Shown piece by piece: positions 1 through 64,000 of a DNA stretch of 64,000 nucleotides. A program made the translations under genes and the position numbers. The stretch is from contig MHAZ01000021.1 of assembly GCA_001803165.1 (NCBI GenBank), positions 62,001-126,000 on the forward strand. The letters are read 5' to 3'. The first letter of the stretch is position 1; each line of letters opens with the position of its first letter. The notes under the pieces were generated by a model that worked only from the letters and a program-made list of their open reading frames with translations, was not told where the DNA came from and ran no database searches. Source of the stretch: Stygiobacter sp. RIFOXYC2_FULL_38_25. Lineage in GTDB: Bacteria; Bacteroidota; Ignavibacteria; Ignavibacteriales; Melioribacteraceae.

Positions 1-87
1 GCGTTCTTTGCGTCTTGGCGAGAAACAAAAAGTAGGTTTTTAGAGGTTCTTTGAAGATAAAGTTTACAAACAATCAAAGGAGCGAAT
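1..87. other. Leader region with dispersed-repeat remnant
   Basis: The first 25 bases (GCGTTCTTTGCGTCTTGGCG...) resemble a short repeat often seen between genes in this group, judged from memory. A TTTG box near position 51 and AAAGGAG at 76-82 precede the first gene. No gene is visible upstream within the window. Confidence 0.3.
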
Positions 88-957
88 ATGTTGTTCATTT
101 TTGCACTACTAATAATAGCGATCTCTTACGCTACATACGTAAATCTAAAAAAAACCGGAAGGTACAGAGAATCAAAATTCGCTTTTATAGGCTATGCTTT
201 GGGCGGATTACTAATACTCTTCAAGCTCTTTACTGTTGTCCCGGCCGGTACAGTTGGAGTTGTAGATTTTCTTGGTAACGTAAGCGATAACACTCTTAAA
301 GCCGGTGTAAACTTTGTAAACCCTCTGGCTAACGTTGTTAAGTTCAGTATAAAAACTCAAGAGATTAAAGAAACAATGAATGTTCCTTCGATGGAAGGGT
401 TAAGCGTTCAGTTGGAAATTAGTTTGCTCTACAGTCTCGATCCGGAAAACGCTTCTAAGATTTATAAAACAGTCGGTGAGGATTACGCCAACATAATTCT
501 GATTCCGCAATTTCGTTCCGTTGTACGCGGTGTTACTTCAAAGTATGACGCAAAAGCATTATATACGGCTTCACGCGAACAACTTTCGCTTGAGATAAAA
601 AACGAACTTGAAAAATTAGTTGGTCCAAGAGGAATTACAATTGAGTTCGCGCCAATGCGTCAGATTATCCTTCCACAAGGTTTAACTGCTGCTATCGAAG
701 AGAAGTTGAAATCCGAGCAAGAAAGCCAGCGTATGCAATTTGTTTTAAGGCGTGAAGAACAAGAAGCTGATCGCAAACGCATTGAAGCAAAAGGTATTGC
801 GGATTTTCAAGCTATAGTTTCCAGAGGGATTAACGACCAGCTTCTTCAATGGAAAGGAATTGAAGCAACCGAAAAACTTGCTGCTTCTACAAACAGTAAA
901 ATTGTAGTTATTGGCGCCGGTAAAAGCGGATTGCCGCTTATTCTTAATCAAAACTAA
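88..957 (+). CDS. Prohibitin-family SPFH membrane protein
   Basis: Membrane-anchored scaffold of the prohibitin/SPFH family, which forms ring-like membrane assemblies; the bacterial role is poorly defined. Two N-terminal hydrophobic stretches (about residues 1-18 and 33-56) precede the SPFH domain (about 50-230). The motif VPAGTVGVVDFLG and the late segment with PQGLTAAIEEKLKSEQESQR are typical of prohibitins. A charged helical region follows, rich in Glu, Arg and Gln. Length (289 residues) fits the family. AAAGGAG just before the ATG supports this start. It stands alone, with a 110-base gap before the next gene. Family assignment is firm; function is inferred. Confidence 0.9.
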   Translation: MLFIFALLIIAISYATYVNLKKTGRYRESKFAFIGYALGGLLILFKLFTVVPAGTVGVVDFLGNVSDNTLKAGVNFVNPLANVVKFSIKTQEIKETMNVPSMEGLSVQLEISLLYSLDPENASKIYKTVGEDYANIILIPQFRSVVRGVTSKYDAKALYTASREQLSLEIKNELEKLVGPRGITIEFAPMRQIILPQGLTAAIEEKLKSEQESQRMQFVLRREEQEADRKRIEAKGIADFQAIVSRGINDQLLQWKGIEATEKLAASTNSKIVVIGAGKSGLPLILNQN

Positions 958-1067
958 CTTGTTTCTTATGTGCGGGTAATTAATATCCGCACATTTTCAG
1001 TTTCATGTAATATCTACTTTCAGAAACTTTCCTCGATAATGAGCTGTAGAATCCGTAAATTAAACCC

Positions 1068-1454
1068 GTGAAAAAATTAATTCACATATTGTTCATTCTG
1101 GCTTATTTACTCCCAACAGTTGGGTTAACTGTAGCTTATCATTTTTGTGGCGATACATTAGTTTCTACAAAAGTGATCATGACTTCCGAAGTAAAAGAGC
1201 CTGTTGATTGCTGCGGCGAAGAACCGGTTGATGATCCTTGCTGCACAGATCAGGTCGTTTCTCATAAACTTGATGATCTACATTTTGCCGCCGCAAAAAT
1301 TACGGTAGAACAGACTTATTCAGATTATGTTCTCATTCCGGTAGAAACATCCTACCAGACTGATGTAGTTGAAAACATTTCTATACAAAATACTATTTAC
1401 CTCTCACCGCCCGATAACCCCGCTTACATAATTAACCGCACTCTCCTTATTTAG
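1068..1454 (+). CDS. Cys-rich exported protein, HYC_CC_PP-like
   Basis: Small exported protein (128 residues) that I place in the HYC_CC_PP family from its pattern: an N-terminal hydrophobic signal segment, then HFC, two Cys-Cys pairs (DCCGEEP and DPCCTD) and a C-terminal SPPDNPAY. The biochemical function of the family is not known to me. The cysteine pairs suggest metal binding, and the neighbours (a heavy-metal-associated domain protein and a TonB receptor with its own Cys pair) point the same way. Start is GTG with no strong Shine-Dalgarno; no better start exists. It lies 77 bases before the next gene and probably belongs to the same metal-related group. Confidence 0.75.
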   Translation: MKKLIHILFILAYLLPTVGLTVAYHFCGDTLVSTKVIMTSEVKEPVDCCGEEPVDDPCCTDQVVSHKLDDLHFAAAKITVEQTYSDYVLIPVETSYQTDVVENISIQNTIYLSPPDNPAYIINRTLLI

Positions 1455-1531
1455 ATCACACTCGTAAGTTTTTTCTCAACACAAGTTTGTTGATCTAACA
1501 ATATTTTAAATTTTTACTCAAGGAGAGTTTT

Positions 1532-1879
1532 ATGAAAAAGTTAATCTCATTATTCGCCGTTTTATTATTCGCATCATCATTCAGCTATGCACAAGAAAGT
1601 AAAGTTGTTGAAGCCGAGTTCAAGATTTCCGGCAATTGCGGAATGTGTAAAGCTAGATTAGAAAAAGTGATGAAGATAAAAGAAGTTAAGTTTGCCAAGT
1701 GGGACAAAACCACAAAACTGATGAAGGTCGCTTACCTTTCTCCGGATATTACAGTTGATTCGCTTAAACACCGCGCTGCCGAAGTTGGACACGATACAGA
1801 CAAGTTCAAAGCAGATGACGCTGTTTATGCAAAATTGCCAAAGTGCTGCTTGTACCGCGATAACCCAACAACGCACTAA
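1532..1879 (+). CDS. Periplasmic heavy-metal-associated domain protein
   Basis: A 115-residue exported protein. Residues 1-20 form a Sec signal peptide ending near SYA-QE. The rest is an HMA (heavy-metal-associated) fold with a metal-binding GNCGMCK loop, that is CxxC, and a second cysteine pair near the C-terminus (PKCCLY). HMA domains bind Cu(I) or Zn(II), and the family often delivers metal between partners. A clear AAGGAG precedes the ATG. It sits 29 bases before a TonB-dependent receptor, so the three genes 1068-4158 likely form one metal (probably copper) handling unit. The metal identity is an inference. Confidence 0.85.
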   Translation: MKKLISLFAVLLFASSFSYAQESKVVEAEFKISGNCGMCKARLEKVMKIKEVKFAKWDKTTKLMKVAYLSPDITVDSLKHRAAEVGHDTDKFKADDAVYAKLPKCCLYRDNPTTH

Positions 1880-1908
1880 TTATATCAACTAAAAATTTGG
1901 AGAAAGCA

Positions 1909-4158
1909 ATGAAAAGTAAATTAATATTGCTTCTTCTTCTTGTGTCATCAGCTTTTCTCTACTCGCAGCAGATGCTGAAAGGAAGAGTTGTTGAAAAAGA
2001 CGAAGAAGGAAAGCTTGTTCCGCTTGTGGGCGTTAATGTTTTTTGGGAAGACTCAAAAGTTGGAACTACAACCGATATTGATGGAAAATTTTCCATCCCG
2101 TTCAAAAAAGAATATCATGCTCTAATTGCAAGCATGATTGGCTACCGTGCTGATACGTCGCATGTTTCAAATACAGAACCGCTCGAAATTGTTTTATTAA
2201 GTGAAGCAACAAAGCTTAGTGATGTTGAAGTTGTTGGCAAGCAAAACACAACTTTTTCCGATTATCTCTCTATTGAAAACAAAGGGATAATGACCGATAA
2301 AGAATTATACAAAGCCGCTTGCTGCAACCTTTCGGAAAGCTTCGAAACAAATCCTTCTATTGATGTTTCTTTCACCGATGCAATTACCGGAGCAAAACAA
2401 ATTGAAATGTTAGGACTTTCCGGAGTATATACTCAAACAACAATGGAAAATCTGCCGTACATCCGCGGACTTATGTCCAACGTTGGATTAACATTTATCC
2501 CCGGCACATGGGTGCAATCAATCAACGTATCAAAAGGAATTGGTTCGGTCGCAAACGGATTTGAATCAATGACAGGGCAAATAGATGTTGATTTAAAAAA
2601 GCCATTTACTGTTGAAACGGAAAAGTTTTTCGTTAACATGTATGCAGACTACGACCAGCGGTTTGAAGGTAATTTGAATTACAGAACTTCCTTAAGTGAT
2701 AAAGTTTCTGTAATCAATTTATTTCACGCCAGTTCACGTAAGCATGGTTTTGACGCTAACAATGATAGATTTATTGATATGCCTAAATTTACAACCTACA
2801 ACGTTATGCAGCGTTGGCATTTTCAAACAGATGCAGGCTGGGAAGGTCAATTCGGCTTTCAATATTTAAGTGATGCTAAAGATGGCGGAACAGATTCACA
2901 TGCAGCAACTGCCGATCACGCAAACTCTACATATTTATATTCTACCAAAAACAATCAGCTAAATCTTTACGGAAAACTTGGTTACGTTTTTCAAGACGCT
3001 GTGTACAAGTCATTCGGAATTCAGTGGTCGCTTAACAGTTACCGCAACTCATCTTTGTTTGGTTTAAGAAATTACGACGGCAACGAAAAAACCGGCTACT
3101 TTAATTTCATTTACCAATCAAACTTCGGCTCGCCAAATCACAAGTTTAGAACCGGTTTTAGTTTCTTGTTCGATCAATACGATGAAACGTTTATAGCAAA
3201 CCGTTTTCAGCGCGTAGAAAGAATTCCGGGTACTTTTTTCGAATACACTTACACTATGGACGAGAATCTTTCTTTCATTCTTGGCGCTCGGGCTGACCAG
3301 CATAATTATTACGGATTTATGTTTACTCCTCGTTTCCATATGAGATGGGCTCCTCAAGAAGATTGGGTTTTCCGTGCAGTTGCCGGAAGAGGCTACCGCA
3401 CTTCAAATATTTTTACGGAGAATTCTTCGGTATTTGCAAGTGCACGTAAGCTTAACATCTTAGCAAGCGAATCATTCGGTTACGGATTATCTCAAGAAAA
3501 AGCTTGGAACTTTGGTGTGAACCTCACACATTATTTTACTTACGATTACCGAGATGGAACAATTTCCGTTGATTTCTACCGTACACAGTTTGAGCAGGCT
3601 ACAATTGCTGATCTTGATTTCAATCCGCAAGAAGTAAATTTCTATTCTGTTGCCAATGGTAGTTACTCGAACAGCGTTCAAGTAGAATTGAATTATCCGG
3701 TAATTGAAAGACTTGATACTCGTATTGCTTACCGTTACATGGATGTAAAGCAAGAGATTGGAGGGAAGATGCAGGACCGTTTGTTCACTTCTAAGAATCG
3801 TGTTTTGGTAAATCTTGCTTACTCAACTTTGCGCGAAGCTAAAGACGATCCGCAAATGACTTACGACTTAACAGTACAGTGGTTCGGTCCAAAACGTTTA
3901 CCTTCTACTAACGCGAATCCGATTAATTTTCAAGCGAGGGAAAATTCCCCAAGTTTTGCTCTAGTAAATATGCAGATTACAAGATCTTTCTTTGCCGGTT
4001 TCGATCTCTACCTTGGAATAGAAAACTTACTTGGTTTCAAGCAAGATAATCCAATTCTCGATCCGCTTCATCCAAACGGAAATTATTTTGATGCTTCGAT
4101 GATTTGGGGACCGGTAAACGGTAGATCAATGTACGCCGGTGTAAGATATAAAATGTGA
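1909..4158 (+). CDS. TonB-dependent receptor, metal-linked
   Basis: Outer-membrane, energy-coupled importer of about 749 residues. The frame stays open to a TTG at 1897, but ATG at 1909 with GGAG nine bases upstream gives a proper signal peptide (MKSKLILLLLLVSSAFLYS). A carboxypeptidase-regulatory-like domain follows (about 25-105, GTTTDIDGKFSIPF), then the plug (about 115-215) with a Cys-Cys pair in KAACCNLSESFETNPS. A long beta-barrel ends in an aromatic/basic residue pattern (GVRYKM). Receptors with this CCNLSESFETNPS signature are, as I remember, linked with HMA proteins in Bacteroidota; here an HMA gene is immediately upstream. The substrate is probably a metal or metal complex, but is not proven by sequence. 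Confidence 0.88.
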   Translation: MKSKLILLLLLVSSAFLYSQQMLKGRVVEKDEEGKLVPLVGVNVFWEDSKVGTTTDIDGKFSIPFKKEYHALIASMIGYRADTSHVSNTEPLEIVLLSEATKLSDVEVVGKQNTTFSDYLSIENKGIMTDKELYKAACCNLSESFETNPSIDVSFTDAITGAKQIEMLGLSGVYTQTTMENLPYIRGLMSNVGLTFIPGTWVQSINVSKGIGSVANGFESMTGQIDVDLKKPFTVETEKFFVNMYADYDQRFEGNLNYRTSLSDKVSVINLFHASSRKHGFDANNDRFIDMPKFTTYNVMQRWHFQTDAGWEGQFGFQYLSDAKDGGTDSHAATADHANSTYLYSTKNNQLNLYGKLGYVFQDAVYKSFGIQWSLNSYRNSSLFGLRNYDGNEKTGYFNFIYQSNFGSPNHKFRTGFSFLFDQYDETFIANRFQRVERIPGTFFEYTYTMDENLSFILGARADQHNYYGFMFTPRFHMRWAPQEDWVFRAVAGRGYRTSNIFTENSSVFASARKLNILASESFGYGLSQEKAWNFGVNLTHYFTYDYRDGTISVDFYRTQFEQATIADLDFNPQEVNFYSVANGSYSNSVQVELNYPVIERLDTRIAYRYMDVKQEIGGKMQDRLFTSKNRVLVNLAYSTLREAKDDPQMTYDLTVQWFGPKRLPSTNANPINFQARENSPSFALVNMQITRSFFAGFDLYLGIENLLGFKQDNPILDPLHPNGNYFDASMIWGPVNGRSMYAGVRYKM

Positions 4159-4193
4159 GCTGGATGCTGGATACTAGATGTTGAATGCTGGAT
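4159..4193. repeat. Dispersed CTGGATACTAGAT repeat, left copy
   Basis: Contains CTGGATACTAGAT at 4167-4179 within a run of CTGGAT/CTGGATAC-like words. The same 13-mer occurs at 50995-51007, its exact complement at 51077-51089, and a one-mismatch complement at 5281-5292. This copy and the 5281 copy flank the Mrr-type gene in opposite orientation. Confidence 0.7.
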
Positions 4194-4245
4194 CAAAAAC
4201 AGAAAGTATATTTTGAAGAGACTCGCCACCCTACTCGGCGAGTCT

Positions 4246-5160
4246 TTACTCTTCTTCAAAGTAATCGTTATCAATCTTTTTTATTTCGTAAACATGATGA
4301 TTTGCAACGCCCAAATTCAAATCAATCATAAATTGAGATAATTGTTCTCCATCAATCAAAACAATTTTGGTTTCATTTTTGGGTTGATAATCCTTTGCCT
4401 CAGAGGAGAATCGGGATGTTGTAATAAAAACACCTTTCTTAGCACCTTGACCAGCTAATGCACCGACAAATTTTTGAAGTTCTGGTCGCCCCACTACATT
4501 TTCCCAGCGTTTTGCTTGAATATAAATCACATCCAAACCTAATCTATCTTCTTTTATAATTCCGTCTATCCCCTCATCACCGCTACGCCCGATTGATTTA
4601 CCAGCTTCTTTTATAGTACCGCCATAGCCCATTTTTACAAGCAGATCAACTACGAGATTTTCAAAAAATTGAGGCGAACATGTTCTTACTTTAGAAAGTA
4701 ATTCTTGTGCAAGATTTTTTCTAATGCTCAGATAACTGCTTTCAATAATTTCTTCCGGTGTTGCTGTACTTTGTGTGATATCAATTTCACTTTCAGTGGA
4801 AGATGAATTTTCCCTTTGTCTGCCGGTGTTTTCTATATATCCGGGAATAGTCTTAAGGAGTTTAAGATTTACTTCTTGGAGATTTCTGTTAAGTAATTCT
4901 TTGCCTGAGCTGGTAAGTCTAAAAATCCCTCTTCCGGTATTGTCAATTAGCGAAGCCATTTTCAAATGAGCTTTCGCCCAGAAGACTCTATTATAAAATG
5001 TTTTTTGCGTTCCGCTCGGTAAATATTGGTTCGCTTCTTTTTCGGTTAGTTGAAAGTGATGTTGTAGTTTTTCAAGCACTTCTGTGGTTGAGTGTTCAGC
5101 ACCATCTGAAATTTCTTTCATAAAGGGAAGCATGATACTTTGAAAGTCCGGTATTGCCAT
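4246..5160 (-). CDS. mrr: Mrr-type restriction endonuclease
   Basis: Type IV-like restriction enzyme that cuts modified or foreign DNA. The N-terminal ~90 residues look like the Mrr winged-helix DNA-binding domain. A Ser/Thr-rich linker follows (about 110-140). The C-terminal catalytic domain (about 160-285) shows the PD-(D/E)xK pattern: GRSGDEGIDG near 193 and IYIQAKRW near 215, where the usual E-x-K is Q-x-K as in classical Mrr. The length of 304 residues is normal. No methylase gene is adjacent, consistent with a modification-dependent enzyme. The gene lies between inverted copies of a dispersed repeat (4167-4179 and 5281-5292), which suggests it entered as a cassette. Confidence 0.88.
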   Translation of the reverse strand: MAIPDFQSIMLPFMKEISDGAEHSTTEVLEKLQHHFQLTEKEANQYLPSGTQKTFYNRVFWAKAHLKMASLIDNTGRGIFRLTSSGKELLNRNLQEVNLKLLKTIPGYIENTGRQRENSSSTESEIDITQSTATPEEIIESSYLSIRKNLAQELLSKVRTCSPQFFENLVVDLLVKMGYGGTIKEAGKSIGRSGDEGIDGIIKEDRLGLDVIYIQAKRWENVVGRPELQKFVGALAGQGAKKGVFITTSRFSSEAKDYQPKNETKIVLIDGEQLSQFMIDLNLGVANHHVYEIKKIDNDYFEEE

Positions 5161-5259
5161 TATAATTTCTCCATTGTTATTTGCGCGACAAATAACTCCA
5201 AAACAAAAATACGTTTACAATGTTTCATTCAAAACTATATTTTTACCGTATGGGTTTTT

Positions 5260-5299
5260 ATCCAGTATCCATTATCAAGTATCTAATATCCAACTTCCA
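5260..5299. repeat. Dispersed repeat, right copy, inverted
   Basis: Words TCCAGTATCC, ATCAAGTATC and ATCTAATATCCA. The last (5281-5292) is a one-mismatch reverse complement of CTGGATACTAGAT, placing this copy opposite to the one at 4159-4193 on the other side of the Mrr gene. Confidence 0.65.
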
Positions 5300-5317
5300 G
5301 AAAGAATCGAGGTATTA

Positions 5318-5665
5318 ATGGCTTCACCAACAAAAATAAAGCTACACAAACAAGAGTATTTAGAAATCGTTTGGGATGATGGAAAGACGCACAATTTTGA
5401 TCTAAAATTTCTGCGAGATGAATCTCCAGACGCTGGAAACAAAGGAGAAACCATTCTTTGGAAACATTACGCTCCGCCGCCAAAGAAACCACTTACTCCG
5501 CAAGCCTACGAAGTTGAGAAAATTGAAATGGTCGGCAATTATGCAATTCAAATTAAGTGGAAAGACGGCTACGATTTTGGAATTTATTCTTGGGATGTTC
5601 TGCAGAGACTTGGCGATTACTTAGAAGTAAAAAACAATTTACATCAAGATTTTGAGCACGAATGA
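5318..5665 (+). CDS. DUF971 domain protein
   Basis: A 115-residue cytosolic protein of the DUF971 family (gamma-butyrobetaine hydroxylase-like N-terminal domain). Family members are often linked with Fe-S cluster or apo-protein maturation, but without a settled reaction. The core reads YLEIVWDDGKTHNFDLKFLR near the start, and later YAIQIKWKDGYDFGIYSWDVLQ. The frame is open upstream to 5174, but that part translates repeat DNA; ATG at 5318 gives the canonical N-terminus (MASPTKIKLHKQ) and has GAGG seven bases before it. It converges with the TlpA gene across a shared hairpin. Confidence 0.88.
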   Translation: MASPTKIKLHKQEYLEIVWDDGKTHNFDLKFLRDESPDAGNKGETILWKHYAPPPKKPLTPQAYEVEKIEMVGNYAIQIKWKDGYDFGIYSWDVLQRLGDYLEVKNNLHQDFEHE

Positions 5666-5671
5666 AACAGA

Positions 5672-5736
5672 GCAAGAATAAGAGCATGAGCAAAAGCAAG
5701 AGTTTTTCTCGATCATGCTCTTGCTCTTATTCTTAA
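5672..5736. terminator. Bidirectional hairpin between converging genes
   Basis: AGAATAAGAGCA at 5676-5687 pairs perfectly with TGCTCTTATTCT at 5722-5733, with further partial pairing inside (GAGCATGA / TCATGCTC). It lies between the stops of two converging genes. The arms are built of AAGAGC/AAGAGCATGAGC words, so it may also be a dispersed repeat. Confidence 0.55.
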
Positions 5737-5743
5737 TCTAATC

Positions 5744-6346
5744 TTACAAAAGTTTCTTAATATGCTCTTCGTAAACTTCTTTTCCTCTCAGGCCAACATA
5801 GCTGGCAACTATTTTACCTTGCTTATCAATCACAAAAGCAGTTGGAATAGACTGGATTCCGCCGTAACTGATAGTTATTGCTTCGTTGCCATAAACAACT
5901 GGATAGTTGATTCCATAATCCTTCATAAATGGAACAACTTCTTCTTTAGTTTGAGGTGAATCAACAGAAATCCCTATAACCTCAAATCCTTTCTTGCCAT
6001 ATTTTTTCTTTAGTTCTACTAAATCGGGAATTCCTTTACGGCAAGGCGGGCACCAAGTTGCCCAGAAATCGAGAATAACAACTTTTCCTTTTAAGCTGGA
6101 AAGTTTGAGTTTCTTTCCGTCGGTTGTAGGTAATTCAAAATCCGGGGCTTCAACAGATTTCTGTTCGCCAGCCGGAACGTAGTTTGGCGGATATGGTCCG
6201 TTCGGCTCTTCGCCACCAAAGAGGTAATCTGCATTATTGAAACCGAAAAGAAGAATAACTACTGCAAAAAATATCCCCGTATAAATTCTGCTTCTATGTT
6301 TTTTACTCAAAACCGGAATCTCTTTCTTGTTTTTAATTTGACTCAT
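5744..6346 (-). CDS. TlpA-family membrane-anchored thioredoxin
   Basis: Periplasmic disulfide oxidoreductase of the TlpA/ResA type. A basic N-terminus and one membrane helix (about residues 21-38) anchor it. The AhpC/TSA-like thioredoxin domain starts near residue 66 (APDFELPTTDGKKLKLSSL) and carries the redox site WCPPC with Cys99 and Cys102. The cis-Pro segment reads IQSIPTAFVID. Length 200. It is the last gene of a minus-strand group after two small Cys-containing membrane or redox proteins (DUF6132-like and DUF1858), so a shared role in periplasmic thiol or cytochrome maturation is plausible but inferred. Confidence 0.9.
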   Translation of the reverse strand: MSQIKNKKEIPVLSKKHRSRIYTGIFFAVVILLFGFNNADYLFGGEEPNGPYPPNYVPAGEQKSVEAPDFELPTTDGKKLKLSSLKGKVVILDFWATWCPPCRKGIPDLVELKKKYGKKGFEVIGISVDSPQTKEEVVPFMKDYGINYPVVYGNEAITISYGGIQSIPTAFVIDKQGKIVASYVGLRGKEVYEEHIKKLL

Positions 6347-6400
6347 TTGTTCCTCTGTTTGATCTGTTTAAAAATAACAATTTCTTATTGGGTAGAAAAT

Positions 6401-6613
6401 TCAATTTGATTTACACATCAACTTCCGGTTTAGTTCCGCTTCAAACTCAGAAATCTGCTCATTCGTAAAACCTTTCTCTTTTGCTGCGGCTTCCAGCGTT
6501 CCCCAGACCGGCTCTCCGCAACGCAAGCACCTAATTCCTTTGTCGCTAAGATATGCAACTGCTTCCGGTAAAACTTTTACTAATTCTTCTATTTCAATTT
6601 GCCGCGTTATCAT
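6401..6613 (-). CDS. DUF1858 domain small protein
   Basis: A 70-residue cytosolic protein matching the DUF1858 pattern: an N-terminal helix (IEIEELVKVLPEAVAYL), then a CLRCGEP motif (CxxC), then helices ending in ELNRKL. The fold is thought to be a small helical domain that may bind a cofactor or metal; no reaction is known. Its start overlaps the end of the upstream gene by 20 bases, so the two are translationally linked. It belongs to a minus-strand group with the TlpA thioredoxin. Confidence 0.85.
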   Translation of the reverse strand: MITRQIEIEELVKVLPEAVAYLSDKGIRCLRCGEPVWGTLEAAAKEKGFTNEQISEFEAELNRKLMCKSN

Positions 6614-6806
6614 CTGCTTTCTTCTTCGATGGAAATGAAATTATAAATCCGGCAACTCCGCCATAAATTGTAGAAATCCACGGATTGCTTGTTATTGGGC
6701 ATGTGCCGGATGTACAGCCGATAAAATAATAGTAAGCGTAACCAAGCGAAGCTCCTGCGGCAACCGGCAATATACGCTTCAGCAAAAATGCTTTATCAAT
6801 TTTCAA
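6594..6806 (-). CDS. DUF6132-like small membrane protein
   Basis: A 70-residue protein with two hydrophobic helices (about residues 11-28 and 41-60) and a cysteine-containing loop GCTSGTCPITSNPWIS between them. That Cx4C-P-I-(T/S)-SNP loop is what I remember for DUF6132 family proteins, whose function is unknown. The spacing to the next gene is a 20-base overlap. Position in a group with DUF1858 and TlpA suggests a link to thiol or metal chemistry, by inference only. Confidence 0.75.
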   Translation of the reverse strand: MKIDKAFLLKRILPVAAGASLGYAYYYFIGCTSGTCPITSNPWISTIYGGVAGFIISFPSKKKADDNAAN

Positions 6807-6883
6807 GAAACTCCTTTTTCAGATTCGATTTAATACAACAATTAGATGTGAAAAAATATTATTCGATTCGCGGAATGGTTAGC

Positions 6884-7339
6884 TTATTTTCTCCCTTCTC
6901 CCCATTTCAAAACTTCAACTTTAACATCAACAATTCCCGCAGTTACCATATCAAGCGCAATAGCCACACCGTAGGATAAATCAATTATACGGTCAGGACG
7001 AAACGGCATTCTGTCATTAATTGGAATTGTTACCGATTTTTTATTGTAGAGATTTGTTACACGAACAATCGTTCCCATTCTATATGACGGATGCGCGGCA
7101 GAAAGACCGTTCATATCGTAAATCTCACCGCTGTAAGTTGGTAGCCCATTATATTTATCGGCATAAAAAGAAGCCACACCGGTTTGAGTTTCGAGGACTT
7201 CGGCATCGTCAATTCCGGGCTCAATATCGGAAACAACTTCTTTTTCGGCTTGTTCAACTTTATTTTTTTGATATCTAACGGTAGCGCTGCAAGCTGCAAG
7301 GAGAATGACTAAAAATAAAAGTGAAATGAGTCTAAGCAT
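6884..7339 (-). CDS. RlpA-like septal ring lipoprotein
   Basis: Outer-membrane lipoprotein of the RlpA family, related to lytic transglycosylases acting on peptidoglycan stripped of peptides. The signal ends in a lipobox (LLAAC, Cys near residue 17). The double-psi beta-barrel domain follows: TGVASFYADKYNGLPTYSGE, then the conserved AAHPSYRMGT and INDRMPFRPDRIIDLS, which keep the His and Asp of the active site. At 151 residues it lacks a SPOR domain. It precedes the small-protein/TlpA group by 77 bases on the same strand and may share a promoter. Confidence 0.87.
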   Translation of the reverse strand: MLRLISLLFLVILLAACSATVRYQKNKVEQAEKEVVSDIEPGIDDAEVLETQTGVASFYADKYNGLPTYSGEIYDMNGLSAAHPSYRMGTIVRVTNLYNKKSVTIPINDRMPFRPDRIIDLSYGVAIALDMVTAGIVDVKVEVLKWGEGRK

Positions 7340-7364
7340 GTTCTTTCGGAAAATGTTGCGTTAA

Positions 7365-7397
7365 AATACAAAAGGGAGCGAAACTTCGCTCCCTTTC
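7365..7397 (-). terminator. Rho-independent terminator, minus strand
   Basis: AAGGGAGCG at 7372-7380 pairs with CGCTCCCTT at 7387-7395. On the minus strand the hairpin is followed by TTTTGTATTTT. It lies upstream of both divergent flanking genes, so it should end a separate minus-strand transcript, namely the structured RNA candidate at 7398-7515. Confidence 0.6.
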
Positions 7398-7515
7398 GAC
7401 CTCACCAATGTAGGATAATTCCAGCCAGGAGTCCTACATATTTTATTTGAAAAATATAGTCTCCGGAATTCTAATGTGGTGAGATATATCACCGCATAAT
7501 TATTCATAATTAGTT
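7398..7515 (-). ncRNA. Candidate structured non-coding RNA (rod-like)
   Basis: Four nested helices stack into one rod: 7401-7407 with 7477-7483 (CTCACCA/TGGTGAG), 7417-7422 with 7465-7470 (AATTCC/GGAATT), 7428-7431 with 7461-7464, and 7438-7444 with 7451-7457. A terminator hairpin with a T-run follows on the minus strand. An alternative hairpin (GGTGA 7478-7482 with TCACC 7489-7493) competes with the outer helix. The shape recalls 6S-type RNAs, but I recognise no family sequence. Strand is chosen from the terminator; a leader of carA on the plus strand is the alternative. Confidence 0.4.
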
Positions 7516-7576
7516 TCAGTATTGAAAGTAATCTTTTTGTCAGCCGCTCATTTTTTTTTATTTTTGTAAGGCACTT

Positions 7577-8713
7577 TTGAAAGACCCTCGCCTTAAACAA
7601 TCACAAAGAATTGGAGCCAAAGTAGAATTGGATAAGAACACCCGCACACCCAAACTAACCGCTAAACTCGTATTGAAAGATGGAAATATATTTGAAGGAA
7701 AACTTTTCGGCGCTCAGCGTTCCGTTGCCGGAGAAGTTGTATTCAATACCGGAATGGTCGGCTATCCCGAAACTTTGACAGATCCATCATATAAAGGACA
7801 AATTCTCGTAATGACTTATCCATTGGTAGGTAATTACGGAATTCCCGAAATGGATGATATTTCAAAACTTCAAAGGTTTTTTGAATCTGACCGCGTTCAA
7901 ATTCAAGCGCTGATAGTTTCGGAAGAATCGGAAAATTACAGTCACTGGAATGCTTTCCAAAGCTTGGATGAATGGCTTAAAGAATTTGGCGTTCCCGGAA
8001 TTTATGGAATTGATACCCGTCGCTTAACAAAAATACTACGGGAACACGGAACGATGCTGGGCAAAGTTGAAATTGAAAAACAAAAAGTTGAATACTATAA
8101 TCCGGATATTGATAATCTGATTTCTAAAGTTACTGTTCAGCAAGTTGAACAGCATGGAAGCGGCAAGAAGCGAATTCTTTTGGTTGATTGCGGCTGTAAA
8201 AAGAGCATTCTCCAGAATTTGATTGACAGAAATGTTTCCGTTCTCCGCGTTCCTTACGATTATAATGTTGATAAAGAAGATTATGATGGAGTTTTACTTT
8301 CCAATGGTCCGGGAAATCCGGTTGTTTACAAACAGCTCGTTGCAAGTGCAAGAAAATTAATTCAGAAACAAGTACCTACACTTGGCATTTGCATGGGGCA
8401 TCAAATTCTTTCGTTGGCTGCCGGTGCAAAGACTTATAAATTGAAATACGGACACAGAAGCCAGAACCAGCCGGTAAAGGAAGTTGATGGAAACAAGTGT
8501 TACGTTACATCTCAGAACCATAGTTTTGCAGTTGATACAAAATCCCTACCGCGAGGCTACGAACCCTGGTTCGAAAATTTGAACGATTACTCTAATGAAG
8601 GAATGCGGCACGAGAAGCTTCCTTTCCGCAGCGTACAATTTCACCCCGAAGCTGCACCGGGACCGGTTGATACCGGATTTATTTTTGATGAATTCTTGAA
8701 GGATGTAAAGTGA
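7577..8713 (+). CDS. carA: Carbamoyl-phosphate synthase small subunit
   Basis: Glutamine amidotransferase subunit of carbamoyl-phosphate synthase; it releases ammonia from glutamine for pyrimidine and arginine synthesis. The N-terminal CPSase small-chain domain reads KLVLKDGNIFEGKLFG and FNTGMVGYPETLTDPSYKGQ. The C-terminal class I amidotransferase domain has the nucleophile in LGICMGHQIL (Cys272) and the partner FHPEAAPGP. No ATG or GTG is available: the start is TTG with AAGG five bases upstream, leaving an N-terminal extension of about 25 residues before the conserved part; TTG at 7628 is an alternative. It overlaps carB by four bases. Confidence 0.95.
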   Translation: MKDPRLKQSQRIGAKVELDKNTRTPKLTAKLVLKDGNIFEGKLFGAQRSVAGEVVFNTGMVGYPETLTDPSYKGQILVMTYPLVGNYGIPEMDDISKLQRFFESDRVQIQALIVSEESENYSHWNAFQSLDEWLKEFGVPGIYGIDTRRLTKILREHGTMLGKVEIEKQKVEYYNPDIDNLISKVTVQQVEQHGSGKKRILLVDCGCKKSILQNLIDRNVSVLRVPYDYNVDKEDYDGVLLSNGPGNPVVYKQLVASARKLIQKQVPTLGICMGHQILSLAAGAKTYKLKYGHRSQNQPVKEVDGNKCYVTSQNHSFAVDTKSLPRGYEPWFENLNDYSNEGMRHEKLPFRSVQFHPEAAPGPVDTGFIFDEFLKDVK

Positions 8714-11700
8714 AATTTAAAAAAGTATTAATAATTGGAAGCTCCGCTCTCAAAATTGGCGAAGCCGGCGAATTTGATTACTCCGGTTCACAAGCAATCA
8801 AGGCATTAAAAGAAGAAGGCATTTATACTGTTCTCATCAATCCGAACATTGCTACAATTCAAACTTCGGATTACTTAGCAGACAAAGTTTACCTACTTCC
8901 AATCAACACCAACTATGTAGAGAAAGTAATCGCAAAAGAAAAGCCGGATGGAATAATTTTGGGATTCGGCGGACAGACCGCCCTTAATTGCGGGCTCGCA
9001 CTTCACCGCGAAGGAATACTAAAAAAGTATAATGTAAAAGTTTTGGGAACGCAGATAGACGCAATTGAAAACACCGAAGACCGGCAATTATTCTGTAATA
9101 AACTTTCTGAGATTGATGTAAAATTTCCTCAAAGCAAAGCTGTTACTTCTTTGGAAGAAGCAATTGAGTTTGCAGAAGAAATTGAATACCCGGTAATTAT
9201 CAGAATTGCGTATGCGCTTGGCGGACTTGGTTCCGGTGTTTGTCGTAACAAAGCAGAGTTGAAAAAACTTGCAACGAAAGCACTAAACTACTCCGCTCAA
9301 ATTTTAGTTGAAGAATATCTTGAAGGCTGGAAAGAAATTGAATACGAAGTTGTACGTGATAGATTTGATAATTGCATCACAGTTTGCAACATGGAAAATA
9401 TTGATCCGATGGGAATTCACACCGGAGAAAGTATTGTAGTTGCGCCAAGCCAGACTTTAACCAACAACGAATTCCACATGCTGCGGGAGATTGCAATAAA
9501 AACAATCCGCCATTTAGGAATAGTTGGCGAGTGTAACATTCAATACGCACTCGATCCTCATTCGCAAGATTACAGAGTTATTGAAGTGAACGCGCGCTTA
9601 AGCAGAAGTTCCGCGCTTGCTTCCAAGGCAACCGGCTACCCGCTTGCTTTTGTTGCCGCAAAGCTCGCACTCGGATACGGCTTGCATGAACTGCCAAACT
9701 CAATCACCAAAACAACAAAAGCATTTTTCGAACCGGCGCTCGATTACATTGTTATAAAAGTTCCCCGCTGGGATTTGAAAAAATTCCGTCTGGTAAAACG
9801 CAAGCTTGGTTCTTCTATGAAATCCGTTGGCGAAGTAATGGCTATCGGTAGAAAGTTTGAAGAAGCAATACAGAAAGCTATGCGAATGCTTGATATTGGT
9901 GTTGAAGGTTTAACTGCCAGCAGAACCAAAGTTGAATTTGACGAGCTAAAGGAAGCACTCGAAAATCCCACAGAAGAAAGAATGTTCGCCGTTGTTCAAG
10001 CACTCAAACAAGGATATTCCGTTGATTGGGTTCACACACTTACTCATATTAACAAATGGTTCTTATACAAAATTCAAAATATTGTTGATATAGAAAAGAA
10101 AGTCGGCGAGACAAAAGGAAATATTTCTAAAGAACTTTTGCAGCACGCAAAGCAGCATGGATTTTCCGATAGACAAATTGCGAACGTAGTTGGTAAAGAT
10201 GCGCACGATGTTTACAAGCTGCGTGAGAAACACAAAATTTATCCATTCATACAGCACATAGATACACTCGCTGCCGAATATCCGGCAAAGACAAATTATC
10301 TTTATCTCAGCTACAATTCTTCTTCGCACGATTTTGAATTCAAACTGAAAAATTCAATAATCATTCTTGGCAGCGGACCATACAGAATTGGGAGTTCTGT
10401 TGAGTTTGATTGGTGCTGCGTAAACACCGGCAAAACTCTGCGTGAGAATGGTTACAAAACCGTAATGATTAACTGCAATCCGGAAACCGTAAGCACGGAT
10501 TACGATGAGAGCGATGCCTTATTTTTTGAAGAGCTTACTACTGAAACGATCTGGGAAATTTACGACGCGATAAAAGCGAAGGGTGTTATTGTTTCGATGG
10601 GTGGACAAACACCTAACAATCTTTCACTCAAGCTTCATAAAGTCGGAATAAAAATTCTCGGCACATCACCGCAATCAATTGACCGCGCTGAAGACAGAAG
10701 TAAATTTTCTAAAATGTTAGATGAGCTGGAAATCGGTCAACCGGAATGGAGTAATCTAAATACAATAAAAGATGCTCTTGGCTTTGCAAACAAAGTTGGG
10801 TATCCCGTTTTAGTTCGCCCTTCATACGTCCTCAGCGGAGCGGCAATGGCAATTGCCACAGATGATTTTGAATTAACGCGCTTCCTTCAAAAAGCTGTTG
10901 ATGTTTCTCCGGAACATCCGGTTGTAATTTCTAAATTTTTAGTTAACGCAAAAGAACTCGAGTTTGATGCTGTTGCTCAAAATGGCAAGATAGTTTGCTC
11001 TGCTATTTCCGAACACGTTGAAAATGCGGGCGTTCATTCCGGCGACGCTACGTTGGTACTTCCCGCTCAACGTACTTACTTAGAAACGATGCGGCAGATT
11101 AAAGAATTCTCTGCTGCAATAGCAAAATCGCTCAACATAAACGGACCGTTTAATATTCAGTTTCTTGCTAAAGACAACAAGGTAAAAGTGATTGAGTGCA
11201 ACTTGCGCGCCTCGAGAAGTTTTCCGTTTGTTTCAAAAACTTTAAAGAAGAACTTTATTGAGATTGCTGCTAAAGTTATTGTTGGACAAAAAGTTGAAAG
11301 GGTTGAAGACTTAACTTTTAGTTACGATTACGTAGGCGTTAAAGCTCCGGAGTTTTCATTCACACGTCTTGAAGGAGCAGACCCAACAACAGGTGTGGAA
11401 ATGGCATCAACCGGCGAAGTTGCATGTCTTGGTGAAGATTTCGATGAAGCATTTTTGAAAGCGCTCACTTCCGTTGGCTACCGCTTCCCAATTAAATCAG
11501 TTTTAATTTCGTCCGGTACCATTGAATCAAAATCCGAGTTACTTGAACCGATGCGGCAAATGATGAAACTCGGCGTTAAATTTTATGCTACTTCCGGCAC
11601 TGCTAAGTTTATGCATAGTAACGGAATTCCGGTTGAAACAATTGAGTGGCCAAATAACAATAAGAACTCAAATGCCGTCGAACTGATAAAATCTAAATCC

Positions 11701-11892
11701 GTTGATTTAGTAATTAACATCCCTAAGAACTTTCAGGAAGAAGAGTTAACAAACGATTATTTGATTAGAAGAACAGCGGTTGATTACAAAATCCCGCTCA
11801 TCACAAACCGTCAACTTGCAATGCGTCTTGCAGAAGCAATGACAAACAAAGATGCACTAAACTTAGATGTTAAGAGCTGGGACGAATATTAG
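8710..11892 (+). CDS. carB: Carbamoyl-phosphate synthase large subunit
   Basis: Synthesises carbamoyl phosphate from bicarbonate, ammonia and two ATP. It has the expected duplicated architecture over 1060 residues: two pre-ATP-grasp plus ATP-grasp halves (opening with IGSSALKIGEAGEFDYSGSQ and ILGSGPYRIGSSVEFDWCCV), an oligomerisation domain between them, and a C-terminal MGS-like allosteric domain (from about residue 930: FYATSGTAKFMHSNGIPVE). Start is GTG overlapping the carA stop (GTGA), a translational coupling typical of carAB. Length is near the usual 1070, so nothing is missing. Confidence 0.97.
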   Translation: MKFKKVLIIGSSALKIGEAGEFDYSGSQAIKALKEEGIYTVLINPNIATIQTSDYLADKVYLLPINTNYVEKVIAKEKPDGIILGFGGQTALNCGLALHREGILKKYNVKVLGTQIDAIENTEDRQLFCNKLSEIDVKFPQSKAVTSLEEAIEFAEEIEYPVIIRIAYALGGLGSGVCRNKAELKKLATKALNYSAQILVEEYLEGWKEIEYEVVRDRFDNCITVCNMENIDPMGIHTGESIVVAPSQTLTNNEFHMLREIAIKTIRHLGIVGECNIQYALDPHSQDYRVIEVNARLSRSSALASKATGYPLAFVAAKLALGYGLHELPNSITKTTKAFFEPALDYIVIKVPRWDLKKFRLVKRKLGSSMKSVGEVMAIGRKFEEAIQKAMRMLDIGVEGLTASRTKVEFDELKEALENPTEERMFAVVQALKQGYSVDWVHTLTHINKWFLYKIQNIVDIEKKVGETKGNISKELLQHAKQHGFSDRQIANVVGKDAHDVYKLREKHKIYPFIQHIDTLAAEYPAKTNYLYLSYNSSSHDFEFKLKNSIIILGSGPYRIGSSVEFDWCCVNTGKTLRENGYKTVMINCNPETVSTDYDESDALFFEELTTETIWEIYDAIKAKGVIVSMGGQTPNNLSLKLHKVGIKILGTSPQSIDRAEDRSKFSKMLDELEIGQPEWSNLNTIKDALGFANKVGYPVLVRPSYVLSGAAMAIATDDFELTRFLQKAVDVSPEHPVVISKFLVNAKELEFDAVAQNGKIVCSAISEHVENAGVHSGDATLVLPAQRTYLETMRQIKEFSAAIAKSLNINGPFNIQFLAKDNKVKVIECNLRASRSFPFVSKTLKKNFIEIAAKVIVGQKVERVEDLTFSYDYVGVKAPEFSFTRLEGADPTTGVEMASTGEVACLGEDFDEAFLKALTSVGYRFPIKSVLISSGTIESKSELLEPMRQMMKLGVKFYATSGTAKFMHSNGIPVETIEWPNNNKNSNAVELIKSKSVDLVINIPKNFQEEELTNDYLIRRTAVDYKIPLITNRQLAMRLAEAMTNKDALNLDVKSWDEY

Positions 11893-11965
11893 AAAAGTGG
11901 CGGCATGGGATTTTACTTAAAAAAGTTTCTTTGTATTTTAACAAGCAAAAATAAGGGGAGGGTCA

Positions 11966-12364
11966 ATGACGGCTTCGAAATTGCCGACTATATTGATAGT
12001 TGAAGATGATATAGAAAATCAGAAGTTTTTGAAAATCTTCTTAAAAAAATGTTTTGAAGTAGAAGTCTGCGACAACGCCGAAGATTGTTATGCTATTTTA
12101 AATACGCAGCCTATAGATATAATTCTAATGGATATATCTTTGAAAGGAACTAAGGATGGTTTACAGCTAACCAAAGAATTAAAATCTCATCCCGAATTCG
12201 GTTCACTTCCAATAATCGGACTATCTGCACACGCATTTCAAAAAGACAAAGACAATGCATATAACGCCGGCATAGACTTCTTTATGACAAAACCCGTTGA
12301 TGCAAAAGTACTGCTAGATACTCTGCTAAGCTCTCTGGCAGAGTGTAACAAGAAAACCAAGTAA
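11966..12364 (+). CDS. Single-domain response regulator
   Basis: A receiver-only regulator of 132 residues. It has the acidic pair in VEDD, the phosphorylation site Asp56 in ILMDISLKG, the Ser/Thr position in GLSAHAF and the conserved Lys in MTKPVD. No output domain follows, so it should work in a phosphorelay or bind a partner protein. No kinase is adjacent. A strong GGGGAGGG lies a few bases before the ATG. The next gene follows after 67 bases and may or may not be co-transcribed. Confidence 0.9.
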   Translation: MTASKLPTILIVEDDIENQKFLKIFLKKCFEVEVCDNAEDCYAILNTQPIDIILMDISLKGTKDGLQLTKELKSHPEFGSLPIIGLSAHAFQKDKDNAYNAGIDFFMTKPVDAKVLLDTLLSSLAECNKKTK

Positions 12365-12431
12365 CACAATATAGATGTAACATTTGTGTCGCTTTTTCCG
12401 TCTAATGTTTAGAATAATTCTTGGAGTACTT

Positions 12432-13391
12432 ATGTCTAAAAAAACCCTTCTTTTAATTTTATTTTCTTTTATGATGATTGGCTCGCCGTTAGTTGCCCAG
12501 GTGGTTGATTCTACCGAGACCGAAGACGATGAAGACTTTTTTGAAAGAAAGCATGACCGCTGGTGGAAAAACTGGGAAGATGCGAATTGGTTTAATTGGG
12601 AGTTTAACGGAACACCATTTATCGAAGCGAATTACGGAATAGGCAGTGTTAAGAACAAAAATATGTTTTACGATTTTAAGAGAGTCGGTTTAGCTGAAGT
12701 AAAACTTGGCTACTCCAGTCGAGAAGATTTCTTTGAAGAAAAAATTATCGAGTTTAGCGATAAATACTTTTTTATCTCGCGTCTTGGTTCCGATATTTTA
12801 GAAACAGACCCCAAACTGAATGAGCTGCGTTCCGAAATGTGGCGATTTGGATTTGCAAAACGTTCCGGATATGGTTATAAACTTGGTGGTATTTATGTAA
12901 TGCCATATCATGCTTCCGGTTTGGTTTGGTCAAGACTTCACATGAAAGATTTTCCACCTTCGGTTTGGCCGGCAGTTTATCCACCGCTTCCAGGACAAAT
13001 AGCAGCAGAAGCAGACAGACAGTTTCTTGATCGTTTAAACGATACTTTCCGTTTTGGAACAACTGTGGAAAGTGGAATCAATTTCGATATAGCCTCTTCA
13101 GTTGGAATTAATGTTGGTTACGAAGCAACCGTAGTATTCCCCCGCCACTTATTTTGGAAACACTTAGGCAGTATGGTTATTGAAGGAGCCGGAATGGGAA
13201 TGCTTGATCATTTCATCAATGAGATCAGTGATTCATCTCCTCTTTCAGTTCCTCTTGTAAATTTTATATTAAAAGGCGCTTATAGTTATGCATTCCATTC
13301 GTTGAAAAAAGACAAAATGAACTGGCCCTTTAGCACTGAAACACCGCTCACTTATGAAACAATAAAATTTGGCATGACTTTCACCTTCTAG
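12432..13391 (+). CDS. Exported protein, likely outer-membrane
   Basis: Unrecognised exported protein of 319 residues. The frame is open to 12384, but ATG at 12432 has GGAG at 12423-12426 and starts a normal signal peptide (MSKKTLLLILFSFMMIGSPLVAQ). An acidic linker (STETEDDEDFFE) and a Trp-rich stretch (DRWWKNWEDANWFNWEF) follow. The rest alternates polar and aromatic residues with Gly, and ends in FGMTFTF, a pattern typical of an outer-membrane beta-barrel. No catalytic motif is seen. It ends at a strong terminator shared with the converging amylase-family gene. Confidence 0.7.
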   Translation: MSKKTLLLILFSFMMIGSPLVAQVVDSTETEDDEDFFERKHDRWWKNWEDANWFNWEFNGTPFIEANYGIGSVKNKNMFYDFKRVGLAEVKLGYSSREDFFEEKIIEFSDKYFFISRLGSDILETDPKLNELRSEMWRFGFAKRSGYGYKLGGIYVMPYHASGLVWSRLHMKDFPPSVWPAVYPPLPGQIAAEADRQFLDRLNDTFRFGTTVESGINFDIASSVGINVGYEATVVFPRHLFWKHLGSMVIEGAGMGMLDHFINEISDSSPLSVPLVNFILKGAYSYAFHSLKKDKMNWPFSTETPLTYETIKFGMTFTF

Positions 13392-13392
13392 T

Positions 13393-13426
13393 CAAAAAAA
13401 ATCCCGCCTTGCGCGGGATTTTTTAT
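13393..13426. terminator. Bidirectional terminator
   Basis: AATCCCGC at 13400-13407 pairs with GCGGGATT at 13413-13420, with an A-run before and a T-run after, so it works on both strands. It lies between two converging genes; the minus-strand stop is inside the T-run. Confidence 0.85.
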
Positions 13427-14901
13427 AAAGAAAATATGTGAGCATGCCAGGGCTTCAGCTCCACATACAAACCCAAACTATGAATCTCCTCAGCTGATCT
13501 ATTGTATTTCATTTCGTTAAGCAGATCGGTGAGTTGTAATTCCTCCGGATAACCGGCTACATCAAGTTTTACTCTGCAAGTAGAAAGAAACTCAGAGTAA
13601 TTAATAATTACAACTCTGTGCTCGTCACGCAAGCGCCACTCCCAAGCAAGAATATTTTGATATGTGAAATTGGTTTCCCATGATGGAATAGGAGTTAGGA
13701 GTTTCCAAATGCCCTCTTTGAAAACAGAGTGTGAGCAAATCTTAAGAAGTTTGACATAGAATTTTTTTAATTCCGGATGAGAATTTTCTTCCGGCTCCAT
13801 AATTAGTTGAACTGGCAGCTTAATCCGTTTTCCTTCAAACTGTCCATCGTTATAAAATTTCATACCTTGAATTGTGGAAATTGCAATCGCAGCCGCTTTC
13901 GATTTCTCTTTGCTCAACACACTAATAATTCTTTCTTCATCGTGATTTTCCAAAAAGCGGATGGATTTTCTCTGATAGGAATCTTCCGCACGAAGATGTT
14001 CGGTTATTTCTCTTGTATAAGAATGTTTCAGCCGGTCTGTTAGGCGTTTATCATAAGTATAATCGAAGCCAAGCTGCTGAAGCTTCCATTCCAAATCCCA
14101 GTAAGCTTCCGCAAGAAATATAAAATCACTTCTTTTATTTTTCACATCGGAAATTGCTTCGCTCCAAAATTCCGTAGTTGAGTTTTTCAAACAATCTTCC
14201 GGCAAAACTCCCGCCCAAGTGTTTTTGAAAACATTGTTAAGTGCGAGCATTGCCATATCGCACCGCACGCCATCACACAATTCTGTGAGTCTCAGCAAAG
14301 CTTGTGTTAAATATTCTTTCGCTTGTTTATTACAAAAGTTTACCTGCACAGTATCTTGCCATGCCGGAAAAAAGGGATCTCGCCCGTGAGCAAAATATTC
14401 TACCTTATCAATCCATGGCTGGAAAAAAGTGTGCGGCTCGTTGCGGAATGTCTGCCCGCTAACTTGTAAAAACAATTCCGGATTCGTTTGAATCAATGAT
14501 GAACCCGCGCTAAAATGGTTGGGCACAAAATCCAAAATCAGCTTCAATCCAATTTTATTAAGCTCGGTTTTTAGCCAAAGTAAATCTTCTTCGCTTCCAA
14601 GTATTTCATTTATTTGATAAACATCAATTGAATAAGGAGAAGCAGAAACATCTTCCCGCTTCCAATTCCTTAATGCTTTCGAATAACTTTTCTTTAAGTA
14701 ATCATCAAAGCAATATTTATCAACAATAGATTCGCACGTTTGCCAAATTCCCATTAGCCAGACATACTCAATTCCAAGCTCGGCTAACTCCAGCCAGTAG
14801 CTTAACGGAACATCTATGAGTTTAGCTTTGCGGGTCGGTGCATCAAATCTTTTTATCCAAACGCGGGTATTAATTTCGTAGATGGCTGGATTGTTTTGCA
14901 T
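13423..14901 (-). CDS. Alpha-amylase family (GH13-like) glycosidase
   Basis: Cytosolic (no signal peptide) member of the alpha-amylase superfamily, 492 residues. The four signature regions are visible: LDFVPNHFS (region I), GVRCDMAML with the nucleophile Asp (II), FLAEAYW with the acid/base Glu (III) and FLENHDEER (IV). The start IYEINTRVW is typical of a TIM-barrel of this family. Substrate is unknown; a role with glycogen or trehalose-like glucans is possible. It follows dnaG by only three bases and is probably co-transcribed with it, an unusual pairing. Confidence 0.88.
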   Translation of the reverse strand: MQNNPAIYEINTRVWIKRFDAPTRKAKLIDVPLSYWLELAELGIEYVWLMGIWQTCESIVDKYCFDDYLKKSYSKALRNWKREDVSASPYSIDVYQINEILGSEEDLLWLKTELNKIGLKLILDFVPNHFSAGSSLIQTNPELFLQVSGQTFRNEPHTFFQPWIDKVEYFAHGRDPFFPAWQDTVQVNFCNKQAKEYLTQALLRLTELCDGVRCDMAMLALNNVFKNTWAGVLPEDCLKNSTTEFWSEAISDVKNKRSDFIFLAEAYWDLEWKLQQLGFDYTYDKRLTDRLKHSYTREITEHLRAEDSYQRKSIRFLENHDEERIISVLSKEKSKAAAIAISTIQGMKFYNDGQFEGKRIKLPVQLIMEPEENSHPELKKFYVKLLKICSHSVFKEGIWKLLTPIPSWETNFTYQNILAWEWRLRDEHRVVIINYSEFLSTCRVKLDVAGYPEELQLTDLLNEMKYNRSAEEIHSLGLYVELKPWHAHIFSL

Positions 14902-14904
14902 TAG

Positions 14905-16785
14905 TTACCAATCAAATTCGTTTTTAGATTTAAGTCCAAGCAGTGCTTTTCTATCGTCTTGTAATTCGCGGTTGCGTTGCAGAAGTTCTATATGTAGTCG
15001 CTCATCTTTCGAGTCCGACATAATCTGATTGTTTCGTTTAATCTCTTCTTCAATCTGAAATATTTGAAAACTTCTCACCGTTTCAACTGCGTGTTCAAAA
15101 GTATCTTTTTCAATCTTTCCTGTAAAAGAAAGATCATCCCACTTTTTACTAATTGATTCATCCGTCAAAGTCAGCTTCATAACAAAGTTCTTTAACTCAA
15201 CAGAATCAATTTTTTCGACTAAATCCGCCGGAGAATATTTCCCATCATTCCAGCCATCATGAACAAGTTCGGCTAGCTTCATATAGTTCATATTCGCGAA
15301 ACTTTCAATAGCAACATTATCGAAAATATAGCCAAGGATTTTTTCCTCTCCGCTAAAGAGTAGCCGGACAAGCTCTTTCTCATTGGGATTTTCATTCACC
15401 GGTTTCGCTGCTAGATTCAATTGCGAAGCTGTAGCCGCCGATTCAATCCTTACTGCTTGTTTGGTGGCTTGTGTTTCAACACGGGTTTTATTTTGGGAAA
15501 GAGCTGTATTCAATTCCGATTCAATCAACTTTTCGCGCAAACCAAATTTCTTTGAGATAGTTTTCATTAACAAATTTCTTTTCAGCTCGTCATTTACAAG
15601 CGCAAGAGTTCTCACAAGCTCGCGGATAGCTTTTGTCATCTCGGCGGGATCTTCAAATAAACCGAGCTCTTCAAACTGCGCCGTTTGATACTCGAGAAAA
15701 TTAACCGCCCGGTTTACTTCTTCATCAAAGCGTTCTTTACCAAACTTATTTATAAACGAATCCGGGTCTTCACCTTTTGGCAGCGCAATAACTTTTACTT
15801 CAAAATCTTGTTTCAGTAAAAGCTCGATGCTTCTAAGAGAGGCTTTTTGCCCGGCAGAATCTGCATCGAACAAAACAAAAATGTTTTTTGTGAAGCGTGA
15901 AAGAAGTTGAATTTGCTCGTCGGTTAAAGAAGTACCGGAAGAGGCAACAACATTTTTAACTCCGGCTTGAAAAAGTGAAATCAAATCCATGTAGCCTTCA
16001 ACAAGAATAGCGCGGTCTAACTTTCTTATTTCATCTTTAGAATGAAATAAGCCGTAGAGCGATTTTCTCTTAGAATAAATTTGCGATTCCGGCGAGTTTA
16101 AGTACTTAGCAATGTTATCATTTTTTTCAAGTATTCGTCCGCCAAAAGCAATTACTCTTCCGTTTGGAGAAAAGATTGGAAAGATTATACGCGCACGGAA
16201 CTTATCGTAATATTCACCACGCTCATTTGTATCAATCAAACCAAGATGTTTTGCGTTTGCCAAATCAACTTTGTTTTGCTTTGCGTGATCGAGAAAATGG
16301 TTCCAGCCAAACGGCGCAAAGCCAATTCCAAAACTCCGCTGAGTTTGATGTTTAATTCCGCGGTGTTTTAAGTATTCTCTCGCTTCTTCCGCTTCATTAC
16401 TTTTAGCAAGATGTTCCGAAAAAAAGCGCGCAGCAAGAACATTTATATCATAAAACACTTCAAGTTCGTTCTGCTGGTCGTTAGGCGATTCTTCACGCTC
16501 AATTTTAATTCCCAGATGATCAGCTACTTCTTCAACTGCTTCAACAAACGAAATGTTTTTGAACTCCATCAAGAACTTAAAAACATTTCCACCATTCCCG
16601 CAGCCAAAACAGTGGTAAATCTGCTTATCCTCACTTACTGTAAACGAAGGAGTTTTCTCCTGGTGAAAAGGACAAGACCCAATAAAATTCTTACCACGCT
16701 TTCGTAACTGAACGTAGCCGCCGACAACATCAACAATATCTGCCGCGTTACGAATCTCATCTATTTTGTTTTCGGAAATGCGCAT
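14905..16785 (-). CDS. dnaG: DNA primase
   Basis: Makes RNA primers for DNA replication. The CHC2 zinc finger is near the N-terminus (CPFHQEKTPSF ... YHCFGCG, about residues 39-63). The catalytic core and TOPRIM domain carry the Glu in ILVEGYMDL and the acidic pair in FDADSAGQKA. The C-terminal ~200 residues form the helicase-binding region. Total length of 626 is normal. The start is ATG (MRISENKIDEIRNAADIVDVV), the standard N-terminus. The downstream amylase-family gene follows almost directly. Confidence 0.97.
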   Translation of the reverse strand: MRISENKIDEIRNAADIVDVVGGYVQLRKRGKNFIGSCPFHQEKTPSFTVSEDKQIYHCFGCGNGGNVFKFLMEFKNISFVEAVEEVADHLGIKIEREESPNDQQNELEVFYDINVLAARFFSEHLAKSNEAEEAREYLKHRGIKHQTQRSFGIGFAPFGWNHFLDHAKQNKVDLANAKHLGLIDTNERGEYYDKFRARIIFPIFSPNGRVIAFGGRILEKNDNIAKYLNSPESQIYSKRKSLYGLFHSKDEIRKLDRAILVEGYMDLISLFQAGVKNVVASSGTSLTDEQIQLLSRFTKNIFVLFDADSAGQKASLRSIELLLKQDFEVKVIALPKGEDPDSFINKFGKERFDEEVNRAVNFLEYQTAQFEELGLFEDPAEMTKAIRELVRTLALVNDELKRNLLMKTISKKFGLREKLIESELNTALSQNKTRVETQATKQAVRIESAATASQLNLAAKPVNENPNEKELVRLLFSGEEKILGYIFDNVAIESFANMNYMKLAELVHDGWNDGKYSPADLVEKIDSVELKNFVMKLTLTDESISKKWDDLSFTGKIEKDTFEHAVETVRSFQIFQIEEEIKRNNQIMSDSKDERLHIELLQRNRELQDDRKALLGLKSKNEFDW

Positions 16786-16861
16786 TAGCTGGTTTTTCTG
16801 CCTTCAAAGAAATGTCTTCTCGAAATTAGAGATTTATATTGTTATAGCAAACATTCTTCAA

Positions 16862-16893
16862 ATTGCCCGTTCAGATTAATCTTTGTAACTTTG
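16862..16893 (+). promoter_or_regulatory. Bacteroidota-type promoter candidate
   Basis: ATTG at 16862-16865 and TAACTTTG at 16886-16893 fit the Bacteroidota pattern TTTG-N19..20-TAnnTTTG. The expected transcription start falls at about 16900, next to the ATG codons at 16900 and 16906, so the message may be nearly leaderless. Confidence 0.4.
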
Positions 16894-16899
16894 CTTTCA

Positions 16900-17436
16900 A
16901 TGAGTATGATAAGTCAACAACACAGAAATAAAAGCGTTCTCCTCTTTCTTCCGGCTCAAAATTTCAACGAGCACGAATTCCTAATCGTTTCAAATTCCTT
17001 AGATTCTGCCAACTACAAAACATTCATCGTAAGCGATTCTTCTTTTCTATGCGTTGGTTCAAACGGATTAAAGGTTAAAAATGATATTCAGCTTTATAAC
17101 GCACACGAAAGCAACTTTGCGGGATTTATAATAATTGGTGGAAGCGGAACGCGGAATTATTGGGATAATTCTTCCTTGCAAAACATTGCAAAAAAGTTTG
17201 CGCTGAACAAAAAGCCGGTTGGTGCTCTTTGCTGCGCTCCGATTATTCTGGCAAAAGCCGGCTTATTAACCGAACCGGCAACTTGTTTTGCTGATGATAG
17301 AAAGGCTCTTGAACGTGAAGGAGTTGAGTTTGTTAATTCTCCGGTTGTTGCAAACCAAAAAATTGTAACCGGGCAAGACCCGGCTTCTTCTACCGAATTT
17401 GTTAACAGATTTATACACGAGCTTTCGAAGCTATAA
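16900..17436 (+). CDS. DJ-1/PfpI family protein
   Basis: Member of the DJ-1/PfpI superfamily (class I amidotransferase-like fold); members are chaperones, glyoxalases or amidases, and the exact activity is open. The core reads SVLLFLPAQNFNEHEF at the start, FAGFIIIGGSG and the nucleophile elbow KKPVGALCCAPIILAKAGLL, with two adjacent Cys at the elbow. The C-terminus has IVTGQDPASSTEF, close to the usual ITGQNPASS. The frame is open to TTG 16891; ATG at 16900 or 16906 is more likely, with no Shine-Dalgarno and a promoter-like motif right before it. Confidence 0.85.
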   Translation: MSMISQQHRNKSVLLFLPAQNFNEHEFLIVSNSLDSANYKTFIVSDSSFLCVGSNGLKVKNDIQLYNAHESNFAGFIIIGGSGTRNYWDNSSLQNIAKKFALNKKPVGALCCAPIILAKAGLLTEPATCFADDRKALEREGVEFVNSPVVANQKIVTGQDPASSTEFVNRFIHELSKL

Positions 17437-17491
17437 TTCTCACAGAACTTATCTTCATCACTTTTTGTTTAAGTAATAAAGAAATTAAAGT

Positions 17492-19432
17492 ATGTCCTTC
17501 GAAAAAATAAAATCTTACTGTAACAGTCTAACAAAATACGGTCGGTTAGTTACCCGCGAAGTATCAATTGGTGATATTCCTCTTGGAGGGAAAAACCCGA
17601 TTCGCATTCAATCAATGACTACAACAGATACGATGAATACAATCGCTACAGTTGAGCAATCAATTAGAATGATTAACGCCGGATGTGAATATGTGAGAAT
17701 AACAGCGCCAAGTTTGAAAGAAGCGGAAAACCTTCGCAATATAAAAGATGAATTGAGACGTCGCGGCTATAACGCTCCATTAATTGCCGATATTCATTTC
17801 ACTCCAAATGCAGCCGAGCTTGCCGCGCGGATTGTTGAGAAGGTGCGCGTTAATCCCGGCAACTATGTTGATAAGAAAAAATTCCAAACGATTGAATACA
17901 CAGACGCCGAATACCATGAAGAGTTAGAACGCATACGTGAAAGATTTACTCCGCTCGTAAAAATCTGCAAGGAATATGGTACTGCAATGCGGATTGGAAC
18001 CAACCATGGTTCTTTATCAGATAGAATTATGAGCCGCTACGGGGATACTCCGCTTGGAATGGTGGAATCAGCATTAGAGTTTTTACGTATCTGCGAAGAT
18101 GAAAACTACCACAGCATTGTTCTTTCTATGAAAGCAAGCAATACGCAAGTGATGGTGCAAGCCTACCGTTTGCTTATTGCAAAGATGCATGAAGAAGGAA
18201 TGAATTACCCGTTGCATCTTGGTGTAACGGAAGCCGGCGATGGTGAAGATGGAAGAATTAAATCAGCAGTCGGAATTGGAACTTTGCTAGAAGATGGAAT
18301 TGGAGATACAATCAGAGTTTCGCTTACAGAAGAACCGGAATTTGAATCGCCGGTAGCTATTTCGCTTGCGTCAAGATATGCTAACAGAGAAATGCACAAA
18401 CCAATTACAGAGGTTGATGAATCACCAAAAAACCCTTTTAATTATGAACGGCGTAAAAGTTTTGAAGTTGCGGGAATTGGCGGAACTACAGTTCCGAAAG
18501 TTTTTGCAGATTTCAGTTCAACAGCGATACAGAAGTATGATGAACTAAAAGAAATTGGTTATAGCTACGATGCCGTTACAGATAAATGGAATATAGCCGA
18601 CACAGCTTGCGATTTTTTGTTTCTTGGTAGTAACGATTTGCCTTTCGATGCACCGACAAATTTAAAACTCGTTTACACTTTTGAGAAGTGGAACTCATTT
18701 GAAAACAAAATGAAAGGTTTTCCATATTTCAATTTATTGGAAAGTTACATCAACTCGCCAGCCAAATCTTTTGTATTAAATTTTGTTGAGTTGAATTCAC
18801 TTTCAACTTTCTCCTCTCAACTTTCAACTATCGCAAACGATAAAACTGTTGTGCTGGTTATTACCACAAACAATCTTCATGGAATGGCGGATCAGCGGAG
18901 AATCTTTTTCGAACTGATAAAACAACAAATCAAAAATCCGGTAGTTCTAAAACGTTCTTATTCCAACCAAGAAGAAGAAACGCGTCTTTATGCTTCTACC
19001 GATTTGGGAGCGCTGCTTCTGGATGGCTTTGGCGATGGCGTTTGGCTTGAATCAAATCTCTCCAAAAATTTTATCAACAGAACACTGTTTGGCATTTTGC
19101 AAGCATGCCGTACGAGAATTTCGAAAACCGAGTATATCTCTTGCCCGTCTTGCGGAAGAACGCTCTTCGATTTGGTTGAAGTAACTAATAAAATTCGTAA
19201 GCGGACAGAACATCTTAAAGGTGTAAAGATTGCTGTTATGGGCTGCATAGTTAACGGTCCCGGCGAAATGGCAGACGCTGATTACGGATACGTTGGTTCC
19301 GGAGTGGGTAAAATTACTCTTTACCGCGGCAAAGAGGTTCTAAAGCGCAATATAGGCTCCGAAAACGCTCTTGACGAGTTAATCGGGTTAATTAAGGAAG
19401 ATGGAAACTGGGTTGAAGCGCCAAAAATCTAA
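17492..19432 (+). CDS. ispG: 4-hydroxy-3-methylbut-2-enyl diphosphate synthase
   Basis: Iron-sulfur enzyme of the MEP isoprenoid pathway, converting MEcPP to HMBPP. At 646 residues it is the long form found in Bacteroidota, Chlorobi and plants, with an inserted central domain (about 290-540) between the N-terminal TIM barrel (VSIGDIPLGGKNPIRIQSMT) and the C-terminal reductase-like domain. The latter carries the [4Fe-4S] cysteines in SCPSCGRT and MGCIVNGPGE. A second gene is separated by a leader with a terminator. The assignment is firm. Confidence 0.96.
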   Translation: MSFEKIKSYCNSLTKYGRLVTREVSIGDIPLGGKNPIRIQSMTTTDTMNTIATVEQSIRMINAGCEYVRITAPSLKEAENLRNIKDELRRRGYNAPLIADIHFTPNAAELAARIVEKVRVNPGNYVDKKKFQTIEYTDAEYHEELERIRERFTPLVKICKEYGTAMRIGTNHGSLSDRIMSRYGDTPLGMVESALEFLRICEDENYHSIVLSMKASNTQVMVQAYRLLIAKMHEEGMNYPLHLGVTEAGDGEDGRIKSAVGIGTLLEDGIGDTIRVSLTEEPEFESPVAISLASRYANREMHKPITEVDESPKNPFNYERRKSFEVAGIGGTTVPKVFADFSSTAIQKYDELKEIGYSYDAVTDKWNIADTACDFLFLGSNDLPFDAPTNLKLVYTFEKWNSFENKMKGFPYFNLLESYINSPAKSFVLNFVELNSLSTFSSQLSTIANDKTVVLVITTNNLHGMADQRRIFFELIKQQIKNPVVLKRSYSNQEEETRLYASTDLGALLLDGFGDGVWLESNLSKNFINRTLFGILQACRTRISKTEYISCPSCGRTLFDLVEVTNKIRKRTEHLKGVKIAVMGCIVNGPGEMADADYGYVGSGVGKITLYRGKEVLKRNIGSENALDELIGLIKEDGNWVEAPKI

Positions 19433-19557
19433 TTTTGGAGCGGCTTGAAGTTATGCCTCAGAAATGATATATTTTGAGCAAGAATATGAGTAATTTTTCT
19501 AAAAAAATAGATATAAAATTTAAAACCGCGCTTCTCAGAAGTCTGTGAAACGTAAAT

Positions 19558-19592
19558 GCACTCCCAAATTTAACCGGAGTGCTTTTTTTTTA
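19558..19592 (+). terminator. Terminator directly before the Nif3 start
   Basis: GCACTCC at 19558-19564 pairs with GGAGTGC at 19576-19582, followed by nine T. The ATG of the next gene begins three bases after the T-run, and the only GGAG is inside the stem, so this hairpin could act as an attenuator for that gene as well as end the ispG message. Confidence 0.75.
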
Positions 19593-19594
19593 TT

Positions 19595-20713
19595 ATGACT
19601 ATATGTGATCTGACTAAATATTTGGAAGATTGGGCACCGCCGGGCGCCGCTTGGGAACGAGACAACGTAGGACTTCAAGTTGGCTCGCAGGCGGAAAGGT
19701 TGAAGAATATTTTGCTTTGCCTCGAGCTCGATGAAGAAGTCCTCAAAGAAGCCATTCAAAAAAATTGTAATTTGATTTTCACTCATCACCCTTTCATTTT
19801 TTATCCTATTAAAAGATTAGATACAGAAAAAAATCAACAAGCCCAGCTCATCGAAAAACTTTTTAAGAATAACATCACTCTTTACTCCGCACATACAAAT
19901 TTAGATTTCACAAAAGAGGGCGTTTCGTTTGAGCTCGCTCATGCGCTAAGACTTAAGAATATAAAGTTCTTGGAAAATGAAGAATCGAACCAGCTAAAAG
20001 TTGTAATTTTTGCTCCAATTGAAAGAGTTGATGAAATTGCCAACGCAATGTTTCTTGCCGGCGCCGGAAAAATTGGCGAATATGATGCGTGCAGTTTCAG
20101 ATTAAACGGTGAAGGAACTTTCCGCGGCTCGAGTAAATCGAATCCTGCTGTTGGTAAGAAAGAACAATTTGAGACTGTAAATGAAGTTAGACTTGAAGTA
20201 CTTGTTGATTCATGGAATTTGAATAAAGTACTTGGCGCAATGTTAAAAACTCATCCTTACGAAGAACCCGCTTACGATGTTTATCCTTTGAAAAATAAGA
20301 ACACAAATTACGGTGCCGGTGCTATTGGAGAACTTGATACCGAAATGAATGAGAAAAGCTTTCTTCTTCATGTAAGCAAATCCTTGAAGATAAAGAACTT
20401 TAAATACAGCGATGGAAGAAACAGAAAGATTAAGAAGGTAGCAGTCTGCGGTGGTGCCGGAGCCGACATGCTTGGTAAAGCAATTTCGAGCTGTGCCGAT
20501 GCTTTTATTACTTCCGATATAAAGTATCATAATTATCACGACGCAAAAGGAAAAATTTTATTTATAGATGCTGGGCATTTTGAAACGGAAATTTTCTCAA
20601 TGAATGCCGTGGAAAGAAAAATCAAAAAGTTTTTGGAAGAAGAATTAGAAGACCGTGTTAAGGTTTTCAAATATTCGGGTTCAACAAACCCGGTAAAGTT
20701 TTATAAACAATAA
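19595..20713 (+). CDS. Nif3-like dinuclear metal centre protein (YqfO type)
   Basis: Member of the Nif3/DUF34 family (GTP cyclohydrolase I type 2 homologues). The N- and C-terminal halves carry the metal ligands: TNDxVGLQxG-like DNVGLQVG, THHPFIFYP, SAHTNLDF and the late DAGHFETE. Between them is an inserted CutA/PII-like domain (about residues 130-230, ending HPYEEPAYDVYPL), which makes 372 residues, the YqfO form. Start MTICDLTKYLEDWAPP is canonical. The start abuts a terminator hairpin and lacks its own free Shine-Dalgarno. The next gene follows after ten bases. Confidence 0.92.
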   Translation: MTICDLTKYLEDWAPPGAAWERDNVGLQVGSQAERLKNILLCLELDEEVLKEAIQKNCNLIFTHHPFIFYPIKRLDTEKNQQAQLIEKLFKNNITLYSAHTNLDFTKEGVSFELAHALRLKNIKFLENEESNQLKVVIFAPIERVDEIANAMFLAGAGKIGEYDACSFRLNGEGTFRGSSKSNPAVGKKEQFETVNEVRLEVLVDSWNLNKVLGAMLKTHPYEEPAYDVYPLKNKNTNYGAGAIGELDTEMNEKSFLLHVSKSLKIKNFKYSDGRNRKIKKVAVCGGAGADMLGKAISSCADAFITSDIKYHNYHDAKGKILFIDAGHFETEIFSMNAVERKIKKFLEEELEDRVKVFKYSGSTNPVKFYKQ

Positions 20714-20723
20714 GGAGTCTAAA

Positions 20724-21461
20724 TTGGTAGATCGTCTTTCAACACTATTTGAGCTGCAGTTAATTGACAATCAGCTTGATGAGCTTGAGGAACTTCGCGG
20801 TGATCTTCCTGCGGCAGTCAATGAGCTAAAGTCTCAGATTAAATCGCTCGAAGAGCAAGTTGAAGCAAAGGAAGAGGAGAAGGAAAATTCTCTTGAGAAG
20901 CGCAAACAAAATGATGATGACGTTGAGCGTCTTACAAACAATCTTAAAAAATTCAAAGCCCAGCTCTATCAAGTGCGTAACAATAAAGAGTACGATGCTC
21001 TTACTAAAGAAATTGACCATGCCGAAGAGCAAACCGGTAAACTTGAGGCTGAAACAAAAGCTCTTGAAGAATTAGTAGAAAAGCTAAAAAGAGAAATCAA
21101 AGAAGTTGAACCTCAGCTTGAAAAACTAACCGAAGACTTAAAAGAAAAAGAAACCGAGCTGAAACAGATCATCAAAACTAACGAGCGCGAAGAAGCTAGA
21201 TTGAAAGATAAACGTGATAAGGTTGCGCATAAAGTTAAGAAACCGGACTACAACACTTACATGAGAATCCGTAAAGCTCTAAACGGTAAAGCTGTTTCCT
21301 TTATCAACCGCTCGGCTTGTTCCGGCTGTCATAACGTTGTTCCGCCTCAAAGACAGCTTGAAATCAAATCTAACAAAAGAATTTTCTCTTGCGAGTCTTG
21401 CGGCAGAATTTTGATTAGTCAAGAAATTGCAGAAGAAGCCGAAAAGAAAATACAGTTCTAA
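20724..21461 (+). CDS. Coiled-coil zinc-ribbon protein (CT398-like)
   Basis: A 245-residue cytosolic protein: a long coiled coil (about residues 15-175, Glu/Lys-rich) followed by a C4 zinc ribbon (CSGCHNVVPP ... FSCESCGRIL). This is the architecture of the CT398/zf-RING_7 family, often encoded next to Nif3, as here; the role is unknown, though a nucleic-acid or export link has been proposed for relatives. Start is TTG with AAGGAG seven bases upstream. It ends at a strong terminator. Confidence 0.88.
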   Translation: MVDRLSTLFELQLIDNQLDELEELRGDLPAAVNELKSQIKSLEEQVEAKEEEKENSLEKRKQNDDDVERLTNNLKKFKAQLYQVRNNKEYDALTKEIDHAEEQTGKLEAETKALEELVEKLKREIKEVEPQLEKLTEDLKEKETELKQIIKTNEREEARLKDKRDKVAHKVKKPDYNTYMRIRKALNGKAVSFINRSACSGCHNVVPPQRQLEIKSNKRIFSCESCGRILISQEIAEEAEKKIQF

Positions 21462-21468
21462 AATTTAC

Positions 21469-21492
21469 AATCCCGCTTCGGCGGGATTTTTT
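21469..21492 (+). terminator. Terminator (TCCCGC-TTCG-GCGGGA)
   Basis: TCCCGC at 21471-21476, tetraloop TTCG, GCGGGA at 21481-21486 and a T-run. The same hairpin, and partly similar sequence after it, recurs at 25676-25701. Confidence 0.88.
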
Positions 21493-21730
21493 GCACTTGT
21501 ATCTTCAAAAATCTTCCCTTAAGTTGAAAGCGAAAAATAAAACAATAAAAAAGGGCGGGACTCGCTGCAAAATTGGGGTCTCAATTAAAAACACACTTAT
21601 AGTTCGCTACAAAAGTAAAAAACACCAAGATAAAAATAGATTGCAATAAGGCATTACGTTTTTGTTATGTGTAAAAGATGGCTGAGTTATATCTAATCAA
21701 GTTTATTCTTTTACACAGAAAATTGTAAAT
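21493..21730. other. Non-coding stretch before the 21-bp array
   Basis: No gene seen. The first ~100 bases (TTGCACTTGTATCTTC..., ending GGGGTCTCAATT) resemble the stretch after 25702 (TTGCACTTGTAATTTTG..., ending GGGGTCTTAATT). The last 21 bases look like a weak extra unit of the following array. Confidence 0.5.
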
Positions 21731-22003
21731 ATCTCAAAAGAAAATTGAGTTGTTACAAAGCCAAATTAATGCTGCGCAAAACAATGTTTGGGTTCGGCAA
21801 AACAAAAGTGAACTTGTGCAAAAGAGAAGTGTGGTCTCACAAAACTCATTTATTATGAAGCAAAACACATTTTAAGTGCCGTAAAATAAAAGTGATGTCT
21901 TGTAAAACGTAATTAATGTGACGTAAAGCACGTTTTGAATGTTGTAAAATGAAAGTGCGCTAATGAAAAACAAAAGTAAAGTACCACAAAACCGGATTTT
22001 AAA
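21731..22003. repeat. Array of thirteen degenerate 21-bp units
   Basis: Cutting the sequence every 21 bases from 21731 puts the word (G/A/T)(C/T)AAA(A/G) at unit positions 4-9 in nearly all thirteen units without one insertion or deletion. Units 1-7 and 13 mostly have C at position 5; units 8-11 have T. The second half of the unit alternates between AAAAGTG-like and ATTTTAAG-like versions. There are no unique spacers, so it is not a CRISPR array. Twenty-one bases equal two helical turns and seven codons. It stands directly upstream of an all-helical protein of unknown function. Confidence 0.85.
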
Positions 22004-22087
22004 GGAATTATTGTGTTTTACCTTTGAAATGTGGGTTTTGAGGTAAATAAACAAAAATAAAACACAAGAAGAAGAGGAAAAACAACT

Positions 22088-22780
22088 ATGAACCGCCATG
22101 AAGCCAACAAACTAAACATGCTGAAAGCAGTAAATGCAGTATTAGAAGGCGGCTTAACAATAGTTACCGAATACCCGGCACTAAGTGAAGCCGCTACAGA
22201 GCTAAAAACCAAAATAGCCGAGATAAACGCAATTGATAATAAGTTTAGTACAAGCATAGACGGCAAGACCAGCACAAAGAATCTGTTTGAAGATGAACTG
22301 ATAGAAGATTTAATGCCGGTTAAGGCGGCTTTGTATGCCTACGCAGTAAGAAATAAGAACGAAGAACTAAAAGTGTTAACGAAAGAAAGTGAAAGTACCC
22401 TTAAAAGAATGCGAGACCCGGAATTTTTACAGAAAGCAGAGTTGATAAAAACAGAAGCGCAAAAGCATTTGACTGACTTGGTTGCTTATAAAATAACAGA
22501 AACAGACTTGACAGAACTGCAAGAAAAAATAACTGCATTTGGAGAAGCGTTAGATGGAAAAGATACCGGATTTGCAAACCGGGGCGCTTTAAGAATAGCG
22601 TTAACGGAAAAATTTGATGAAGCTGATAGTATTTTAACCGAACAGCTTGACGCGCTGATTGAATTGGTTAGAAAAACCAACACATTGTTTTATGACCAGT
22701 ATTACTCTGCAAGAGTAATTAAGGATTTAGGTACACCACAAAAAACAGAAGAAGTAAAAACACCGGAACCGGTAAAATAA
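22088..22780 (+). CDS. All-helical protein of unknown function
   Basis: I do not recognise a characterised family. The 230 residues have no signal peptide or membrane segment and look entirely helical, with Lys/Glu-rich amphipathic stretches and an Ala-rich middle. The end reads LFYDQYYSARVIKDLG followed by a short Pro/Glu/Lys tail. I recall similar uncharacterised ~210-230-residue helical proteins ending in a FYxxYxxARVI motif in other Bacteroidota, but cannot verify this. GAGG lies about ten bases before the ATG. A long untranslated region with a 21-bp repeat array precedes it, and a GAGACGG/CCGTCTC hairpin follows. Confidence 0.75.
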   Translation: MNRHEANKLNMLKAVNAVLEGGLTIVTEYPALSEAATELKTKIAEINAIDNKFSTSIDGKTSTKNLFEDELIEDLMPVKAALYAYAVRNKNEELKVLTKESESTLKRMRDPEFLQKAELIKTEAQKHLTDLVAYKITETDLTELQEKITAFGEALDGKDTGFANRGALRIALTEKFDEADSILTEQLDALIELVRKTNTLFYDQYYSARVIKDLGTPQKTEEVKTPEPVK

Positions 22781-22789
22781 ATTAACGTA

Positions 22790-22812
22790 GAGACGGATCG
22801 ATGAGCCGTCTC
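22790..22812. repeat. GAGACGG...CCGTCTC hairpin repeat
   Basis: Inverted repeat after the helical-protein gene, with GTAGAGACGG at its left edge. It resembles the GTAGAGACGCC hairpins at 54669-54696 and 57156-57183 and may serve as a weak terminator. Confidence 0.5.
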
Positions 22813-22904
22813 AAAAGAAAAACAGACTTCACCACGGAGCGTTTCTACGAAAAGTAAAAAGTAACAGGAAAAACCGTTACCGCAAAAAATAATTAGGAGC
22901 TAAA

Positions 22905-24026
22905 ATGAAGAAAGCACTTTTGATACTATTTTTTATTTGTACTTTAATCCAAGCACAACAGTCAACACAGAATCTGTCAGAATTATGGATTCACGTATTG
23001 TATGTTGGTGGAGGTAACCAATTAAATTTCGAGGCAACTATTTCCTCTGCATCCCATTGGGATTTTCAAAACAATTTAGTAACAAATAATGATTATACTT
23101 ACCAACAGGAAATTGTTCAACCCTCAGATCCAAATGCCCGTTTCAATTTTAAGGATACTTATACAAATGGCATGAGCAAGGGATTATATAATATTACAGT
23201 TAAGAATAGCAATGGTACTATTTTAGCGAGTTTTGCTTATGACCTAAGGACTTCAAAGGACTATCTGGGCAGTTCTCCGGATTTAGAAGTAAATTATTAC
23301 GCTAATACTTCAGAATTTAGATTAACAGAAACCGATGTAGTAATTGAAGGATATGTTAATTCTTGGGACGAGGTACCAGAATTAGCTCCCTACCAGCAAA
23401 CAGACTTATTTGAACCACAGGCACCAACAAATTTATTTGTGTATTCAAACGGTGGACATCCTCAGTTAAATTGGAATAATAATTATCAAGAGGATTATTG
23501 GACTATGGTTGATGTTTATAGAGGGGAGGTTTATTCCGGCTATCCCACTTCATTTAGTCTAATTGCTTCGCTAAACTCAAACGCTACATCTTACTACGAT
23601 ACCCGTTATTCTACTGGGAGCGGTGCAATGGCTTACTATAAAGTTTGCAAAAGAAATAATCAAAGAAATTCTGCATTTTCTAATGTAGTTAATATTAGTA
23701 TAATACCTCATAAAGTAACAGAAGGAAATAACGAATCAAATAAGTTAAACAAAAATGAGAAACATGAAAATTTACTTTTTCAAAATTACCCTAACCCATT
23801 TAATCCATCAACTGAAATAACATTTCAATTAGCAGAAAATAGTAATATTCATCTGGAAATATTTGATGTTTTAGGAAGAAAAGTAGTAACTCTTGCCGAG
23901 GGCCATTTTGGAAAGGGATTACATAGAATGAATTTTGATGCTTCAAAAATACCCTCGGGTATATATTATTACCGTCTTATTATCGGTAATATTTCTTATT
24001 GCAAAAAAATGTTAATTACAAAGTAG
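22905..24026 (+). CDS. Secreted protein with T9SS sorting tail
   Basis: Exported protein of 373 residues: signal peptide (MKKALLILFFICTLIQAQ), an unrecognised beta-rich region, a fibronectin-III-like stretch (about 165-265, from PTNLFVYSNGGHPQLNWN), and a C-terminal type IX sorting domain (about 290-373: NYPNPFNPSTEITF, then VLGRKVVTLAEG, PSGIYYYRL and the terminal KKMLITK). T9SS cargo is moved across the outer membrane and often attached to the surface. It is followed after seven bases by another T9SS protein, so the two are probably co-expressed. The ligand or enzyme activity is unknown. Confidence 0.87.
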   Translation: MKKALLILFFICTLIQAQQSTQNLSELWIHVLYVGGGNQLNFEATISSASHWDFQNNLVTNNDYTYQQEIVQPSDPNARFNFKDTYTNGMSKGLYNITVKNSNGTILASFAYDLRTSKDYLGSSPDLEVNYYANTSEFRLTETDVVIEGYVNSWDEVPELAPYQQTDLFEPQAPTNLFVYSNGGHPQLNWNNNYQEDYWTMVDVYRGEVYSGYPTSFSLIASLNSNATSYYDTRYSTGSGAMAYYKVCKRNNQRNSAFSNVVNISIIPHKVTEGNNESNKLNKNEKHENLLFQNYPNPFNPSTEITFQLAENSNIHLEIFDVLGRKVVTLAEGHFGKGLHRMNFDASKIPSGIYYYRLIIGNISYCKKMLITK

Positions 24027-24033
24027 GCGAACT

Positions 24034-25626
24034 ATGAAAAAAATAACTTTTCTAATCTTTTTTTTGCTCCCACAAATTTTATTCTCTCAAAGCAAAATTA
24101 ATTATCAGTTACTTAATGCTAATAATATTCATTTACTATTACAAAATATAGGAAATATGAACTATAGAAATTATGCTAATGGAGGAGGGATTTGGAAACT
24201 TATAGTTCGGGATACAGTTATTATTTTTGATCAAGGTCCATGGATCATTGGAAAAATAAATAACAAAATCCATTTAGCATTTGAACAATGGTCTGGTAAT
24301 TACTCCCCTGGACCAATACTTAACAACATTGCAGCAATGCAATACAAACCGGAGGACTCTCTTAAGTACCGCATTTATAAAATATCGAGAGGAGACGATA
24401 ATTCTGATAAGGATTATCTTGAATGGCCAATTGAATTTGGTGCACCCAAAACAAAAGACGGTAAACCAAAACTATTTCAAGATCAAATGCTTTGGGCTGT
24501 GTTTAATGAATACGATCCGGCATTTATTTATAAGTATCCGTGGAAAGATTCACTTCCTCAAACTCCAATTGAGATACAGCAATTGGCATATGCTAAGAAA
24601 GGAAATAGTAAAGACGAAGTAGATATATTCTCGAACATTGTGTTCTTTGAATGGACAATAATTAACAAAGGGAAATTTCCGATTGATTCAGCTTACTTTT
24701 CTTTTTGGACAGATATTGATTTTGGTCTAAATGCAATAGGAGGCTCTGGGATTAGAGAATATAATATTCCGCAGATAGATTCAACGAGTGGACTTGGGTA
24801 TTTATGGTCAAATACAACAGATCCACAACCAGCTGTTGGTTATGTAATGTTGTATGGTCCTTCTGTTCCAGCAAACGGGGCAAAAGCAATATACAAAGGT
24901 AAAGAACGACCCCATTATAAGAATCTCGAAGTAACCTCAAACGATGCGTTTTTTGGCGGAGGAGCTGGAGTTCCATACAGATTATCAACATCTACTGCCG
25001 AAGCTTGGAATATTGCGAGAGGTTTATATACAAATGGGATTGTTAAAACCAATCCTTCAGAGAACAAACCAACAAAATTTACTTTTAGTGGAGATCCAGT
25101 TACTAATAAGGGTTGGATTTGGAACGGGACTTATACAGGCGGAGGAGCAGGTTTTAATTTGTTTAGTGGTCCATTTAATCTAGCTCCAAACGATACGCAG
25201 TGGGTAATGATGGCACTTGTGCCTGCGCTTGGTAAAGATTACAAGGAAAGTATTACCATTATGCGCAATAAAGTTAAGCTGTTAAAATCTTTGCCGTATG
25301 ATAGTTTAGCTTTCGGAAGAAAAGCAGTAATGGTTGGGGTTGAAAATAGAAAAGATATACCAATGCAAATTAGCTTAGAACAGAACTATCCTAATCCGTT
25401 TAATCCGGAAACAACGATAGAGTTCTCGTTGCCCAAAGAAGGAAGATATGTGCTTGGAGTATTTAACATACTTGGAGAAAGGGTGAAAGAATTAGCAGAT
25501 AGAGAATTTGAAGCCGGTTATCACGAAGTAAGTTTTGACGGTAGCCGTTTTAGCAGTGGAGTATATTTTTACTGTTTGCGGGGAGACGGTGTAAACCTAG
25601 TAAAGAAGATGATGCTTGTGAAATAG
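24034..25626 (+). CDS. Secreted protein with T9SS sorting tail
   Basis: Exported protein of 530 residues with a signal peptide (about 1-19) and a C-terminal type IX sorting domain (about 445-530: NYPNPFNPETTIEFSLP, ILGERVKEL, SSGVYFYCLRG, VKKMMLVK). The ~420 residues between are a beta-rich extracellular region with many Trp and Gly residues (YWSFWTDIDFGLN-like segments); I recognise no enzyme motif. It forms a pair with the preceding T9SS protein. Base use is more AT-rich than in the housekeeping genes nearby, consistent with an accessory block. Confidence 0.85.
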   Translation: MKKITFLIFFLLPQILFSQSKINYQLLNANNIHLLLQNIGNMNYRNYANGGGIWKLIVRDTVIIFDQGPWIIGKINNKIHLAFEQWSGNYSPGPILNNIAAMQYKPEDSLKYRIYKISRGDDNSDKDYLEWPIEFGAPKTKDGKPKLFQDQMLWAVFNEYDPAFIYKYPWKDSLPQTPIEIQQLAYAKKGNSKDEVDIFSNIVFFEWTIINKGKFPIDSAYFSFWTDIDFGLNAIGGSGIREYNIPQIDSTSGLGYLWSNTTDPQPAVGYVMLYGPSVPANGAKAIYKGKERPHYKNLEVTSNDAFFGGGAGVPYRLSTSTAEAWNIARGLYTNGIVKTNPSENKPTKFTFSGDPVTNKGWIWNGTYTGGGAGFNLFSGPFNLAPNDTQWVMMALVPALGKDYKESITIMRNKVKLLKSLPYDSLAFGRKAVMVGVENRKDIPMQISLEQNYPNPFNPETTIEFSLPKEGRYVLGVFNILGERVKELADREFEAGYHEVSFDGSRFSSGVYFYCLRGDGVNLVKKMMLVK

Positions 25627-25675
25627 CGGTTAGCAATCTGCATACTTCAAGGCAAAAGTCCCGGTTCTGTTTTGC

Positions 25676-25701
25676 AATCCCGCTTCGGCGGGATTTTTTT
25701 T
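25676..25701 (+). terminator. Terminator (copy of the 21469 hairpin)
   Basis: TCCCGC-TTCG-GCGGGA with eight T, identical in stem and loop to the hairpin at 21469-21492. It closes the T9SS gene pair. Confidence 0.88.
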
Positions 25702-25728
25702 GTCCCAAATTTTGCACTTGTAATTTTG
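25699..25728 (+). promoter_or_regulatory. Bacteroidota-type promoter candidate
   Basis: TTTG at 25699-25702, 18 bases, then TAATTTTG at 25721-25728. It starts inside the T-run of the terminator and would drive the next gene with a leader of about 155 bases. Confidence 0.4.
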
Positions 25729-25890
25729 CTTCTCTCCTTTTAGTTTGAAAACAGAAACGAACAATACTAATCGTCTAGGCTCTTATAATTTTCCGGGGTC
25801 TTAATTGTGCGGCAATCAAGAATATTTCAGCTTTATCCAATAGATTAGAAATTAATTATCTGTTTTCCTCTAAAGCATAGGGACTTTATT

Positions 25891-26505
25891 ATGAAAAAAC
25901 TAATGTTGATTGCCTTGCTAACTTTTGTTAGCAATGTTTCATTTTGCCAATTCATTAACAGCGTACAAGTAAATGGCGGATTAATCTTTCCAACTAATGC
26001 TCAGAATGGCTTGCTTACCTCGTTCGAATTTACACACAAGCTTGATGAAAGTTGGAGCTTGTACTCTTCTGCCGGATATTCTTATTTCAACAAAAATACT
26101 GTTTACACGGATAACCATTTGGACAGCCCGACAAGTTATTCCGAGGATTCTCACAAACTTTACAAATTAGTTGTTGGCAGTAAACTGATACTTAACACAA
26201 TAAAATCGTTCAAGGTTTTTGCCGATTTTGAGTTTGGGTTCAATCATTTGACATATAATGAATATGATATGGTGCTGATAAAGGATGATTTACAACGTAA
26301 AGTTTTATCCTTCTATCCGGATTATTCTTCCAGAAAATCAACCAGTGAAAGTTTGTATGGACTTGGATTTGGTCTTGGATTCACACAGCAAATCAATTCC
26401 AATTATGGATTTTCTTTAGAATACAAGCGCTTAATTCAAACAAAAAACATGGATTACTTTAGGCACTACTACGCTCTTAGTTTGGGATTGGTTTATAATA
26501 TATAA
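25891..26505 (+). CDS. Outer-membrane beta-barrel protein
   Basis: A 204-residue exported protein: signal peptide (MKKLMLIALLTFVSNVSFC), then alternating strands rich in Gly, Tyr and Phe (LDESWSLYSSAGYSYFNKN, FADFEFGFNHLTYN, GLGFGLGFTQQINSNYGFSL), ending YALSLGLVYNI. This is the pattern of a small eight-stranded outer-membrane barrel. The cargo or binding role is unknown. It stands alone and converges with the beta-helix lipoprotein gene. Confidence 0.78.
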   Translation: MKKLMLIALLTFVSNVSFCQFINSVQVNGGLIFPTNAQNGLLTSFEFTHKLDESWSLYSSAGYSYFNKNTVYTDNHLDSPTSYSEDSHKLYKLVVGSKLILNTIKSFKVFADFEFGFNHLTYNEYDMVLIKDDLQRKVLSFYPDYSSRKSTSESLYGLGFGLGFTQQINSNYGFSLEYKRLIQTKNMDYFRHYYALSLGLVYNI

Positions 26506-26585
26506 TAATTGCAATCGAACTCATTCGCCTTTACTGCTGAATCGAAACAAATTTATTTATTGTCACCAAATTCACAGTGCCTGCA

Positions 26586-28367
26586 TTAAAAGCTTACCTT
26601 AGTTACAATACTTGAAATAGTAAAGCTGGTTGCTTTTGTTCCAGCCGAATAAATACCATCTTGATATAAACCATCTTTTAACATTCCGGTAGAAGTTCCT
26701 CCGTAATAGATATCGTAGGTGCCCTTTGCAAGTTTAGGCGAAGAAATGGCAACCGACTGATAATTCTTTTTGGGGACGAAGCTTAGAATATCCGAACCAC
26801 TGCTATTTTGAATATGGAATAATGTATTTGCAGATAGTGTTGTTTTGAATGTAACCAAAACAGAATATTGTGTTGAAGTGGTGCCAGGTGCTTGAGCCAT
26901 TCCCGAGCTTCCGGATGCAACAATAAATCCTCCGCTGATTTTAAAAGAAGCATCATAATCTATTGCTCCATTCATGTTTGCAGTTGGTCCGTTAACAACT
27001 ACAACTCCATCTGTCATTACTATGGAACCGTTAATATCAATTCCATCGCCGGTTGCGTTTATAAAAATATAACCGCCGTTGATGTAAAGATAATAATTGC
27101 CTGTTTGAACAAAACTGCCCGGACTCGAAGCATCTCTGCCGCCTGCACCGTTTAATCCGTCATCGCTGGAGACAATGTGAATTTCACCTCCGTTGATTAT
27201 TAAGGCTGCGCTCTCAATTCCTTCATACGATTTTGTAATATTGATCGTTCCGCTATTAATTACTAGCGCTGCATCCGCGTGAATACCATCATCACCGGAA
27301 GTGATTGCAAAAGTACCCGCGTTAATCACGAGATTTTTATTAGAATGAAGCGCGTCATCTGCGGTGCTAAGAGTAAATGTCCCGCCCGAAATAATCGCGT
27401 AAACTAAACCTTTAATTCCTTTAGAAGAATTTGTTGCGTTGGCTGTAAAACCGCTTCCTCCGCCCGAAGTTATAGTATAGGTTCCATCGCTTATTAATAC
27501 ATCTGTCTGAGCAGTAATTGCATCGCCGCCGCTAATTATATTCATACTACTGTTAGATATGTAGATGTAACCCCTAGTGGAGTCTTCATCGTTATCTGAT
27601 TTTAAGCCATCACCTTTTGCATTAACCGTTATGTTGCCGCTTTTCACAATCAAATAATCTTTACCGCGAATTCCATCATCCACCGAACTCACATTAAGTG
27701 TACCGCTCTTTATTATAAGCCCATCTTTACAGGAAATAGCATCATTGTAATTTGCTTTTATTGTTAATGTACCGTTACCATAAAAAGAAAGGTCGCCTTT
27801 GCTAAAGATGGTAGCGTTTGGTTCATCGTCGCCGGTATTTGCAAACACATAAGTTGATGCATCTGTAACAAAATTCTGAGAGTTATCAGCCAATATGATA
27901 ACCGTTTTTTCTGAAGCCATGACATTAATTGGGGCACTGGTTGCATTGGTTACATTTACTCCGTTTAAAATAAGTCGTACAGTTTTTGCATCGGATGAGT
28001 TTACATTTATCTGACCGTTTGTTAAAGTTCCACTAATGCTATATGTACCACCAGAAGTGATTGTAACAGTACTTCCGCTAATAGAAACACCGTTCCCGCT
28101 AGAAGTTATTGTTGCTCCATTTAATACTATAGGAATAATATCGGAACTGTTCCAAATATAATCTTCAGCCGTTTCGTGATCTTGTTTATTCGCAGCCAAA
28201 ACTTCAGTAAGTGTTTTTCCGCTTGAACCTATGCTAGCACTGCCATTGCCTGTGGTTGCCTGAGTTTCCGTAATATCAGGTTCGGTAGCCGTCTCACTTT
28301 TGCATCCGGTAAGAATTGAAATTGCCAGCGCAAATACAAAGAATAATATTGGTTTTTTGTACACCAT
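26586..28367 (-). CDS. Beta-helix lipoprotein, Cthe_2159/DUF4353-like
   Basis: Lipoprotein of 593 residues with a lipobox at ISILTGC (Cys near 22). From about residue 75 a repetitive Gly/Ser/Asp-rich region of right-handed beta-helix type follows, with recurring words such as SSGDGI/DDGI, ISGGTFTLSTADDA, ADAALVINSGTINI and GDGIDINGSI. This fits the Cthe_2159 carbohydrate-binding family, whose founder binds acidic sugars and calcium through Asp clusters. The repeated D-D-G/A motifs agree with metal binding. Probably surface polysaccharide or mineral binding; inferred. Confidence 0.83.
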   Translation of the reverse strand: MVYKKPILFFVFALAISILTGCKSETATEPDITETQATTGNGSASIGSSGKTLTEVLAANKQDHETAEDYIWNSSDIIPIVLNGATITSSGNGVSISGSTVTITSGGTYSISGTLTNGQINVNSSDAKTVRLILNGVNVTNATSAPINVMASEKTVIILADNSQNFVTDASTYVFANTGDDEPNATIFSKGDLSFYGNGTLTIKANYNDAISCKDGLIIKSGTLNVSSVDDGIRGKDYLIVKSGNITVNAKGDGLKSDNDEDSTRGYIYISNSSMNIISGGDAITAQTDVLISDGTYTITSGGGSGFTANATNSSKGIKGLVYAIISGGTFTLSTADDALHSNKNLVINAGTFAITSGDDGIHADAALVINSGTINITKSYEGIESAALIINGGEIHIVSSDDGLNGAGGRDASSPGSFVQTGNYYLYINGGYIFINATGDGIDINGSIVMTDGVVVVNGPTANMNGAIDYDASFKISGGFIVASGSSGMAQAPGTTSTQYSVLVTFKTTLSANTLFHIQNSSGSDILSFVPKKNYQSVAISSPKLAKGTYDIYYGGTSTGMLKDGLYQDGIYSAGTKATSFTISSIVTKVSF

Positions 28368-28639
28368 TTTATAACTCCATATATCATTAAATGATCTTAA
28401 AAAACATATTGTTTGTTCTTTGTATTGTTTGACGACAAAAAGTAAAAATACTCGCTCTAGAGGGAATAATATTTAGTGTGATTTTTTTGCCCCGATAGAT
28501 GGAATTCAACATTGATAAGTTGCCAAACCGTTGTTCACCTTAAAGAATTGGCAATAGAATTATAATTGATATGATCAAATAGAATTGTGTAAACAATGCT
28601 AAATATATAGAAACGTTTTATAGTGATTTTTCTTAATAA
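28368..28639. other. Intergenic region, nothing definite
   Basis: AT-rich gap between two minus-strand genes. It should carry the promoter of the beta-helix lipoprotein gene and the end of the pab operon, but I see no clear hairpin or motif. Confidence 0.4.
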
Positions 28640-29518
28640 TCATTGACCAAAGAAAGCTTTCTTAATATTGCTCTCAAAGTTATCATCCCACATCTCTTTT
28701 ATCTTGCCGTTTTGCAGCCAGTAAATTCTTGGCGGCGATTGACCGATCAAACTAAAAAACTCCCGCATACGAATTATTCTGAATGGAAAGTTTGAGTGAG
28801 TTACTGTTTTGAATGAATCAACAGACACAACGCCTTCCGAGAAAAAGAGAACATACATTTCCGGAAAGCTGTGATGCGATTTTAGTTTTGCTAAATCTTT
28901 AGCTGCCGCCTGGCAATGCTCACACTCAGTATTAAACACCGCAAGTAATTTATTCCCGGATGATAAATCCACACGACCGGAACCTTCAAAAGATGTGTAT
29001 TGGTTGAACTTAAAATCTCTAACAACATTCACCGGACTAATTAAAAATACTAATGCAATTGAAAGAATAAGAAGTGATGCCGGAATCCAAACAGTTTTCC
29101 TTTCCTCCTTGATAAGTCTTTCCAGTACAACAGCCGGAATCATAAGCATGATATTTTTGAAAATAGATTCAACCGGGGAAAGTTTGAGCATTTCTCCAAA
29201 ACAGCCGCAGTTATCTTTTTCGCCCAGAAAGAAACCGGTGTAGATTAGATAAAAAGTAAACCCAAGTAGAAAGTAAAATGAAGCCGGAACAATAATTCGT
29301 TTTAGATAGTTTGGCTGTAGCAAAAGCAAGCCGAGTGCAAGTTCTAAACCGATAAGCAGACGCACATAAATTGCTACTGCTTCGCGCGAAGAAGCAAAGC
29401 CTTGATCTACTAAAATTATTTCAATTAGTCCCGGCGCAATAAGTTTTGAATATGCCGAGAAAATAAATACTACGGCAAGGAGGATGCGCAGACTCCAAAT
29501 GATAACACTCCTACTCAT
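28640..29518 (-). CDS. MauE/DoxX-like membrane protein fused to thioredoxin-like domain
   Basis: Membrane protein of 292 residues. The first half is a four-helix MauE/DoxX-type domain (SLRILLAVVFIFSAYSKLIAP; a cysteine pair in DNCGCFGE between helices 3 and 4). A fifth helix (about 145-162) leads into a periplasmic thioredoxin-like domain with a CEHC redox motif (FNTECEHCQAAAKDL) and a late PPRIYWL in place of the cis-Pro loop. MauE-type proteins help make disulfides in periplasmic enzymes. It overlaps the end of the pabC-like gene by four bases, so it is in that operon. Confidence 0.82.
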   Translation of the reverse strand: MSRSVIIWSLRILLAVVFIFSAYSKLIAPGLIEIILVDQGFASSREAVAIYVRLLIGLELALGLLLLQPNYLKRIIVPASFYFLLGFTFYLIYTGFFLGEKDNCGCFGEMLKLSPVESIFKNIMLMIPAVVLERLIKEERKTVWIPASLLILSIALVFLISPVNVVRDFKFNQYTSFEGSGRVDLSSGNKLLAVFNTECEHCQAAAKDLAKLKSHHSFPEMYVLFFSEGVVSVDSFKTVTHSNFPFRIIRMREFFSLIGQSPPRIYWLQNGKIKEMWDDNFESNIKKAFFGQ

Positions 29519-30123
29519 AGGACCTCTAAACCTTTTATTTTTTCAACTGGAATTCCCTGCTGCTCATCCAAATCCATCATCGAATTGATGAGATAAATTT
29601 TTTCGTATTTGCCAAGATCGCCAATTGTTATTTCAGCTTCTTCAATAACTTCATCAGCTAAAAGTTTTTGCCTCTTTGTTCCGCTCAAAAGGAATGATGT
29701 TGGCGTGAAGAATTTATAGCCTTTGCTTAAAACAATGTTGGAATAGCTTGTATCGGTAACTAGTCCGTTTTTAATAATAACCACATCATCAGCCCTGCAC
29801 TTACATAAAAGTTTTTGAAGTTTGCTTCTATCCTCATATTTATACGAGTAATCAATGTCGTCGGCTTTAACAATTTGAAGCGAGTTTATATTTCTCATAG
29901 TGTATGGATGAAATTCAACATCGTGGATTTTGTCGGAATAAATAACTCTGACCTTAAAAACCGAATCTGAAATACCAGCCGGAATCTTTAATTCTGCAGC
30001 GAGATTAATTTCATTTGTTAATCCAAACAGTTCTTTGCGCGCTTTATTCAAGCGGCTCTGATGATATTCAAGATTGTAAAATTTCTTGTAGCTCAGTTTT
30101 ATGGTTTCAAGTAAACGGAACAT
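29515..30123 (-). CDS. pabC: Class IV aminotransferase, PabC-like (short form)
   Basis: PLP enzyme of fold type IV, probably 4-amino-4-deoxychorismate lyase, releasing p-aminobenzoate for folate. Only 202 residues, against about 270 usual; this is the short form seen beside pabB in Bacteroidota. The PLP lysine is likely in YSYKYEDRSKL, and the conserved KNGLVTDTSYSNIVL and SGTKRQKLL are present. It overlaps pabB by 17 bases and the downstream MauE-like gene by four. Function is inferred mainly from the pairing with pabB. Confidence 0.83.
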   Translation of the reverse strand: MFRLLETIKLSYKKFYNLEYHQSRLNKARKELFGLTNEINLAAELKIPAGISDSVFKVRVIYSDKIHDVEFHPYTMRNINSLQIVKADDIDYSYKYEDRSKLQKLLCKCRADDVVIIKNGLVTDTSYSNIVLSKGYKFFTPTSFLLSGTKRQKLLADEVIEEAEITIGDLGKYEKIYLINSMMDLDEQQGIPVEKIKGLEVL

Positions 30124-31090
30124 ACACTTTATCTATTAGTTCTTGATATTCTGAATTGACATCACTCATAAATGTTATTCCGCCGCCGCTTCTGTAAACT
30201 AAACCTTCCGCTGTTTGTTCAATAAAGCGAATCATCACCGCGCTATCGAGATTGTTACCATCGTAATAACCAAACACCCCGGTGTAGTAACCTCTTTCCA
30301 ACTTTTCGGCGTTTTGAATAATCTCAACGGTTTTCTTTTTTGGCGCGCCGGAAATTGAGCCAGCCGGAAGCATTGAAAAAATAATTTCTCCAATTCGCTC
30401 GTGATAATTTCCTTCCAGCTTTCCGGCAATTTTTGAACTTACTTGCAGCAAACTCTTTTTATTGGTCTCTATCTTTTCAATGTAACGAAACTTTTCAACG
30501 TGCACATCTTTTGCAATAATACTTAAATCGTTCCTAATCAAATCAACTATTGTAATATGTTCCGCCATTTCTTTTTCGTCATTCAAAATAATCTCTTCGG
30601 CGGATGGAATTGAAGCATCAATCGTACCTTTCATTGGATATGAAGAAATCACTCCGTCTTCGATTTTAACAAAGCACTCCGGCGAGAAAACAACAAACTT
30701 GTCATCGAGCAAAAGTTTATACCGTGCGCGGCTATGAGTATATATTTCTTCAAGCGATAGATTCGTTTCAATCCTGGTTGGAAAAGTAAGATTGGTTAAA
30801 TAGCTGTTGCCGAGAGAAATCTGGTGCACCACATAATTAAAAGCGTCATCATACTTTTCAAACTCAACCGGGTAAGTTTTGAAGTAAATCTTTTTTTGTA
30901 TCGGCTTTACTTCTTTTTCACCAATTGCAAAGCGAATATTATTCCCGCTGATTTCATCTGTTCGAAACACAACCGGTTTGTTCATTTCAAAATCAACAAT
31001 AAATATAAACGGCACACGCATCGCGCCATAATCATTCATTGTACGAATCGCATCTAGACAAGATTTATTTATTGGAAAATTTGAGTTCAT
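30107..31090 (-). CDS. pabB: Aminodeoxychorismate synthase component I
   Basis: Chorismate-binding enzyme adding an amino group to chorismate for p-aminobenzoate and folate. 327 residues cover the conserved core: SYLTNLTFPT, FSPECFVK, SYPMKGTIDAS, EHITIVDLIRNDLS, LPAGSISGAPKKKTVEII and YYTGVFGYYDGNN. PMKGT with Lys is the PabB rather than TrpE signature. The N-terminus is short, lacking the regulatory tryptophan-binding part. It overlaps both neighbours (26 bases with the acetyltransferase gene, 17 with pabC). Confidence 0.92.
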   Translation of the reverse strand: MNSNFPINKSCLDAIRTMNDYGAMRVPFIFIVDFEMNKPVVFRTDEISGNNIRFAIGEKEVKPIQKKIYFKTYPVEFEKYDDAFNYVVHQISLGNSYLTNLTFPTRIETNLSLEEIYTHSRARYKLLLDDKFVVFSPECFVKIEDGVISSYPMKGTIDASIPSAEEIILNDEKEMAEHITIVDLIRNDLSIIAKDVHVEKFRYIEKIETNKKSLLQVSSKIAGKLEGNYHERIGEIIFSMLPAGSISGAPKKKTVEIIQNAEKLERGYYTGVFGYYDGNNLDSAVMIRFIEQTAEGLVYRSGGGITFMSDVNSEYQELIDKVYVPFT

Positions 31091-31493
31091 CTGGTGAACT
31101 TAATAAGTAGCAATGATTGTGTTTAGTCATTCCAATTTTAGGATAATATTCAACGGCGGCTGGCGCGGAAAGAAGAATTACTTTTGCTTCGCCGGAGGCA
31201 ATTTTTGTTTGCCGCAGCAATTCAATACCAATTCCCTTCTTCTGATGGTCTTTACTCACAGCAAGGTCGGAAAGATAAGTGCAGTAAGCAAAATCAGTAA
31301 TAGAACGCGCTACTCCAACTGCTTTACCATTCTCTCTTGCAACGATGATTAAGTTTGCATTCGTCAGCATCTTCTTGATGCGCTCTAAATCATTAACCGG
31401 TCTTCTCTCACCAAGTGATGATTCATTCAGTACATTAATAAACTCTTCGGCACTTAAATCGTTTTCAATCTTATATTCAATCATTTGGTTCAC
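31065..31493 (-). CDS. GNAT-family N-acetyltransferase
   Basis: Acetyl-CoA-dependent acyltransferase of 142 residues. The GNAT core is visible: ARENGKAVGVARSITDF, YLSDLAVSKDHQKKGIGIELL (the acetyl-CoA-binding Q/R-x-x-G-x-G/A loop) and the late YYPKIGM. Substrate unknown. Start is GTG at the given end; ATG nine bases further in is an alternative. It follows radA by four bases and overlaps pabB by 26. Confidence 0.88.
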   Translation of the reverse strand: MNQMIEYKIENDLSAEEFINVLNESSLGERRPVNDLERIKKMLTNANLIIVARENGKAVGVARSITDFAYCTYLSDLAVSKDHQKKGIGIELLRQTKIASGEAKVILLSAPAAVEYYPKIGMTKHNHCYLLSSPDELKFSNK

Positions 31494-31497
31494 TCAA

Positions 31498-32844
31498 TTA
31501 AAATATTTTGTTTAGCGCGTTGCCAAGATTATCAACACCAACAATTTCAATATCGGCTTTGGATTTAATCGCTTTAATATTATTGGTTGGAAGAATAACC
31601 CGCTTAAAACCAAGCTTAGCCGCTTCTTGAATTCTCTTCTCAATATGATTAACGCTGCGTACTTCCCCGCCAAGTCCAACTTCTCCAATTACAACAGTAT
31701 CGTTGCGCGCAAATTTATCAGAAAAGTTTGAAGCAATGGCACAGCAGATTGCAAGATCAACTGCTGGTTCATCAATGCGGATACCTCCGGCAATATTCAA
31801 GAAAACATTTTGAATGGAAAGGCGAAGATTGGCGCGCTTCTCAAGTACTGCAAGAAGAATTGAAAGACGGCGGTAATCAAATCCCGTTGCAACACGCTGT
31901 GGATTGCCATACGATGATGGCGTAACTAACGCTTGAACCTCAAGCAAGATAGGGCGTGTTCCTTCTATGCTTGCCGTAACAACCGAGCCGGTTGTTTGTT
32001 TATCGCGCTCGCTTAAAAATATTTCACTTGGATTTAAAACCTCGTGCAAGCCGTCATCGTGCATTTCAAAAATACCAATCTCGTTGGTGCTGCCAAATCT
32101 ATTTTTCTGCGCGCGTAAAACTCTGTATGAATAACTCCGCTCACCTTCAAACTGAAGTACAGTATCAACAACATGCTCAAGGATTTTCGGTCCGGCAATC
32201 ATTCCCTCTTTTGTTACGTGTCCAACAATCATAATTGCGCAATGTGTTTTCTTTGCAAGCTGCATCAGCTCAACAGTGCACTCGCGGATTTGCGTTACCG
32301 TTCCGGGAGCGTTATCAAAATCCGGTTTGTATGTTGTTTGGATTGAATCAACGATTACAACCTTAGGTTCCAGTTTTTTTATTCCGCCAAGAATAACATC
32401 CAAATCTGTTTCAGTCATAATAGAAATTTTATCGCCGGTAACTTTTAACCGCTTCGCTCGTAAGCTAATTTGATTTGCCGATTCCTCACCCGTTACATAT
32501 AGAACATCTCCATCAACTTTGCTTGCGGCTTGCATAACCAAAGTAGATTTTCCAATTCCCGGATCGCCGCCAATTAACACAACCGAGCCGGGCATTAATC
32601 CGCCGCCAAGTACGCGGTCAAATTCAGCAATGTTGGTCTTAACACGCTCTTCGGTTTCAACAACGTGATCGCTCAACTTTGAAATTTGTTCATCTCCGGC
32701 GTGGCTCTTTTTGCCGGTTTTCTTTTCTTCGATCAATTCTTCAGTAAACGTGTTCCAGCTTTCGCATGATGGGCAGCGCCCAATCCATTTAAGCGATTCG
32801 TACCCGCAGCTTGAGCAAACATATTTGATTCTGTTTCGTGCCAA
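31498..32844 (-). CDS. radA: DNA repair protein RadA
   Basis: RecA-like branch-migration ATPase for recombination repair, 448 residues. N-terminal C4 zinc finger (CSSCGYESLKWIGRCPSC), Walker A GGDPGIGKSTL, Walker B in VVIVDSIQT, the RadA-specific KNRFGSTNEIG motif and a C-terminal Lon-protease-like domain (IAGGIRIDEPAVDLA, VVIGEVGLGGEVR). All expected parts are present. It lies between an ABC ATPase gene and an acetyltransferase gene in one operon. Confidence 0.96.
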   Translation of the reverse strand: MARNRIKYVCSSCGYESLKWIGRCPSCESWNTFTEELIEEKKTGKKSHAGDEQISKLSDHVVETEERVKTNIAEFDRVLGGGLMPGSVVLIGGDPGIGKSTLVMQAASKVDGDVLYVTGEESANQISLRAKRLKVTGDKISIMTETDLDVILGGIKKLEPKVVIVDSIQTTYKPDFDNAPGTVTQIRECTVELMQLAKKTHCAIMIVGHVTKEGMIAGPKILEHVVDTVLQFEGERSYSYRVLRAQKNRFGSTNEIGIFEMHDDGLHEVLNPSEIFLSERDKQTTGSVVTASIEGTRPILLEVQALVTPSSYGNPQRVATGFDYRRLSILLAVLEKRANLRLSIQNVFLNIAGGIRIDEPAVDLAICCAIASNFSDKFARNDTVVIGEVGLGGEVRSVNHIEKRIQEAAKLGFKRVILPTNNIKAIKSKADIEIVGVDNLGNALNKIF

Positions 32845-32878
32845 AATAGTCCTTCAAAAATTTCCGCTATTTGCGGGA

Positions 32879-33607
32879 TTAAAATCCTGTTCGTTGAATA
32901 AACTTTTCTATCACCGGATCTTTACTTGTTAAAAGGTCTTCCGGAGTTCCGGTAAAATAGATTTTACCTTCGTGCATCATGGCAATTTTATCAGCAACAT
33001 TCTTAACACTGAACATATCGTGCGTAACAATTATTGAGGTAACTTTTATTTTTTGAGGAAGATCCTTAATCAAATCATCAATAGAATCGGACATGATTGG
33101 ATCAAGTCCGGTAGTTGGTTCATCGTAAAGAATATAATTAGGATCGGTAACAAGTGCACGAGCTAAAGCCACACGCTTTTTCATTCCACCGGAAAGCTCT
33201 GACGGCTTAAGCTTCTGTGTGTTAGGCAAACCAACCAGCTCTAGTTTTTCCGCAACAATTCTTTCAATTGTTTCTTTCGATTCAACATTGTTCTCAACTA
33301 ACGGAAGGGAAATATTTTCCTCAACAGTCATAGAATCAAAAAGAGCCGCGCCTTGAAACAGAAAGCCGAACCGCTTGCGAACTTCGTAAAGTTCTTTCTT
33401 ATTCATTTCGTAGATATTCTTTCCCTCAAATTTTACATAGCCGCTATCGGGATGAAGAAGCGCAACAATATGTTTAAGCAGAACGCTTTTGCCGCATCCG
33501 CTTCTGCCAATTATTGCCAGCGATTGCCCTTCTTGAATAGTTAGATTGATTCCGCGAAGGACTGAGTTTCCGCCAAAGTTTTTGTGCAAGTCAACAATTT
33601 CAATCAT
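32879..33607 (-). CDS. ABC transporter ATPase, MlaF-like
   Basis: ATP-binding subunit of an ABC transporter, 242 residues: Walker A GRSGCGKS, Q-loop FLFQGAALFDSMTVEENI, signature LSGGMKKRVALARAL, Walker B ILYDEPTTGLDP and H-loop IIVTHD. The Phe-Gln-Gly-Ala-Ala-Leu-Phe-Asp-Ser segment and SGGM are characteristic of the MlaF (lipid/toluene resistance) subgroup. The permease MlaE and MlaD that usually flank it are not here: upstream is a repeat-filled gap and downstream is radA. It may pair with a permease elsewhere. Confidence 0.87.
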   Translation of the reverse strand: MIEIVDLHKNFGGNSVLRGINLTIQEGQSLAIIGRSGCGKSVLLKHIVALLHPDSGYVKFEGKNIYEMNKKELYEVRKRFGFLFQGAALFDSMTVEENISLPLVENNVESKETIERIVAEKLELVGLPNTQKLKPSELSGGMKKRVALARALVTDPNYILYDEPTTGLDPIMSDSIDDLIKDLPQKIKVTSIIVTHDMFSVKNVADKIAMMHEGKIYFTGTPEDLLTSKDPVIEKFIQRTGF

Positions 33608-33747
33608 CAGATTATTGAGCGATTTGTTGAGTGAAATATAAAAAAGAATTGGCTCTGATTCGATTTTTGTTCTTTCCCTTACAACCGATATAGCAATAGC
33701 ATAGATGTTCTGTGTATCGTCCCCAAGGGGACTTTGGTTTGTTTGGT

Positions 33748-33840
33748 ATTCTCTACTTATAGATATTTTATCCCTACGGGATTTTTAGCTCCGTTAGTCC
33801 GAAGGACTCCTTCGGAGGAGCGATATATCTATAGAATAAT
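33748..33840. repeat. Dispersed palindromic intergenic repeat
   Basis: The left part (CTACTTATAGATATTTTATCCCTACGGG) and the complement of the right part (ATTCTATAGATATATCGCTCC) are related. A TCCGAAGGA/TCCTTCGGA hairpin sits between. I recall similar CCCTACGGG ... GGAGCGATAT repeats between genes in many Bacteroidota, from memory only. Confidence 0.6.
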
Positions 33841-33859
33841 GAATACAATATTTGTTAAG

Positions 33860-33983
33860 TCCCTTTAGGAGGATGTCGCATAATTAATTATTTAATTAGA
33901 AATAGCCCGCGGATGACGCGGATTTAACAGATTTACACTGATATATTTTTGATCATTAAATATGCGACACCCACCTTTAGGGA
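33860..33983. repeat. MITE-like element with 22-bp inverted ends
   Basis: TCCCTTTAGGAGGATGTCGCAT at 33860-33881 is an imperfect complement (18 of 22) of 33962-33983. The 124-bp unit encloses a phrase (CGCGGATGACGCGGATTTAACAG) that itself looks like a separate dispersed repeat. There is no open frame inside. Confidence 0.7.
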
Positions 33984-34118
33984 CTGTATAAAACGATTCA
34001 CAAGCGGATGAATTTTATTGCTCATTAAATCTGTTATCATATTAATATTTTACCATCCTTGTATTTCCTATCCAGAGATTGAGGTATTTCTCTGTTTATC
34101 AGAAAAATATGGCTGTGA

Positions 34119-34766
34119 TTGCATATATTCGGCTTAGATTATGTTGTTGGTCTTGACAATTTTTTTTCAGAAAGAATATTAGGTACTGAGTTTTTGGAAA
34201 CCACAAAGAATAGATTAAATCCTTCAAGCTGGGTTAAAACCTACGGCGATACCCTTTATCGTTTTTCGTGCCTACGAATTAATGATAAAGAGATTGCAAG
34301 AGATCTTGTTCAGGAAACTTTTCTTGCCGCGTTAAGAAATTCAAAGACTTATAAAGGGGAAATATCAGAGAAGAATTGGCTGTTTACTATTCTGAAGAAT
34401 AAAATCATTGATCACTATCGCAAAAAATCTTCTGTTTTGATTTCGGAGGTGGAAGAACTCTGTGCAAGTACAAATCAATTTTTCGATGAGAACGAGCATT
34501 GGAAACAAGAGTCCGTTCCAAAAGAATGGAGCGTTAATTATTCATCACCGGTTGAGAACAAAGAATTTATTGAGATTTTGAATAAATGTATGGACAGGCT
34601 TTCGGAATTGTTGAAGATAGTTTTCACTATGAAATATCTTGATGAAAAGGAATCGGACGAGATATGTAAGGAATTGGCGATTACCACGTCTAACTACTGG
34701 GTTATAATACACCGGGCAAAGCTAAATTTAAGAGCTTGCTTAGAAAAGAATTGGATAAACAAATAA
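34119..34766 (+). CDS. ECF-type RNA polymerase sigma factor
   Basis: Alternative sigma factor with region 2 (YGDTLYRFSCLRINDKEIARDLVQETFLAALRNS, core-binding DLVQETFL and GEISEKNWLFTILKNKIIDHYRK) and region 4 (about 150-205, ending ITTSNYWVIIHRAKLNLRACLEKN). An unusual linker of about 50 residues separates them. The longest frame starts at a TTG without a Shine-Dalgarno; TTG at 34193, giving a 190-residue protein that starts near the conserved NPSSWV, is more likely. The stop overlaps the ATG of a small HxxxCxxC protein, its probable anti-sigma factor, and a bufferin-type operon follows. Confidence 0.88.
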   Translation: MHIFGLDYVVGLDNFFSERILGTEFLETTKNRLNPSSWVKTYGDTLYRFSCLRINDKEIARDLVQETFLAALRNSKTYKGEISEKNWLFTILKNKIIDHYRKKSSVLISEVEELCASTNQFFDENEHWKQESVPKEWSVNYSSPVENKEFIEILNKCMDRLSELLKIVFTMKYLDEKESDEICKELAITTSNYWVIIHRAKLNLRACLEKNWINK

Positions 34767-35020
34767 TGATTGATAAAATGATGATAACGTGCAGCGATGC
34801 AACCATGTATGTTTCCAAGAGAGAGGAAGGAAAACTTTCTTTCCAAGATAGATTTAAACTTTTTCTTCACCTTGCTATCTGCAAATTTTGCCGCCTTTTC
34901 GCCATACAAAACAAAATGATCATAAAAGAAATTAAACACATCCATTCCGAAGCTACCTTGACCGACTTGGAAAAAGAGCAAATTCAAGCTAAAATCCTCG
35001 AAAATAATTCCTCAAAATAA
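34766..35020 (+). CDS. Small zinc-binding anti-sigma candidate
   Basis: An 84-residue protein without membrane segments. It carries HLAICKFC, the HxxxCxxC zinc motif of zinc-binding anti-sigma factors, after TCSDATMYVSKREEGKLSF, which resembles the N-terminal helix of the zf-HC2 family. ATG at 34766 shares an A with the sigma factor's TAA, so the two are translationally coupled. The frame also opens at 34736, inside the sigma gene, which is unlikely. In Caulobacter the comparable anti-sigma NrsF is a membrane protein; here it is short and apparently soluble. Function is inferred from motif and position. Confidence 0.75.
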   Translation: MIDKMMITCSDATMYVSKREEGKLSFQDRFKLFLHLAICKFCRLFAIQNKMIIKEIKHIHSEATLTDLEKEQIQAKILENNSSK

Positions 35021-35032
35021 TTTTTAATACTT

Positions 35033-35060
35033 TGTAAGGTTTTAACAATCCTTCCGTCTT
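35033..35060 (+). promoter_or_regulatory. ECF-like promoter before precursor gene
   Basis: TGTAAG at 35033-35038, exactly 16 bases, then CGTCTT at 35055-35060. ECF promoters commonly pair a (T)GTAAC-like -35 with a CGTC-like -10 at 16-17 bases. Transcription would start near 35067. The sigma factor encoded just upstream is the obvious candidate to use it. Confidence 0.5.
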
Positions 35061-35100
35061 AATAAGGGACATTCAATCCATTAATTTAAAAGGAAGGATT
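35047..35100 (+). promoter_or_regulatory. Inverted repeat covering the ribosome-binding site
   Basis: AATCCTTCC at 35047-35055 is the perfect complement of GGAAGGATT at 35092-35100, which contains the Shine-Dalgarno of the precursor gene. Only transcripts starting upstream of 35047 (read-through from the sigma operon) would include the left arm; transcripts from the ECF-like promoter would not. Confidence 0.55.
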
Positions 35101-35106
35101 TACCCT

Positions 35107-35610
35107 ATGCAAAGTTCAAATAAAAACATCGCAAAGCACATTTTCTTAACCGGATCAATTGTTGCCGGTTCACTCTTGGGAATGGCACCAAAGTCTCTTA
35201 ATGCTGAAACACTTTTCAACTATAGAAGCCTTGGCTCCGGATCAGATCTGAGAGCTTCACTATTAAATACTTCACCGGACCGCAATTTGGAAATGAAATG
35301 TGGTTCCAAAAACGAAACCAAACCAGATAGCAAAACTTCATCTGATTCAAAGTCTAAAGATGGGAAATGCGGCGAAGGCAAGTGTGGTGACAAAAAAATG
35401 GAAGGCAAAGCTAAAGACCATAAGTGTGGTGAAGGCAAATGCGGTGATAAAAAAGCTGACGGCAAAGTAAAAGATGGTAAGTGCGGCGAAGGAAAATGTG
35501 GCGATAAAAAAGCCGACAGCAAAGTAAAAGACGCTAAGTGCGGTGCAGATAAGAGCAAAGAAATGAAGGACGCAAAGGCTCCGGAGAAAAAAGAAGCAGA
35601 GAAAAAGTAA
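35107..35610 (+). CDS. Bufferin/HvfA-type RiPP metallophore precursor
   Basis: Exported precursor of a ribosomally made, cysteine-modified copper-binding peptide. Residues 1-33 form a Sec signal (ends SLNA-ET). The mature part holds eight Cys, all in Lys-Cys-Gly: Cys65, 88, 93, 107, 112, 126, 131 and 145. Three GEGKCG copies match the EGKCG core of HvfA. Cysteine pairs five apart recur with an exact 19-residue period (88/107/126/145), so the core has grown by tandem 57-bp duplication. A Lys/Glu-rich tail follows. In this family an MNIO enzyme turns the cysteines into thiooxazole or oxazolone-thioamide groups. The modifying enzyme, its partner and a DoxX protein follow directly. Confidence 0.88.
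   Translation: MQSSNKNIAKHIFLTGSIVAGSLLGMAPKSLNAETLFNYRSLGSGSDLRASLLNTSPDRNLEMKCGSKNETKPDSKTSSDSKSKDGKCGEGKCGDKKMEGKAKDHKCGEGKCGDKKADGKVKDGKCGEGKCGDKKADSKVKDAKCGADKSKEMKDAKAPEKKEAEKK
35362..35540 (+). repeat. Tandem 57-bp repeats inside the precursor gene
   Basis: In-frame repeats encoding a 19-residue unit with KCGEGKCGDKK. Three full units and a partial fourth are visible. The DNA copies differ at synonymous positions (AAATGC/AAGTGT, GGCGAA/GGTGAA), so the duplication is not very recent or is kept by selection at protein level. Confidence 0.85.
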
Positions 35611-35673
35611 TCTTTGTATCAACGAGACCTCTGAAATTTTAGAGGTCTCCTCATTTAACCGAGAGAATTAATT

Positions 35674-36519
35674 ATGAAGAATAGAATAAAGCATACAGGC
35701 ATTGGTTTCCGAAAAGATTTTGCGGAAGAGTTTCTTGAAGGTACCAAACTAACAACATCATTTGTTGAAGTAGCTCCGGAAAATTGGATGGGCATTGGCG
35801 GGTACTGGAAAAAAGTTTTTAAGAAAGTAGCAGAGAAATATCCCGTATATGCTCATGGATTATCGCTTTCAATTGGAAGCCCGGAAGAACTGGATTTTGT
35901 TTTCCTAAAGAATATTAAAGAGTTTCTGCACGAATACAACATCGGCATTTATTCTGAACATTTAAGTTACTCCAAATGCGAAAACGCGCATCTGTACGAT
36001 CTACTCCCTATTCCATTTCGGTGGGATGCAGTTCAGCATATCTCCCAACGAATTAAAACCGTGCAAGATATTTTGGAAAGAAAGATTGCCATTGAGATTG
36101 TTTCCTATTACACACCTGTCGCTGCCGAAATGAGCGAAGTTGAATTTATCAGTTCAATCGTAAAAGAAGCCGATTGTAATTTGCTGCTCGATGTAAATAA
36201 TGTTTATGTAAATGGATTTAATCATAACTACAATGCCGAAGAGTTTATCAGCCAGCTTCCGCTCGATAAAGTTGAATACATTCACATGGCGGGACACGAG
36301 CAAGTTGCGCCAGATTTAATAATTGATACACACGGAGAGCCAATCATTGATCCGGTTTATCAATTGTTTGAATACACCGTCGAAAAACTTTCCAGTCCGG
36401 TTCCGGTTCTTCTTGAAAGAGATTTCAACATTCCGGAATTGCATGAACTTCAGTACGAGTTAAATAAACTTGATACAATTTGTAAAAAGGCATGGACCCA
36501 TGAAAAATTATTTGCTTGA
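35674..36519 (+). CDS. DUF692 / MNIO peptide-modifying enzyme (BufB/HvfB)
   Basis: Multinuclear non-heme iron oxygenase that modifies precursor cysteines using oxygen. The 281-residue TIM barrel shows family motifs: GIGFRKDF at the start, VEVAPENWM, AHGLSLSIGS, YSEHLSYS, LLPIPF, LLLDVNNVYVNGFN, IHMAGHE, DTHGEP and LLERDFNIPE. The His, Glu and Asp positions expected to bind iron are kept. One oddity: the usual E-N-x-S segment reads IEIVSYY, with Ile where Asn is expected. GAGAG lies before the ATG. It overlaps the DUF2063 gene by 20 bases, which fits the enzyme-partner pairing known in this family. Confidence 0.92.
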   Translation: MKNRIKHTGIGFRKDFAEEFLEGTKLTTSFVEVAPENWMGIGGYWKKVFKKVAEKYPVYAHGLSLSIGSPEELDFVFLKNIKEFLHEYNIGIYSEHLSYSKCENAHLYDLLPIPFRWDAVQHISQRIKTVQDILERKIAIEIVSYYTPVAAEMSEVEFISSIVKEADCNLLLDVNNVYVNGFNHNYNAEEFISQLPLDKVEYIHMAGHEQVAPDLIIDTHGEPIIDPVYQLFEYTVEKLSSPVPVLLERDFNIPELHELQYELNKLDTICKKAWTHEKLFA

Positions 36520-37258
36520 TGATACAGCCGTTCAGCAAAGCCGGCTTGCTAATTATTGCCGCACCGGTGTGCTGGAACCAATTAAGGGTCTAACGGAAAA
36601 CAGAGTTGGCAACTACAGAAGATTAGTTTATAATGTTATTGACGACACTCTTCAAACAGCATTTCCGCTAACCCATAATTTACTTTCGGAAGAAGAATGG
36701 GATGAAACAGTAAATCAGTTTTTCAGCAATCATGCTTGCCGGTCTACTTCTGTTTGGAAAATGCCATACGAGTTTTATCAGTATATCGAAGGCAGTGATA
36801 CTAATCTGAAAAAGATTTATCCTTTTTTAACAGAGCTTTTGTTGTTCGAATGGATGGAAATAGAATTATACATGATGGAAGATATGCGATTTCCGGAGGC
36901 ACAGATTTCGGGCGACTTTGAAAGCAGCGTAATAATATTCAATCCGGAGTTTAAGCTGATGAAGCTTAGTTATCCTGTGCATCAGAAAAACCCAAATGAA
37001 ATTGGCGATGAAGATAAGGGAGAGTACTTTCTTCTAATGTTTAGAGATAAGTTAAGCGGAGCAATTCAGTTTGTAAATCTTTCTTTGTTCTATGTATGGC
37101 TGATAGAAAGAATTGCTGCGTCACAAGATTCACTAAACAATATTTTAACGGAAGGCACAGATTTATTTGGATTAGACTACCCGACATTGCTGAACAACTC
37201 TATTCCGTTCTTAAGTGAATTAAAAACAAAATCATTTATTCTAGGATTTAGAAAATGA
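36500..37258 (+). CDS. DUF2063 partner protein (BufC/HvfC)
   Basis: A 252-residue protein of the DUF2063 family, which binds the precursor and presents it to the MNIO enzyme. The N-terminal DNA-binding-like DUF2063 domain (about residues 10-100) reads LANYCRTGVLEPIKGLTENRVGNYRRLVYNVIDDTL, then TAFPLTHNLL and MPYEFYQYI. The C-terminal domain contains the LLLFEWMEIELYMMED helix and a beta-rich region. Start is ATG at 36500 with AAGG nine bases upstream; the frame extends to TTG 36470 but that lies deeper in bufB. Its stop overlaps the DoxX start (ATGA). Confidence 0.88.
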   Translation: MKNYLLDDTAVQQSRLANYCRTGVLEPIKGLTENRVGNYRRLVYNVIDDTLQTAFPLTHNLLSEEEWDETVNQFFSNHACRSTSVWKMPYEFYQYIEGSDTNLKKIYPFLTELLLFEWMEIELYMMEDMRFPEAQISGDFESSVIIFNPEFKLMKLSYPVHQKNPNEIGDEDKGEYFLLMFRDKLSGAIQFVNLSLFYVWLIERIAASQDSLNNILTEGTDLFGLDYPTLLNNSIPFLSELKTKSFILGFRK

Positions 37259-37710
37259 ACAAGCTCTTAAAAATATATTCATCAATAACCGGCAAACTTG
37301 CAGTAGGATTCGATGTAACCTTGTTACTATTTAGAATTGTGCTGGCTTACGGTTTCTATTCTACCTCAAGCATGAAATGGCAGAACATCTCCGGCGTTGC
37401 CGAATGGTTTGGGTCGCTTGGAATTCCAATGCCAACTCTAAATGCTTATATGGCAGCTTCAACGGAATCTGCCGGAGTTGTCTTGCTAACATTGGGATTA
37501 GCAACAAGGCTTATCTCTATTCCACTGATCATTGTTATGATAGTCGCAATTGTAACGGTACATTGGGTAAACGGATTTGAAGCCGGCAATAACGGCTATG
37601 AAATCCCTCTCTACTATCTTCTTATGCTTCTAATGTTATTGGTTAAAGGTGGAGGCAGAATAAGTTTTGATAATGTCTTTAAGCGTTGGCTTACAGGCAA
37701 AAACAAATAA
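37255..37710 (+). CDS. DoxX-family membrane protein (BufD/HvfD)
   Basis: Four-helix integral membrane protein of 151 residues in the DoxX family (LLLFRIVLAYGFYSTSSMKWQNISG, then WFGSLGIPMPTLNAYMAASTESAG, LTLGLATRLISIPLIIVMIVA and a last helix with YYLLMLLMLLVKGG). DoxX genes regularly end bufferin/Hvf operons; the role is unclear, perhaps redox or export of the modified peptide. It is coupled to the DUF2063 gene by a four-base overlap, and a strong terminator follows, closing the operon. Confidence 0.9.
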   Translation: MNKLLKIYSSITGKLAVGFDVTLLLFRIVLAYGFYSTSSMKWQNISGVAEWFGSLGIPMPTLNAYMAASTESAGVVLLTLGLATRLISIPLIIVMIVAIVTVHWVNGFEAGNNGYEIPLYYLLMLLMLLVKGGGRISFDNVFKRWLTGKNK

Positions 37711-37756
37711 GCTCTCGTCAGTCGCTTCAGATAATTGGTTTCATTTATTTCAGACC

Positions 37757-37795
37757 AAAAAAAAATCCACGAGATTACTCGTGGATTTAATTTTT
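37757..37795. terminator. Bidirectional terminator after the bufferin operon
   Basis: AAATCCACGAG at 37763-37773 pairs perfectly with CTCGTGGATTT at 37778-37788 around an ATTA loop, with an A-run before and T-rich DNA after. It separates the converging bufferin operon and the cytochrome gene. Confidence 0.88.
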
Positions 37796-37811
37796 CTATG
37801 CAATCAAAATA

Positions 37812-39323
37812 TTACGGATTTAATCCCGTGTGGCATTCTACGCAAAGCATCTTCTTCCACACTTCACCAACATCTCCGCCGGGATGTCTAAAGTTCAGCG
37901 GCTTATTAATTGCAGCAACTTCAAGTTTGTCCGGCGGACCTTGAGCATTAATCGTATGGCATTGATTGCAATCTTTTTTAATTAATCTGCCTTTATCGGT
38001 AACATGTTTATCATTATGGCAGCGGAAGCAACCAATGAATTCCATGTGACCAATATTGTTGGGATAAATATCCCAGCGTACTTTCATTTCCGGGAAAGTA
38101 TTCAAACTAAATGCTTCTTGTATTCCTTTAATTCCCTTTGCAATCAATTCTTTCTTATTCTTAAAAACATCCTGATAATTATCTTCATAAAATTGATTTA
38201 TCTCTGTCGCAATCGCTTTGTGAGCTTCTTCGGTAGTTTCAAATTTCTTTGCTAAAACTTCGAGCGCTGCAAATTTAATCTGCGGTAAGTCTTTCGGAAT
38301 TGTGCCTTTGGTTAATGCATTATTAATAAAAAATGCCGGTGGCTGATAATTATGCGAAGGACGGTTATGGCAATCCATACAGTCAACGGTTCTTGTTTCC
38401 AGTTTGCTTAATTCTTCTTTTGATATTTTTACTTCGTGGTCAACGTATTCATTAACTTCGCCGGTTTTTAGGTTAGTATACTTTACCCAAGGAATTTTCT
38501 CACGCTTCTTGTCAATCGCTTTGTATTCAATTCGTACGTTGGGATTTATATGCCAGTGAATTCCCTCTTCCAGACCAAGTGCGCTAAGAATAGAACCAAT
38601 CTTCATAGTAAGAGTAATATCCCACTCGGAATTTTTCTCGTCGGTCATAAAATGTTTTTCTGTTCTCAGTTTTCGAGAGTAAAACTTTTGAGGCCAGTGA
38701 CATTGCTCGCATGTTTCTCTTGCCGGACGCAAATTAGTAATTGGTGTTTCAATTGGTTTTGGAACTGTTCCTAAGGTAACTGCATAAACTTGATACAAAC
38801 CGGAAAGTTTTGAACGAACATACCAATCTGCGCCGGAACCTACATGGCAATCAACACACTTTACGCGTGCGTGCGGAGAGCCTTGATACGCGGTAAACTC
38901 CGGCTGCATAACGTAATGACAAGTCTTTCCGCAAAATTCTACGGATTCGGAATAGTGAAATGCTTCGTAACTTCCGACGGCAGTTGCCATCAGAAAAACT
39001 GATGTACCGATTGCAAAAATTAGAGCAGCATGGCGGTGTTGTATTATGTTGAAATTAATTACCGGCCAGCCCTTTCTCTCTTCTTCAGTTCTGCGTCTAT
39101 CTCTTCGGGTTTTTAACCACATGCCGATTGGAATAAGCAGCAAGCCGATAAATAACACACCGGGAAGCAGAACATATATTATTAATCCGAGATATGTATT
39201 GCCGGAATGCGTAACTGATGTGATAATAAAAAGGAACACTATCATTGAGAAGGTGATTAGCGCTATTGTGGCACCTACGAGAGAAATCCAATTTTTTGAA
39301 GAATCCGGCAGTTTTAGTTTCAT
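37812..39323 (-). CDS. NapC/NirT-family multiheme cytochrome c
   Basis: Membrane-anchored, periplasmic multiheme cytochrome of 503 residues. Two N-terminal hydrophobic segments (about residues 15-35 and 43-66) and a third near 94-113 precede the heme region. Heme sites: CGKTCH (a CX3CH variant), CVDCH, CEQCH, CMDCH, CFRCH, CNQCH and CVECH, seven in all. The EFCGKTCHYVM...YQGSPHARVKC stretch is typical of a NapC/NirT-like quinol-oxidising subgroup in metal- or anaerobic-respiring bacteria. It probably passes electrons from the quinone pool to periplasmic acceptors; the partner is not in the window. Confidence 0.9.
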   Translation of the reverse strand: MKLKLPDSSKNWISLVGATIALITFSMIVFLFIITSVTHSGNTYLGLIIYVLLPGVLFIGLLLIPIGMWLKTRRDRRRTEEERKGWPVINFNIIQHRHAALIFAIGTSVFLMATAVGSYEAFHYSESVEFCGKTCHYVMQPEFTAYQGSPHARVKCVDCHVGSGADWYVRSKLSGLYQVYAVTLGTVPKPIETPITNLRPARETCEQCHWPQKFYSRKLRTEKHFMTDEKNSEWDITLTMKIGSILSALGLEEGIHWHINPNVRIEYKAIDKKREKIPWVKYTNLKTGEVNEYVDHEVKISKEELSKLETRTVDCMDCHNRPSHNYQPPAFFINNALTKGTIPKDLPQIKFAALEVLAKKFETTEEAHKAIATEINQFYEDNYQDVFKNKKELIAKGIKGIQEAFSLNTFPEMKVRWDIYPNNIGHMEFIGCFRCHNDKHVTDKGRLIKKDCNQCHTINAQGPPDKLEVAAINKPLNFRHPGGDVGEVWKKMLCVECHTGLNP

Positions 39324-39385
39324 TCATTTACCATTTTATTTCCGGCTTGAAATTAAGGAACGTGTTTCTGAAAAAGAAGAAAAAA

Positions 39386-39415
39386 GAAAGCCCCGCTAAT
39401 ATTAGCGAGGCTTCT
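39386..39415 (-). terminator. Terminator of the metal-rich protein gene
   Basis: AAGCC-CGCTAAT pairs with ATTAGCG-GGCTT at 39388-39413, each arm with one bulged base. On the minus strand it is followed by a long T-rich run (TTTCTTTTTTC). Confidence 0.75.
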
Positions 39416-39439
39416 ATAGCAAATAAACCATGAGAATTA

Positions 39440-40216
39440 TTATTTCTTCTCTTCTTTCTTAGTTTCTTTTGTTTCCTTCAATTCCTTTTTCATGTCTGTT
39501 TTCTTTTCAACAATTACATGAACTTCTTTTCCGTCAGATTCGTCATCCATCATCTTCCACATCATGTTGCCCATTCCGCCATGCATCATTTTCATGTGAC
39601 TCATTCCGCCACCACCTTTGCAACAGCAGCCGCATTCGCCGCCCCCAATTTTCTTGTTCAACATAATAATATGATCTTCGCCTTCACAGTCATCTTCGCC
39701 AATCTTTTTCATAAATACTTTTACTTTTCCATCTTCACCTTGATCTTTTAGAAATTTTTCGGCTTCCTCACCTTCGTAAGTTTTTGTTTCTTCTTTGCCG
39801 TCTTTGTTTGTTGTAACTGTAATGTTCTTCTTTCCATCTTTAATTTCAACTTTCACTTTTTTCTGATCACCATCAGCTTTCCAATCGAAATCATCGGAAG
39901 TAACTACATCAAATTTTGAATCGCCGCCGCTGGTATAAATTTTAACTCTTTTTTTCATTCCCGGGGCTTCATCTTCATCGGTGGAAAAAACAAACGCTTT
40001 AGATTCTCCGGTAGCTTTAGCAATCTTAGCAATGCGCTCCGCATCTTTACCTTCGAACACAACATCTTTTCCATCTACTTTGATTGTTACTTTCTCAACC
40101 TTTCCTTTAAGATCGGCAAGTTTCTCTTTTGCTTCTTTATCCTGCGCGTATAAAGTTACGCCAAGAACCAAAAACAACATTATGAGAGCTGCTTTTAATT
40201 GATTGATCTTTTTCAT
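39440..40216 (-). CDS. Exported Met/His/Cys-rich protein
   Basis: Exported protein of 258 residues, not of a family I can name. The signal peptide is about residues 1-24 (ending TLYA-QD). A charged region of beta-strand-like units follows (VKVEIKDGKKNITVTTNKDGKEETKTYEG and a related earlier stretch). A striking block near residues 192-225 has GGGECGCCCKGGGGM, SHMKMMHGGMGNMMWKMMDD, rich in Cys, Met and His, ligands for soft metals such as Cu(I). A Lys/Glu tail ends it. It is divergent from a sensor kinase/regulator pair across 133 bases with GTTAA direct repeats, which suggests it is their target. Confidence 0.75.
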   Translation of the reverse strand: MKKINQLKAALIMLFLVLGVTLYAQDKEAKEKLADLKGKVEKVTIKVDGKDVVFEGKDAERIAKIAKATGESKAFVFSTDEDEAPGMKKRVKIYTSGGDSKFDVVTSDDFDWKADGDQKKVKVEIKDGKKNITVTTNKDGKEETKTYEGEEAEKFLKDQGEDGKVKVFMKKIGEDDCEGEDHIIMLNKKIGGGECGCCCKGGGGMSHMKMMHGGMGNMMWKMMDDESDGKEVHVIVEKKTDMKKELKETKETKKEEKK

Positions 40217-40274
40217 GGTTTCTCCTTTTGTTTTTTGAGTTGTACAAAGATATTGGCTTATACAACACGAATCT

Positions 40275-40311
40275 GTTAAAGAACCGTTAAGAAGTGTTAA
40301 AAAGTGTTAAA
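40275..40311. promoter_or_regulatory. GTTAA direct repeats, OmpR-type operator candidate
   Basis: Four GTTAA words begin at 40275, 40286, 40296 and 40306, spaced 11, 10 and 10 bases, one helical turn apart. OmpR/PhoB-type regulators bind such direct repeats in tandem. The site lies between the divergent metal-rich protein gene and the kinase/regulator operon. Confidence 0.55.
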
Positions 40312-40349
40312 ACTCAGAATTGTTCGGCGTATTCATGTAAATTTGTGCC

Positions 40350-41933
40350 ATGAAAGAGAGACGCATTAAAATAATTATCGGCTTGATGGCGTTTGCCGTT
40401 ATTGGCTTAATAGGCGTACAGGTTTTCTGGTTAACCAATCTTATAAAGGTTGAAGAAGAGCGCTTTAACCGCAGTGTTAGCAATGCTATGATTGCGGCAG
40501 CTTCCAAACTTGAACGCGGCGAAGCAGCCAAAATGCTGGTTAATACAGTTTGGGTTGGCAAAAATGAAAGAAAACCAAAATCCGTTAAAGAGTTAAGACT
40601 TACCGGAACCCATTTCAATTATTTCAATCATGATACAACTCAAAAAGGGCGCATCATAAAAATCGAAAGTGATGATGACAATTTTGTTTACCATTTCCGG
40701 GATGATTCTACTGAAAGAGGAAAAGTCTCCGAGGTGAAAGTATTTGCTGTAAGTTCAGATCCCAAAATGAGGGTGCAAGTTTCTTCACCTAAAATAGTCT
40801 TTGAAAAACAGCTTGATACATTTGTTACTACTAAAAAACGCTTGGTGCAAAATGTTGTTGCCGAAATGATAGACATTAATATTCAGCGACCAATTGAAAA
40901 ACGTCTATCGGTAAAAGCCCTTGATTCAGTTTTGACTCAAGAGTTTGCCAGCAAAGGAATTAACAGCGAGTTTCAGTTTGGTATTCTTAAAGTACGACAA
41001 GACAGTTTGACATTGCTTAAGAAAGGAACTGCAGTTGCCGAGCTTAATAAATCCAACTACAGAACACTTTTATTTCCGGGCGAGGTTTTCACCGGCATAA
41101 ATGAATTGCGTGTTTATTTTCCAAACAAAAACAGTCTAATCTTAAGCTCTTTAGTTGGAATGCTGGCTCTATCAATTGGGTTTATTGCCTTAATCGTTGG
41201 AGTTTTTCTTAAGACAGTTCAACTATTTATTCGGCAAAAGAAAATTACAGATGTTAAAAACGATTTGATTAACAACATTACTCACGAATTTAAAACGCCA
41301 ATCTCAACTATATCTTTGGCTTGCGAAGCTTTGAATGAGCCGGCACTTTCTGCAGAAAAGCAATCAGTTGCCCGTTACTCAAAAATTATCCGGGAAGAAA
41401 ATGAGCGGCTTCAATTAATGGTTGATACGCTATTAAATACAGCTTCATTGGAACGAGATGAGATTAAAATTGAGAGAAAAGAAATTGATTTAGAAGTTAT
41501 TATAAATACTACGATTTCAAAATTTGATGAAGCTATCCGTCAGCGAGAAGGCTCTGTTGTTGTTGAAACGCAAAGCCCAAATAGCACAATACTTGGCGAC
41601 AAGTTTCACCTAACAAATGCAATCAGCAACCTGGTAGATAACGCGCTGAAGTTTAACGAGCAAAAGCCGGAAGTTAAGCTGACTTTATCTTCAGAACCCG
41701 AGAGCGCTGTTCTTGCAATTTCTGATAACGGAATCGGAATTCCTAAAGAGAGTTTTGATAAAATTTTTGAAACGTTCTACCGCGTGCAAAGCGGGAATGT
41801 GCAAAACGTGCGGGGCAACGGAATTGGATTAAGTTACGCCAAGAAAATCATTGAACTGCATGGCGGAACTATTTCTGTTGAAAGCCAAATCAATAAGGGC
41901 ACAACGTTTAAAATCACTTTGCCCCAGCAATGA
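40350..41933 (+). CDS. Sensor histidine kinase
   Basis: Membrane sensor kinase of 527 residues. First membrane helix about residues 8-30 (IIIGLMAFAVIGLIGVQVFWL); a periplasmic domain of about 230 residues with no named fold; second helix about 268-292. The dimerisation box has the phosphorylated His312 in NNITHEFKTPISTISLA. The ATPase domain has the N-box NLVDNALKFNE, G1 ISDNGIGIP, F-box FETFYRV and G2 RGNGIGLSYAKKI. It overlaps the response regulator by four bases. The signal is unknown; the divergent metal-rich gene hints at a metal or envelope-stress cue. Confidence 0.93.
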   Translation: MKERRIKIIIGLMAFAVIGLIGVQVFWLTNLIKVEEERFNRSVSNAMIAAASKLERGEAAKMLVNTVWVGKNERKPKSVKELRLTGTHFNYFNHDTTQKGRIIKIESDDDNFVYHFRDDSTERGKVSEVKVFAVSSDPKMRVQVSSPKIVFEKQLDTFVTTKKRLVQNVVAEMIDINIQRPIEKRLSVKALDSVLTQEFASKGINSEFQFGILKVRQDSLTLLKKGTAVAELNKSNYRTLLFPGEVFTGINELRVYFPNKNSLILSSLVGMLALSIGFIALIVGVFLKTVQLFIRQKKITDVKNDLINNITHEFKTPISTISLACEALNEPALSAEKQSVARYSKIIREENERLQLMVDTLLNTASLERDEIKIERKEIDLEVIINTTISKFDEAIRQREGSVVVETQSPNSTILGDKFHLTNAISNLVDNALKFNEQKPEVKLTLSSEPESAVLAISDNGIGIPKESFDKIFETFYRVQSGNVQNVRGNGIGLSYAKKIIELHGGTISVESQINKGTTFKITLPQQ

Positions 41934-42625
41934 AAAACGAAATAAAAATATTGCTAATTGAGGATGACAAAAACCTCAGCACTCTTCTAAAAGAATTTCT
42001 CGAAGTTAAGGGTTATTCAGTTACGCAAGCATTCAATGGCGAAGAAGGGCTTTCGGCATATCAAGAAAGCGAATATGATTTGTGCATACTTGACGTAATG
42101 ATGCCAAAGATGGATGGCTTTACGCTCGCAAAAAAGATTCAAGATTATAATCCTCAAACGCCTTTCTTATTCCTTTCCGCCAAAGCTATGCTCGATGATA
42201 AGTTAAAAGGTCTAAAACTTGGCGCAGATGATTACGTTACAAAACCGTTCAGCATGGAAGAGCTTTTACTACGCATTAAAGTAATTCTGAAACGCTCGGC
42301 TTTAATTGAAAGTGAAATTGAGCAGACAAAGTTTTCTATCGGAAGTTATACTTTCGATTTTGAAAAACGTCTTCTGAAGCATGATGGTTTTGAGCAGAAG
42401 CTTACATCAAAAGAAGCTGAGCTTTTGAATTTATTGTGTCTGCACAAAAACAGCATTTTGGAAAGGTCTATTGCGCTGAATAAGATTTGGCAAAATGACA
42501 ATTACTTTACTGCCCGCAGTATGGATGTTTATATAACGAAGCTGCGCAGCTACTTTAAGAATGATTCCTCAATTGAAATAGTGAATGTGCATGGAACGGG
42601 ATTCAAACTTCAGACAAATGATTAG
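41930..42625 (+). CDS. OmpR/PhoB-family response regulator
   Basis: DNA-binding response regulator of 231 residues. The receiver has the acidic pair in IEDDKN, phosphorylation site Asp55 in CILDVMMPKMDGF and Lys in DDYVTKPFS. The C-terminal winged-helix domain (about 135-230) includes LTSKEAELLNLLCLHKN, ARSMDVYITKLRSYF and the final HGTGFKLQ. It is coupled to the kinase gene by ATGA. Its stop overlaps the stop of the converging trpF-like gene by four bases, with no terminator between them. Confidence 0.95.
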   Translation: MKNEIKILLIEDDKNLSTLLKEFLEVKGYSVTQAFNGEEGLSAYQESEYDLCILDVMMPKMDGFTLAKKIQDYNPQTPFLFLSAKAMLDDKLKGLKLGADDYVTKPFSMEELLLRIKVILKRSALIESEIEQTKFSIGSYTFDFEKRLLKHDGFEQKLTSKEAELLNLLCLHKNSILERSIALNKIWQNDNYFTARSMDVYITKLRSYFKNDSSIEIVNVHGTGFKLQTND

Positions 42626-43275
42626 CTGCAAGCCTTAACAAGTTTTACATACTCGCTAAGTTTAGCCTCGTCAAGATTTCCATCAGTTCGCAAGCCGGAA
42701 CAAATATCCACACCAAACGGATGAACAGTTTTTATAGCTTCTTTCACATTTGCGGGATTTAATCCGCCAGCCAAATAAACTGGAATTTTAACCCCTTTAA
42801 CAATATGTCTGCTAAACTCCCAATTGTGTGTTCTTCCCGTTCCGCCAAGTTCTTTAACCGCTAATTTTTGATTGCCGGAATCAAGAAGCAGAGCATCAGC
42901 AGTTTTAGCTGCTTCTGTTGCTTCATCAACCGAGCTTTCATCGAAAACGTGAATCACTTGAACAATTTTCACATTCGGCAATTCTTTCTTTATATCTAAA
43001 TGTGAACCTCTGATAAGTGAATCGCAAATTTGTACGGTAGATGTTTTACAGCTTTTTAGCTGAGCAATTATTTCCGTAGTTGTTCTTTTACTCGTAAGCA
43101 AGAATGTATCAATCCTTCCAGTAACAGCATTAGATATTTCAGTTATTGTTTTAAAATCTATTACCCCAGGACCGCTTGGCATTTCGGAGACCAACCCGAT
43201 TGCATCAGCTCCATATTTAATTGCGAGTTCCGCTTCTTCTATGTTTGCAATACAGCAGATTTTAATTTTTGTCAT
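42622..43275 (-). CDS. trpF: Phosphoribosylanthranilate isomerase family protein
   Basis: TIM-barrel protein of 217 residues in the TrpF family. The start KICCIANIEEAELAIKYGADAIGLVSEMPSGPGVI aligns with the usual KICGIT...GAD..GF; the catalytic Cys position is kept (KIC) but the next residues differ. A candidate acid is the Asp in ALLLDSG, and the phosphate loop is YLAGGLNPANV. It stands apart from other trp genes, so it may be a paralogue with a different substrate. It overlaps the upstream acetyltransferase gene by 14 bases. Confidence 0.8.
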   Translation of the reverse strand: MTKIKICCIANIEEAELAIKYGADAIGLVSEMPSGPGVIDFKTITEISNAVTGRIDTFLLTSKRTTTEIIAQLKSCKTSTVQICDSLIRGSHLDIKKELPNVKIVQVIHVFDESSVDEATEAAKTADALLLDSGNQKLAVKELGGTGRTHNWEFSRHIVKGVKIPVYLAGGLNPANVKEAIKTVHPFGVDICSGLRTDGNLDEAKLSEYVKLVKACS

Positions 43276-43837
43276 TACTTAGCCAATCTCTTTTTAATAT
43301 CGAATGCATTTTCATTGAGTGAAATTTATCCTTAAAGAAAACTTTTTCGCGCAAAGTTCCTTCATATTTCAGTCCGACTTTTTCCATTACTTTCCACGAG
43401 CCGGGATTTTCTTCTTCACAATGGGCTTCTATTCTATTCAGATTCAGTTCGGTAAATCCAAAACGTACAATTTCCTTAAACGCTTCAGTAACAATTCCTT
43501 TATTCCAATATTTCTTTGAGATAACATAACCAACATCGCCGCAACGATGAACCGAATTGAAGCCCCGCAGATCAATCGTGCCGATAAGTTTCTTTTCCGC
43601 TTTCAGTACAATTCCCCAAATCAAAGAGCTCGCCGTCTCAAATTGTTCTTGCGCAAATTGAATAAAATCCAGCGAGTCGCTAATTTTGGTATGTGGATTC
43701 CAGATTAAAAATTCTGCAACTTCCGGTACGCTGGCGTATTCAAAAATATCTTCTGAATCAGAAACTTCTAACTTTCTAAGCAAAAGTCGCTCTGTTTCCA
43801 AGACCGGAAAGTTGTCTAAAGGTTTCTCATCACTCAT
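43262..43837 (-). CDS. RimJ/RimL-type GNAT acetyltransferase
   Basis: Acetyltransferase of 191 residues, RimJ/RimL subgroup, acting on protein or small-molecule amines. Typical segments: LETERLLLRKLEVSDSEDIF, IGTIDLRGFNSVHRCGDVGYVISKKYWNKGIVTEAF (acetyl-CoA loop), and EENPGSWKVMEKVGLKYEGTLRE. The substrate is not predictable. It overlaps the trpF-like gene by 14 bases, so the two are translated together. Confidence 0.9.
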   Translation of the reverse strand: MSDEKPLDNFPVLETERLLLRKLEVSDSEDIFEYASVPEVAEFLIWNPHTKISDSLDFIQFAQEQFETASSLIWGIVLKAEKKLIGTIDLRGFNSVHRCGDVGYVISKKYWNKGIVTEAFKEIVRFGFTELNLNRIEAHCEEENPGSWKVMEKVGLKYEGTLREKVFFKDKFHSMKMHSILKRDWLSNDKN

Positions 43838-43903
43838 ATTTTGTTTACATTTATTTATAAAATCTCCACGAAAATTTAACAGAAAATCACATAAAGGTGA
43901 ATA

Positions 43904-44119
43904 ATGATTTCCAAGGATTTATTAGATATTCTTTGTTGCCCGGAGACTAAAGCTGATTTAGTGCTGGATGGTTACACACTTGTCTCGGTTGATAAAAACT
44001 CGAGGCGGCGTTACAGAATCGAAAATGACATTCCAATTATGCTAATCGAAGAATCGGAAGTTCTCGACATTGATACTTGGAAAGCAATAATGAAACAGCA
44101 CAACAAACCAACAGAGTAA
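43904..44119 (+). CDS. Trm112 family protein
   Basis: A 71-residue protein of the Trm112/YcaR family. Starts ISKDLLDILCCPETKADLVLDG, with RRYRIENDIPIMLIEESE at the usual place. The bacterial family is small, with unclear function; the eukaryotic relative activates methyltransferases. The common CP..K.. zinc pattern is partly present (CCPETK). It begins an operon with a three-base gap to the next gene. Confidence 0.87.
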   Translation: MISKDLLDILCCPETKADLVLDGYTLVSVDKNSRRRYRIENDIPIMLIEESEVLDIDTWKAIMKQHNKPTE

Positions 44120-44122
44120 ACG

Positions 44123-45583
44123 ATGATATTAAAAACCGATCCGGAAGAGTTTCAGAACTATCTATCCGACGCATCAAACTATAGTGGTACTGCAGATAAA
44201 GTTTTTCTTCCAGAAAGTGAAGAAGAAATAATTGAACTTGTTAAAGAAGCAAATCTGAATAGAACCAGAATTACCATTTCCGGAAACGGCACCGGCTTAA
44301 ATGGCGGCAGAGTACCCGAAGGCGGAGTTGTCCTTTCTTTGGAGAAACTGAATAAAATTTTAGAGATGAATGAAACAGAAAAGTTTGTTCGTGTTCAACC
44401 GGCTGTAATCTTAAAAGATTTACAAGATTACGTTGAAGAGAAAAAGTTGTTTTATCCGCCGGATCCTACAGAGCGTAATTGTTTTATAGGTGCAACCGTT
44501 GCTACAAACTCATCCGGCGCAAGAACATTTAAATATGGACCAACAAGAGATTATGTTTTAGCAATTCGGGTTGTTCTTCCGAACGGCGAAATTGTTTACC
44601 TTGAAAGAGGTAAGCAGAACGTTGAAAATTACTCAGCTAAGCTTCTTACCGAACAAGGAAGTGAAATAAATATTTCTGTTCCGCAATTTGAAATGCCAAA
44701 CACTAAGAATGCCTCCGGCTATTACTGCAAAGCCAATATGGATTTGATTGATCTCTTCATCGGCTCGGAAGGTACACTTGGAATCATTACTGAGCTAAAA
44801 CTAAAGCTGCTTGATTATAATGATAACGTGCTTTCTTGCGTAGTGTTTTTCCCTACTGAAGATGATGCGTTTAATTTTATTGATGAGGCTCGCGCAATAA
44901 CAAAAAGTAATGGCGTTATCTCAGCACGTGCTTTGGAGTTCTTTGATAAGCTTACACTCGACTTTCTTCGTCCAGATTATGCTACTATTCCATTAGATAC
45001 TTGCTGCGTTTGGTTTGAGCAAGAGCTTGACGAAACTGAAGAGCAATTAACAGAAGCCTGGCTTGAATTAATTGATAAACACAACGCCGATGCTGAAAAA
45101 GCATGGATTGCTGTTGACAAAAACGAGCAAGAAAAATTTAAGGATTTTCGCCATGCAATTGCCTGGCGCGTTAACGAAACTGTTGCACGACGAGGACTAA
45201 AGAAAATAGGGACGGATATTTCCGTTCCGGTTGAATCATTTCGTTCATTTTACAAATGGATGACGAAATTTGTTGAGGAAACCAATATTGAATATGTGGT
45301 TTACGGACACTTTGGAAATTGTCATCCTCACTTAAATATGCTGCCAAAGGATCAAGCCGATTTTGTGAGATCAAAAGAAATTTATTTTGAGATTTGCAAA
45401 GAAGCCGTGCGCCTAAAAGGAACAGTTTCTGCCGAGCATGGCATTGGCAAAATGAAACGTGATTATTTGCTGATGATGTATGGCGAAGATACAATTAAAC
45501 AAATGGCAAAGCTTAAACTGACTTTTGATCCAAACAGAATCCTTAACATCGGGAACATTTTTGAAGAGAAGTATCTTCAATAA
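44123..45583 (+). CDS. FAD-binding oxidase, GlcD/D-lactate dehydrogenase type
   Basis: Flavoprotein of 486 residues oxidising a 2-hydroxy acid such as glycolate or D-lactate. FAD_binding_4 domain (about 25-210: ITISGNGTGLNGGRVPEGGVV, FYPPDPTERNCFIGATVATNSSG, FIGSEGTLGIITE) and FAD-oxidase C-terminal domain (YGHFGNCHPHLNMLP, the metal-ligand segment, and SAEHGIGKMKRDYL). Substrate is not certain; no GlcE/GlcF is adjacent. Start ATG follows the Trm112-like gene by three bases. Confidence 0.9.
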   Translation: MILKTDPEEFQNYLSDASNYSGTADKVFLPESEEEIIELVKEANLNRTRITISGNGTGLNGGRVPEGGVVLSLEKLNKILEMNETEKFVRVQPAVILKDLQDYVEEKKLFYPPDPTERNCFIGATVATNSSGARTFKYGPTRDYVLAIRVVLPNGEIVYLERGKQNVENYSAKLLTEQGSEINISVPQFEMPNTKNASGYYCKANMDLIDLFIGSEGTLGIITELKLKLLDYNDNVLSCVVFFPTEDDAFNFIDEARAITKSNGVISARALEFFDKLTLDFLRPDYATIPLDTCCVWFEQELDETEEQLTEAWLELIDKHNADAEKAWIAVDKNEQEKFKDFRHAIAWRVNETVARRGLKKIGTDISVPVESFRSFYKWMTKFVEETNIEYVVYGHFGNCHPHLNMLPKDQADFVRSKEIYFEICKEAVRLKGTVSAEHGIGKMKRDYLLMMYGEDTIKQMAKLKLTFDPNRILNIGNIFEEKYLQ

Positions 45584-45586
45584 CTG

Positions 45587-47434
45587 ATGAAAAAATACTT
45601 TCTAATAATGTTCTTCTGTTTTGTTTCTTTTTTGAGCGCGCAGAATAATCCCAATGTTGATAACAAATTCCGCCTTGCTCAGAATTATGAAATGGTCGGG
45701 CAGCTAGAAAAAGCTGAATCACTTTATAAAGAACTCATTACACTTCAGACTTGGAACTACACCTTTTTCGAATCTCTCAACCGCATATTAATTCTTCAGA
45801 AAAAGTATGATGAATCCGCCGGATTAATTGAAGCCAGGTTGAAAGATTCTCCGAACGATACCGGCTTATATGGGTTACTCGGTACCACATATTTTTATTC
45901 TGATCAAACTCAAAAAGCCTACGATACATGGGAAAGGGGAATTACCGCTAACCCAAATTCATTTATCACATATAGAATTATTGCCAACTCTGCAATCGAA
46001 AACCGCGCTTACGAAAAGGCGATTGATTTTTTGAAACGCGGAAAGAAAATTACAAATGATCCATTTCCATTCATGCTTGATTTATCCAACATCTACGCCA
46101 TCAATATGAATTTTAAGGATGCGGCAACTGAGCTTTGCGAGTTGATATCAATTCGACCGGATCAATTGCCAACAGCTAAAGCGCGTGTCACATCCTATTT
46201 AAATCGTCCTCTGGCGGCGGAACAGACAACGGCTTCAATAATTAGTTTTATTGAAACGAAAGAAACATCCGAGCTGCTTGATTTCCTCTCATTCGTTTAT
46301 TTTCAAACCGGCAAGTTTGATGAAGCGCTGAAAACAATTACCGAATCTGAAGAAAAATTTAAGAGCAACGGAACTAGTATAATCATATTTGCGCAAGAGG
46401 CATTTAGAAACCGTCAGTTCGAAACCGCATCTAAAGCGTATAAATATATTCTAGATCATTTTTCAAAATCGCCACTCGAAATTTCTGCTCGTCTTGGTTA
46501 TGCAAAAACGCTAGAAGAAGCTCTCAATCAAAAAAGTGATTTGACGGTTGAGAAATGGAAACCTCTTTCAAGCCCCGCAATTTCTTTTCCAGATGATTAC
46601 AAATTGATTATAAACGCTTACAACGATTTTATAGCTTCATACAAAGACAACGCTTCTTCAACAGAAGCTATTTTTAGAATAGCAGAAGTTTACCGTTTGC
46701 GCCTTCTTGATTTGCCAAAAGCAGACAGTGTTTATAAAAAAGTAATCCGGAATTCTCCTCTAACAAATTACACCGTTGAATCAAACATCGCTTGTGGTAG
46801 AATTGCCATCTCGCTCAGCAAGCCTGATGAAGCCAGACAATTTTTTGAAACGGCTGCAAATCATCCGCGCAGCGATCCGGCAAAATCTTTTGAAGCGAAA
46901 TTCCTATTGGCAAAGATCGCTTTCTGGAAAGGTGAGTTTTCCGTTGCAATAGATGCTTTGAAAAATGCTACTCAAGTTACCTCTGCCGATTACACAAACG
47001 ACGCTTTAGAATTATCTTTCTTTGTTAATTCAGCAAAAAGAGACTCAACTAATCTTGTTAAGTATGCAAAAGCCGATTTGCTTTTGTTACAGAATAATCT
47101 CAAACAAGCTGCGATTGAATTCAAAACTTTAGGTGATAACGATAATCTGTTTGTTATAAATCAGTTCGCAAAACTTAAGCTTGCGGAAATTTTTATTGCC
47201 GAGAGCAATTTTTTTTCTGCGCTGCAAATCCTTGAAAAGTTCTCAACGGATGAAAAAGCTGCGATTTTTGCTGAAAAAGCTACTTTTTTGCTTGCAAACA
47301 CATATTTATACGGAATTCACGATCCGGTTAAAGCAGCTCAAATCTACCAGAAATTACTTGAAAATTTCCCAAACTCCATCTATTTTGACCGTGCAAGAGA
47401 TGAGTTAAATAGCATTCAAACAAAAAACGGTTAA
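45587..47434 (+). CDS. Exported TPR-repeat protein
   Basis: A 615-residue periplasmic or outer-membrane-associated protein: signal peptide (about 1-18, ending LSA-QN) and tetratricopeptide repeats along the whole length, for example [42 protein letters not shown] and [30 protein letters not shown]. TPRs mediate protein contacts; relatives of this build act in cell-envelope assembly. It begins three bases after the flavoprotein gene and ends two bases before clpX. Confidence 0.87.
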
Positions 47435-47436
47435 AA

Positions 47437-48696
47437 ATGAGCGATTCCAGAGAACCACGCAGCGTAAAATGTTCCTTTTGCGGTAGAGACGGTAGCGAAG
47501 TAACTTCCATGGTTGCCGGACCCGATGTGTACATTTGCGATATTTGTATCAAAACCAGTGTTGATATTCTTAAGAATAACATCACGAGTTATCCCAAAAA
47601 AGACAATACCTACCAATCTTCACTAACGCCGGACTTAATTAAGAAAAGCTTAGATGAATATGTAATTGATCAAGATAAAGCAAAAAAAGTCTTGGCAGTT
47701 GCAGTATACAATCATTACAAAAGAGTTAACGCAAGCAATTCACTTTTCGAAATGGATGATGTTGAAATTGAAAAGAGCAACATTTTGCTTCTCGGTCCCA
47801 CCGGTGTTGGCAAAACTTTGCTTGCTCAAACGCTGGCAAGAATTTTGGATGTTCCTTTTGCGATTGCCGATGCCACAACATTAACAGAAGCCGGTTACGT
47901 TGGCGATGATGTTGAAACAGTACTTGTTCGTTTACTTCAAGCGGCGGATTACAATTTAGATAAAGCCCAAAAAGGAATTGTTTACATTGATGAAATAGAC
48001 AAGATTGCGCGCAAAAGTGAAAGCGCATCTATAACCCGAGATGTTTCCGGTGAAGGTGTTCAGCAGGCTCTTCTTAAAATTTTAGAAGGAACTGTTGCCG
48101 GCGTTCCACCACGCGGCGGAAGAAAACATCCGGAACAAAGCTTAATCAACGTTAACACAAAAAATATACTTTTCATCTGCGGCGGCGCTTTTGATGGGAT
48201 CGAAAGCATTATCGCAAGCAGAATAAATAGAAACCCAATCGGCTTCGATACTCACGGACAAGAGAATGCAAGCGAAGTTGAACGCGATAATTTAATTCAA
48301 AAATCTCAGCCGGAAGATTTGGTTAAGTATGGTTTAATTCCGGAATTAGTCGGACGTTTGCCAATCATAGCTCCGCTTTCAAACTTGAACGCGAAAGCAA
48401 TGAAGAACATTCTGACGGAACCAAAGAACGCTCTTGTTAAACAATACAAGAAACTTTTCTCTTTGGAAGGAGTTGATCTCGAATTTGATAATTTAGCTTT
48501 GGAAGAAATTGTTAAGAGAGCTATCGAAAGAAAAACCGGTGCTCGCGCGTTGCGTTCAATTGTTGAAGCGATTCTTCTTGAGATTATGTACGAACTGCCT
48601 ACAATGGAAAACGTTGATAAGTGCTTAATTACGAGAGATGTTGTTGCTAAGAATGAAAAACCGGTTTACATAGAAAGCGATAGAAAAACAGCGTAA
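47437..48696 (+). CDS. clpX: ATP-dependent Clp protease ATP-binding subunit ClpX
   Basis: AAA+ unfoldase feeding ClpP, 419 residues. N-terminal zinc-binding domain with Cys12, Cys15, Cys34 and Cys37 (CSFCG ... CDIC), Walker A GPTGVGKT (120-127), Walker [12 protein letters not shown], pore loop GYVGDDVE, and the IGF-like ClpP-binding loop NPIGFDT. Sensor and arginine-finger regions ([21 protein letters not shown]) are intact. It ends an operon with a strong terminator after it; clpP is not in the window. Confidence 0.97.
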
Positions 48697-48715
48697 GTGA
48701 AATAATTTTTTGACT

Positions 48716-48751
48716 AAGCCCGGCTTCTTTATTGCAGCCGGGCTTTTTTTA
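48716..48751. terminator. Terminator after clpX
   Basis: AAGCCCGGCT at 48716-48725 pairs with AGCCGGGCTT at 48736-48745, followed by seven T. It lies between converging genes and can act on both strands; the minus-strand stop is just at its edge. Confidence 0.9.
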
Positions 48752-49633
48752 TACCAGGTAAATGCTGATAAAGACAGTTGTAATAAATAAACCCGCAAAA
48801 AGAATAGAGTGTAAAAGACCAATCACCACAGTTTTCCAAATTGAAGCAAAAACCTTTTGCCCGTAGTAGTTTCGCAAAATAAGATATAGATAAACCGGGA
48901 CAATGATAGGCAACAATAGAAACGTAAAGCTCACATTCATCAATCCGATCATCAGCATAACCGAAATCAGCAAGAATACGAATGAATGAAAGTGAACCGA
49001 GACAATCAGATTTTCTACATAGAAACTGTTTTTATTGCCAAAGAAAATATAAAGGATGAACGCGAAGCCAGGCATAAGAATAAACATCATATAAGAAATG
49101 TTTTTGAATAGCGAATGGAAGAACCCGGCGGAACTTGAGTTTGCAATTTTGTACAACTGATTAATCCAAAATTTATTGTACTCCGTTTGTTTAATATTTC
49201 TCGCCTTGACAAGCGAATCGGTTTGAATTTTTGTTAATCCAGCCAGCTCATGAGTATTTATGCCGGAGTATGAAATTGCGATTCCATCTTTGCTGGTTTT
49301 GACATGCGATTGTTTATGTGGGGCATTGAAATTAAGCAAGAAGAAAAACAGAAGACTAATTATTACATAAAGCCGCATCGGAGGAATAAATTTTATTCGC
49401 CTTCCTTCGTTAAATTCTTTGCTTAGTTTGCCGGGCGAAACGACCAATAATTTTAATGTGCTGAGAGCTTTTCTATCAATGTGAAGGAAAGACTCAATTC
49501 CTTCTTCTACTAAATGCCCAAAGGGAATTTTAATATCATGGTTGGGCTGCCCGCAACGGGAACAAAAATGATCATTTGCAGTTAATTTGTTTTCACAATT
49601 TGGGCAAGTTGTAAATTTCTTTTTTGAACGCAT
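48749..49633 (-). CDS. DUF3667 zinc-ribbon membrane protein
   Basis: A 294-residue membrane protein. An N-terminal zinc ribbon (CPNCENKLTANDHFCSRCGQPN) is followed by the DUF3667 signature HLVEEGIESFLHIDRKALSTLKLLVVSPGKLSKEFNEGRRIKFIPPMRLYV. About five membrane helices follow. The family is common in Bacteroidota; its function is unknown. It stands alone between a terminator and a divergent gene. Confidence 0.85.
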   Translation of the reverse strand: MRSKKKFTTCPNCENKLTANDHFCSRCGQPNHDIKIPFGHLVEEGIESFLHIDRKALSTLKLLVVSPGKLSKEFNEGRRIKFIPPMRLYVIISLLFFFLLNFNAPHKQSHVKTSKDGIAISYSGINTHELAGLTKIQTDSLVKARNIKQTEYNKFWINQLYKIANSSSAGFFHSLFKNISYMMFILMPGFAFILYIFFGNKNSFYVENLIVSVHFHSFVFLLISVMLMIGLMNVSFTFLLLPIIVPVYLYLILRNYYGQKVFASIWKTVVIGLLHSILFAGLFITTVFISIYLV

Positions 49634-49725
49634 AATAGATTTAGATTATTATTGAATTCAAAATACGGTTTTGGTTCGAAAATTTCGAAGCCTGGCTCAA
49701 TTTTACTTCTACTAAAAATGCAATT

Positions 49726-50979
49726 ATGAAAAAACTTCTGGCAATATTACTTCTGCTTTCCGGATTGGTTTTGGCGCAATCCAAAATTCTTATATACATG
49801 GATTTGCAGCAGACCGACCACTTAAAAGCGTACGGAATTACGTTTAATGCATTGCAGAGCGGCTCAACAGCGGATTGGCTACTTAACTACCGTGGCGGTT
49901 CTTTTATGCTGGATTATTCAAATGAGCTTGCTCTCAAATGCCGCATTAAAGGAGTTTCGTTTCAGCCTCTTTCTCAGCAAGAAGTTGTTCAGATTTACGC
50001 TTTGGTTCAAAGTGAAGATCAGAATATGGATGTTGTGCGTTTGGAAAAAGCTCCGAACATTGCAGTTTATGTTCCGCCAAATTTTAAGCCGTGGGATGAT
50101 GCGGTAACACTCGCTCTTGATTATGCCGAGGTGAAGTATGATAAAATCTGGATTGAAGAAATCTTACGCGGCGATTTAGAAAAGTACGATTGGCTTCATC
50201 TTCATCACGAAGATTTTACGGGACAGTATGGAAAGTTCTACGCTTCTTTCAGCGAAGCATCATGGTACGTTGAGCAGCAAGTAGTTTACGAAAAGGAAGC
50301 GAAGAAGTTAGGCTTCAAAAAAGTTTCCGATATGGAAAAAGCAGTTGCCGCAACTATGAAAAATTATGTTGGGCAAGGTGGATTTTTGTTTGCAATGTGC
50401 TCGGCTACTGATTCTTACGATATTTCTCTCTCTACTCAGAATGTTGATATTGCCGATAGAATGTATGATGGCGATCCGCCGGATTTGAACGCGCAAGACA
50501 AAGTTGATTTTGCTCAGACATTCGCTTTCGAAAATTTTAAGATTGAGATGAATCCGTTAGTTTATGAATACAGCGACATTGATATCGCACCTCTTGAAAT
50601 TGGACCCGAACAAAATGATTTTTTTACTTTGTTTGATTTCTCAGCCAAGTACGATCCGGTTCCGACAATGCTAACTCAAAATCATTTAAATGTTATTCAC
50701 GGATTTATGGGACAGACTTCAATGTTCAGGCGCAAAGTAATTAAGAATTCTGTGATCATACTTGGTGAGCGCGCCGGAACTGATCAAGTAAAATATATTC
50801 ACGGAAGTTTTGGCAGAGGAACATTTACTTTTTACGGCGGACACGATCCGGAAGATTATCAGCACGCTGTTGGCGATCCGCCAACAGATTTAACATTGTT
50901 CAAAAATTCGCCCGGTTACCGGCTTATTCTTAACAATATTCTTTTTCCGGCAGCGAAGAAAAAAGAGCAGAAAACGTAA
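49726..50979 (+). CDS. Exported protein of the 'asparagine synthetase B' type
   Basis: A 417-residue exported protein with a signal peptide (about 1-18, ending VLA-QS). The start SKILIYMDLQQTDHLKAYG and LLNYRGGSFMLDYS belong to a Bacteroidota family that databases often label asparagine synthetase B. I see no glutamine-hydrolysing or synthetase domain: the residues look like a ThuA-like/type-1 amidotransferase-like fold (LHLHHEDFTGQYGKF, GGFLFAMCSATDSYD, YGGHDPEDYQH). The reaction is unknown. The Cys in FAMCSA followed by the late YGGHDPE His could be a catalytic pair. Confidence 0.72.
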   Translation: MKKLLAILLLLSGLVLAQSKILIYMDLQQTDHLKAYGITFNALQSGSTADWLLNYRGGSFMLDYSNELALKCRIKGVSFQPLSQQEVVQIYALVQSEDQNMDVVRLEKAPNIAVYVPPNFKPWDDAVTLALDYAEVKYDKIWIEEILRGDLEKYDWLHLHHEDFTGQYGKFYASFSEASWYVEQQVVYEKEAKKLGFKKVSDMEKAVAATMKNYVGQGGFLFAMCSATDSYDISLSTQNVDIADRMYDGDPPDLNAQDKVDFAQTFAFENFKIEMNPLVYEYSDIDIAPLEIGPEQNDFFTLFDFSAKYDPVPTMLTQNHLNVIHGFMGQTSMFRRKVIKNSVIILGERAGTDQVKYIHGSFGRGTFTFYGGHDPEDYQHAVGDPPTDLTLFKNSPGYRLILNNILFPAAKKKEQKT

Positions 50980-50980
50980 A

Positions 50981-51094
50981 CTTGATACTGGTCCCTGGAT
51001 ACTAGATACTGGTTTCTGGATAGGCAAATGCAACTGAAGAATAACTTAGTTGTAGTTGATTTTTCCAGTATCAAGAATCTAGTATCCAGATTCC
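50981..51094. repeat. Palindromic CTGGATACTAGAT element
   Basis: CTGGATACTAGAT at 50995-51007 and its exact complement at 51077-51089, each within longer related arms (50981-51022 and 51063-51094). The same word is found inverted on both sides of the Mrr-type gene. It probably forms a long hairpin after the upstream gene. Confidence 0.75.
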
Positions 51095-51136
51095 AAAACG
51101 AATCTTTTTAAGCGAGATTGCATCTAACGAGGTAAC

Positions 51137-51799
51137 ATGAAATATCTAAAATTCAAAAACAGTGACGAAAAAGTACCGATTGGGAAATTAGTTTGTGTTG
51201 GGCGTAATTACGCCGCACATGCAAAAGAACTTGGCGGCGAAGCCTCAACCGAGTTTCCAATAATATTTCTCAAACCGGCTTCCAATGTTATTTTTTCCGG
51301 GGAGTCTGTTATTCATCCCCCTTATTCGGAAAATCTTCATCATGAGGTTGAGCTTGTTCTTTACATTGGCGAAGACATTAAAAACGGAACCGATGAGCAA
51401 GCCGAGAAAGCAATTCACGGCTACACAGTTGGGCTTGATATGACTTTACGCGATTTGCAGTTTAAGTTCAAGGAGAAAGGTGATCCGTGGACACTTGCAA
51501 AATGTTTTGATACAGCCGCAGTTCTTGGAGATGTAGTTCTAAAGAAGGATTATCAGCTACGCGGAGATGAAAATATTTCTCTTTCAGTAAATGATACAGT
51601 AAAACAAAACACATCAATCTCAAATATGATTTTCAATGCAGCTCAATGTGTAAAACACATTTCTTCAAGAATGACTTTGGAGAAAGGTGATTTGATTTTT
51701 ACCGGAACACCGGAAGGTGTTGGCAGAGTTGTTCCCGGCGATAAACTCTTCGGCGAAATTGAAAATATTGGAACGATAGTAACACAAATTTCTAAATAG
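51137..51799 (+). CDS. Fumarylacetoacetate hydrolase family protein
   Basis: Metal-dependent C-C hydrolase of 220 residues, FAHD1/acylpyruvase type. Conserved segments: KLVCVGRNYAAHAKELGG, IIFLKPASNVI, the metal ligands in HHEVELVLYIGE, GYTVGLDMTLRDLQ, WTLAKCFDTAAVLG and FTGTPEGVGRVVPGD. Substrates in the family include acylpyruvates and oxaloacetate; the exact one is not clear. It is followed after 26 bases by a zinc-ribbon gene on the same strand. Confidence 0.92.
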   Translation: MKYLKFKNSDEKVPIGKLVCVGRNYAAHAKELGGEASTEFPIIFLKPASNVIFSGESVIHPPYSENLHHEVELVLYIGEDIKNGTDEQAEKAIHGYTVGLDMTLRDLQFKFKEKGDPWTLAKCFDTAAVLGDVVLKKDYQLRGDENISLSVNDTVKQNTSISNMIFNAAQCVKHISSRMTLEKGDLIFTGTPEGVGRVVPGDKLFGEIENIGTIVTQISK

Positions 51800-51825
51800 A
51801 TTATTGAAACAAATACGGAGTAACA

Positions 51826-52074
51826 ATGCCAATCTTTGAATACAAATGTAACGATTGCGGAAAAAAATTTGATGTTCTGCACAAATCCAGCACCAACTTG
51901 GAAGAAGTAGTTTGTCCGGATTGCCAATCCAAGAATTCTAAGAAGCTGCTTTCTTCATTCAGCGCTTCAATGTCTTCCGGCGGTTTTGAAGGCGGTTCTT
52001 CTTGCAGTGACGGAAGCTGTGGTGTTCCATCTTATGGTGGCGGTTGTGCAAATGGTATGTGTGGATTGAATTAA
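51826..52074 (+). CDS. FmdB-type zinc-ribbon protein
   Basis: An 82-residue protein of the FmdB/CxxC_CXXC regulatory family: MPIFEYKCNDCGKKFDVLH, then VVCPDCQSKNSKKLLSSFSA. The tail is Gly/Ser/Cys-rich (SSCSDGSCGVPSYGGGCANGMCGLN). The ribbon binds zinc; the role is unknown. GGAG lies just before the ATG. Confidence 0.9.
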   Translation: MPIFEYKCNDCGKKFDVLHKSSTNLEEVVCPDCQSKNSKKLLSSFSASMSSGGFEGGSSCSDGSCGVPSYGGGCANGMCGLN

Positions 52075-52082
52075 ATTAATGT

Positions 52083-52180
52083 TGTCATATTGAGCGACCC
52101 GCCTCGCCGACTAGGCGGGAGCGAAATATCTCTTACTAATGAGATTCTTCTCCCGCAAAAAGTGCGGGATCAGAATGACA
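52083..52180. repeat. TGTCAT...ATGACA dispersed palindrome
   Basis: Begins TGTCATATTGAGCG and ends TCAGAATGACA, with GCGAAATATCTC and GAGATTCTTC around the centre and an internal CCGCCT/AGGCGG hairpin. I remember similar TGTCATCCTGAGCG...CAGAATGACA repeats in many bacterial genomes. It lies between converging genes and can act as a terminator. Confidence 0.65.
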
Positions 52181-52187
52181 AAAAAAA

Positions 52188-54242
52188 TTAATTATACGTT
52201 GTTAGTAGATTAAACTCTTTTCCATATTCAAGCATCTGCTTCGTAAAATCTTCTGGATACTCAATCTTAACATCAATTATTTTCTTTCCTTCCATTACAG
52301 GAATAAGCTTGGGCTGAATGAATCCGGCATACGGAGCTATGTTTAACTTTTTGTATCTCTCCAAAATTTCTTTGTGAAGTACCAGGTCAACTTTAACGCC
52401 GTAATTTTCTACTAAATTTTTTCCGGCTTCATAATCTCCTTCGGATTTTATTCTTTGGATTTCCTTAAGCAGCTGACCGAATAAGTTTTTCAACTTTGCA
52501 TAATCATTTATCACAAAGAAAGTCTTGCCATCTTTTACCTTTTTCTCAATAACGTTTTCCTTTGCGCCCATCTCCAAAGCCCATTTAGCAACTAACTGGC
52601 GGTTGCGCATGTGTGCTTCTTCAATATTTTCGCCAGGCTGAACGCGCGCAAGCTGAACAATCAATCCGTTACGGATGTAATCGTTGTAAGCAACTTTTCC
52701 GCAATCAAGCGATTCCATTACACCAAGATCAACAAGTTTCTGATCGTACAAGAAATAGAGTGCAACTAAATCCGCACGGGCTTCTTCTAATGTGGAATAA
52801 TAATTTTTCAATGTTTGGTGGGGCTCTCCAACTCCGGGATTCACTTGTCCGGAAGCGTGCCCAATGACTTCGTGCATATCGGTGTGTAAATCATCTGCAA
52901 GCACACCATGTTTCTTTTCGAGTTCTACTTCTTCTTTTGAATAAGCAAACTCTTGAAGTACGCCACTTGTTTCCGCAAACTTGTTGTACGAGTGAACAAT
53001 GTTGCCAAGATTAACCGACTTTGAGCCGTGTACTTTTCTAATCCAGTTTGCGTTCGGCAAGTTAATTCCAATTGGAGTAGAAGGAGCTGCATCACCGGCT
53101 TCTACAACTGCTGTAATAACTTTTGCAGAAATTCCTTTGACGTCCGGCTTCTTATGCTCTTTTGCAATCGGAGAATTATCTTCAAACCATTTTGCGTTTT
53201 TGCTTATCGCTTCAATCCGCTTTGTAGCTTCGTTATCTTTAATCGAAACGATTGATTCATAAGTAGCGCGGAAGCCGAGCGGATCGTTATAGGTTTCAAC
53301 AAAGCCGTTTACAAAATCAACTACAGAGCTTGTATCTTTCACCCACTCAATATTGTATTCATCCCATTTCTTCAAGTCGCCGGTCTCATAATATTCAATA
53401 AGCAGATTAAAACATTTCTTCTGCTGATCATTCTCCGCAACAGTTACAGCTTTCTTCAGCCAGGAAACAATTTTGCGTATTGAATAAGCATACGCTCCGT
53501 TGGATTTCCAATGACGCTCGAAAATTTTTCCATCTTCTTTAACAAGTTTGGAATTCAGCCCATAAGAAATTGGTTCAGTCTCATTCGCATCAGCTTCTTT
53601 TCTATAAAAATCTTCAACTTCTTTTTGTGTTACTTCGCCGTAGAAATTAACAGCGGAAGATTTTATCAGATCAACGCCAGCTGCTTGGTTTACCTTCATC
53701 GGCGCAACATTTGGATCAAACATGTAAACGAAAAGATTCTTAAGCAGATCATCGAGCGATTCTTGATTCTGCAGCGGGAATTCGTATTCATCCGAACCGC
53801 CAACAAGTTTTGTTAAGTATTCTTTCGAGAATTCCGGCAAAAACTTTTTGTTTGAATAGTGATGATGAATTCCGTTTGAGAACCAAACCCGTTTAACGTA
53901 AGTCATAAATTTTTGAAATTCCGGCTCATTGCGATCGCCTGAATAAGTTCTAACAATTGCTTCGAGAGAGCGCCGAATGTAAAGATTGTGTTTGTAGTTC
54001 TGATCGTAAATTATGTCTCTGCCGGAAAGTGAAGCTTGATACAAATAATAAACTAACTCCTTTTGCTTTGCTGTAAGTTCTTCAAAACCGGGAACGAAGT
54101 AACGCTGAATCCTTAAATCAGCAAATGATTCCGATTCATACTTAAAATTATCCGGTGCTGCACTTTTTTGTTTGTTGTCTGAACAACTCATAACTATTAT
54201 TCCCGCCATGATTATTAATAAAAATTTTGCAACAAATTTCAT
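52188..54242 (-). CDS. M49-family (dipeptidyl peptidase III-like) lipoprotein
   Basis: Zinc metallopeptidase of about 684 residues, related to dipeptidyl peptidase III. The zinc site is HEVIGH (HExxGH, as in M49) followed about 50 residues later by EEARADLVALYFL with the third ligand Glu. ATG at 54242 gives a lipoprotein signal with a lipobox at IVMSC; the frame is open to 54314, but GGGAAG just before the 54242 codon supports the inner start. Databases often mislabel this family in Bacteroidota as dihydrofolate reductase. Probably trims peptides in the periplasm. Confidence 0.87.
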   Translation of the reverse strand: MKFVAKFLLIIMAGIIVMSCSDNKQKSAAPDNFKYESESFADLRIQRYFVPGFEELTAKQKELVYYLYQASLSGRDIIYDQNYKHNLYIRRSLEAIVRTYSGDRNEPEFQKFMTYVKRVWFSNGIHHHYSNKKFLPEFSKEYLTKLVGGSDEYEFPLQNQESLDDLLKNLFVYMFDPNVAPMKVNQAAGVDLIKSSAVNFYGEVTQKEVEDFYRKEADANETEPISYGLNSKLVKEDGKIFERHWKSNGAYAYSIRKIVSWLKKAVTVAENDQQKKCFNLLIEYYETGDLKKWDEYNIEWVKDTSSVVDFVNGFVETYNDPLGFRATYESIVSIKDNEATKRIEAISKNAKWFEDNSPIAKEHKKPDVKGISAKVITAVVEAGDAAPSTPIGINLPNANWIRKVHGSKSVNLGNIVHSYNKFAETSGVLQEFAYSKEEVELEKKHGVLADDLHTDMHEVIGHASGQVNPGVGEPHQTLKNYYSTLEEARADLVALYFLYDQKLVDLGVMESLDCGKVAYNDYIRNGLIVQLARVQPGENIEEAHMRNRQLVAKWALEMGAKENVIEKKVKDGKTFFVINDYAKLKNLFGQLLKEIQRIKSEGDYEAGKNLVENYGVKVDLVLHKEILERYKKLNIAPYAGFIQPKLIPVMEGKKIIDVKIEYPEDFTKQMLEYGKEFNLLTTYN

Positions 54243-54328
54243 TTTCTTCCCATTATTGTGAAGTGTTGTTTGATTATCGCCGTGAAAAATATAACTTTTG
54301 CTGTAGCCAAACAAAGCAATAAGAGAGT

Positions 54329-54661
54329 ATGAACATTCAAATTTTTGGTACTAAAAACTGTAACGATACAAAGAAAGCCGAGCGCTACTTTAAGGAACGG
54401 CGCATCAATTTTCACTTCCGCGATTTGAACGAAAAGGGAATATCTAAAGGAGAACTTGATAACATAACCCGCGTAATTCCGCTTGAGAATTTAATTGATA
54501 AAGAAGGCAAGCAATACAAGAAAAGGAATATGCAGTTCATGGTTTTCAATTTAGAAGAAGAACTGCTTGCCGATCCACTTTTGTTAGTTACGCCAATAGT
54601 TAGAAACGGAAAGGAAGCTACAACCGGTTACCAGCCGGAAGTTTGGAAAAAATGGGAATAA
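54329..54661 (+). CDS. ArsC/Spx-family thioredoxin-fold protein
   Basis: A 110-residue protein with the ArsC fold: FGTKNCNDTKKAERYFKERRINFHFRDLNEKGISKGEL, LIDKEGKQYKKRNMQFM and LADPLLLVTPIVRNGKEATTGYQPEVW. Cys11 is at the catalytic position, and a T-P-I-V-R-N segment replaces the cis-Pro loop. True arsenate reduction would need the three Arg positions of ArsC, which I cannot confirm; a general YffB/Spx-like reductase role is equally possible. Confidence 0.85.
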   Translation: MNIQIFGTKNCNDTKKAERYFKERRINFHFRDLNEKGISKGELDNITRVIPLENLIDKEGKQYKKRNMQFMVFNLEEELLADPLLLVTPIVRNGKEATTGYQPEVWKKWE

Positions 54662-54668
54662 CTAGTGG

Positions 54669-54697
54669 TAGAGACGCCATATATGGCGTCTTTACAG
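54669..54697. repeat. AGACGCCATATATGGCGTCT hairpin repeat
   Basis: Perfect 20-base palindrome at 54672-54691 with GGTAG before and TTTAC after. It lies between converging genes. A related copy is at 57156-57183. Confidence 0.75.
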
Positions 54698-54699
54698 AA

Positions 54700-55308
54700 T
54701 TATAATATGTCTTCCGTTTTAAAATCAGTTACAAGTTTTTCATAACCAACAAACTGCGTTCCGCCCCAGCCGCATTTCTTGGCGCCTTCAACATACTCCG
54801 GAATGTCGTCTATAAAGAAATGTTCGCTTGATAGTCTTTGAGTGAAGGATTCAACTGCTCTGTAAATTTTTTCTTCTGGTTTAATCGCTCGTACTTCATG
54901 AGAAAGAATAAGTTTATCAAACTGCTGCAAGAACTTCATATGTCCGTAACCATATTTCTTATGTATTTCGTTAGTGTTGGAAAGAAGAACCAGCGTGTAG
55001 CTCTGTTTCAGCACGGGAAGAAGGTTTACAACATCTTGATTCACTGTGAATATATCTGAGAAAACCCGGCAGAATTCTTCGGCGGTAATTGTTCCTTCAA
55101 GCCATTCCAGCATTATTGAAATGAACTCATCTTGGCTCAAATCGCCCCGCTCAAACTGCTGATGAATGTGATAATTCTTTGCGTACAAATCCTTGAACTT
55201 ATCGCCAAGGTTTGGCTTAAGCTTGTTAAACTTTTCCGTAACGGGCGAATAATCAAACGGGATTAGCACTTTGCCAAGATCGAAAACAATAACAGAGTAT
55301 TTCTTCAT
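54700..55308 (-). CDS. HAD-family hydrolase
   Basis: Haloacid-dehalogenase-type phosphatase of 202 residues. Motif I VFDLGKVLIPFD (Asp nucleophile, but the second Asp is replaced by Gly, as in the YihX/epoxide-hydrolase-N subgroup), motif II LLSNTNE, motif III Lys in SHEVRAIKPEEKIY and motif IV FIDDIPEYVEGAKKCGW. Likely a sugar-phosphate phosphatase; the substrate is not predictable. Confidence 0.9.
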   Translation of the reverse strand: MKKYSVIVFDLGKVLIPFDYSPVTEKFNKLKPNLGDKFKDLYAKNYHIHQQFERGDLSQDEFISIMLEWLEGTITAEEFCRVFSDIFTVNQDVVNLLPVLKQSYTLVLLSNTNEIHKKYGYGHMKFLQQFDKLILSHEVRAIKPEEKIYRAVESFTQRLSSEHFFIDDIPEYVEGAKKCGWGGTQFVGYEKLVTDFKTEDIL

Positions 55309-55375
55309 GCAGAATTTTTTATTAAAGATTGAGTGTTAATAAATATGGATAACAACTTATTATTAGCTTTTGCTG

Positions 55376-55708
55376 CTAATAATGATACCGGCATTGAACA
55401 AAATCAATCCTATCTTCGCAAACAACGTAAACAATGCGGTGTTCTTGTGTAATCCTTCTCGACCAAACTCCGCTGCCCAAATAGCGAAGCGGTTCCGGTT
55501 TACCAATTCCGTCAAAGGGATTTCGCATTATTGCTTCTACAATTTCCAGAATTCTTAGAGCAACTTTTCGGTCTATTTTCACCCAGTAGGCTAAGTCTTC
55601 TCTAAACTCGGAATGAAAAACACTTTGCCGTTCTTTTGGAGTTTTACCTTTCAAGACCAAATTCCATCTTAAGCTCTTGCAGAGTTTGAGGGGTTTCTTT
55701 TTGCTCAT
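55376..55708 (-). CDS. Txe/YoeB-type toxin
   Basis: Toxin of a type II toxin-antitoxin pair; YoeB relatives cut mRNA at the ribosome. The core reads FREDLAYWVKIDRKVALRILEIVEAIMRNPFDGIGKPEPLRYL, then WSRRITQEHRIVYVV and RYHY at the end, with the catalytic Glu, Arg and His of the family. The longest frame starts 65 bases inside the antitoxin gene; the true start is probably a TTG close to the antitoxin stop, giving about 93 residues. Confidence 0.9.
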   Translation of the reverse strand: MSKKKPLKLCKSLRWNLVLKGKTPKERQSVFHSEFREDLAYWVKIDRKVALRILEIVEAIMRNPFDGIGKPEPLRYLGSGVWSRRITQEHRIVYVVCEDRIDFVQCRYHY

Positions 55709-55925
55709 GAACTTTTAACAAAGTCTTTAACAATCTTTGAGCATTTTTGGGTGAACGGAGAAGATGAGCGGTTTCTAAAATGCTTGATAGTTCACTTTCC
55801 GAAACCAAAGCTACATTTTCAGCATTTTTGCGGTTGATAATAACCACTTCTTTATTATGCGAAACTTCATCCAGCAGTTTTGCAAGATTAGCGCGTGCTT
55901 GCGTATATGTTAAACTAATTGACAT
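55644..55925 (-). CDS. Phd/YefM-family antitoxin
   Basis: Antitoxin of 93 residues that binds and silences the downstream toxin and its own promoter. The Phd/YefM N-terminus is clear: ISLTYTQARANLAKLLDEV, then EVVIINRKNAENVALVSESELSSILET. The C-terminal toxin-binding helix follows. It overlaps the toxin frame, and the order antitoxin-toxin is standard. An AAAGGTG-like sequence precedes the ATG. Confidence 0.92.
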   Translation of the reverse strand: MSISLTYTQARANLAKLLDEVSHNKEVVIINRKNAENVALVSESELSSILETAHLLRSPKNAQRLLKTLLKVHEQKETPQTLQELKMEFGLER

Positions 55926-56039
55926 CCCAACACCTTTCTAATTGTACAGCCTTAATGTACATATAAAAGACTTGATTAACAAAGATGGCGTCCGTCATAT
56001 TAAGAACGCTAGGTAATATTTTGTCTATATAAATTAGCC

Positions 56040-56102
56040 GCACCTTAATGGTGAGGCAAAATCATTTGTCATTCCCGCAAAAGTGGGATGTCCAATAATT
56101 CA
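56040..56102. repeat. Short TCATTCCCGC...GTGGGAT repeat remnant
   Basis: Contains TCATTCCCGCAAAAGTGGGATG, a hairpin-forming word like the TCATTCCCGC/GCGGGAATGA intergenic repeats known in many genomes. It may terminate the nuclease gene. Confidence 0.45.
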
Positions 56103-56930
56103 TTATATCGCAATTTTTTCATTATTAGTCTCAACTATTGCGCTTTTATCTTCTGGCGCTTCGAGGGTACTTTGCTTGCCGACTTTATTTTTAGAAATTT
56201 TATTAAACACTTTATTTATTTTTTTCTTTGCTTCATCAGCCTTCTCACCCTCAATAACTTCTCTCTTCAAGACTTCCTTGAAAATCACTTCTTTAATTTG
56301 GTCGGATGTAACTTTGACATCGGGAGATATTTTTCTTAATTCTCTACGAATGACCTCTATTATTGAGTCGCTTTGTATTAATGCGCTTAGGAAAAACTTA
56401 CTTAGAGCTTGTTTCTGAGAATGATAGTCGTAGAGAAAAGATTTCAGCCATCCTTCTTTAGCAAGTAAAGCGAGTTTTTCAACATCATCAGAATTTTTGT
56501 TACTCATGCCTAGAAAATCAATTTCAAAGACCAATTCTTGATCTATCGGTTTAGTAAATGTAATCTTATACACTTTCCAAAGGACTCCATTTGTCAAAAC
56601 AACAAAATCTATTCCTTGATTCGCAGCGTAGTCCACAGCTTGTTTAATAAAGTTATCCTTTAATTCGAGTCCAATTGCCTTAACTTCCAACAAAAAGGCA
56701 AGTTTACCTTCAAGCTTTATGGCTAAATCGCAGTATGTTGAACGAACCATAAATTCCGAAGTAATTTCTGAATATTTGTCGTAGCCAAATATTTCACTAA
56801 GCATATCTGTTATAATTATTACTGTATCAGATTCGTTAACATCTCTGGACTTAGCATTATTTAGGATTGGTTGAAATTTCTTTATACCAGAACTTAGACG
56901 ATCATATACTTTTGTAGAAACACTTGCCAT
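56103..56930 (-). CDS. HsdR-N-like nuclease domain protein
   Basis: A 275-residue protein with a PD-(D/E)xK-type fold like the N-terminal domain of type I restriction subunit R. The site reads YCDLAIKLEGKLAFLLEVKAIG (Asp ... Glu-x-Lys), followed by KQAVDYAANQGIDFVVLTNGVLWKVY. The rest (about 190-275) is helical and charged. No helicase, HsdM or HsdS is present, so this is an orphan nuclease-like protein, perhaps defence-related. ATG at 56930 with GAGGTG before it is preferred over the longer frame to 56993. Confidence 0.8.
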   Translation of the reverse strand: MASVSTKVYDRLSSGIKKFQPILNNAKSRDVNESDTVIIITDMLSEIFGYDKYSEITSEFMVRSTYCDLAIKLEGKLAFLLEVKAIGLELKDNFIKQAVDYAANQGIDFVVLTNGVLWKVYKITFTKPIDQELVFEIDFLGMSNKNSDDVEKLALLAKEGWLKSFLYDYHSQKQALSKFFLSALIQSDSIIEVIRRELRKISPDVKVTSDQIKEVIFKEVLKREVIEGEKADEAKKKINKVFNKISKNKVGKQSTLEAPEDKSAIVETNNEKIAI

Positions 56931-57230
56931 TTCACACCTCGTTTTAATGTTTATAGTTGTTGCTAACTGTTCTTTATGCAAAGCGCTTATCAAATAGTAC
57001 TGCGTAGATAATGTTTTACATCTATTTTTAGTTAACTAGTTTTCGGTTAGCAACAAGATTCCCCCGCATTGTTTGAATGGAATCTTTCTTTTGCAACTTA
57101 AAGGAACTGGGTTGTTTTGTCAAATGGATTTAAAAATGAAATGACTTCTATAAACGTAAAGACGCCATAAATGGCGTCTCTACAAAAAACGAATGGTCAG
57201 GCGTTCCGGCGGAACGTCTTTACAATGCAA
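56931..57230. other. Intergenic region with hairpin repeats
   Basis: About 300 bases without a gene, holding the 5' leader of the nuclease gene and, at 57156-57223, two hairpin repeats. Nothing else is recognised. Confidence 0.6.
57156..57223. repeat. Two adjacent GACGCC/GCGTTCC hairpin repeats
   Basis: GTAAAGACGCCATAAATGGC at its left edge (57156-57183; AGACGCCAT pairs with ATGGCGTCT), then GCGTTCCG/CGGAACG at 57200-57216. The first is a close copy of the hairpin at 54669-54697. They lie after the efflux operon. Confidence 0.7.
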
Positions 57231-60200
57231 TTAAATTAATTCTTCGGCTGCAGGCACTGCTTCAGCTTTTTTTCCGGTTAGTTTGAAAAACCATTTCTTA
57301 ACAAACGGAATGAAAGCAACTTTCACTTCTTCAACTTTGGTGTAAACCATTGGTACAACAAGTAATGTTAAGAAAAGTGAAGAAGTTAAACCGCCGATTA
57401 ACGCCCAAGCCAAACCGCTTTTCCATTCAGCACCGTCACTTGTAGAAAGAGCAATAGGCATCATACCAAAAATCATTGTTAACGTAGTCATAAAGATCGG
57501 GCGTATTCTCATTTTACCGGCATCAATCAACGCATCGTGCAGGCTTTCTCCTTTAGAGCGCATAAAATTAGTTCTATCAACAAGCAAGATTGCGTTTTTA
57601 CCAACCAGCCCCACAAGCATAATTACACCTAACATTGAAAAAATAGAAAGCGCTTTCAACGAGAGAGCAAGTGCAAGCAGCGCGCCAATCATAGCTAACG
57701 GAATTGAGAACAGAATGATGAACGGATAAATGAATGAATCATACAACGCAACCATAATCATATAAGTGAAAAGGATTCCGGCAAAGAGCGCTAACATCAT
57801 ATCTGTCATAGATTCATTTTGGTTTTTAACTTGACCAACATAGCCGTACGCAACACCTCTTGGGAATTTGAAATCTTTCAATTCTTTATCAATGTCTTGA
57901 GCAATGTTTCCGCTCGGTCTGCCAATTGCATTGGAATAAATAATTACGGAAGCCGCTCTTGCCTGACGGGAAAGTTTAGTTGGACCTGTAGCGCGGGAAA
58001 TATCTGCAAACTGTTTGAGATAAATCTGCTGCCCTTTTTTGTTTGTAAAAGCAATGTTTCCAAGTTCATCTGTCTTAGAGCGGTCAAACTGATCGAGCAT
58101 AACACGAATATCATATTCGGTATCACCTTCGCGCAGTTTGGATTCATCATCTCCGGTTAAAGCCACACGCAGCGTTCCGCCAACTTCTGCAAGCGTTAAG
58201 CCATAACTAACAAGTTTTCTCCTATCAATGTTAATTCTTGTTTCGGGGTTTCCATCTTGCGATGAAAGACGAACATCCGATGTTCCGGGAATCTTCTTCA
58301 TAATATTTGCAACATCTTTAGCAGTTGCAATTACCTCTTCGTAACTCGGTCCGGTTAGTAAAAGCTGAATTGGAGTTTCGTTAGCAACGCCAAAAATACC
58401 AACTTCGTTTTCGCGGGTTTTCAAACCGGGTATTCTTTGAAGCTTGCCTCTAATTTCATCTTTTATTGATTGAGTTGAGCGGCTTCTTTCATTTTTTGGA
58501 ATAAGCGTAACGGTTACCTCAGATGCGTTAGCGCTTGAGAAACCAATTAAACCTTCGTTGGATGCACCAACGTTTGTATATAAACGCTGCACCTCAGGAA
58601 TTTTCCCAATGATAGTTTCAACTTGCTGGGAAATTTTATTGGTTTCTTCAATTGGCGTTCCCGGTTTTAATTCAAGAGTTACGGCAAATTCGCCACGGTC
58701 AACTTGAGTCATAAACTCGAAACCAATTAAGCCCATTGGCACAAGAGCAACAGAGGCAGCAAACATTACAAAAGCAAGAATCCAAACCTTGCCTCGGTTT
58801 ACAAAACCCCACTTCAATATGGAAAGGTATTTATCCGTAAAGGCGTGGAATTCTTTTTCGAACCAAAGAGCAAACTTGCCGAGAATAGTTGCGCTGGTTA
58901 ATCTTTCCAGCTTACCAAATCTTGAAGCAAGCAGCGGCGTAAGTGTGAATGAAACAAACAAGCTCATCAAAGTTGAAACCACAACTACTACAGAGAATTG
59001 GCGCAGAATATTGCCTACTATTCCACCGATAAGTGCGAGAGGCAAGAATACAGCCACATCTACAAAAGTGATAGCAAGTGCCGCAAAGCCAATTTCGTTT
59101 CTTCCGCGAAGAGCAGCTTCACGTCTATCGGTTCCCTTTTCCAAGTAGTGATAAATATTTTCAAGCACCACAATCGAGTCATCCACAAGAATACCTACGA
59201 CAAGGGAAAGAGCGAGCAAGGTCATAAGATTCAAAGTAAAATCGAAAGCATAAATCGCAATGAACGTTGATATGAGCGATGCCGGTATTGCAATAAGAAC
59301 GATAACAGAGTTTCTTACGCTGTGCAAGAACATTAGCATTACAATAGCCACAAGCAGTACCGCTATTCCCAAATCTTCCTTAACAGCATTCGCTGCATCT
59401 ATAGTGAATAATGAACCGTCGGCAGCAATTTCGAATTTCAGTTTATCTTCTTTGTACTGATCTTCAATCTTTGCTAATTCATTTTTGATTTTCGCAGCAA
59501 CTTCAACGGTGTTTGCATCGGATTGCTTTTGGATTGTAATACCAATTGTGTTTCTAAAATTCAAACGTGTGATGTTGCTATATTCTTTAATTCCATCTTC
59601 AACTTCAGCTATGTCGCTAAGTTTTATTTCTCCGCCTTGGCGCGACTCTCCGATTGGAAGTGCGCGTAATTCTTCAACGGAACTTAACTTACCGGCTACA
59701 CGAACGATGAACTGACCATCCTGGTCTTTAACGCGTCCGGTTGGAAAATCCAGATTAGAGGCTTTAATAGCTTGTGTAACTTGCATAATAGATAAACCGA
59801 AAGATTTTACTTTCTGCAAATCGAGATTAACTTTTATTTCGCGCTGCTCGCCGCCGATTAACACAATTTGACCAACACCGGGAACGCGGGAAAGCTGCGG
59901 CTGAATTTTATCTTTAACAAACTGATAAAGTTCGCGCGTGTCCATATCGGCACTCAATCCCATTCTTAAAATCGGAATTTCATCCAGCGCAAACTTTGAA
60001 ACTACCGGAGCTTTTGAACCTGTAGGCAGTTTGGTAACAACTTCATTTATTTTTCTCTGTGCGTCTTGCAAAGAAATATCCGTCTTTGCAGATTGAAGCA
60101 GCTCTATAATTACAAAGGAAACTCCTTCAAGTGAAGAAGAGCGTACTTCGGAAACCTTATCCATTCCGGCAACTGCATCTTCTATAACTTTTGAAACGCC

Positions 60201-60383
60201 GGTTTCAACTTCTTGCGGCGATGCACCCGGATACATAGTTGTAATTGTTAGAATTGGCGGAGAAAATTTTGGAATCAATTCATATTTCAGCTTTGAGTAG
60301 CTGAACAAACCAAGCACCATCAATGCCGCAAAAATTATGATGATTAGTGAGGGTCGTTTAATTGATAATTCGGTAATAGTCAT
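57231..60383 (-). CDS. RND efflux permease (AcrB/MdtB type)
   Basis: Inner-membrane, proton-driven multidrug exporter of the HAE-1 type, 1050 residues, full length. The start MTITELSIKRPSLIIIIFAALMVLG, the plug-like TMYPGASPQEVE, the membrane helix with SLVVGILVDDSIVVLENI (the proton-relay Asp pair) and the second-half helices with GLVGKNAILLVD and MTTLTMIFGMMPIAL are typical. Twelve membrane helices and two large periplasmic loops are expected. It is the last gene of a tetR-tolC-adaptor-permease operon; the substrate range is not predictable. Confidence 0.96.
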   Translation of the reverse strand: MTITELSIKRPSLIIIIFAALMVLGLFSYSKLKYELIPKFSPPILTITTMYPGASPQEVETGVSKVIEDAVAGMDKVSEVRSSSLEGVSFVIIELLQSAKTDISLQDAQRKINEVVTKLPTGSKAPVVSKFALDEIPILRMGLSADMDTRELYQFVKDKIQPQLSRVPGVGQIVLIGGEQREIKVNLDLQKVKSFGLSIMQVTQAIKASNLDFPTGRVKDQDGQFIVRVAGKLSSVEELRALPIGESRQGGEIKLSDIAEVEDGIKEYSNITRLNFRNTIGITIQKQSDANTVEVAAKIKNELAKIEDQYKEDKLKFEIAADGSLFTIDAANAVKEDLGIAVLLVAIVMLMFLHSVRNSVIVLIAIPASLISTFIAIYAFDFTLNLMTLLALSLVVGILVDDSIVVLENIYHYLEKGTDRREAALRGRNEIGFAALAITFVDVAVFLPLALIGGIVGNILRQFSVVVVVSTLMSLFVSFTLTPLLASRFGKLERLTSATILGKFALWFEKEFHAFTDKYLSILKWGFVNRGKVWILAFVMFAASVALVPMGLIGFEFMTQVDRGEFAVTLELKPGTPIEETNKISQQVETIIGKIPEVQRLYTNVGASNEGLIGFSSANASEVTVTLIPKNERSRSTQSIKDEIRGKLQRIPGLKTRENEVGIFGVANETPIQLLLTGPSYEEVIATAKDVANIMKKIPGTSDVRLSSQDGNPETRINIDRRKLVSYGLTLAEVGGTLRVALTGDDESKLREGDTEYDIRVMLDQFDRSKTDELGNIAFTNKKGQQIYLKQFADISRATGPTKLSRQARAASVIIYSNAIGRPSGNIAQDIDKELKDFKFPRGVAYGYVGQVKNQNESMTDMMLALFAGILFTYMIMVALYDSFIYPFIILFSIPLAMIGALLALALSLKALSIFSMLGVIMLVGLVGKNAILLVDRTNFMRSKGESLHDALIDAGKMRIRPIFMTTLTMIFGMMPIALSTSDGAEWKSGLAWALIGGLTSSLFLTLLVVPMVYTKVEEVKVAFIPFVKKWFFKLTGKKAEAVPAAEELI

Positions 60384-60400
60384 TGTTCAAATCCTTTTAC

Positions 60401-61459
60401 TTATTTAAGTATCTCAACTTTTGTGTTATCTACAATATTATTCTGCCCGTTAACTACAATCTGTTCACCTTCGTTTAAGCCGCCAATTACTTGTACGGAA
60501 GTACCGGCTTGTGTTCCTATAGAAATGTTACGCAGTTTGGCAACGCTGTTTTCAACTACAAACACTTGTGGATTTCTAACACTGCCAACAAGAGCCTGGC
60601 GCGGAATTACAATTGCGTCTCTATCGCGCAAGCTTGTAAATTCAACGCGGGCAAACATTCCGGCTTTAAGAGGATGAGCGCTTTGATTTGAAACAGAAAT
60701 TTCAACTGCATAAGTATGTGCTTCATCAGATTTGTTGCTCACCGATTCAATCCTTCCGGCAAATGTTGCACCCGGATAAACATCCGTAGTTACTTTTACT
60801 GCATCGCCGGTTTTTAGAATAAACGCATCTGTTTCGGAGACGTTGAGTTTAACTTTTAAGCGGGAAATATCAACAAGGTTTGCAACCAAAGTCGGCTGCG
60901 GTGCGCCTTGCAGCATAGTACCAATATCCACGTTTCTCATAGTAACATAACCGGAAATTGGAGTTTTTACTTTTGTGTCTTCCATTTGGCGTTTGGCAAC
61001 AATGTACTGCGCTTCTGCCATTGCAGTACCAACTTTAGCTTGGTCAAGCTGTGTATCACTGATAGATTTTTGTTCAAACAAAACTTTGAAGCGTTCGTAA
61101 TCTTTTTTTGCTTTCTCATAAGAAGCTTCGGCACTCATCAGAGCTGCCTTTTTCAGTTCATCATCAACTTGAACAAGAACGGAACCGGCTTGCTTGTAGT
61201 CGCCAACCTTAGCAAACACAGCAACTACCCTTCCGCTTGTTTCCGAAAGAACATTTACATCGTTATTAGCATTAACCGTTCCGGTTATAGATAAACTTGA
61301 TGAGAGGTTTTTCTTCACCACTGTTTCAACGGAAACATAATAAGCGTCTTCAATTCCGCCTGATGTTTTGCTTGAGAGTTTCTTTTTGTTGATTGCCAGT
61401 ATTGTAACTATAACCGCCATAACTAAAACAACACTAACAATAGCTTTCCAGTTTTTCAT
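60401..61459 (-). CDS. RND efflux periplasmic adaptor
   Basis: Membrane-fusion protein of 352 residues linking permease and outer-membrane channel. One N-terminal helix (about 5-24). Lipoyl-like halves (NVLSETSGRVVAVFAKVGDYKQAG ... VKTPISGYVTMRNVDIGTML), a helical hairpin (about 105-165) and beta-barrel domains with FAGRIESVSNKSD and MFARVEFT follow. Seventeen bases separate it from the permease gene. Confidence 0.95.
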   Translation of the reverse strand: MKNWKAIVSVVLVMAVIVTILAINKKKLSSKTSGGIEDAYYVSVETVVKKNLSSSLSITGTVNANNDVNVLSETSGRVVAVFAKVGDYKQAGSVLVQVDDELKKAALMSAEASYEKAKKDYERFKVLFEQKSISDTQLDQAKVGTAMAEAQYIVAKRQMEDTKVKTPISGYVTMRNVDIGTMLQGAPQPTLVANLVDISRLKVKLNVSETDAFILKTGDAVKVTTDVYPGATFAGRIESVSNKSDEAHTYAVEISVSNQSAHPLKAGMFARVEFTSLRDRDAIVIPRQALVGSVRNPQVFVVENSVAKLRNISIGTQAGTSVQVIGGLNEGEQIVVNGQNNIVDNTKVEILK

Positions 61460-61484
61460 ATATATTTCTCCAGATATTTAATTC

Positions 61485-62804
61485 TTATTTGCCAATTGAT
61501 TTATCAAGTTTTGCTTTTGCAAGTTCGCAATCTACTGTTGATGCCGAGAGATTGGTCTTAGCGCTTATCAATGCTGTTTCCGCATCAATTACTTCCGAAC
61601 TCGTAACCAATCCACTCTTAAACTTACCGGAAGTTACGCGCATGTTTTCTTCTGCCTGCTGAACTGTTAATTCCGCTAAAGTTACTTTCTTGTAAGCCTG
61701 CTTCATGTTCAAATAATTTTGAGTTACTTCAAGCGTAATTCCATCTTTAATCATTCCCAAACCATCTTTAGCCTGCGCTGCCTGTGCTTCTGCCTGGTCC
61801 GTTTGATGCGCCGTCGTCATCCAATCCCAAACATTCATGCTAAGGTTTACTCCGGCATCCCAGGTAGCATCAAACTTATTTTGCGTAGGCATAATTCTTT
61901 GATTCGGCTTATTGTAATAATAGTTTCCGTACAGACTTACTTGCGGATACCATGATGATTTAGCCAGAGTTATCCCGGCTTCGCTCGCTTTAACTCTCGC
62001 ATCAGCAGCTTTCACTTCCGGTCTAATTTGGGTTGCATCTGCAATCAGTTTCTCAACTTCATCAAAGTTAGATTCTTTTAATGTTGCTGTAGAAGTGATT
62101 GTTATCTGTGTGTTCAGAGCAATTCCAATTGTACTATTAAGCGCAACCATTGCAAGTTTAGCAGCATTCTCTGCTTCAATCTGCTGATACATTACATTCG
62201 ACAGCTGAACTTCCAATTTCAGAATATCATTCTTAGTCATCATTCCGGCTTTCTCAAGATTCTTAGCATCTTCAACGTGTGCTTTAATTTGGTCAACAGT
62301 TTCATCCATCACTTTTTTGAATTGCGTTGCCTTGAACAAGCTCCAATATGCACTCTTAACATTGAATACAAGTTCGCTCTTATCCTTATTGTATTCTTCG
62401 TTAGTTGCATTGGAAAGTTGTTCATTCATTTCTATGTTTCCAATTATTCTAAAACCCATAAACAATGGCTGAGATAAAGATGCTTGCGCGCCCCATGTAT
62501 CAAAAATGCCGGGAGCTATAGGGAACGAACCAAACGGTGTGCTAATCACGAACGGATCCACTTCGCTTAGTCTTGTGTAGCGCGCGCTAAGTTTTAACGA
62601 TGGGAGCCGCGATGCACTGACTTCTTTAACTTTTGCCTCAGCACCTTTAACCTTCATCAAAGATGAATGAAGCATTTTACTGTTCTGCATTCCAATTTCA
62701 ACCGCCTGCTCAATAGTTAGCTGAAGTTTTTCTTGCGCAAACGAAAGCGATGCGGTTACCAGAATAATTGCAATAGTTGTTGCTTTAATTTTACCTAAGA
62801 TCAT
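61485..62804 (-). CDS. TolC-family outer-membrane channel
   Basis: Outer-membrane efflux channel of 439 residues. Signal peptide (about 1-23, ending SFA-QE), then two OEP repeats of long helices and short barrel strands (LTIEQAVEIGMQNSKMLHSS at the start; NYLNMKQAYKKVTLAELTVQQAEENMRVTSGKFKSG near the end). It lies between the TetR regulator, whose stop overlaps its start by four bases, and the adaptor gene. Confidence 0.94.
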   Translation of the reverse strand: MILGKIKATTIAIILVTASLSFAQEKLQLTIEQAVEIGMQNSKMLHSSLMKVKGAEAKVKEVSASRLPSLKLSARYTRLSEVDPFVISTPFGSFPIAPGIFDTWGAQASLSQPLFMGFRIIGNIEMNEQLSNATNEEYNKDKSELVFNVKSAYWSLFKATQFKKVMDETVDQIKAHVEDAKNLEKAGMMTKNDILKLEVQLSNVMYQQIEAENAAKLAMVALNSTIGIALNTQITITSTATLKESNFDEVEKLIADATQIRPEVKAADARVKASEAGITLAKSSWYPQVSLYGNYYYNKPNQRIMPTQNKFDATWDAGVNLSMNVWDWMTTAHQTDQAEAQAAQAKDGLGMIKDGITLEVTQNYLNMKQAYKKVTLAELTVQQAEENMRVTSGKFKSGLVTSSEVIDAETALISAKTNLSASTVDCELAKAKLDKSIGK

Positions 62805-63436
62805 ACAGTTGTTTCTCCGTAATTATCTATTGTTGATTTATATTTTTCTCTGCCTTCGGTTGTAAAAATTCCTTCAAATAAAATTTTGAGAATGTCTCTA
62901 AACGCCTGGTCGGCTGAAATAGGCAGTTTCGCCAAAACTTCCGGATTGATTAAACTGTGGATCGAAGCAACATAGCCCACCACAATTACGCTTGTATTTA
63001 CATCCTTCCGGAATATTCCGTCTTCAATGCCCTCTTCAATTAATGCTGATAGATGCTTATAAGCTTTCTTCGATCTAAATTCTTCTATATCTTTCCAAAC
63101 TTCCGGGTTACATTTCATCAAATCGCTAACCATTGGACCCTCAAGCTTTTCGGCTTGCTTGGCAATGAAGTTCATAAAAGTTTTTAACTTTTCTATGAAG
63201 GGCATTGTTTTTTGTGCCATTAGATTTTCAATGAAGTTATCCACTTCGCACTTGTTTGTATGAACAATTTCTTTGAGAAGGTGATCTTTGTTTGAAAAAT
63301 GCTTGTAAAGCGTTTTTTTGCTCATTGCAAGGCTGGAAGCAATCTCTTCCATTGTTACTTTAGAATAGCCAAACTGCCGGAACATCTCGTCAGCTTTTAG
63401 CGCAATCCTTTGCTTTATTTCTTTTTCTTCAGTCAT
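62801..63436 (-). CDS. TetR/AcrR-family repressor
   Basis: Regulator of 211 residues. The N-terminal HTH is clear: IKQRIALKADEMFRQFGYSKVTMEEIASSLAMSKKTLYKHFSNKDHLL. The C-terminal ligand-binding domain is helical. It opens the efflux operon and is translationally coupled to the tolC-type gene (ATGA), so it most likely represses its own operon until an inducing compound binds. Confidence 0.94.
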   Translation of the reverse strand: MTEEKEIKQRIALKADEMFRQFGYSKVTMEEIASSLAMSKKTLYKHFSNKDHLLKEIVHTNKCEVDNFIENLMAQKTMPFIEKLKTFMNFIAKQAEKLEGPMVSDLMKCNPEVWKDIEEFRSKKAYKHLSALIEEGIEDGIFRKDVNTSVIVVGYVASIHSLINPEVLAKLPISADQAFRDILKILFEGIFTTEGREKYKSTIDNYGETTV

Positions 63437-63712
63437 TTCTGTTTTCCGTTGATTTATATCTTAACAACAAAACTATAATTACAGTTCCATTGGAAACGAT
63501 ATGTGTTTTAGTCGTTTCCAAACTTACAAAAGTTCCGTGGCTTAGAAAAAAAATTATTCTGCGAAAATGGCTCTAAAACGGGCATTGGGTATCTTCACTG
63601 GATTTACAAGCACAATAAGTGATACAGTAATAGACGTTTAACTGGTTGGAATATGCTATTAAGCAGATTGCTGTTGAATGGTACTTAAATCTATTCTGTT
63701 GATTTATTTTAA
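63437..63712. other. Upstream region of the efflux operon
   Basis: Contains CCATTGGAAACGAT and ATCGTTTCCAAT-like words (GGAAACGAT at 63492-63500 and TCGTTTCC at 63514-63521), an inverted pair that could be the TetR operator. Nothing else is recognised. Confidence 0.4.
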
Positions 63713-64000
63713 TTAGGAATTCAGTATTGATTTCCATTCAAGATTAGATATTTCGCGTCCAAGCTTTCGAATATTAACCACGTGATCTTTTACAGTCTCT
63801 TTTTCCAGTAAATTGTTTGGCCTTGTGTAAACTTCATAGGCAAAAGACGTTACATATTTCAGAAGTTCATGGTGTTTATTGTTCTCGGAATCGAGATATA
63901 GCAAAAGCCTTTCTTCATATAAACTCATTTTACTAACATGCTCTTGGAATAATTTTCTAGCAGTACCAGGCTCCACCATTCTATCGCCTGTTAAGGCAAT
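63713..64000 (-). CDS. C-terminal part of an unrecognised protein
   Basis: Helical, charged C-terminal segment ending LGREISNLEWKSILNS. An in-frame ATG lies at 63979, but the frame continues without a stop to the window edge (IALTGDR before the Met), so the gene probably starts beyond position 64000. The visible part has no membrane segment or known motif. Confidence 0.5.
   Translation of the reverse strand: MALTGDRMVEPGTARKLFQEHVSKMSLYEERLLLYLDSENNKHHELLKYVTSFAYEVYTRPNNLLEKETVKDHVVNIRKLGREISNLEWKSILNS

Follow-up and report, generated by a model that had tools for sequence, protein, structure and literature searches.

In Neisseria meningitidis, an ECF sigma factor and a soluble ZAS (rpoE-mseR) are encoded in a single operon, NMB2140-NMB2145, and are reported to share its transcript with a DoxX gene and with three others, which correspond in Haemophilus influenzae to genes for a UPF0276 (DUF692) protein, a DUF2063 protein and a periplasmic protein (PMC2893595). 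The H. influenzae cluster is described as being controlled by RpoE2 together with the small cytoplasmic HrsE (PMC7907618, PMC13419390). Precursors of this HvfABCX pathway are reported to occur mostly in Pseudomonadota in one survey (PMC12452194). In an open-access literature search, no report of an hvf-linked sigma pair in Bacteroidota/Ignavibacteriota was recognised, which is not proof of absence in print.

Operon organization

The window analysed here is a 64,000-nucleotide stretch of contig MHAZ01000021.1 from Stygiobacter sp. RIFOXYC2_FULL_38_25. Six genes, all on the + strand, occupy positions 34119-37710, the limits also given in a preceding account made from the letters of the DNA (the sequence-only reading). 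The genes and two predicted promoters are:

34194..34766, + strand: TIGR02943-group ECF sigma factor (the mechanically called ORF opens at TTG 34119; likely start TTG 34194)
34665..34694, + strand: P1, TGTAAG-N16-CGTCT(AAC), sigma-type promoter predicted inside the sigma gene
34766..35020, + strand: soluble ZAS-type anti-sigma factor, 84 aa (C9 ... H35-x3-C39-x2-C42; NF052368)
35033..35059, + strand: P2, TGTAAG-N16-CGTCT, predicted promoter upstream of hvfA
35107..35610, + strand: HvfA-type precursor, 167 aa (NF050137 and sequence reading)
35674..36519, + strand: HvfB-type MNIO (DUF692; PF05114, NF003818, PDB 3bww)
36500..37258, + strand: HvfC-type DUF2063 partner (PF09836, NGO1945_C; NF050145 below cut-off)
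37255..37710, + strand: HvfX-type DoxX membrane protein (PF07681, NF050144)

Pfam and NCBIfam profile searches, together with the sequence itself, confirm the gene list in the sequence-only reading (sigma factor, small protein, precursor, DUF692, DUF2063 and DoxX). Its description of genes on one strand with overlaps holds for the strand, and for the sigma/anti-sigma (1 nt), hvfB/hvfC (20 nt) and hvfC/hvfX (4 nt) junctions; gaps of 86 nt and 63 nt precede hvfA and hvfB, respectively, so that overlap is not found at every junction. The identical six-gene order is present in three more genomes of the family (L028, L029 and L032), indicating that the arrangement is not due to chance. The proposed survey of sigma/anti-sigma neighbours found that the arrangement recurs in Bacteroidota/Ignavibacteriota, at 26 of 45 named loci, and the nearest named relatives (L067 and L068) are Ignavibacteriales MAGs, in agreement with the Ignavibacteria-like lineage suggested earlier.

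Biosynthetic proteins

Judged by these profile matches, the genes form an HvfABCX (oxazolin) operon, which adjoins the genes of its own sigma factor and soluble zinc-type anti-sigma factor. The precursor has a Sec-like N-terminus, and all 8 of its cysteines, read by eye, fall within KCG motifs of the KCGEGKCG type. It matches KCGExKCG_twice (NF050137) in 4 stretches with 57.1 bits (cut-off 19.5), scores 43.6 bits with the full-length HvfA model NF050188 (below the cut-off of 95), and matched no Pfam family at E 1, DUF2282 included. The DUF692 protein is assigned by PF05114 (326 bits) and by HvfB NF003818 (383 bits; cut-off 360), and matches PDB 3bww (E 9.7e-70); its score with BufB NF050167 (272.8 bits) lies below the cut-off of 310. 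For the DUF2063 protein, PF09836 (61.4 bits; cut-off 27.2) and NGO1945_C (PF22106; 34.1 bits) exceed their cut-offs, HvfC NF050145 falls slightly short (130.2 bits; cut-off 142), and no PDB sequence match was found at 0.001. The DoxX protein matches PF07681 (75 bits; cut-off 23.6) and HvfX NF050144 (126.2 bits; cut-off 80). The sequence-only reading was thus correct in proposing an Hvf-type MNIO/RiPP operon with an exported Cys-rich precursor (NF050137, NF003818 and NF050144 above their cut-offs). Its bufferin label is rejected, as the operon has no DUF2282 precursor and the MNIO passes the HvfB model and misses the BufB model. Copper buffering by the operon would follow by analogy with HvfA/FonA relatives, HvfA-type products being reported to bind copper.

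Sigma and anti-sigma factors

The sigma factor matches Sigma70_r2 (50.7 bits), Sigma70_r4_2 (36.8 bits) and TIGR02943 (163.2 bits; cut-off 162.2), and comparison with relatives makes a protein start near TTG 34194 the more likely one. The 190-aa form was modelled with AlphaFold (mean pLDDT 84.7), which places the helices of the helix-turn-helix at residues 154-161 and 165-188, and a Foldseek search of the PDB with this model returned ECF sigma chains as the best matches (E 2.3e-5 at best). The anti-sigma factor scores 47 bits with antisigmaE NF052368, just below the cut-off of 50, and 15.2 bits with zf-HC2, below the cut-off of 22.2. Residues C9, H35, C39 and C42, read from the sequence, form a putative zinc site with the C-x25-H-x3-C-x2-C spacing reported for C4/H30/C34/C37 of meningococcal NMB2145. 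The gene for this H-x3-C-x2-C protein lies directly 3' of the sigma gene, which is the gene pairing of sigmaE-MseR and RpoE2-HrsE. An operon adjoined by its own ECF sigma factor and a soluble zinc-type anti-sigma factor, as first proposed, is consistent with the TIGR02943 match and the HxxxCxxC motif, with NF052368 just under its cut-off. The supposed novelty of such an anti-sigma factor on this kind of operon does not stand, as it is published for Neisseria and Haemophilus (NMB2140-2145; RpoE2/HrsE).

A predicted promoter inside the sigma gene

P1 consists of the codons of CKELAITTSN, residues 158-167 of the 190-aa form, in the sigma helix-turn-helix. Its CGTCT lies 74 nt from the anti-sigma ATG in the window, and the corresponding distance is 59-104 nt in 38 of 40 loci. 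The sequence-only reading did not contain P1.

Third-base constraint was scored over 186 columns in 40 non-redundant sigma genes, with genes treated as independent. These were drawn from 45 sigma pairs by removing first the near-identical L068, L188 and L189, and next L114, whose gene order differs, and L120, whose sigma is divergent; a smaller scan excluded L033 and L120 and retained L114. The four most constrained codons all belong to P1: T190 (third base G in 29 of 40 genes, expected 6.9), K184 (G in 40 of 40, expected 13.2), N192 (C in 31 of 40, expected 15.1) and C183 (T in 37 of 40, expected 22.6), which take ranks 1 to 4. The five codons that separate K184 from T190 rank only 37 to 111. 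The pattern TGT[AC]AG-N16-CG[AT]C occurs in 26 of the 40 hvf-linked sigma genes, whereas 500 synonymous shuffles gave a mean of 1.1 and a maximum of 5. A replicate set was formed from 59 sigma matches, of which G574 and G568:C54 were set aside (loci already in the hvf set) and 57 were read, 6 of them at hvf; the resulting 51 sigma genes have no hvfB within ~1.5 kb on either side, and none exceeds 80% identity to the 40. Here P1 codons rank 1-3 of 187, and the motif is present in 31 of 51 genes (shuffle mean 1.2, maximum 5). On these synonymous shuffles, P1 as a chance product of coding alone was rejected.

Fourteen of the 40 hvf-linked genes miss the strict pattern. In eight of these (L069, L073, L091, L180, L181, L183, L184 and L198) CTTC replaces the -10 CGTC, for which no explanation is offered; the -10 is CAAC or CTAC in L074, L094 and L095, and the -35 is TGCAAG in L072, L087 and L096. 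Twenty of the 51 replicate genes also miss it, several having no Lys/Gln codon at that place. In L033 and L114, the anti-sigma gene lies behind the hvf genes and P1 is missing. Between sigma and hvfB, 46 sense and 0 antisense sigma-type sites were counted (40 loci, 57,792 bases).

A plain hvf operon whose sigma factor simply autoregulates, with P2 alone of importance and P1 a chance coding match, would agree with the neisserial rpoE, reported to be autoregulated in one polycistronic operon (PMC2893595), and P1 in the window's sigma gene, taken alone, could be chance. That account is very improbable given the motif counts in both gene sets, with shuffle means near 1.2, a gene order unlike that of Neisseria, and the finding that, of 39 usable loci, 38 have no sigma-type site in the 400 nt before the sigma gene. 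L101 is the locus with such a site 5' of the sigma gene; hits in L104, which begins inside the sigma gene, were not counted as upstream.

The predicted promoter upstream of hvfA

P2 contains GTAAGGTTT-N12-CGTCTTAA, resembling the neisserial sigmaE elements GTMAGBWTT/CGTCTAAH (spacer 12-13), with a single mismatch in the -10. Of the 80 named hvfB loci, 67 had a usable hvfA; P2 scores of at least 10 of 11 were found at 12 of the 27 that have a sigma/anti-sigma pair versus 1 of 40 without (Fisher 2.8e-5), and scores of at least 9 at 19 of 27 versus 3 of 40 (Fisher 8.3e-8). P2 was not found in 11 of 40 loci, all 11 of which keep the P1 TGTAAG; these calls use the first ATG of the hvfA ORF and are doubtful in L182 and L183.

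Some changes are common to both promoters. TGTCAG stands in P1 and P2 in all five loci having that P2, which form one clade and count as one event, so that a reading of the TGTAAG/TGTCAG match as several events was rejected. TGCAAG is found in both promoters of L096 and CTACT in both of L095, whereas L072 and L087 have TGCAAG in P1 yet TGTAAG in P2.

These shared changes bear on whether the in-gene element is a promoter. Its codons could instead be held by mRNA structure, sigma/anti-sigma translational coupling or helix-turn-helix codon preference, and coupling would fit the position of the first ATG of the anti-sigma ORF, which in 38 of 40 loci is at most 20 nt from the stop codon of sigma. 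Such an explanation is unlikely, since the constraint falls on ECF -35 and -10 bases at the 16-nt spacing of P2 while sparing the intervening codons, the motif is also found elsewhere before msr and thioredoxin-like genes, and L114 is without the element though its sigma and anti-sigma genes are adjacent (one locus). Taken together, the third-base constraint, the replicate and the changes common to P1 and P2 suggest that expression of the inhibitor is most likely driven by the sigma factor itself, from a promoter contained in the codons of its DNA-reading helix. The feature of the locus that looks new is the presence of one sigma-type promoter in two copies.

Regulon in relatives and in the window's genome

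In 34 further genomes, TGTMAGG-N15-CGWCTA was found at 49 sites, 35 of them outside P1, versus 7 in the reversed control. Among the non-P1 sites, 27 were read: 4 lie before msr, 5 before YHS-like and 2 before thioredoxin/DsbD-like genes, the Pfam check covering 5 of the proteins behind non-P1 sites. The five msr genes found in three relatives all reach 10 or 11 of 11; msrA and msrB of the window's genome score 7 and 8, which is chance level, and neither carries a site. Genome-wide counts in the window's genome for three patterns versus their reversed controls were 4 vs 12, 4 vs 4 (exact matches to the P1/P2 motif) and 45 vs 101. Match L045 of the first of these scans falls inside an apparent coding sequence and was dropped. 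As none of the counts exceeds its control, nothing wider than the operon is claimed for the window's genome, and the evidence for a larger regulon comes from relatives.

The same promoter before msrA, msrB and thioredoxin-like genes in relatives suggests that oxidant damage is part of the signal, if not all of it. Instead of buffering copper, the pathway could serve to defend against oxidants (by protecting thiols or against HOCl), with a sigma factor that senses oxidants and a Cys-rich product that scavenges oxidants or protects envelope proteins. The sites in relatives, which also precede DUF417 and YHS-like genes, favour this function, as does the reported control of msrAB and hvf/DoxX genes by H. 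influenzae RpoE2 after HOCl; the reported copper binding of HvfA-type products and the absence of an msr gene with a site from the window's genome weigh against it, and we place it somewhat short of even. It is a matter of function and does not conflict with P1 and P2 as promoters.

Sigma codon and target promoter

Tentatively, the residue after the conserved Cys is Lys (AAG) where targets carry TGTAAG and Gln (CAG) where they carry TGTCAG. A Gln in the recognition helix is present in 18 of 20 CAG genes versus 8 of 56 AAG genes. Among the 35 non-P1 sites, sorted by hand and with each site of G012 assigned to the closer of that genome's two sigma genes, AAG-type genomes have 26 A and 1 C, and CAG-type genomes 2 A and 6 C. 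Fisher tests gave 1.1e-4 when sites were counted and 0.017 when genomes were counted, the latter leaving out the mixed genome G475. Three -35 sites contradict the sigma codon (CAG-type G475 and G555; AAG-type G501). The tally is weak evidence, as genera are repeated in it. If P1 doubles as promoter and helix-turn-helix codons, a changed promoter preference would have to rewrite the sigma factor's own sequence. With somewhat less than even confidence, this ECF group across Bacteroidota/Ignavibacteriota might be said to read itself: about 28 bp would serve both as helix-turn-helix codons and as the promoter bound to make the inhibitor, the DNA role steering the protein.

Proposed mechanism and significance

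The locus probably combines an HvfABCX operon and a sigma switch of the neisserial type, in which free sigma uses P2 and the in-gene P1. An upstream promoter that is not under sigma's own control would supply a low level of sigma, and the zinc-type anti-sigma factor would hold it until oxidant or metal at the anti-sigma cysteines releases it. Freed sigma would start transcription at P2 (hvfABCX) and at P1, the latter yielding anti-sigma, plus hvfABCX through read-through, and no extra sigma. As P1 would raise anti-sigma without more sigma, the response would limit itself. HvfB and HvfC would convert the KCG cysteines of HvfA to thiooxazoles (5-thiooxazole), and exported HvfA would bind Cu(I) or another soft metal.

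These findings extend the HvfABCX pathway to Ignavibacteriales and many Bacteroidota, often with its own sigma switch, and the P1/P2 motif provides a readable promoter for regulon finding. If active, P1 would represent compact feedback, a regulator gene with its own target site in its DNA-reading codons. It would also offer a direct test of how regulator specificity evolves when the regulator's own coding sequence must change along, and an orthogonal sigma/anti-sigma part for Bacteroidota.

Comparison with known systems

Like NMB2140-NMB2145, the locus joins a sigma factor and a ZAS to the same kinds of genes, and the reported neisserial promoter, GTMAGBWTT-(12-13)-CGTCTAAH, resembles P1 and P2, with msrA/msrB a further neisserial target (PMC2893595). 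In Neisseria, sigma and anti-sigma are described as coming last in one autoregulated operon (PMC2893595); here both precede the hvf genes, P1 lies inside sigma and P2 5' of hvfA, and no sigma-type site was found before sigma. The same four biosynthetic genes and a sigma factor with a small anti-sigma factor are shared with H. influenzae HvfABCX/RpoE2-HrsE, where msrAB is a reported target; there, the hvf/DoxX cluster is described as separate from rpoE2 (PMC7907618, PMC13419390), whereas here it adjoins sigma. Bufferin 1 (DUF2282) clusters likewise are reported to have an MNIO, DUF2063, DoxX and a nearby ECF sigma factor, but with a DUF2282 precursor and NrsF (PMC12452194), neither of which was found here.

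E. coli rseA P3, the sole in-gene anti-sigma promoter found in an open-access literature search, is a looser precedent for P1. It is reported as a sigmaE-dependent promoter inside rpoE that makes an anti-sigma transcript, with a different sigma group, a membrane anti-sigma factor and a start 228 nt before rseA (PMC8595263). The corresponding promoter here is predicted in the sigma ORF 5' of anti-sigma from sequence and third-base constraint; in contrast to P3, it lies 59-104 nt away in 38 of 40 loci, within helix-turn-helix codons whose third bases are constrained over many families.

Identity and surroundings of the operon

According to Pfam and NCBIfam profiles, six consecutive genes on the forward strand (34119-37710) of the window (G000:C21:62001-126000, in a 4.4 Mb genome of 22 contigs) agree with what the sequence-only reading had found there.

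Genes of the operon, in order, and the models that support them
ECF sigma of the TIGR02943 group, + strand: Pfam and NCBIfam
Soluble anti-sigma, + strand: Pfam and NCBIfam; anti-sigma model slightly below the curated cut-off
KCGExKCG precursor (HvfA-type), + strand: NCBIfam repeat model; full HvfA model clearly below cut-off
HvfB-type MNIO, + strand: Pfam and NCBIfam
HvfC-type DUF2063 protein, + strand: Pfam and NCBIfam; HvfC model slightly below the curated cut-off
HvfX-type DoxX protein, + strand: Pfam and NCBIfam

The MNIO also matches the DUF692 protein of PDB 3bww (E 9.7e-70). Because the repeat model, HvfB and HvfX match, the operon is filed as Hvf-type; the same profile naming rejects a DUF2282 bufferin operon, and the earlier label of 'bufferin' is replaced accordingly. 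The operon is a further member of an already known operon kind. Downstream lie:

37812-39323, - strand: multihaem cytochrome with several CxxCH motifs, NapC/NrfH-like by eye, convergent with hvfX
39440-40216, - strand: 258-aa protein, apparently exported, with a high Cys, Met and Lys content (GGGECGCCCKGGGGMSHMKMMHGG)
40350-42625, + strand: histidine kinase and response regulator, by ORF translation, adjoining the Cys/Met-rich protein

The 258-aa protein, 2 kb from the operon, matches neither a Pfam nor an NCBIfam model at E 1; it is possibly another metal-binding protein.

Distribution of hvfB and the sigma pair

The HvfB model is matched at E 1e-3 or better in 25 of 395 genomes of the phylum, and above its cut-off in only 6, 4 of which belong to the window's family. 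An MNIO at E 1e-60 occurs in 18 of 391 sampled genomes of the class (10 HvfB-like by a clear score gap) and in 25 of 395 Bacteroidia genomes (19 HvfB-like, likewise). Presence is patchy, since three sampled genus mates (G329, G873, G912) have no MNIO at E 1e-60.

Among the best 80 named hvfB loci, a sigma/anti-sigma pair lies nearby in 28: 26 of the 45 labelled Bacteroidota or Ignavibacteriota, 1 of 30 from Pseudomonadota (L120, among L117-L146), none of 4 remaining loci, and L100, which is labelled Beijerinckiaceae and whose sigma clusters with Bacteroidota sigmas. These counts are lower bounds, because contig ends cut some loci. All fetched loci pooled, 111 have hvfB and 45 the pair (42 non-redundant), and 40 entered the sigma-gene analysis.

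In a class relative, an 11.9 kb contig (L031) carries an hvfB and hvfC pair at 6598-8161, and neither a KCG precursor nor a sigma or anti-sigma was detected on it. Behind the pair (9716-10736) the translations show a pattern that recurs about every 66 bases, possibly a CRISPR array. In genome G012, hvfABCX (L030:5501-8588) is preceded by a weak ECF sigma match only (E 2.5e-4), no anti-sigma match was found at this locus, and two TIGR02943-type sigma genes lie elsewhere.

A predicted promoter before hvfA

A predicted promoter (P2), GTAAGGTTT-N12-CGTCTTAA, starts at 35034 and is the sole mismatch-free site in the window for the scanned pattern. TGTAAGG and CGTCT, with one and the same spacing, are common to four compared family members and likewise to a fifth (L199). 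Across 67 named loci whose hvfA could be used, scores of at least 10 of 11 occur in 12 of 27 with the sigma pair vs 1 of 40 without, and scores of at least 9 in 19 of 27 vs 3 of 40. L070 scores 11 without the pair; its sigma may be encoded elsewhere.

A predicted promoter within the sigma gene

The TGTAAG-N16-CGTCT scan also matches 34665-34691, within the sigma gene (P1), and the equivalent place in relatives G078 and G357; G019 has CGTCA at the -10 place. The codons TGT AAG GAA TTG GCG ATT ACC ACG TCT AAC encode CKELAITTSN, residues 158-167, which in the AlphaFold model (mean pLDDT 84.7) run, within region 4, from the end of the first helix through the turn into the beginning of the recognition helix. 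The best PDB matches of the model are ECF sigma chains, and region 4, taken by itself, matches that of DNA-bound E. coli sigmaE (2h27; target TM 0.79-0.82, E about 0.1).

Third-base constraint, ranked over 186 columns in 40 non-redundant sigma genes, is strongest at the codons of T190, K184, N192 and C183 (residues counted in the 215-aa ORF), which take the first four places; the S191 codon comes 12th, and codons in between are unremarkable. Lysine at P1 is AAG in all 35 genes that have it (these genes overall use AAA 582 vs AAG 249 times), and the motif is about 20-fold commoner than in synonymous shuffles. Sigma-type sites number 46 in sense and 0 in antisense orientation. P1 lies 59-104 nt ahead of the anti-sigma ORF's first ATG in 38 of 40 loci, and 5 and 201 nt ahead of it in the other two. 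The promoter reading does not account for CTTC at the -10 place in 8 of 40 loci.

The two sites also have some changes in common. In these 40 loci, TGTCAG in P2 is matched by TGTCAG in P1 in 5 of 5 cases, all of one clade; in the other 24 loci with P2, both sites read TGTAAG, save that TGCAAG replaces it at the two sites of L096 and at P1 alone in L072 and L087. CTACT stands in both sites of L095, and the 11 loci where no P2 was found retain the P1 -35.

P1 is absent from two rearranged loci, L114 (pair behind hvfX) and L033, whose sigma is also diverged. The order sigma-hvfABCX-anti-sigma at L033:6801-10303 places the anti-sigma behind hvfX, and therefore the hvfA promoter could drive it.

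Sigma genes without hvf

When 295 Bacteroidia genomes were searched with TIGR02943 at E 1e-30, 57 of them yielded 59 matches in total. Among 57 loci read, an anti-sigma is detectable behind the sigma in 56 and hvfB in 6. In the other 51 sigma genes (36% median identity to one another and no more than 80% to the hvf set), P1 codons again take ranks 1, 2 and 3 of 187 columns, with S191 8th and N192 only 54th; 31 of the 51 hold the motif. P1 thus accompanies the sigma/anti-sigma module rather than hvf.

Candidate regulon in relatives

The motif precedes msrB (G019, G078), msrA (G019) and thioredoxin-like genes (G019, G357), in a four-genome scan that gave 18 matches vs 10 for the reversed control. 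The score is 10 of 11 for msrA in both G078 and G357, and 7 and 8 for msrA and msrB in the window's genome; no msrB match was found in G357.

In 34 other Bacteroidia genomes, TGTMAGG-N15-CGWCTA has 49 matches in 20 genomes, 14 being P1 (reversed control 7). Twenty regions with 27 non-P1 sites were read, many from one genus (G445, G407, G476). The genes there include three MsrBA fusions (Pfam-confirmed), one MsrA (by reading), one DUF417 protein (Pfam), two thioredoxin/DsbD-like and five YHS-like by reading, of which the single one scanned scored 24.9 bits, below the cut-off of 30.3; the remainder have no link of this kind.

Of the two G012 sigma genes, the one with AAG at the K184 position has TGTAAGG nearby and the one with CAG has TGTCAGG. 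In G475, the hvfA ORF has a TGTCAGG site immediately before it, and the CAG-type sigma of this genome is on a different contig. Similar secreted SGNH-hydrolase-like genes (by reading) at L306 (G475 C20) and L307 (G555 C8) have TGTAAGG-N15-CGACTA in genomes that carry a TGTCAG-type TIGR02943 sigma; another sigma may read these sites.

Proposed switch and comparison with known systems

Basal amounts of sigma would be restrained by the anti-sigma until a putative oxidant or metal signal released it. The predicted P2 would then yield more hvfABCX, and the predicted P1 more anti-sigma together with hvfABCX, and not more sigma.

In N. meningitidis (PMC2893595), rpoE and mseR are co-transcribed with NMB2140-2143, the second target of the system is msrA/msrB, and its promoters follow the consensus GTMAGBWTT, 12-13 nt, CGTCTAAH. 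The ZAS protein MseR has H30-x3-C34-x2-C37, and its C4 is important; the window's anti-sigma shares this Cys-His spacing, as read from sequence. In H. influenzae, cytoplasmic HrsE holds RpoE2, which after HOCl governs msrAB and the DoxX/UPF0276/DUF2063 genes (PMC7907618). HvfA-type products contain 5-thiooxazoles and bind copper (PMC13097082, PMC13419390). With these Neisseria and Haemophilus precedents, the soluble zinc-type anti-sigma that had been proposed as a novelty of the operon is an already known arrangement in another lineage. In Neisseria sigma is positively autoregulated; here, 38 of 39 usable hvf loci lack a sigma-type site within 400 nt before the sigma gene, and therefore such autoregulation is not seen.

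Literature searches in one open-access library returned no report of an anti-sigma promoter in helix-turn-helix codons with phylum-wide synonymous constraint. The nearest precedent is the sigmaE-dependent rseA P3 of E. coli, within rpoE and 228 nt upstream of rseA (PMC8595263). The predicted P1 falls in helix-turn-helix codons with constrained synonymous sites and, if active, would be new relative to rseA P3.
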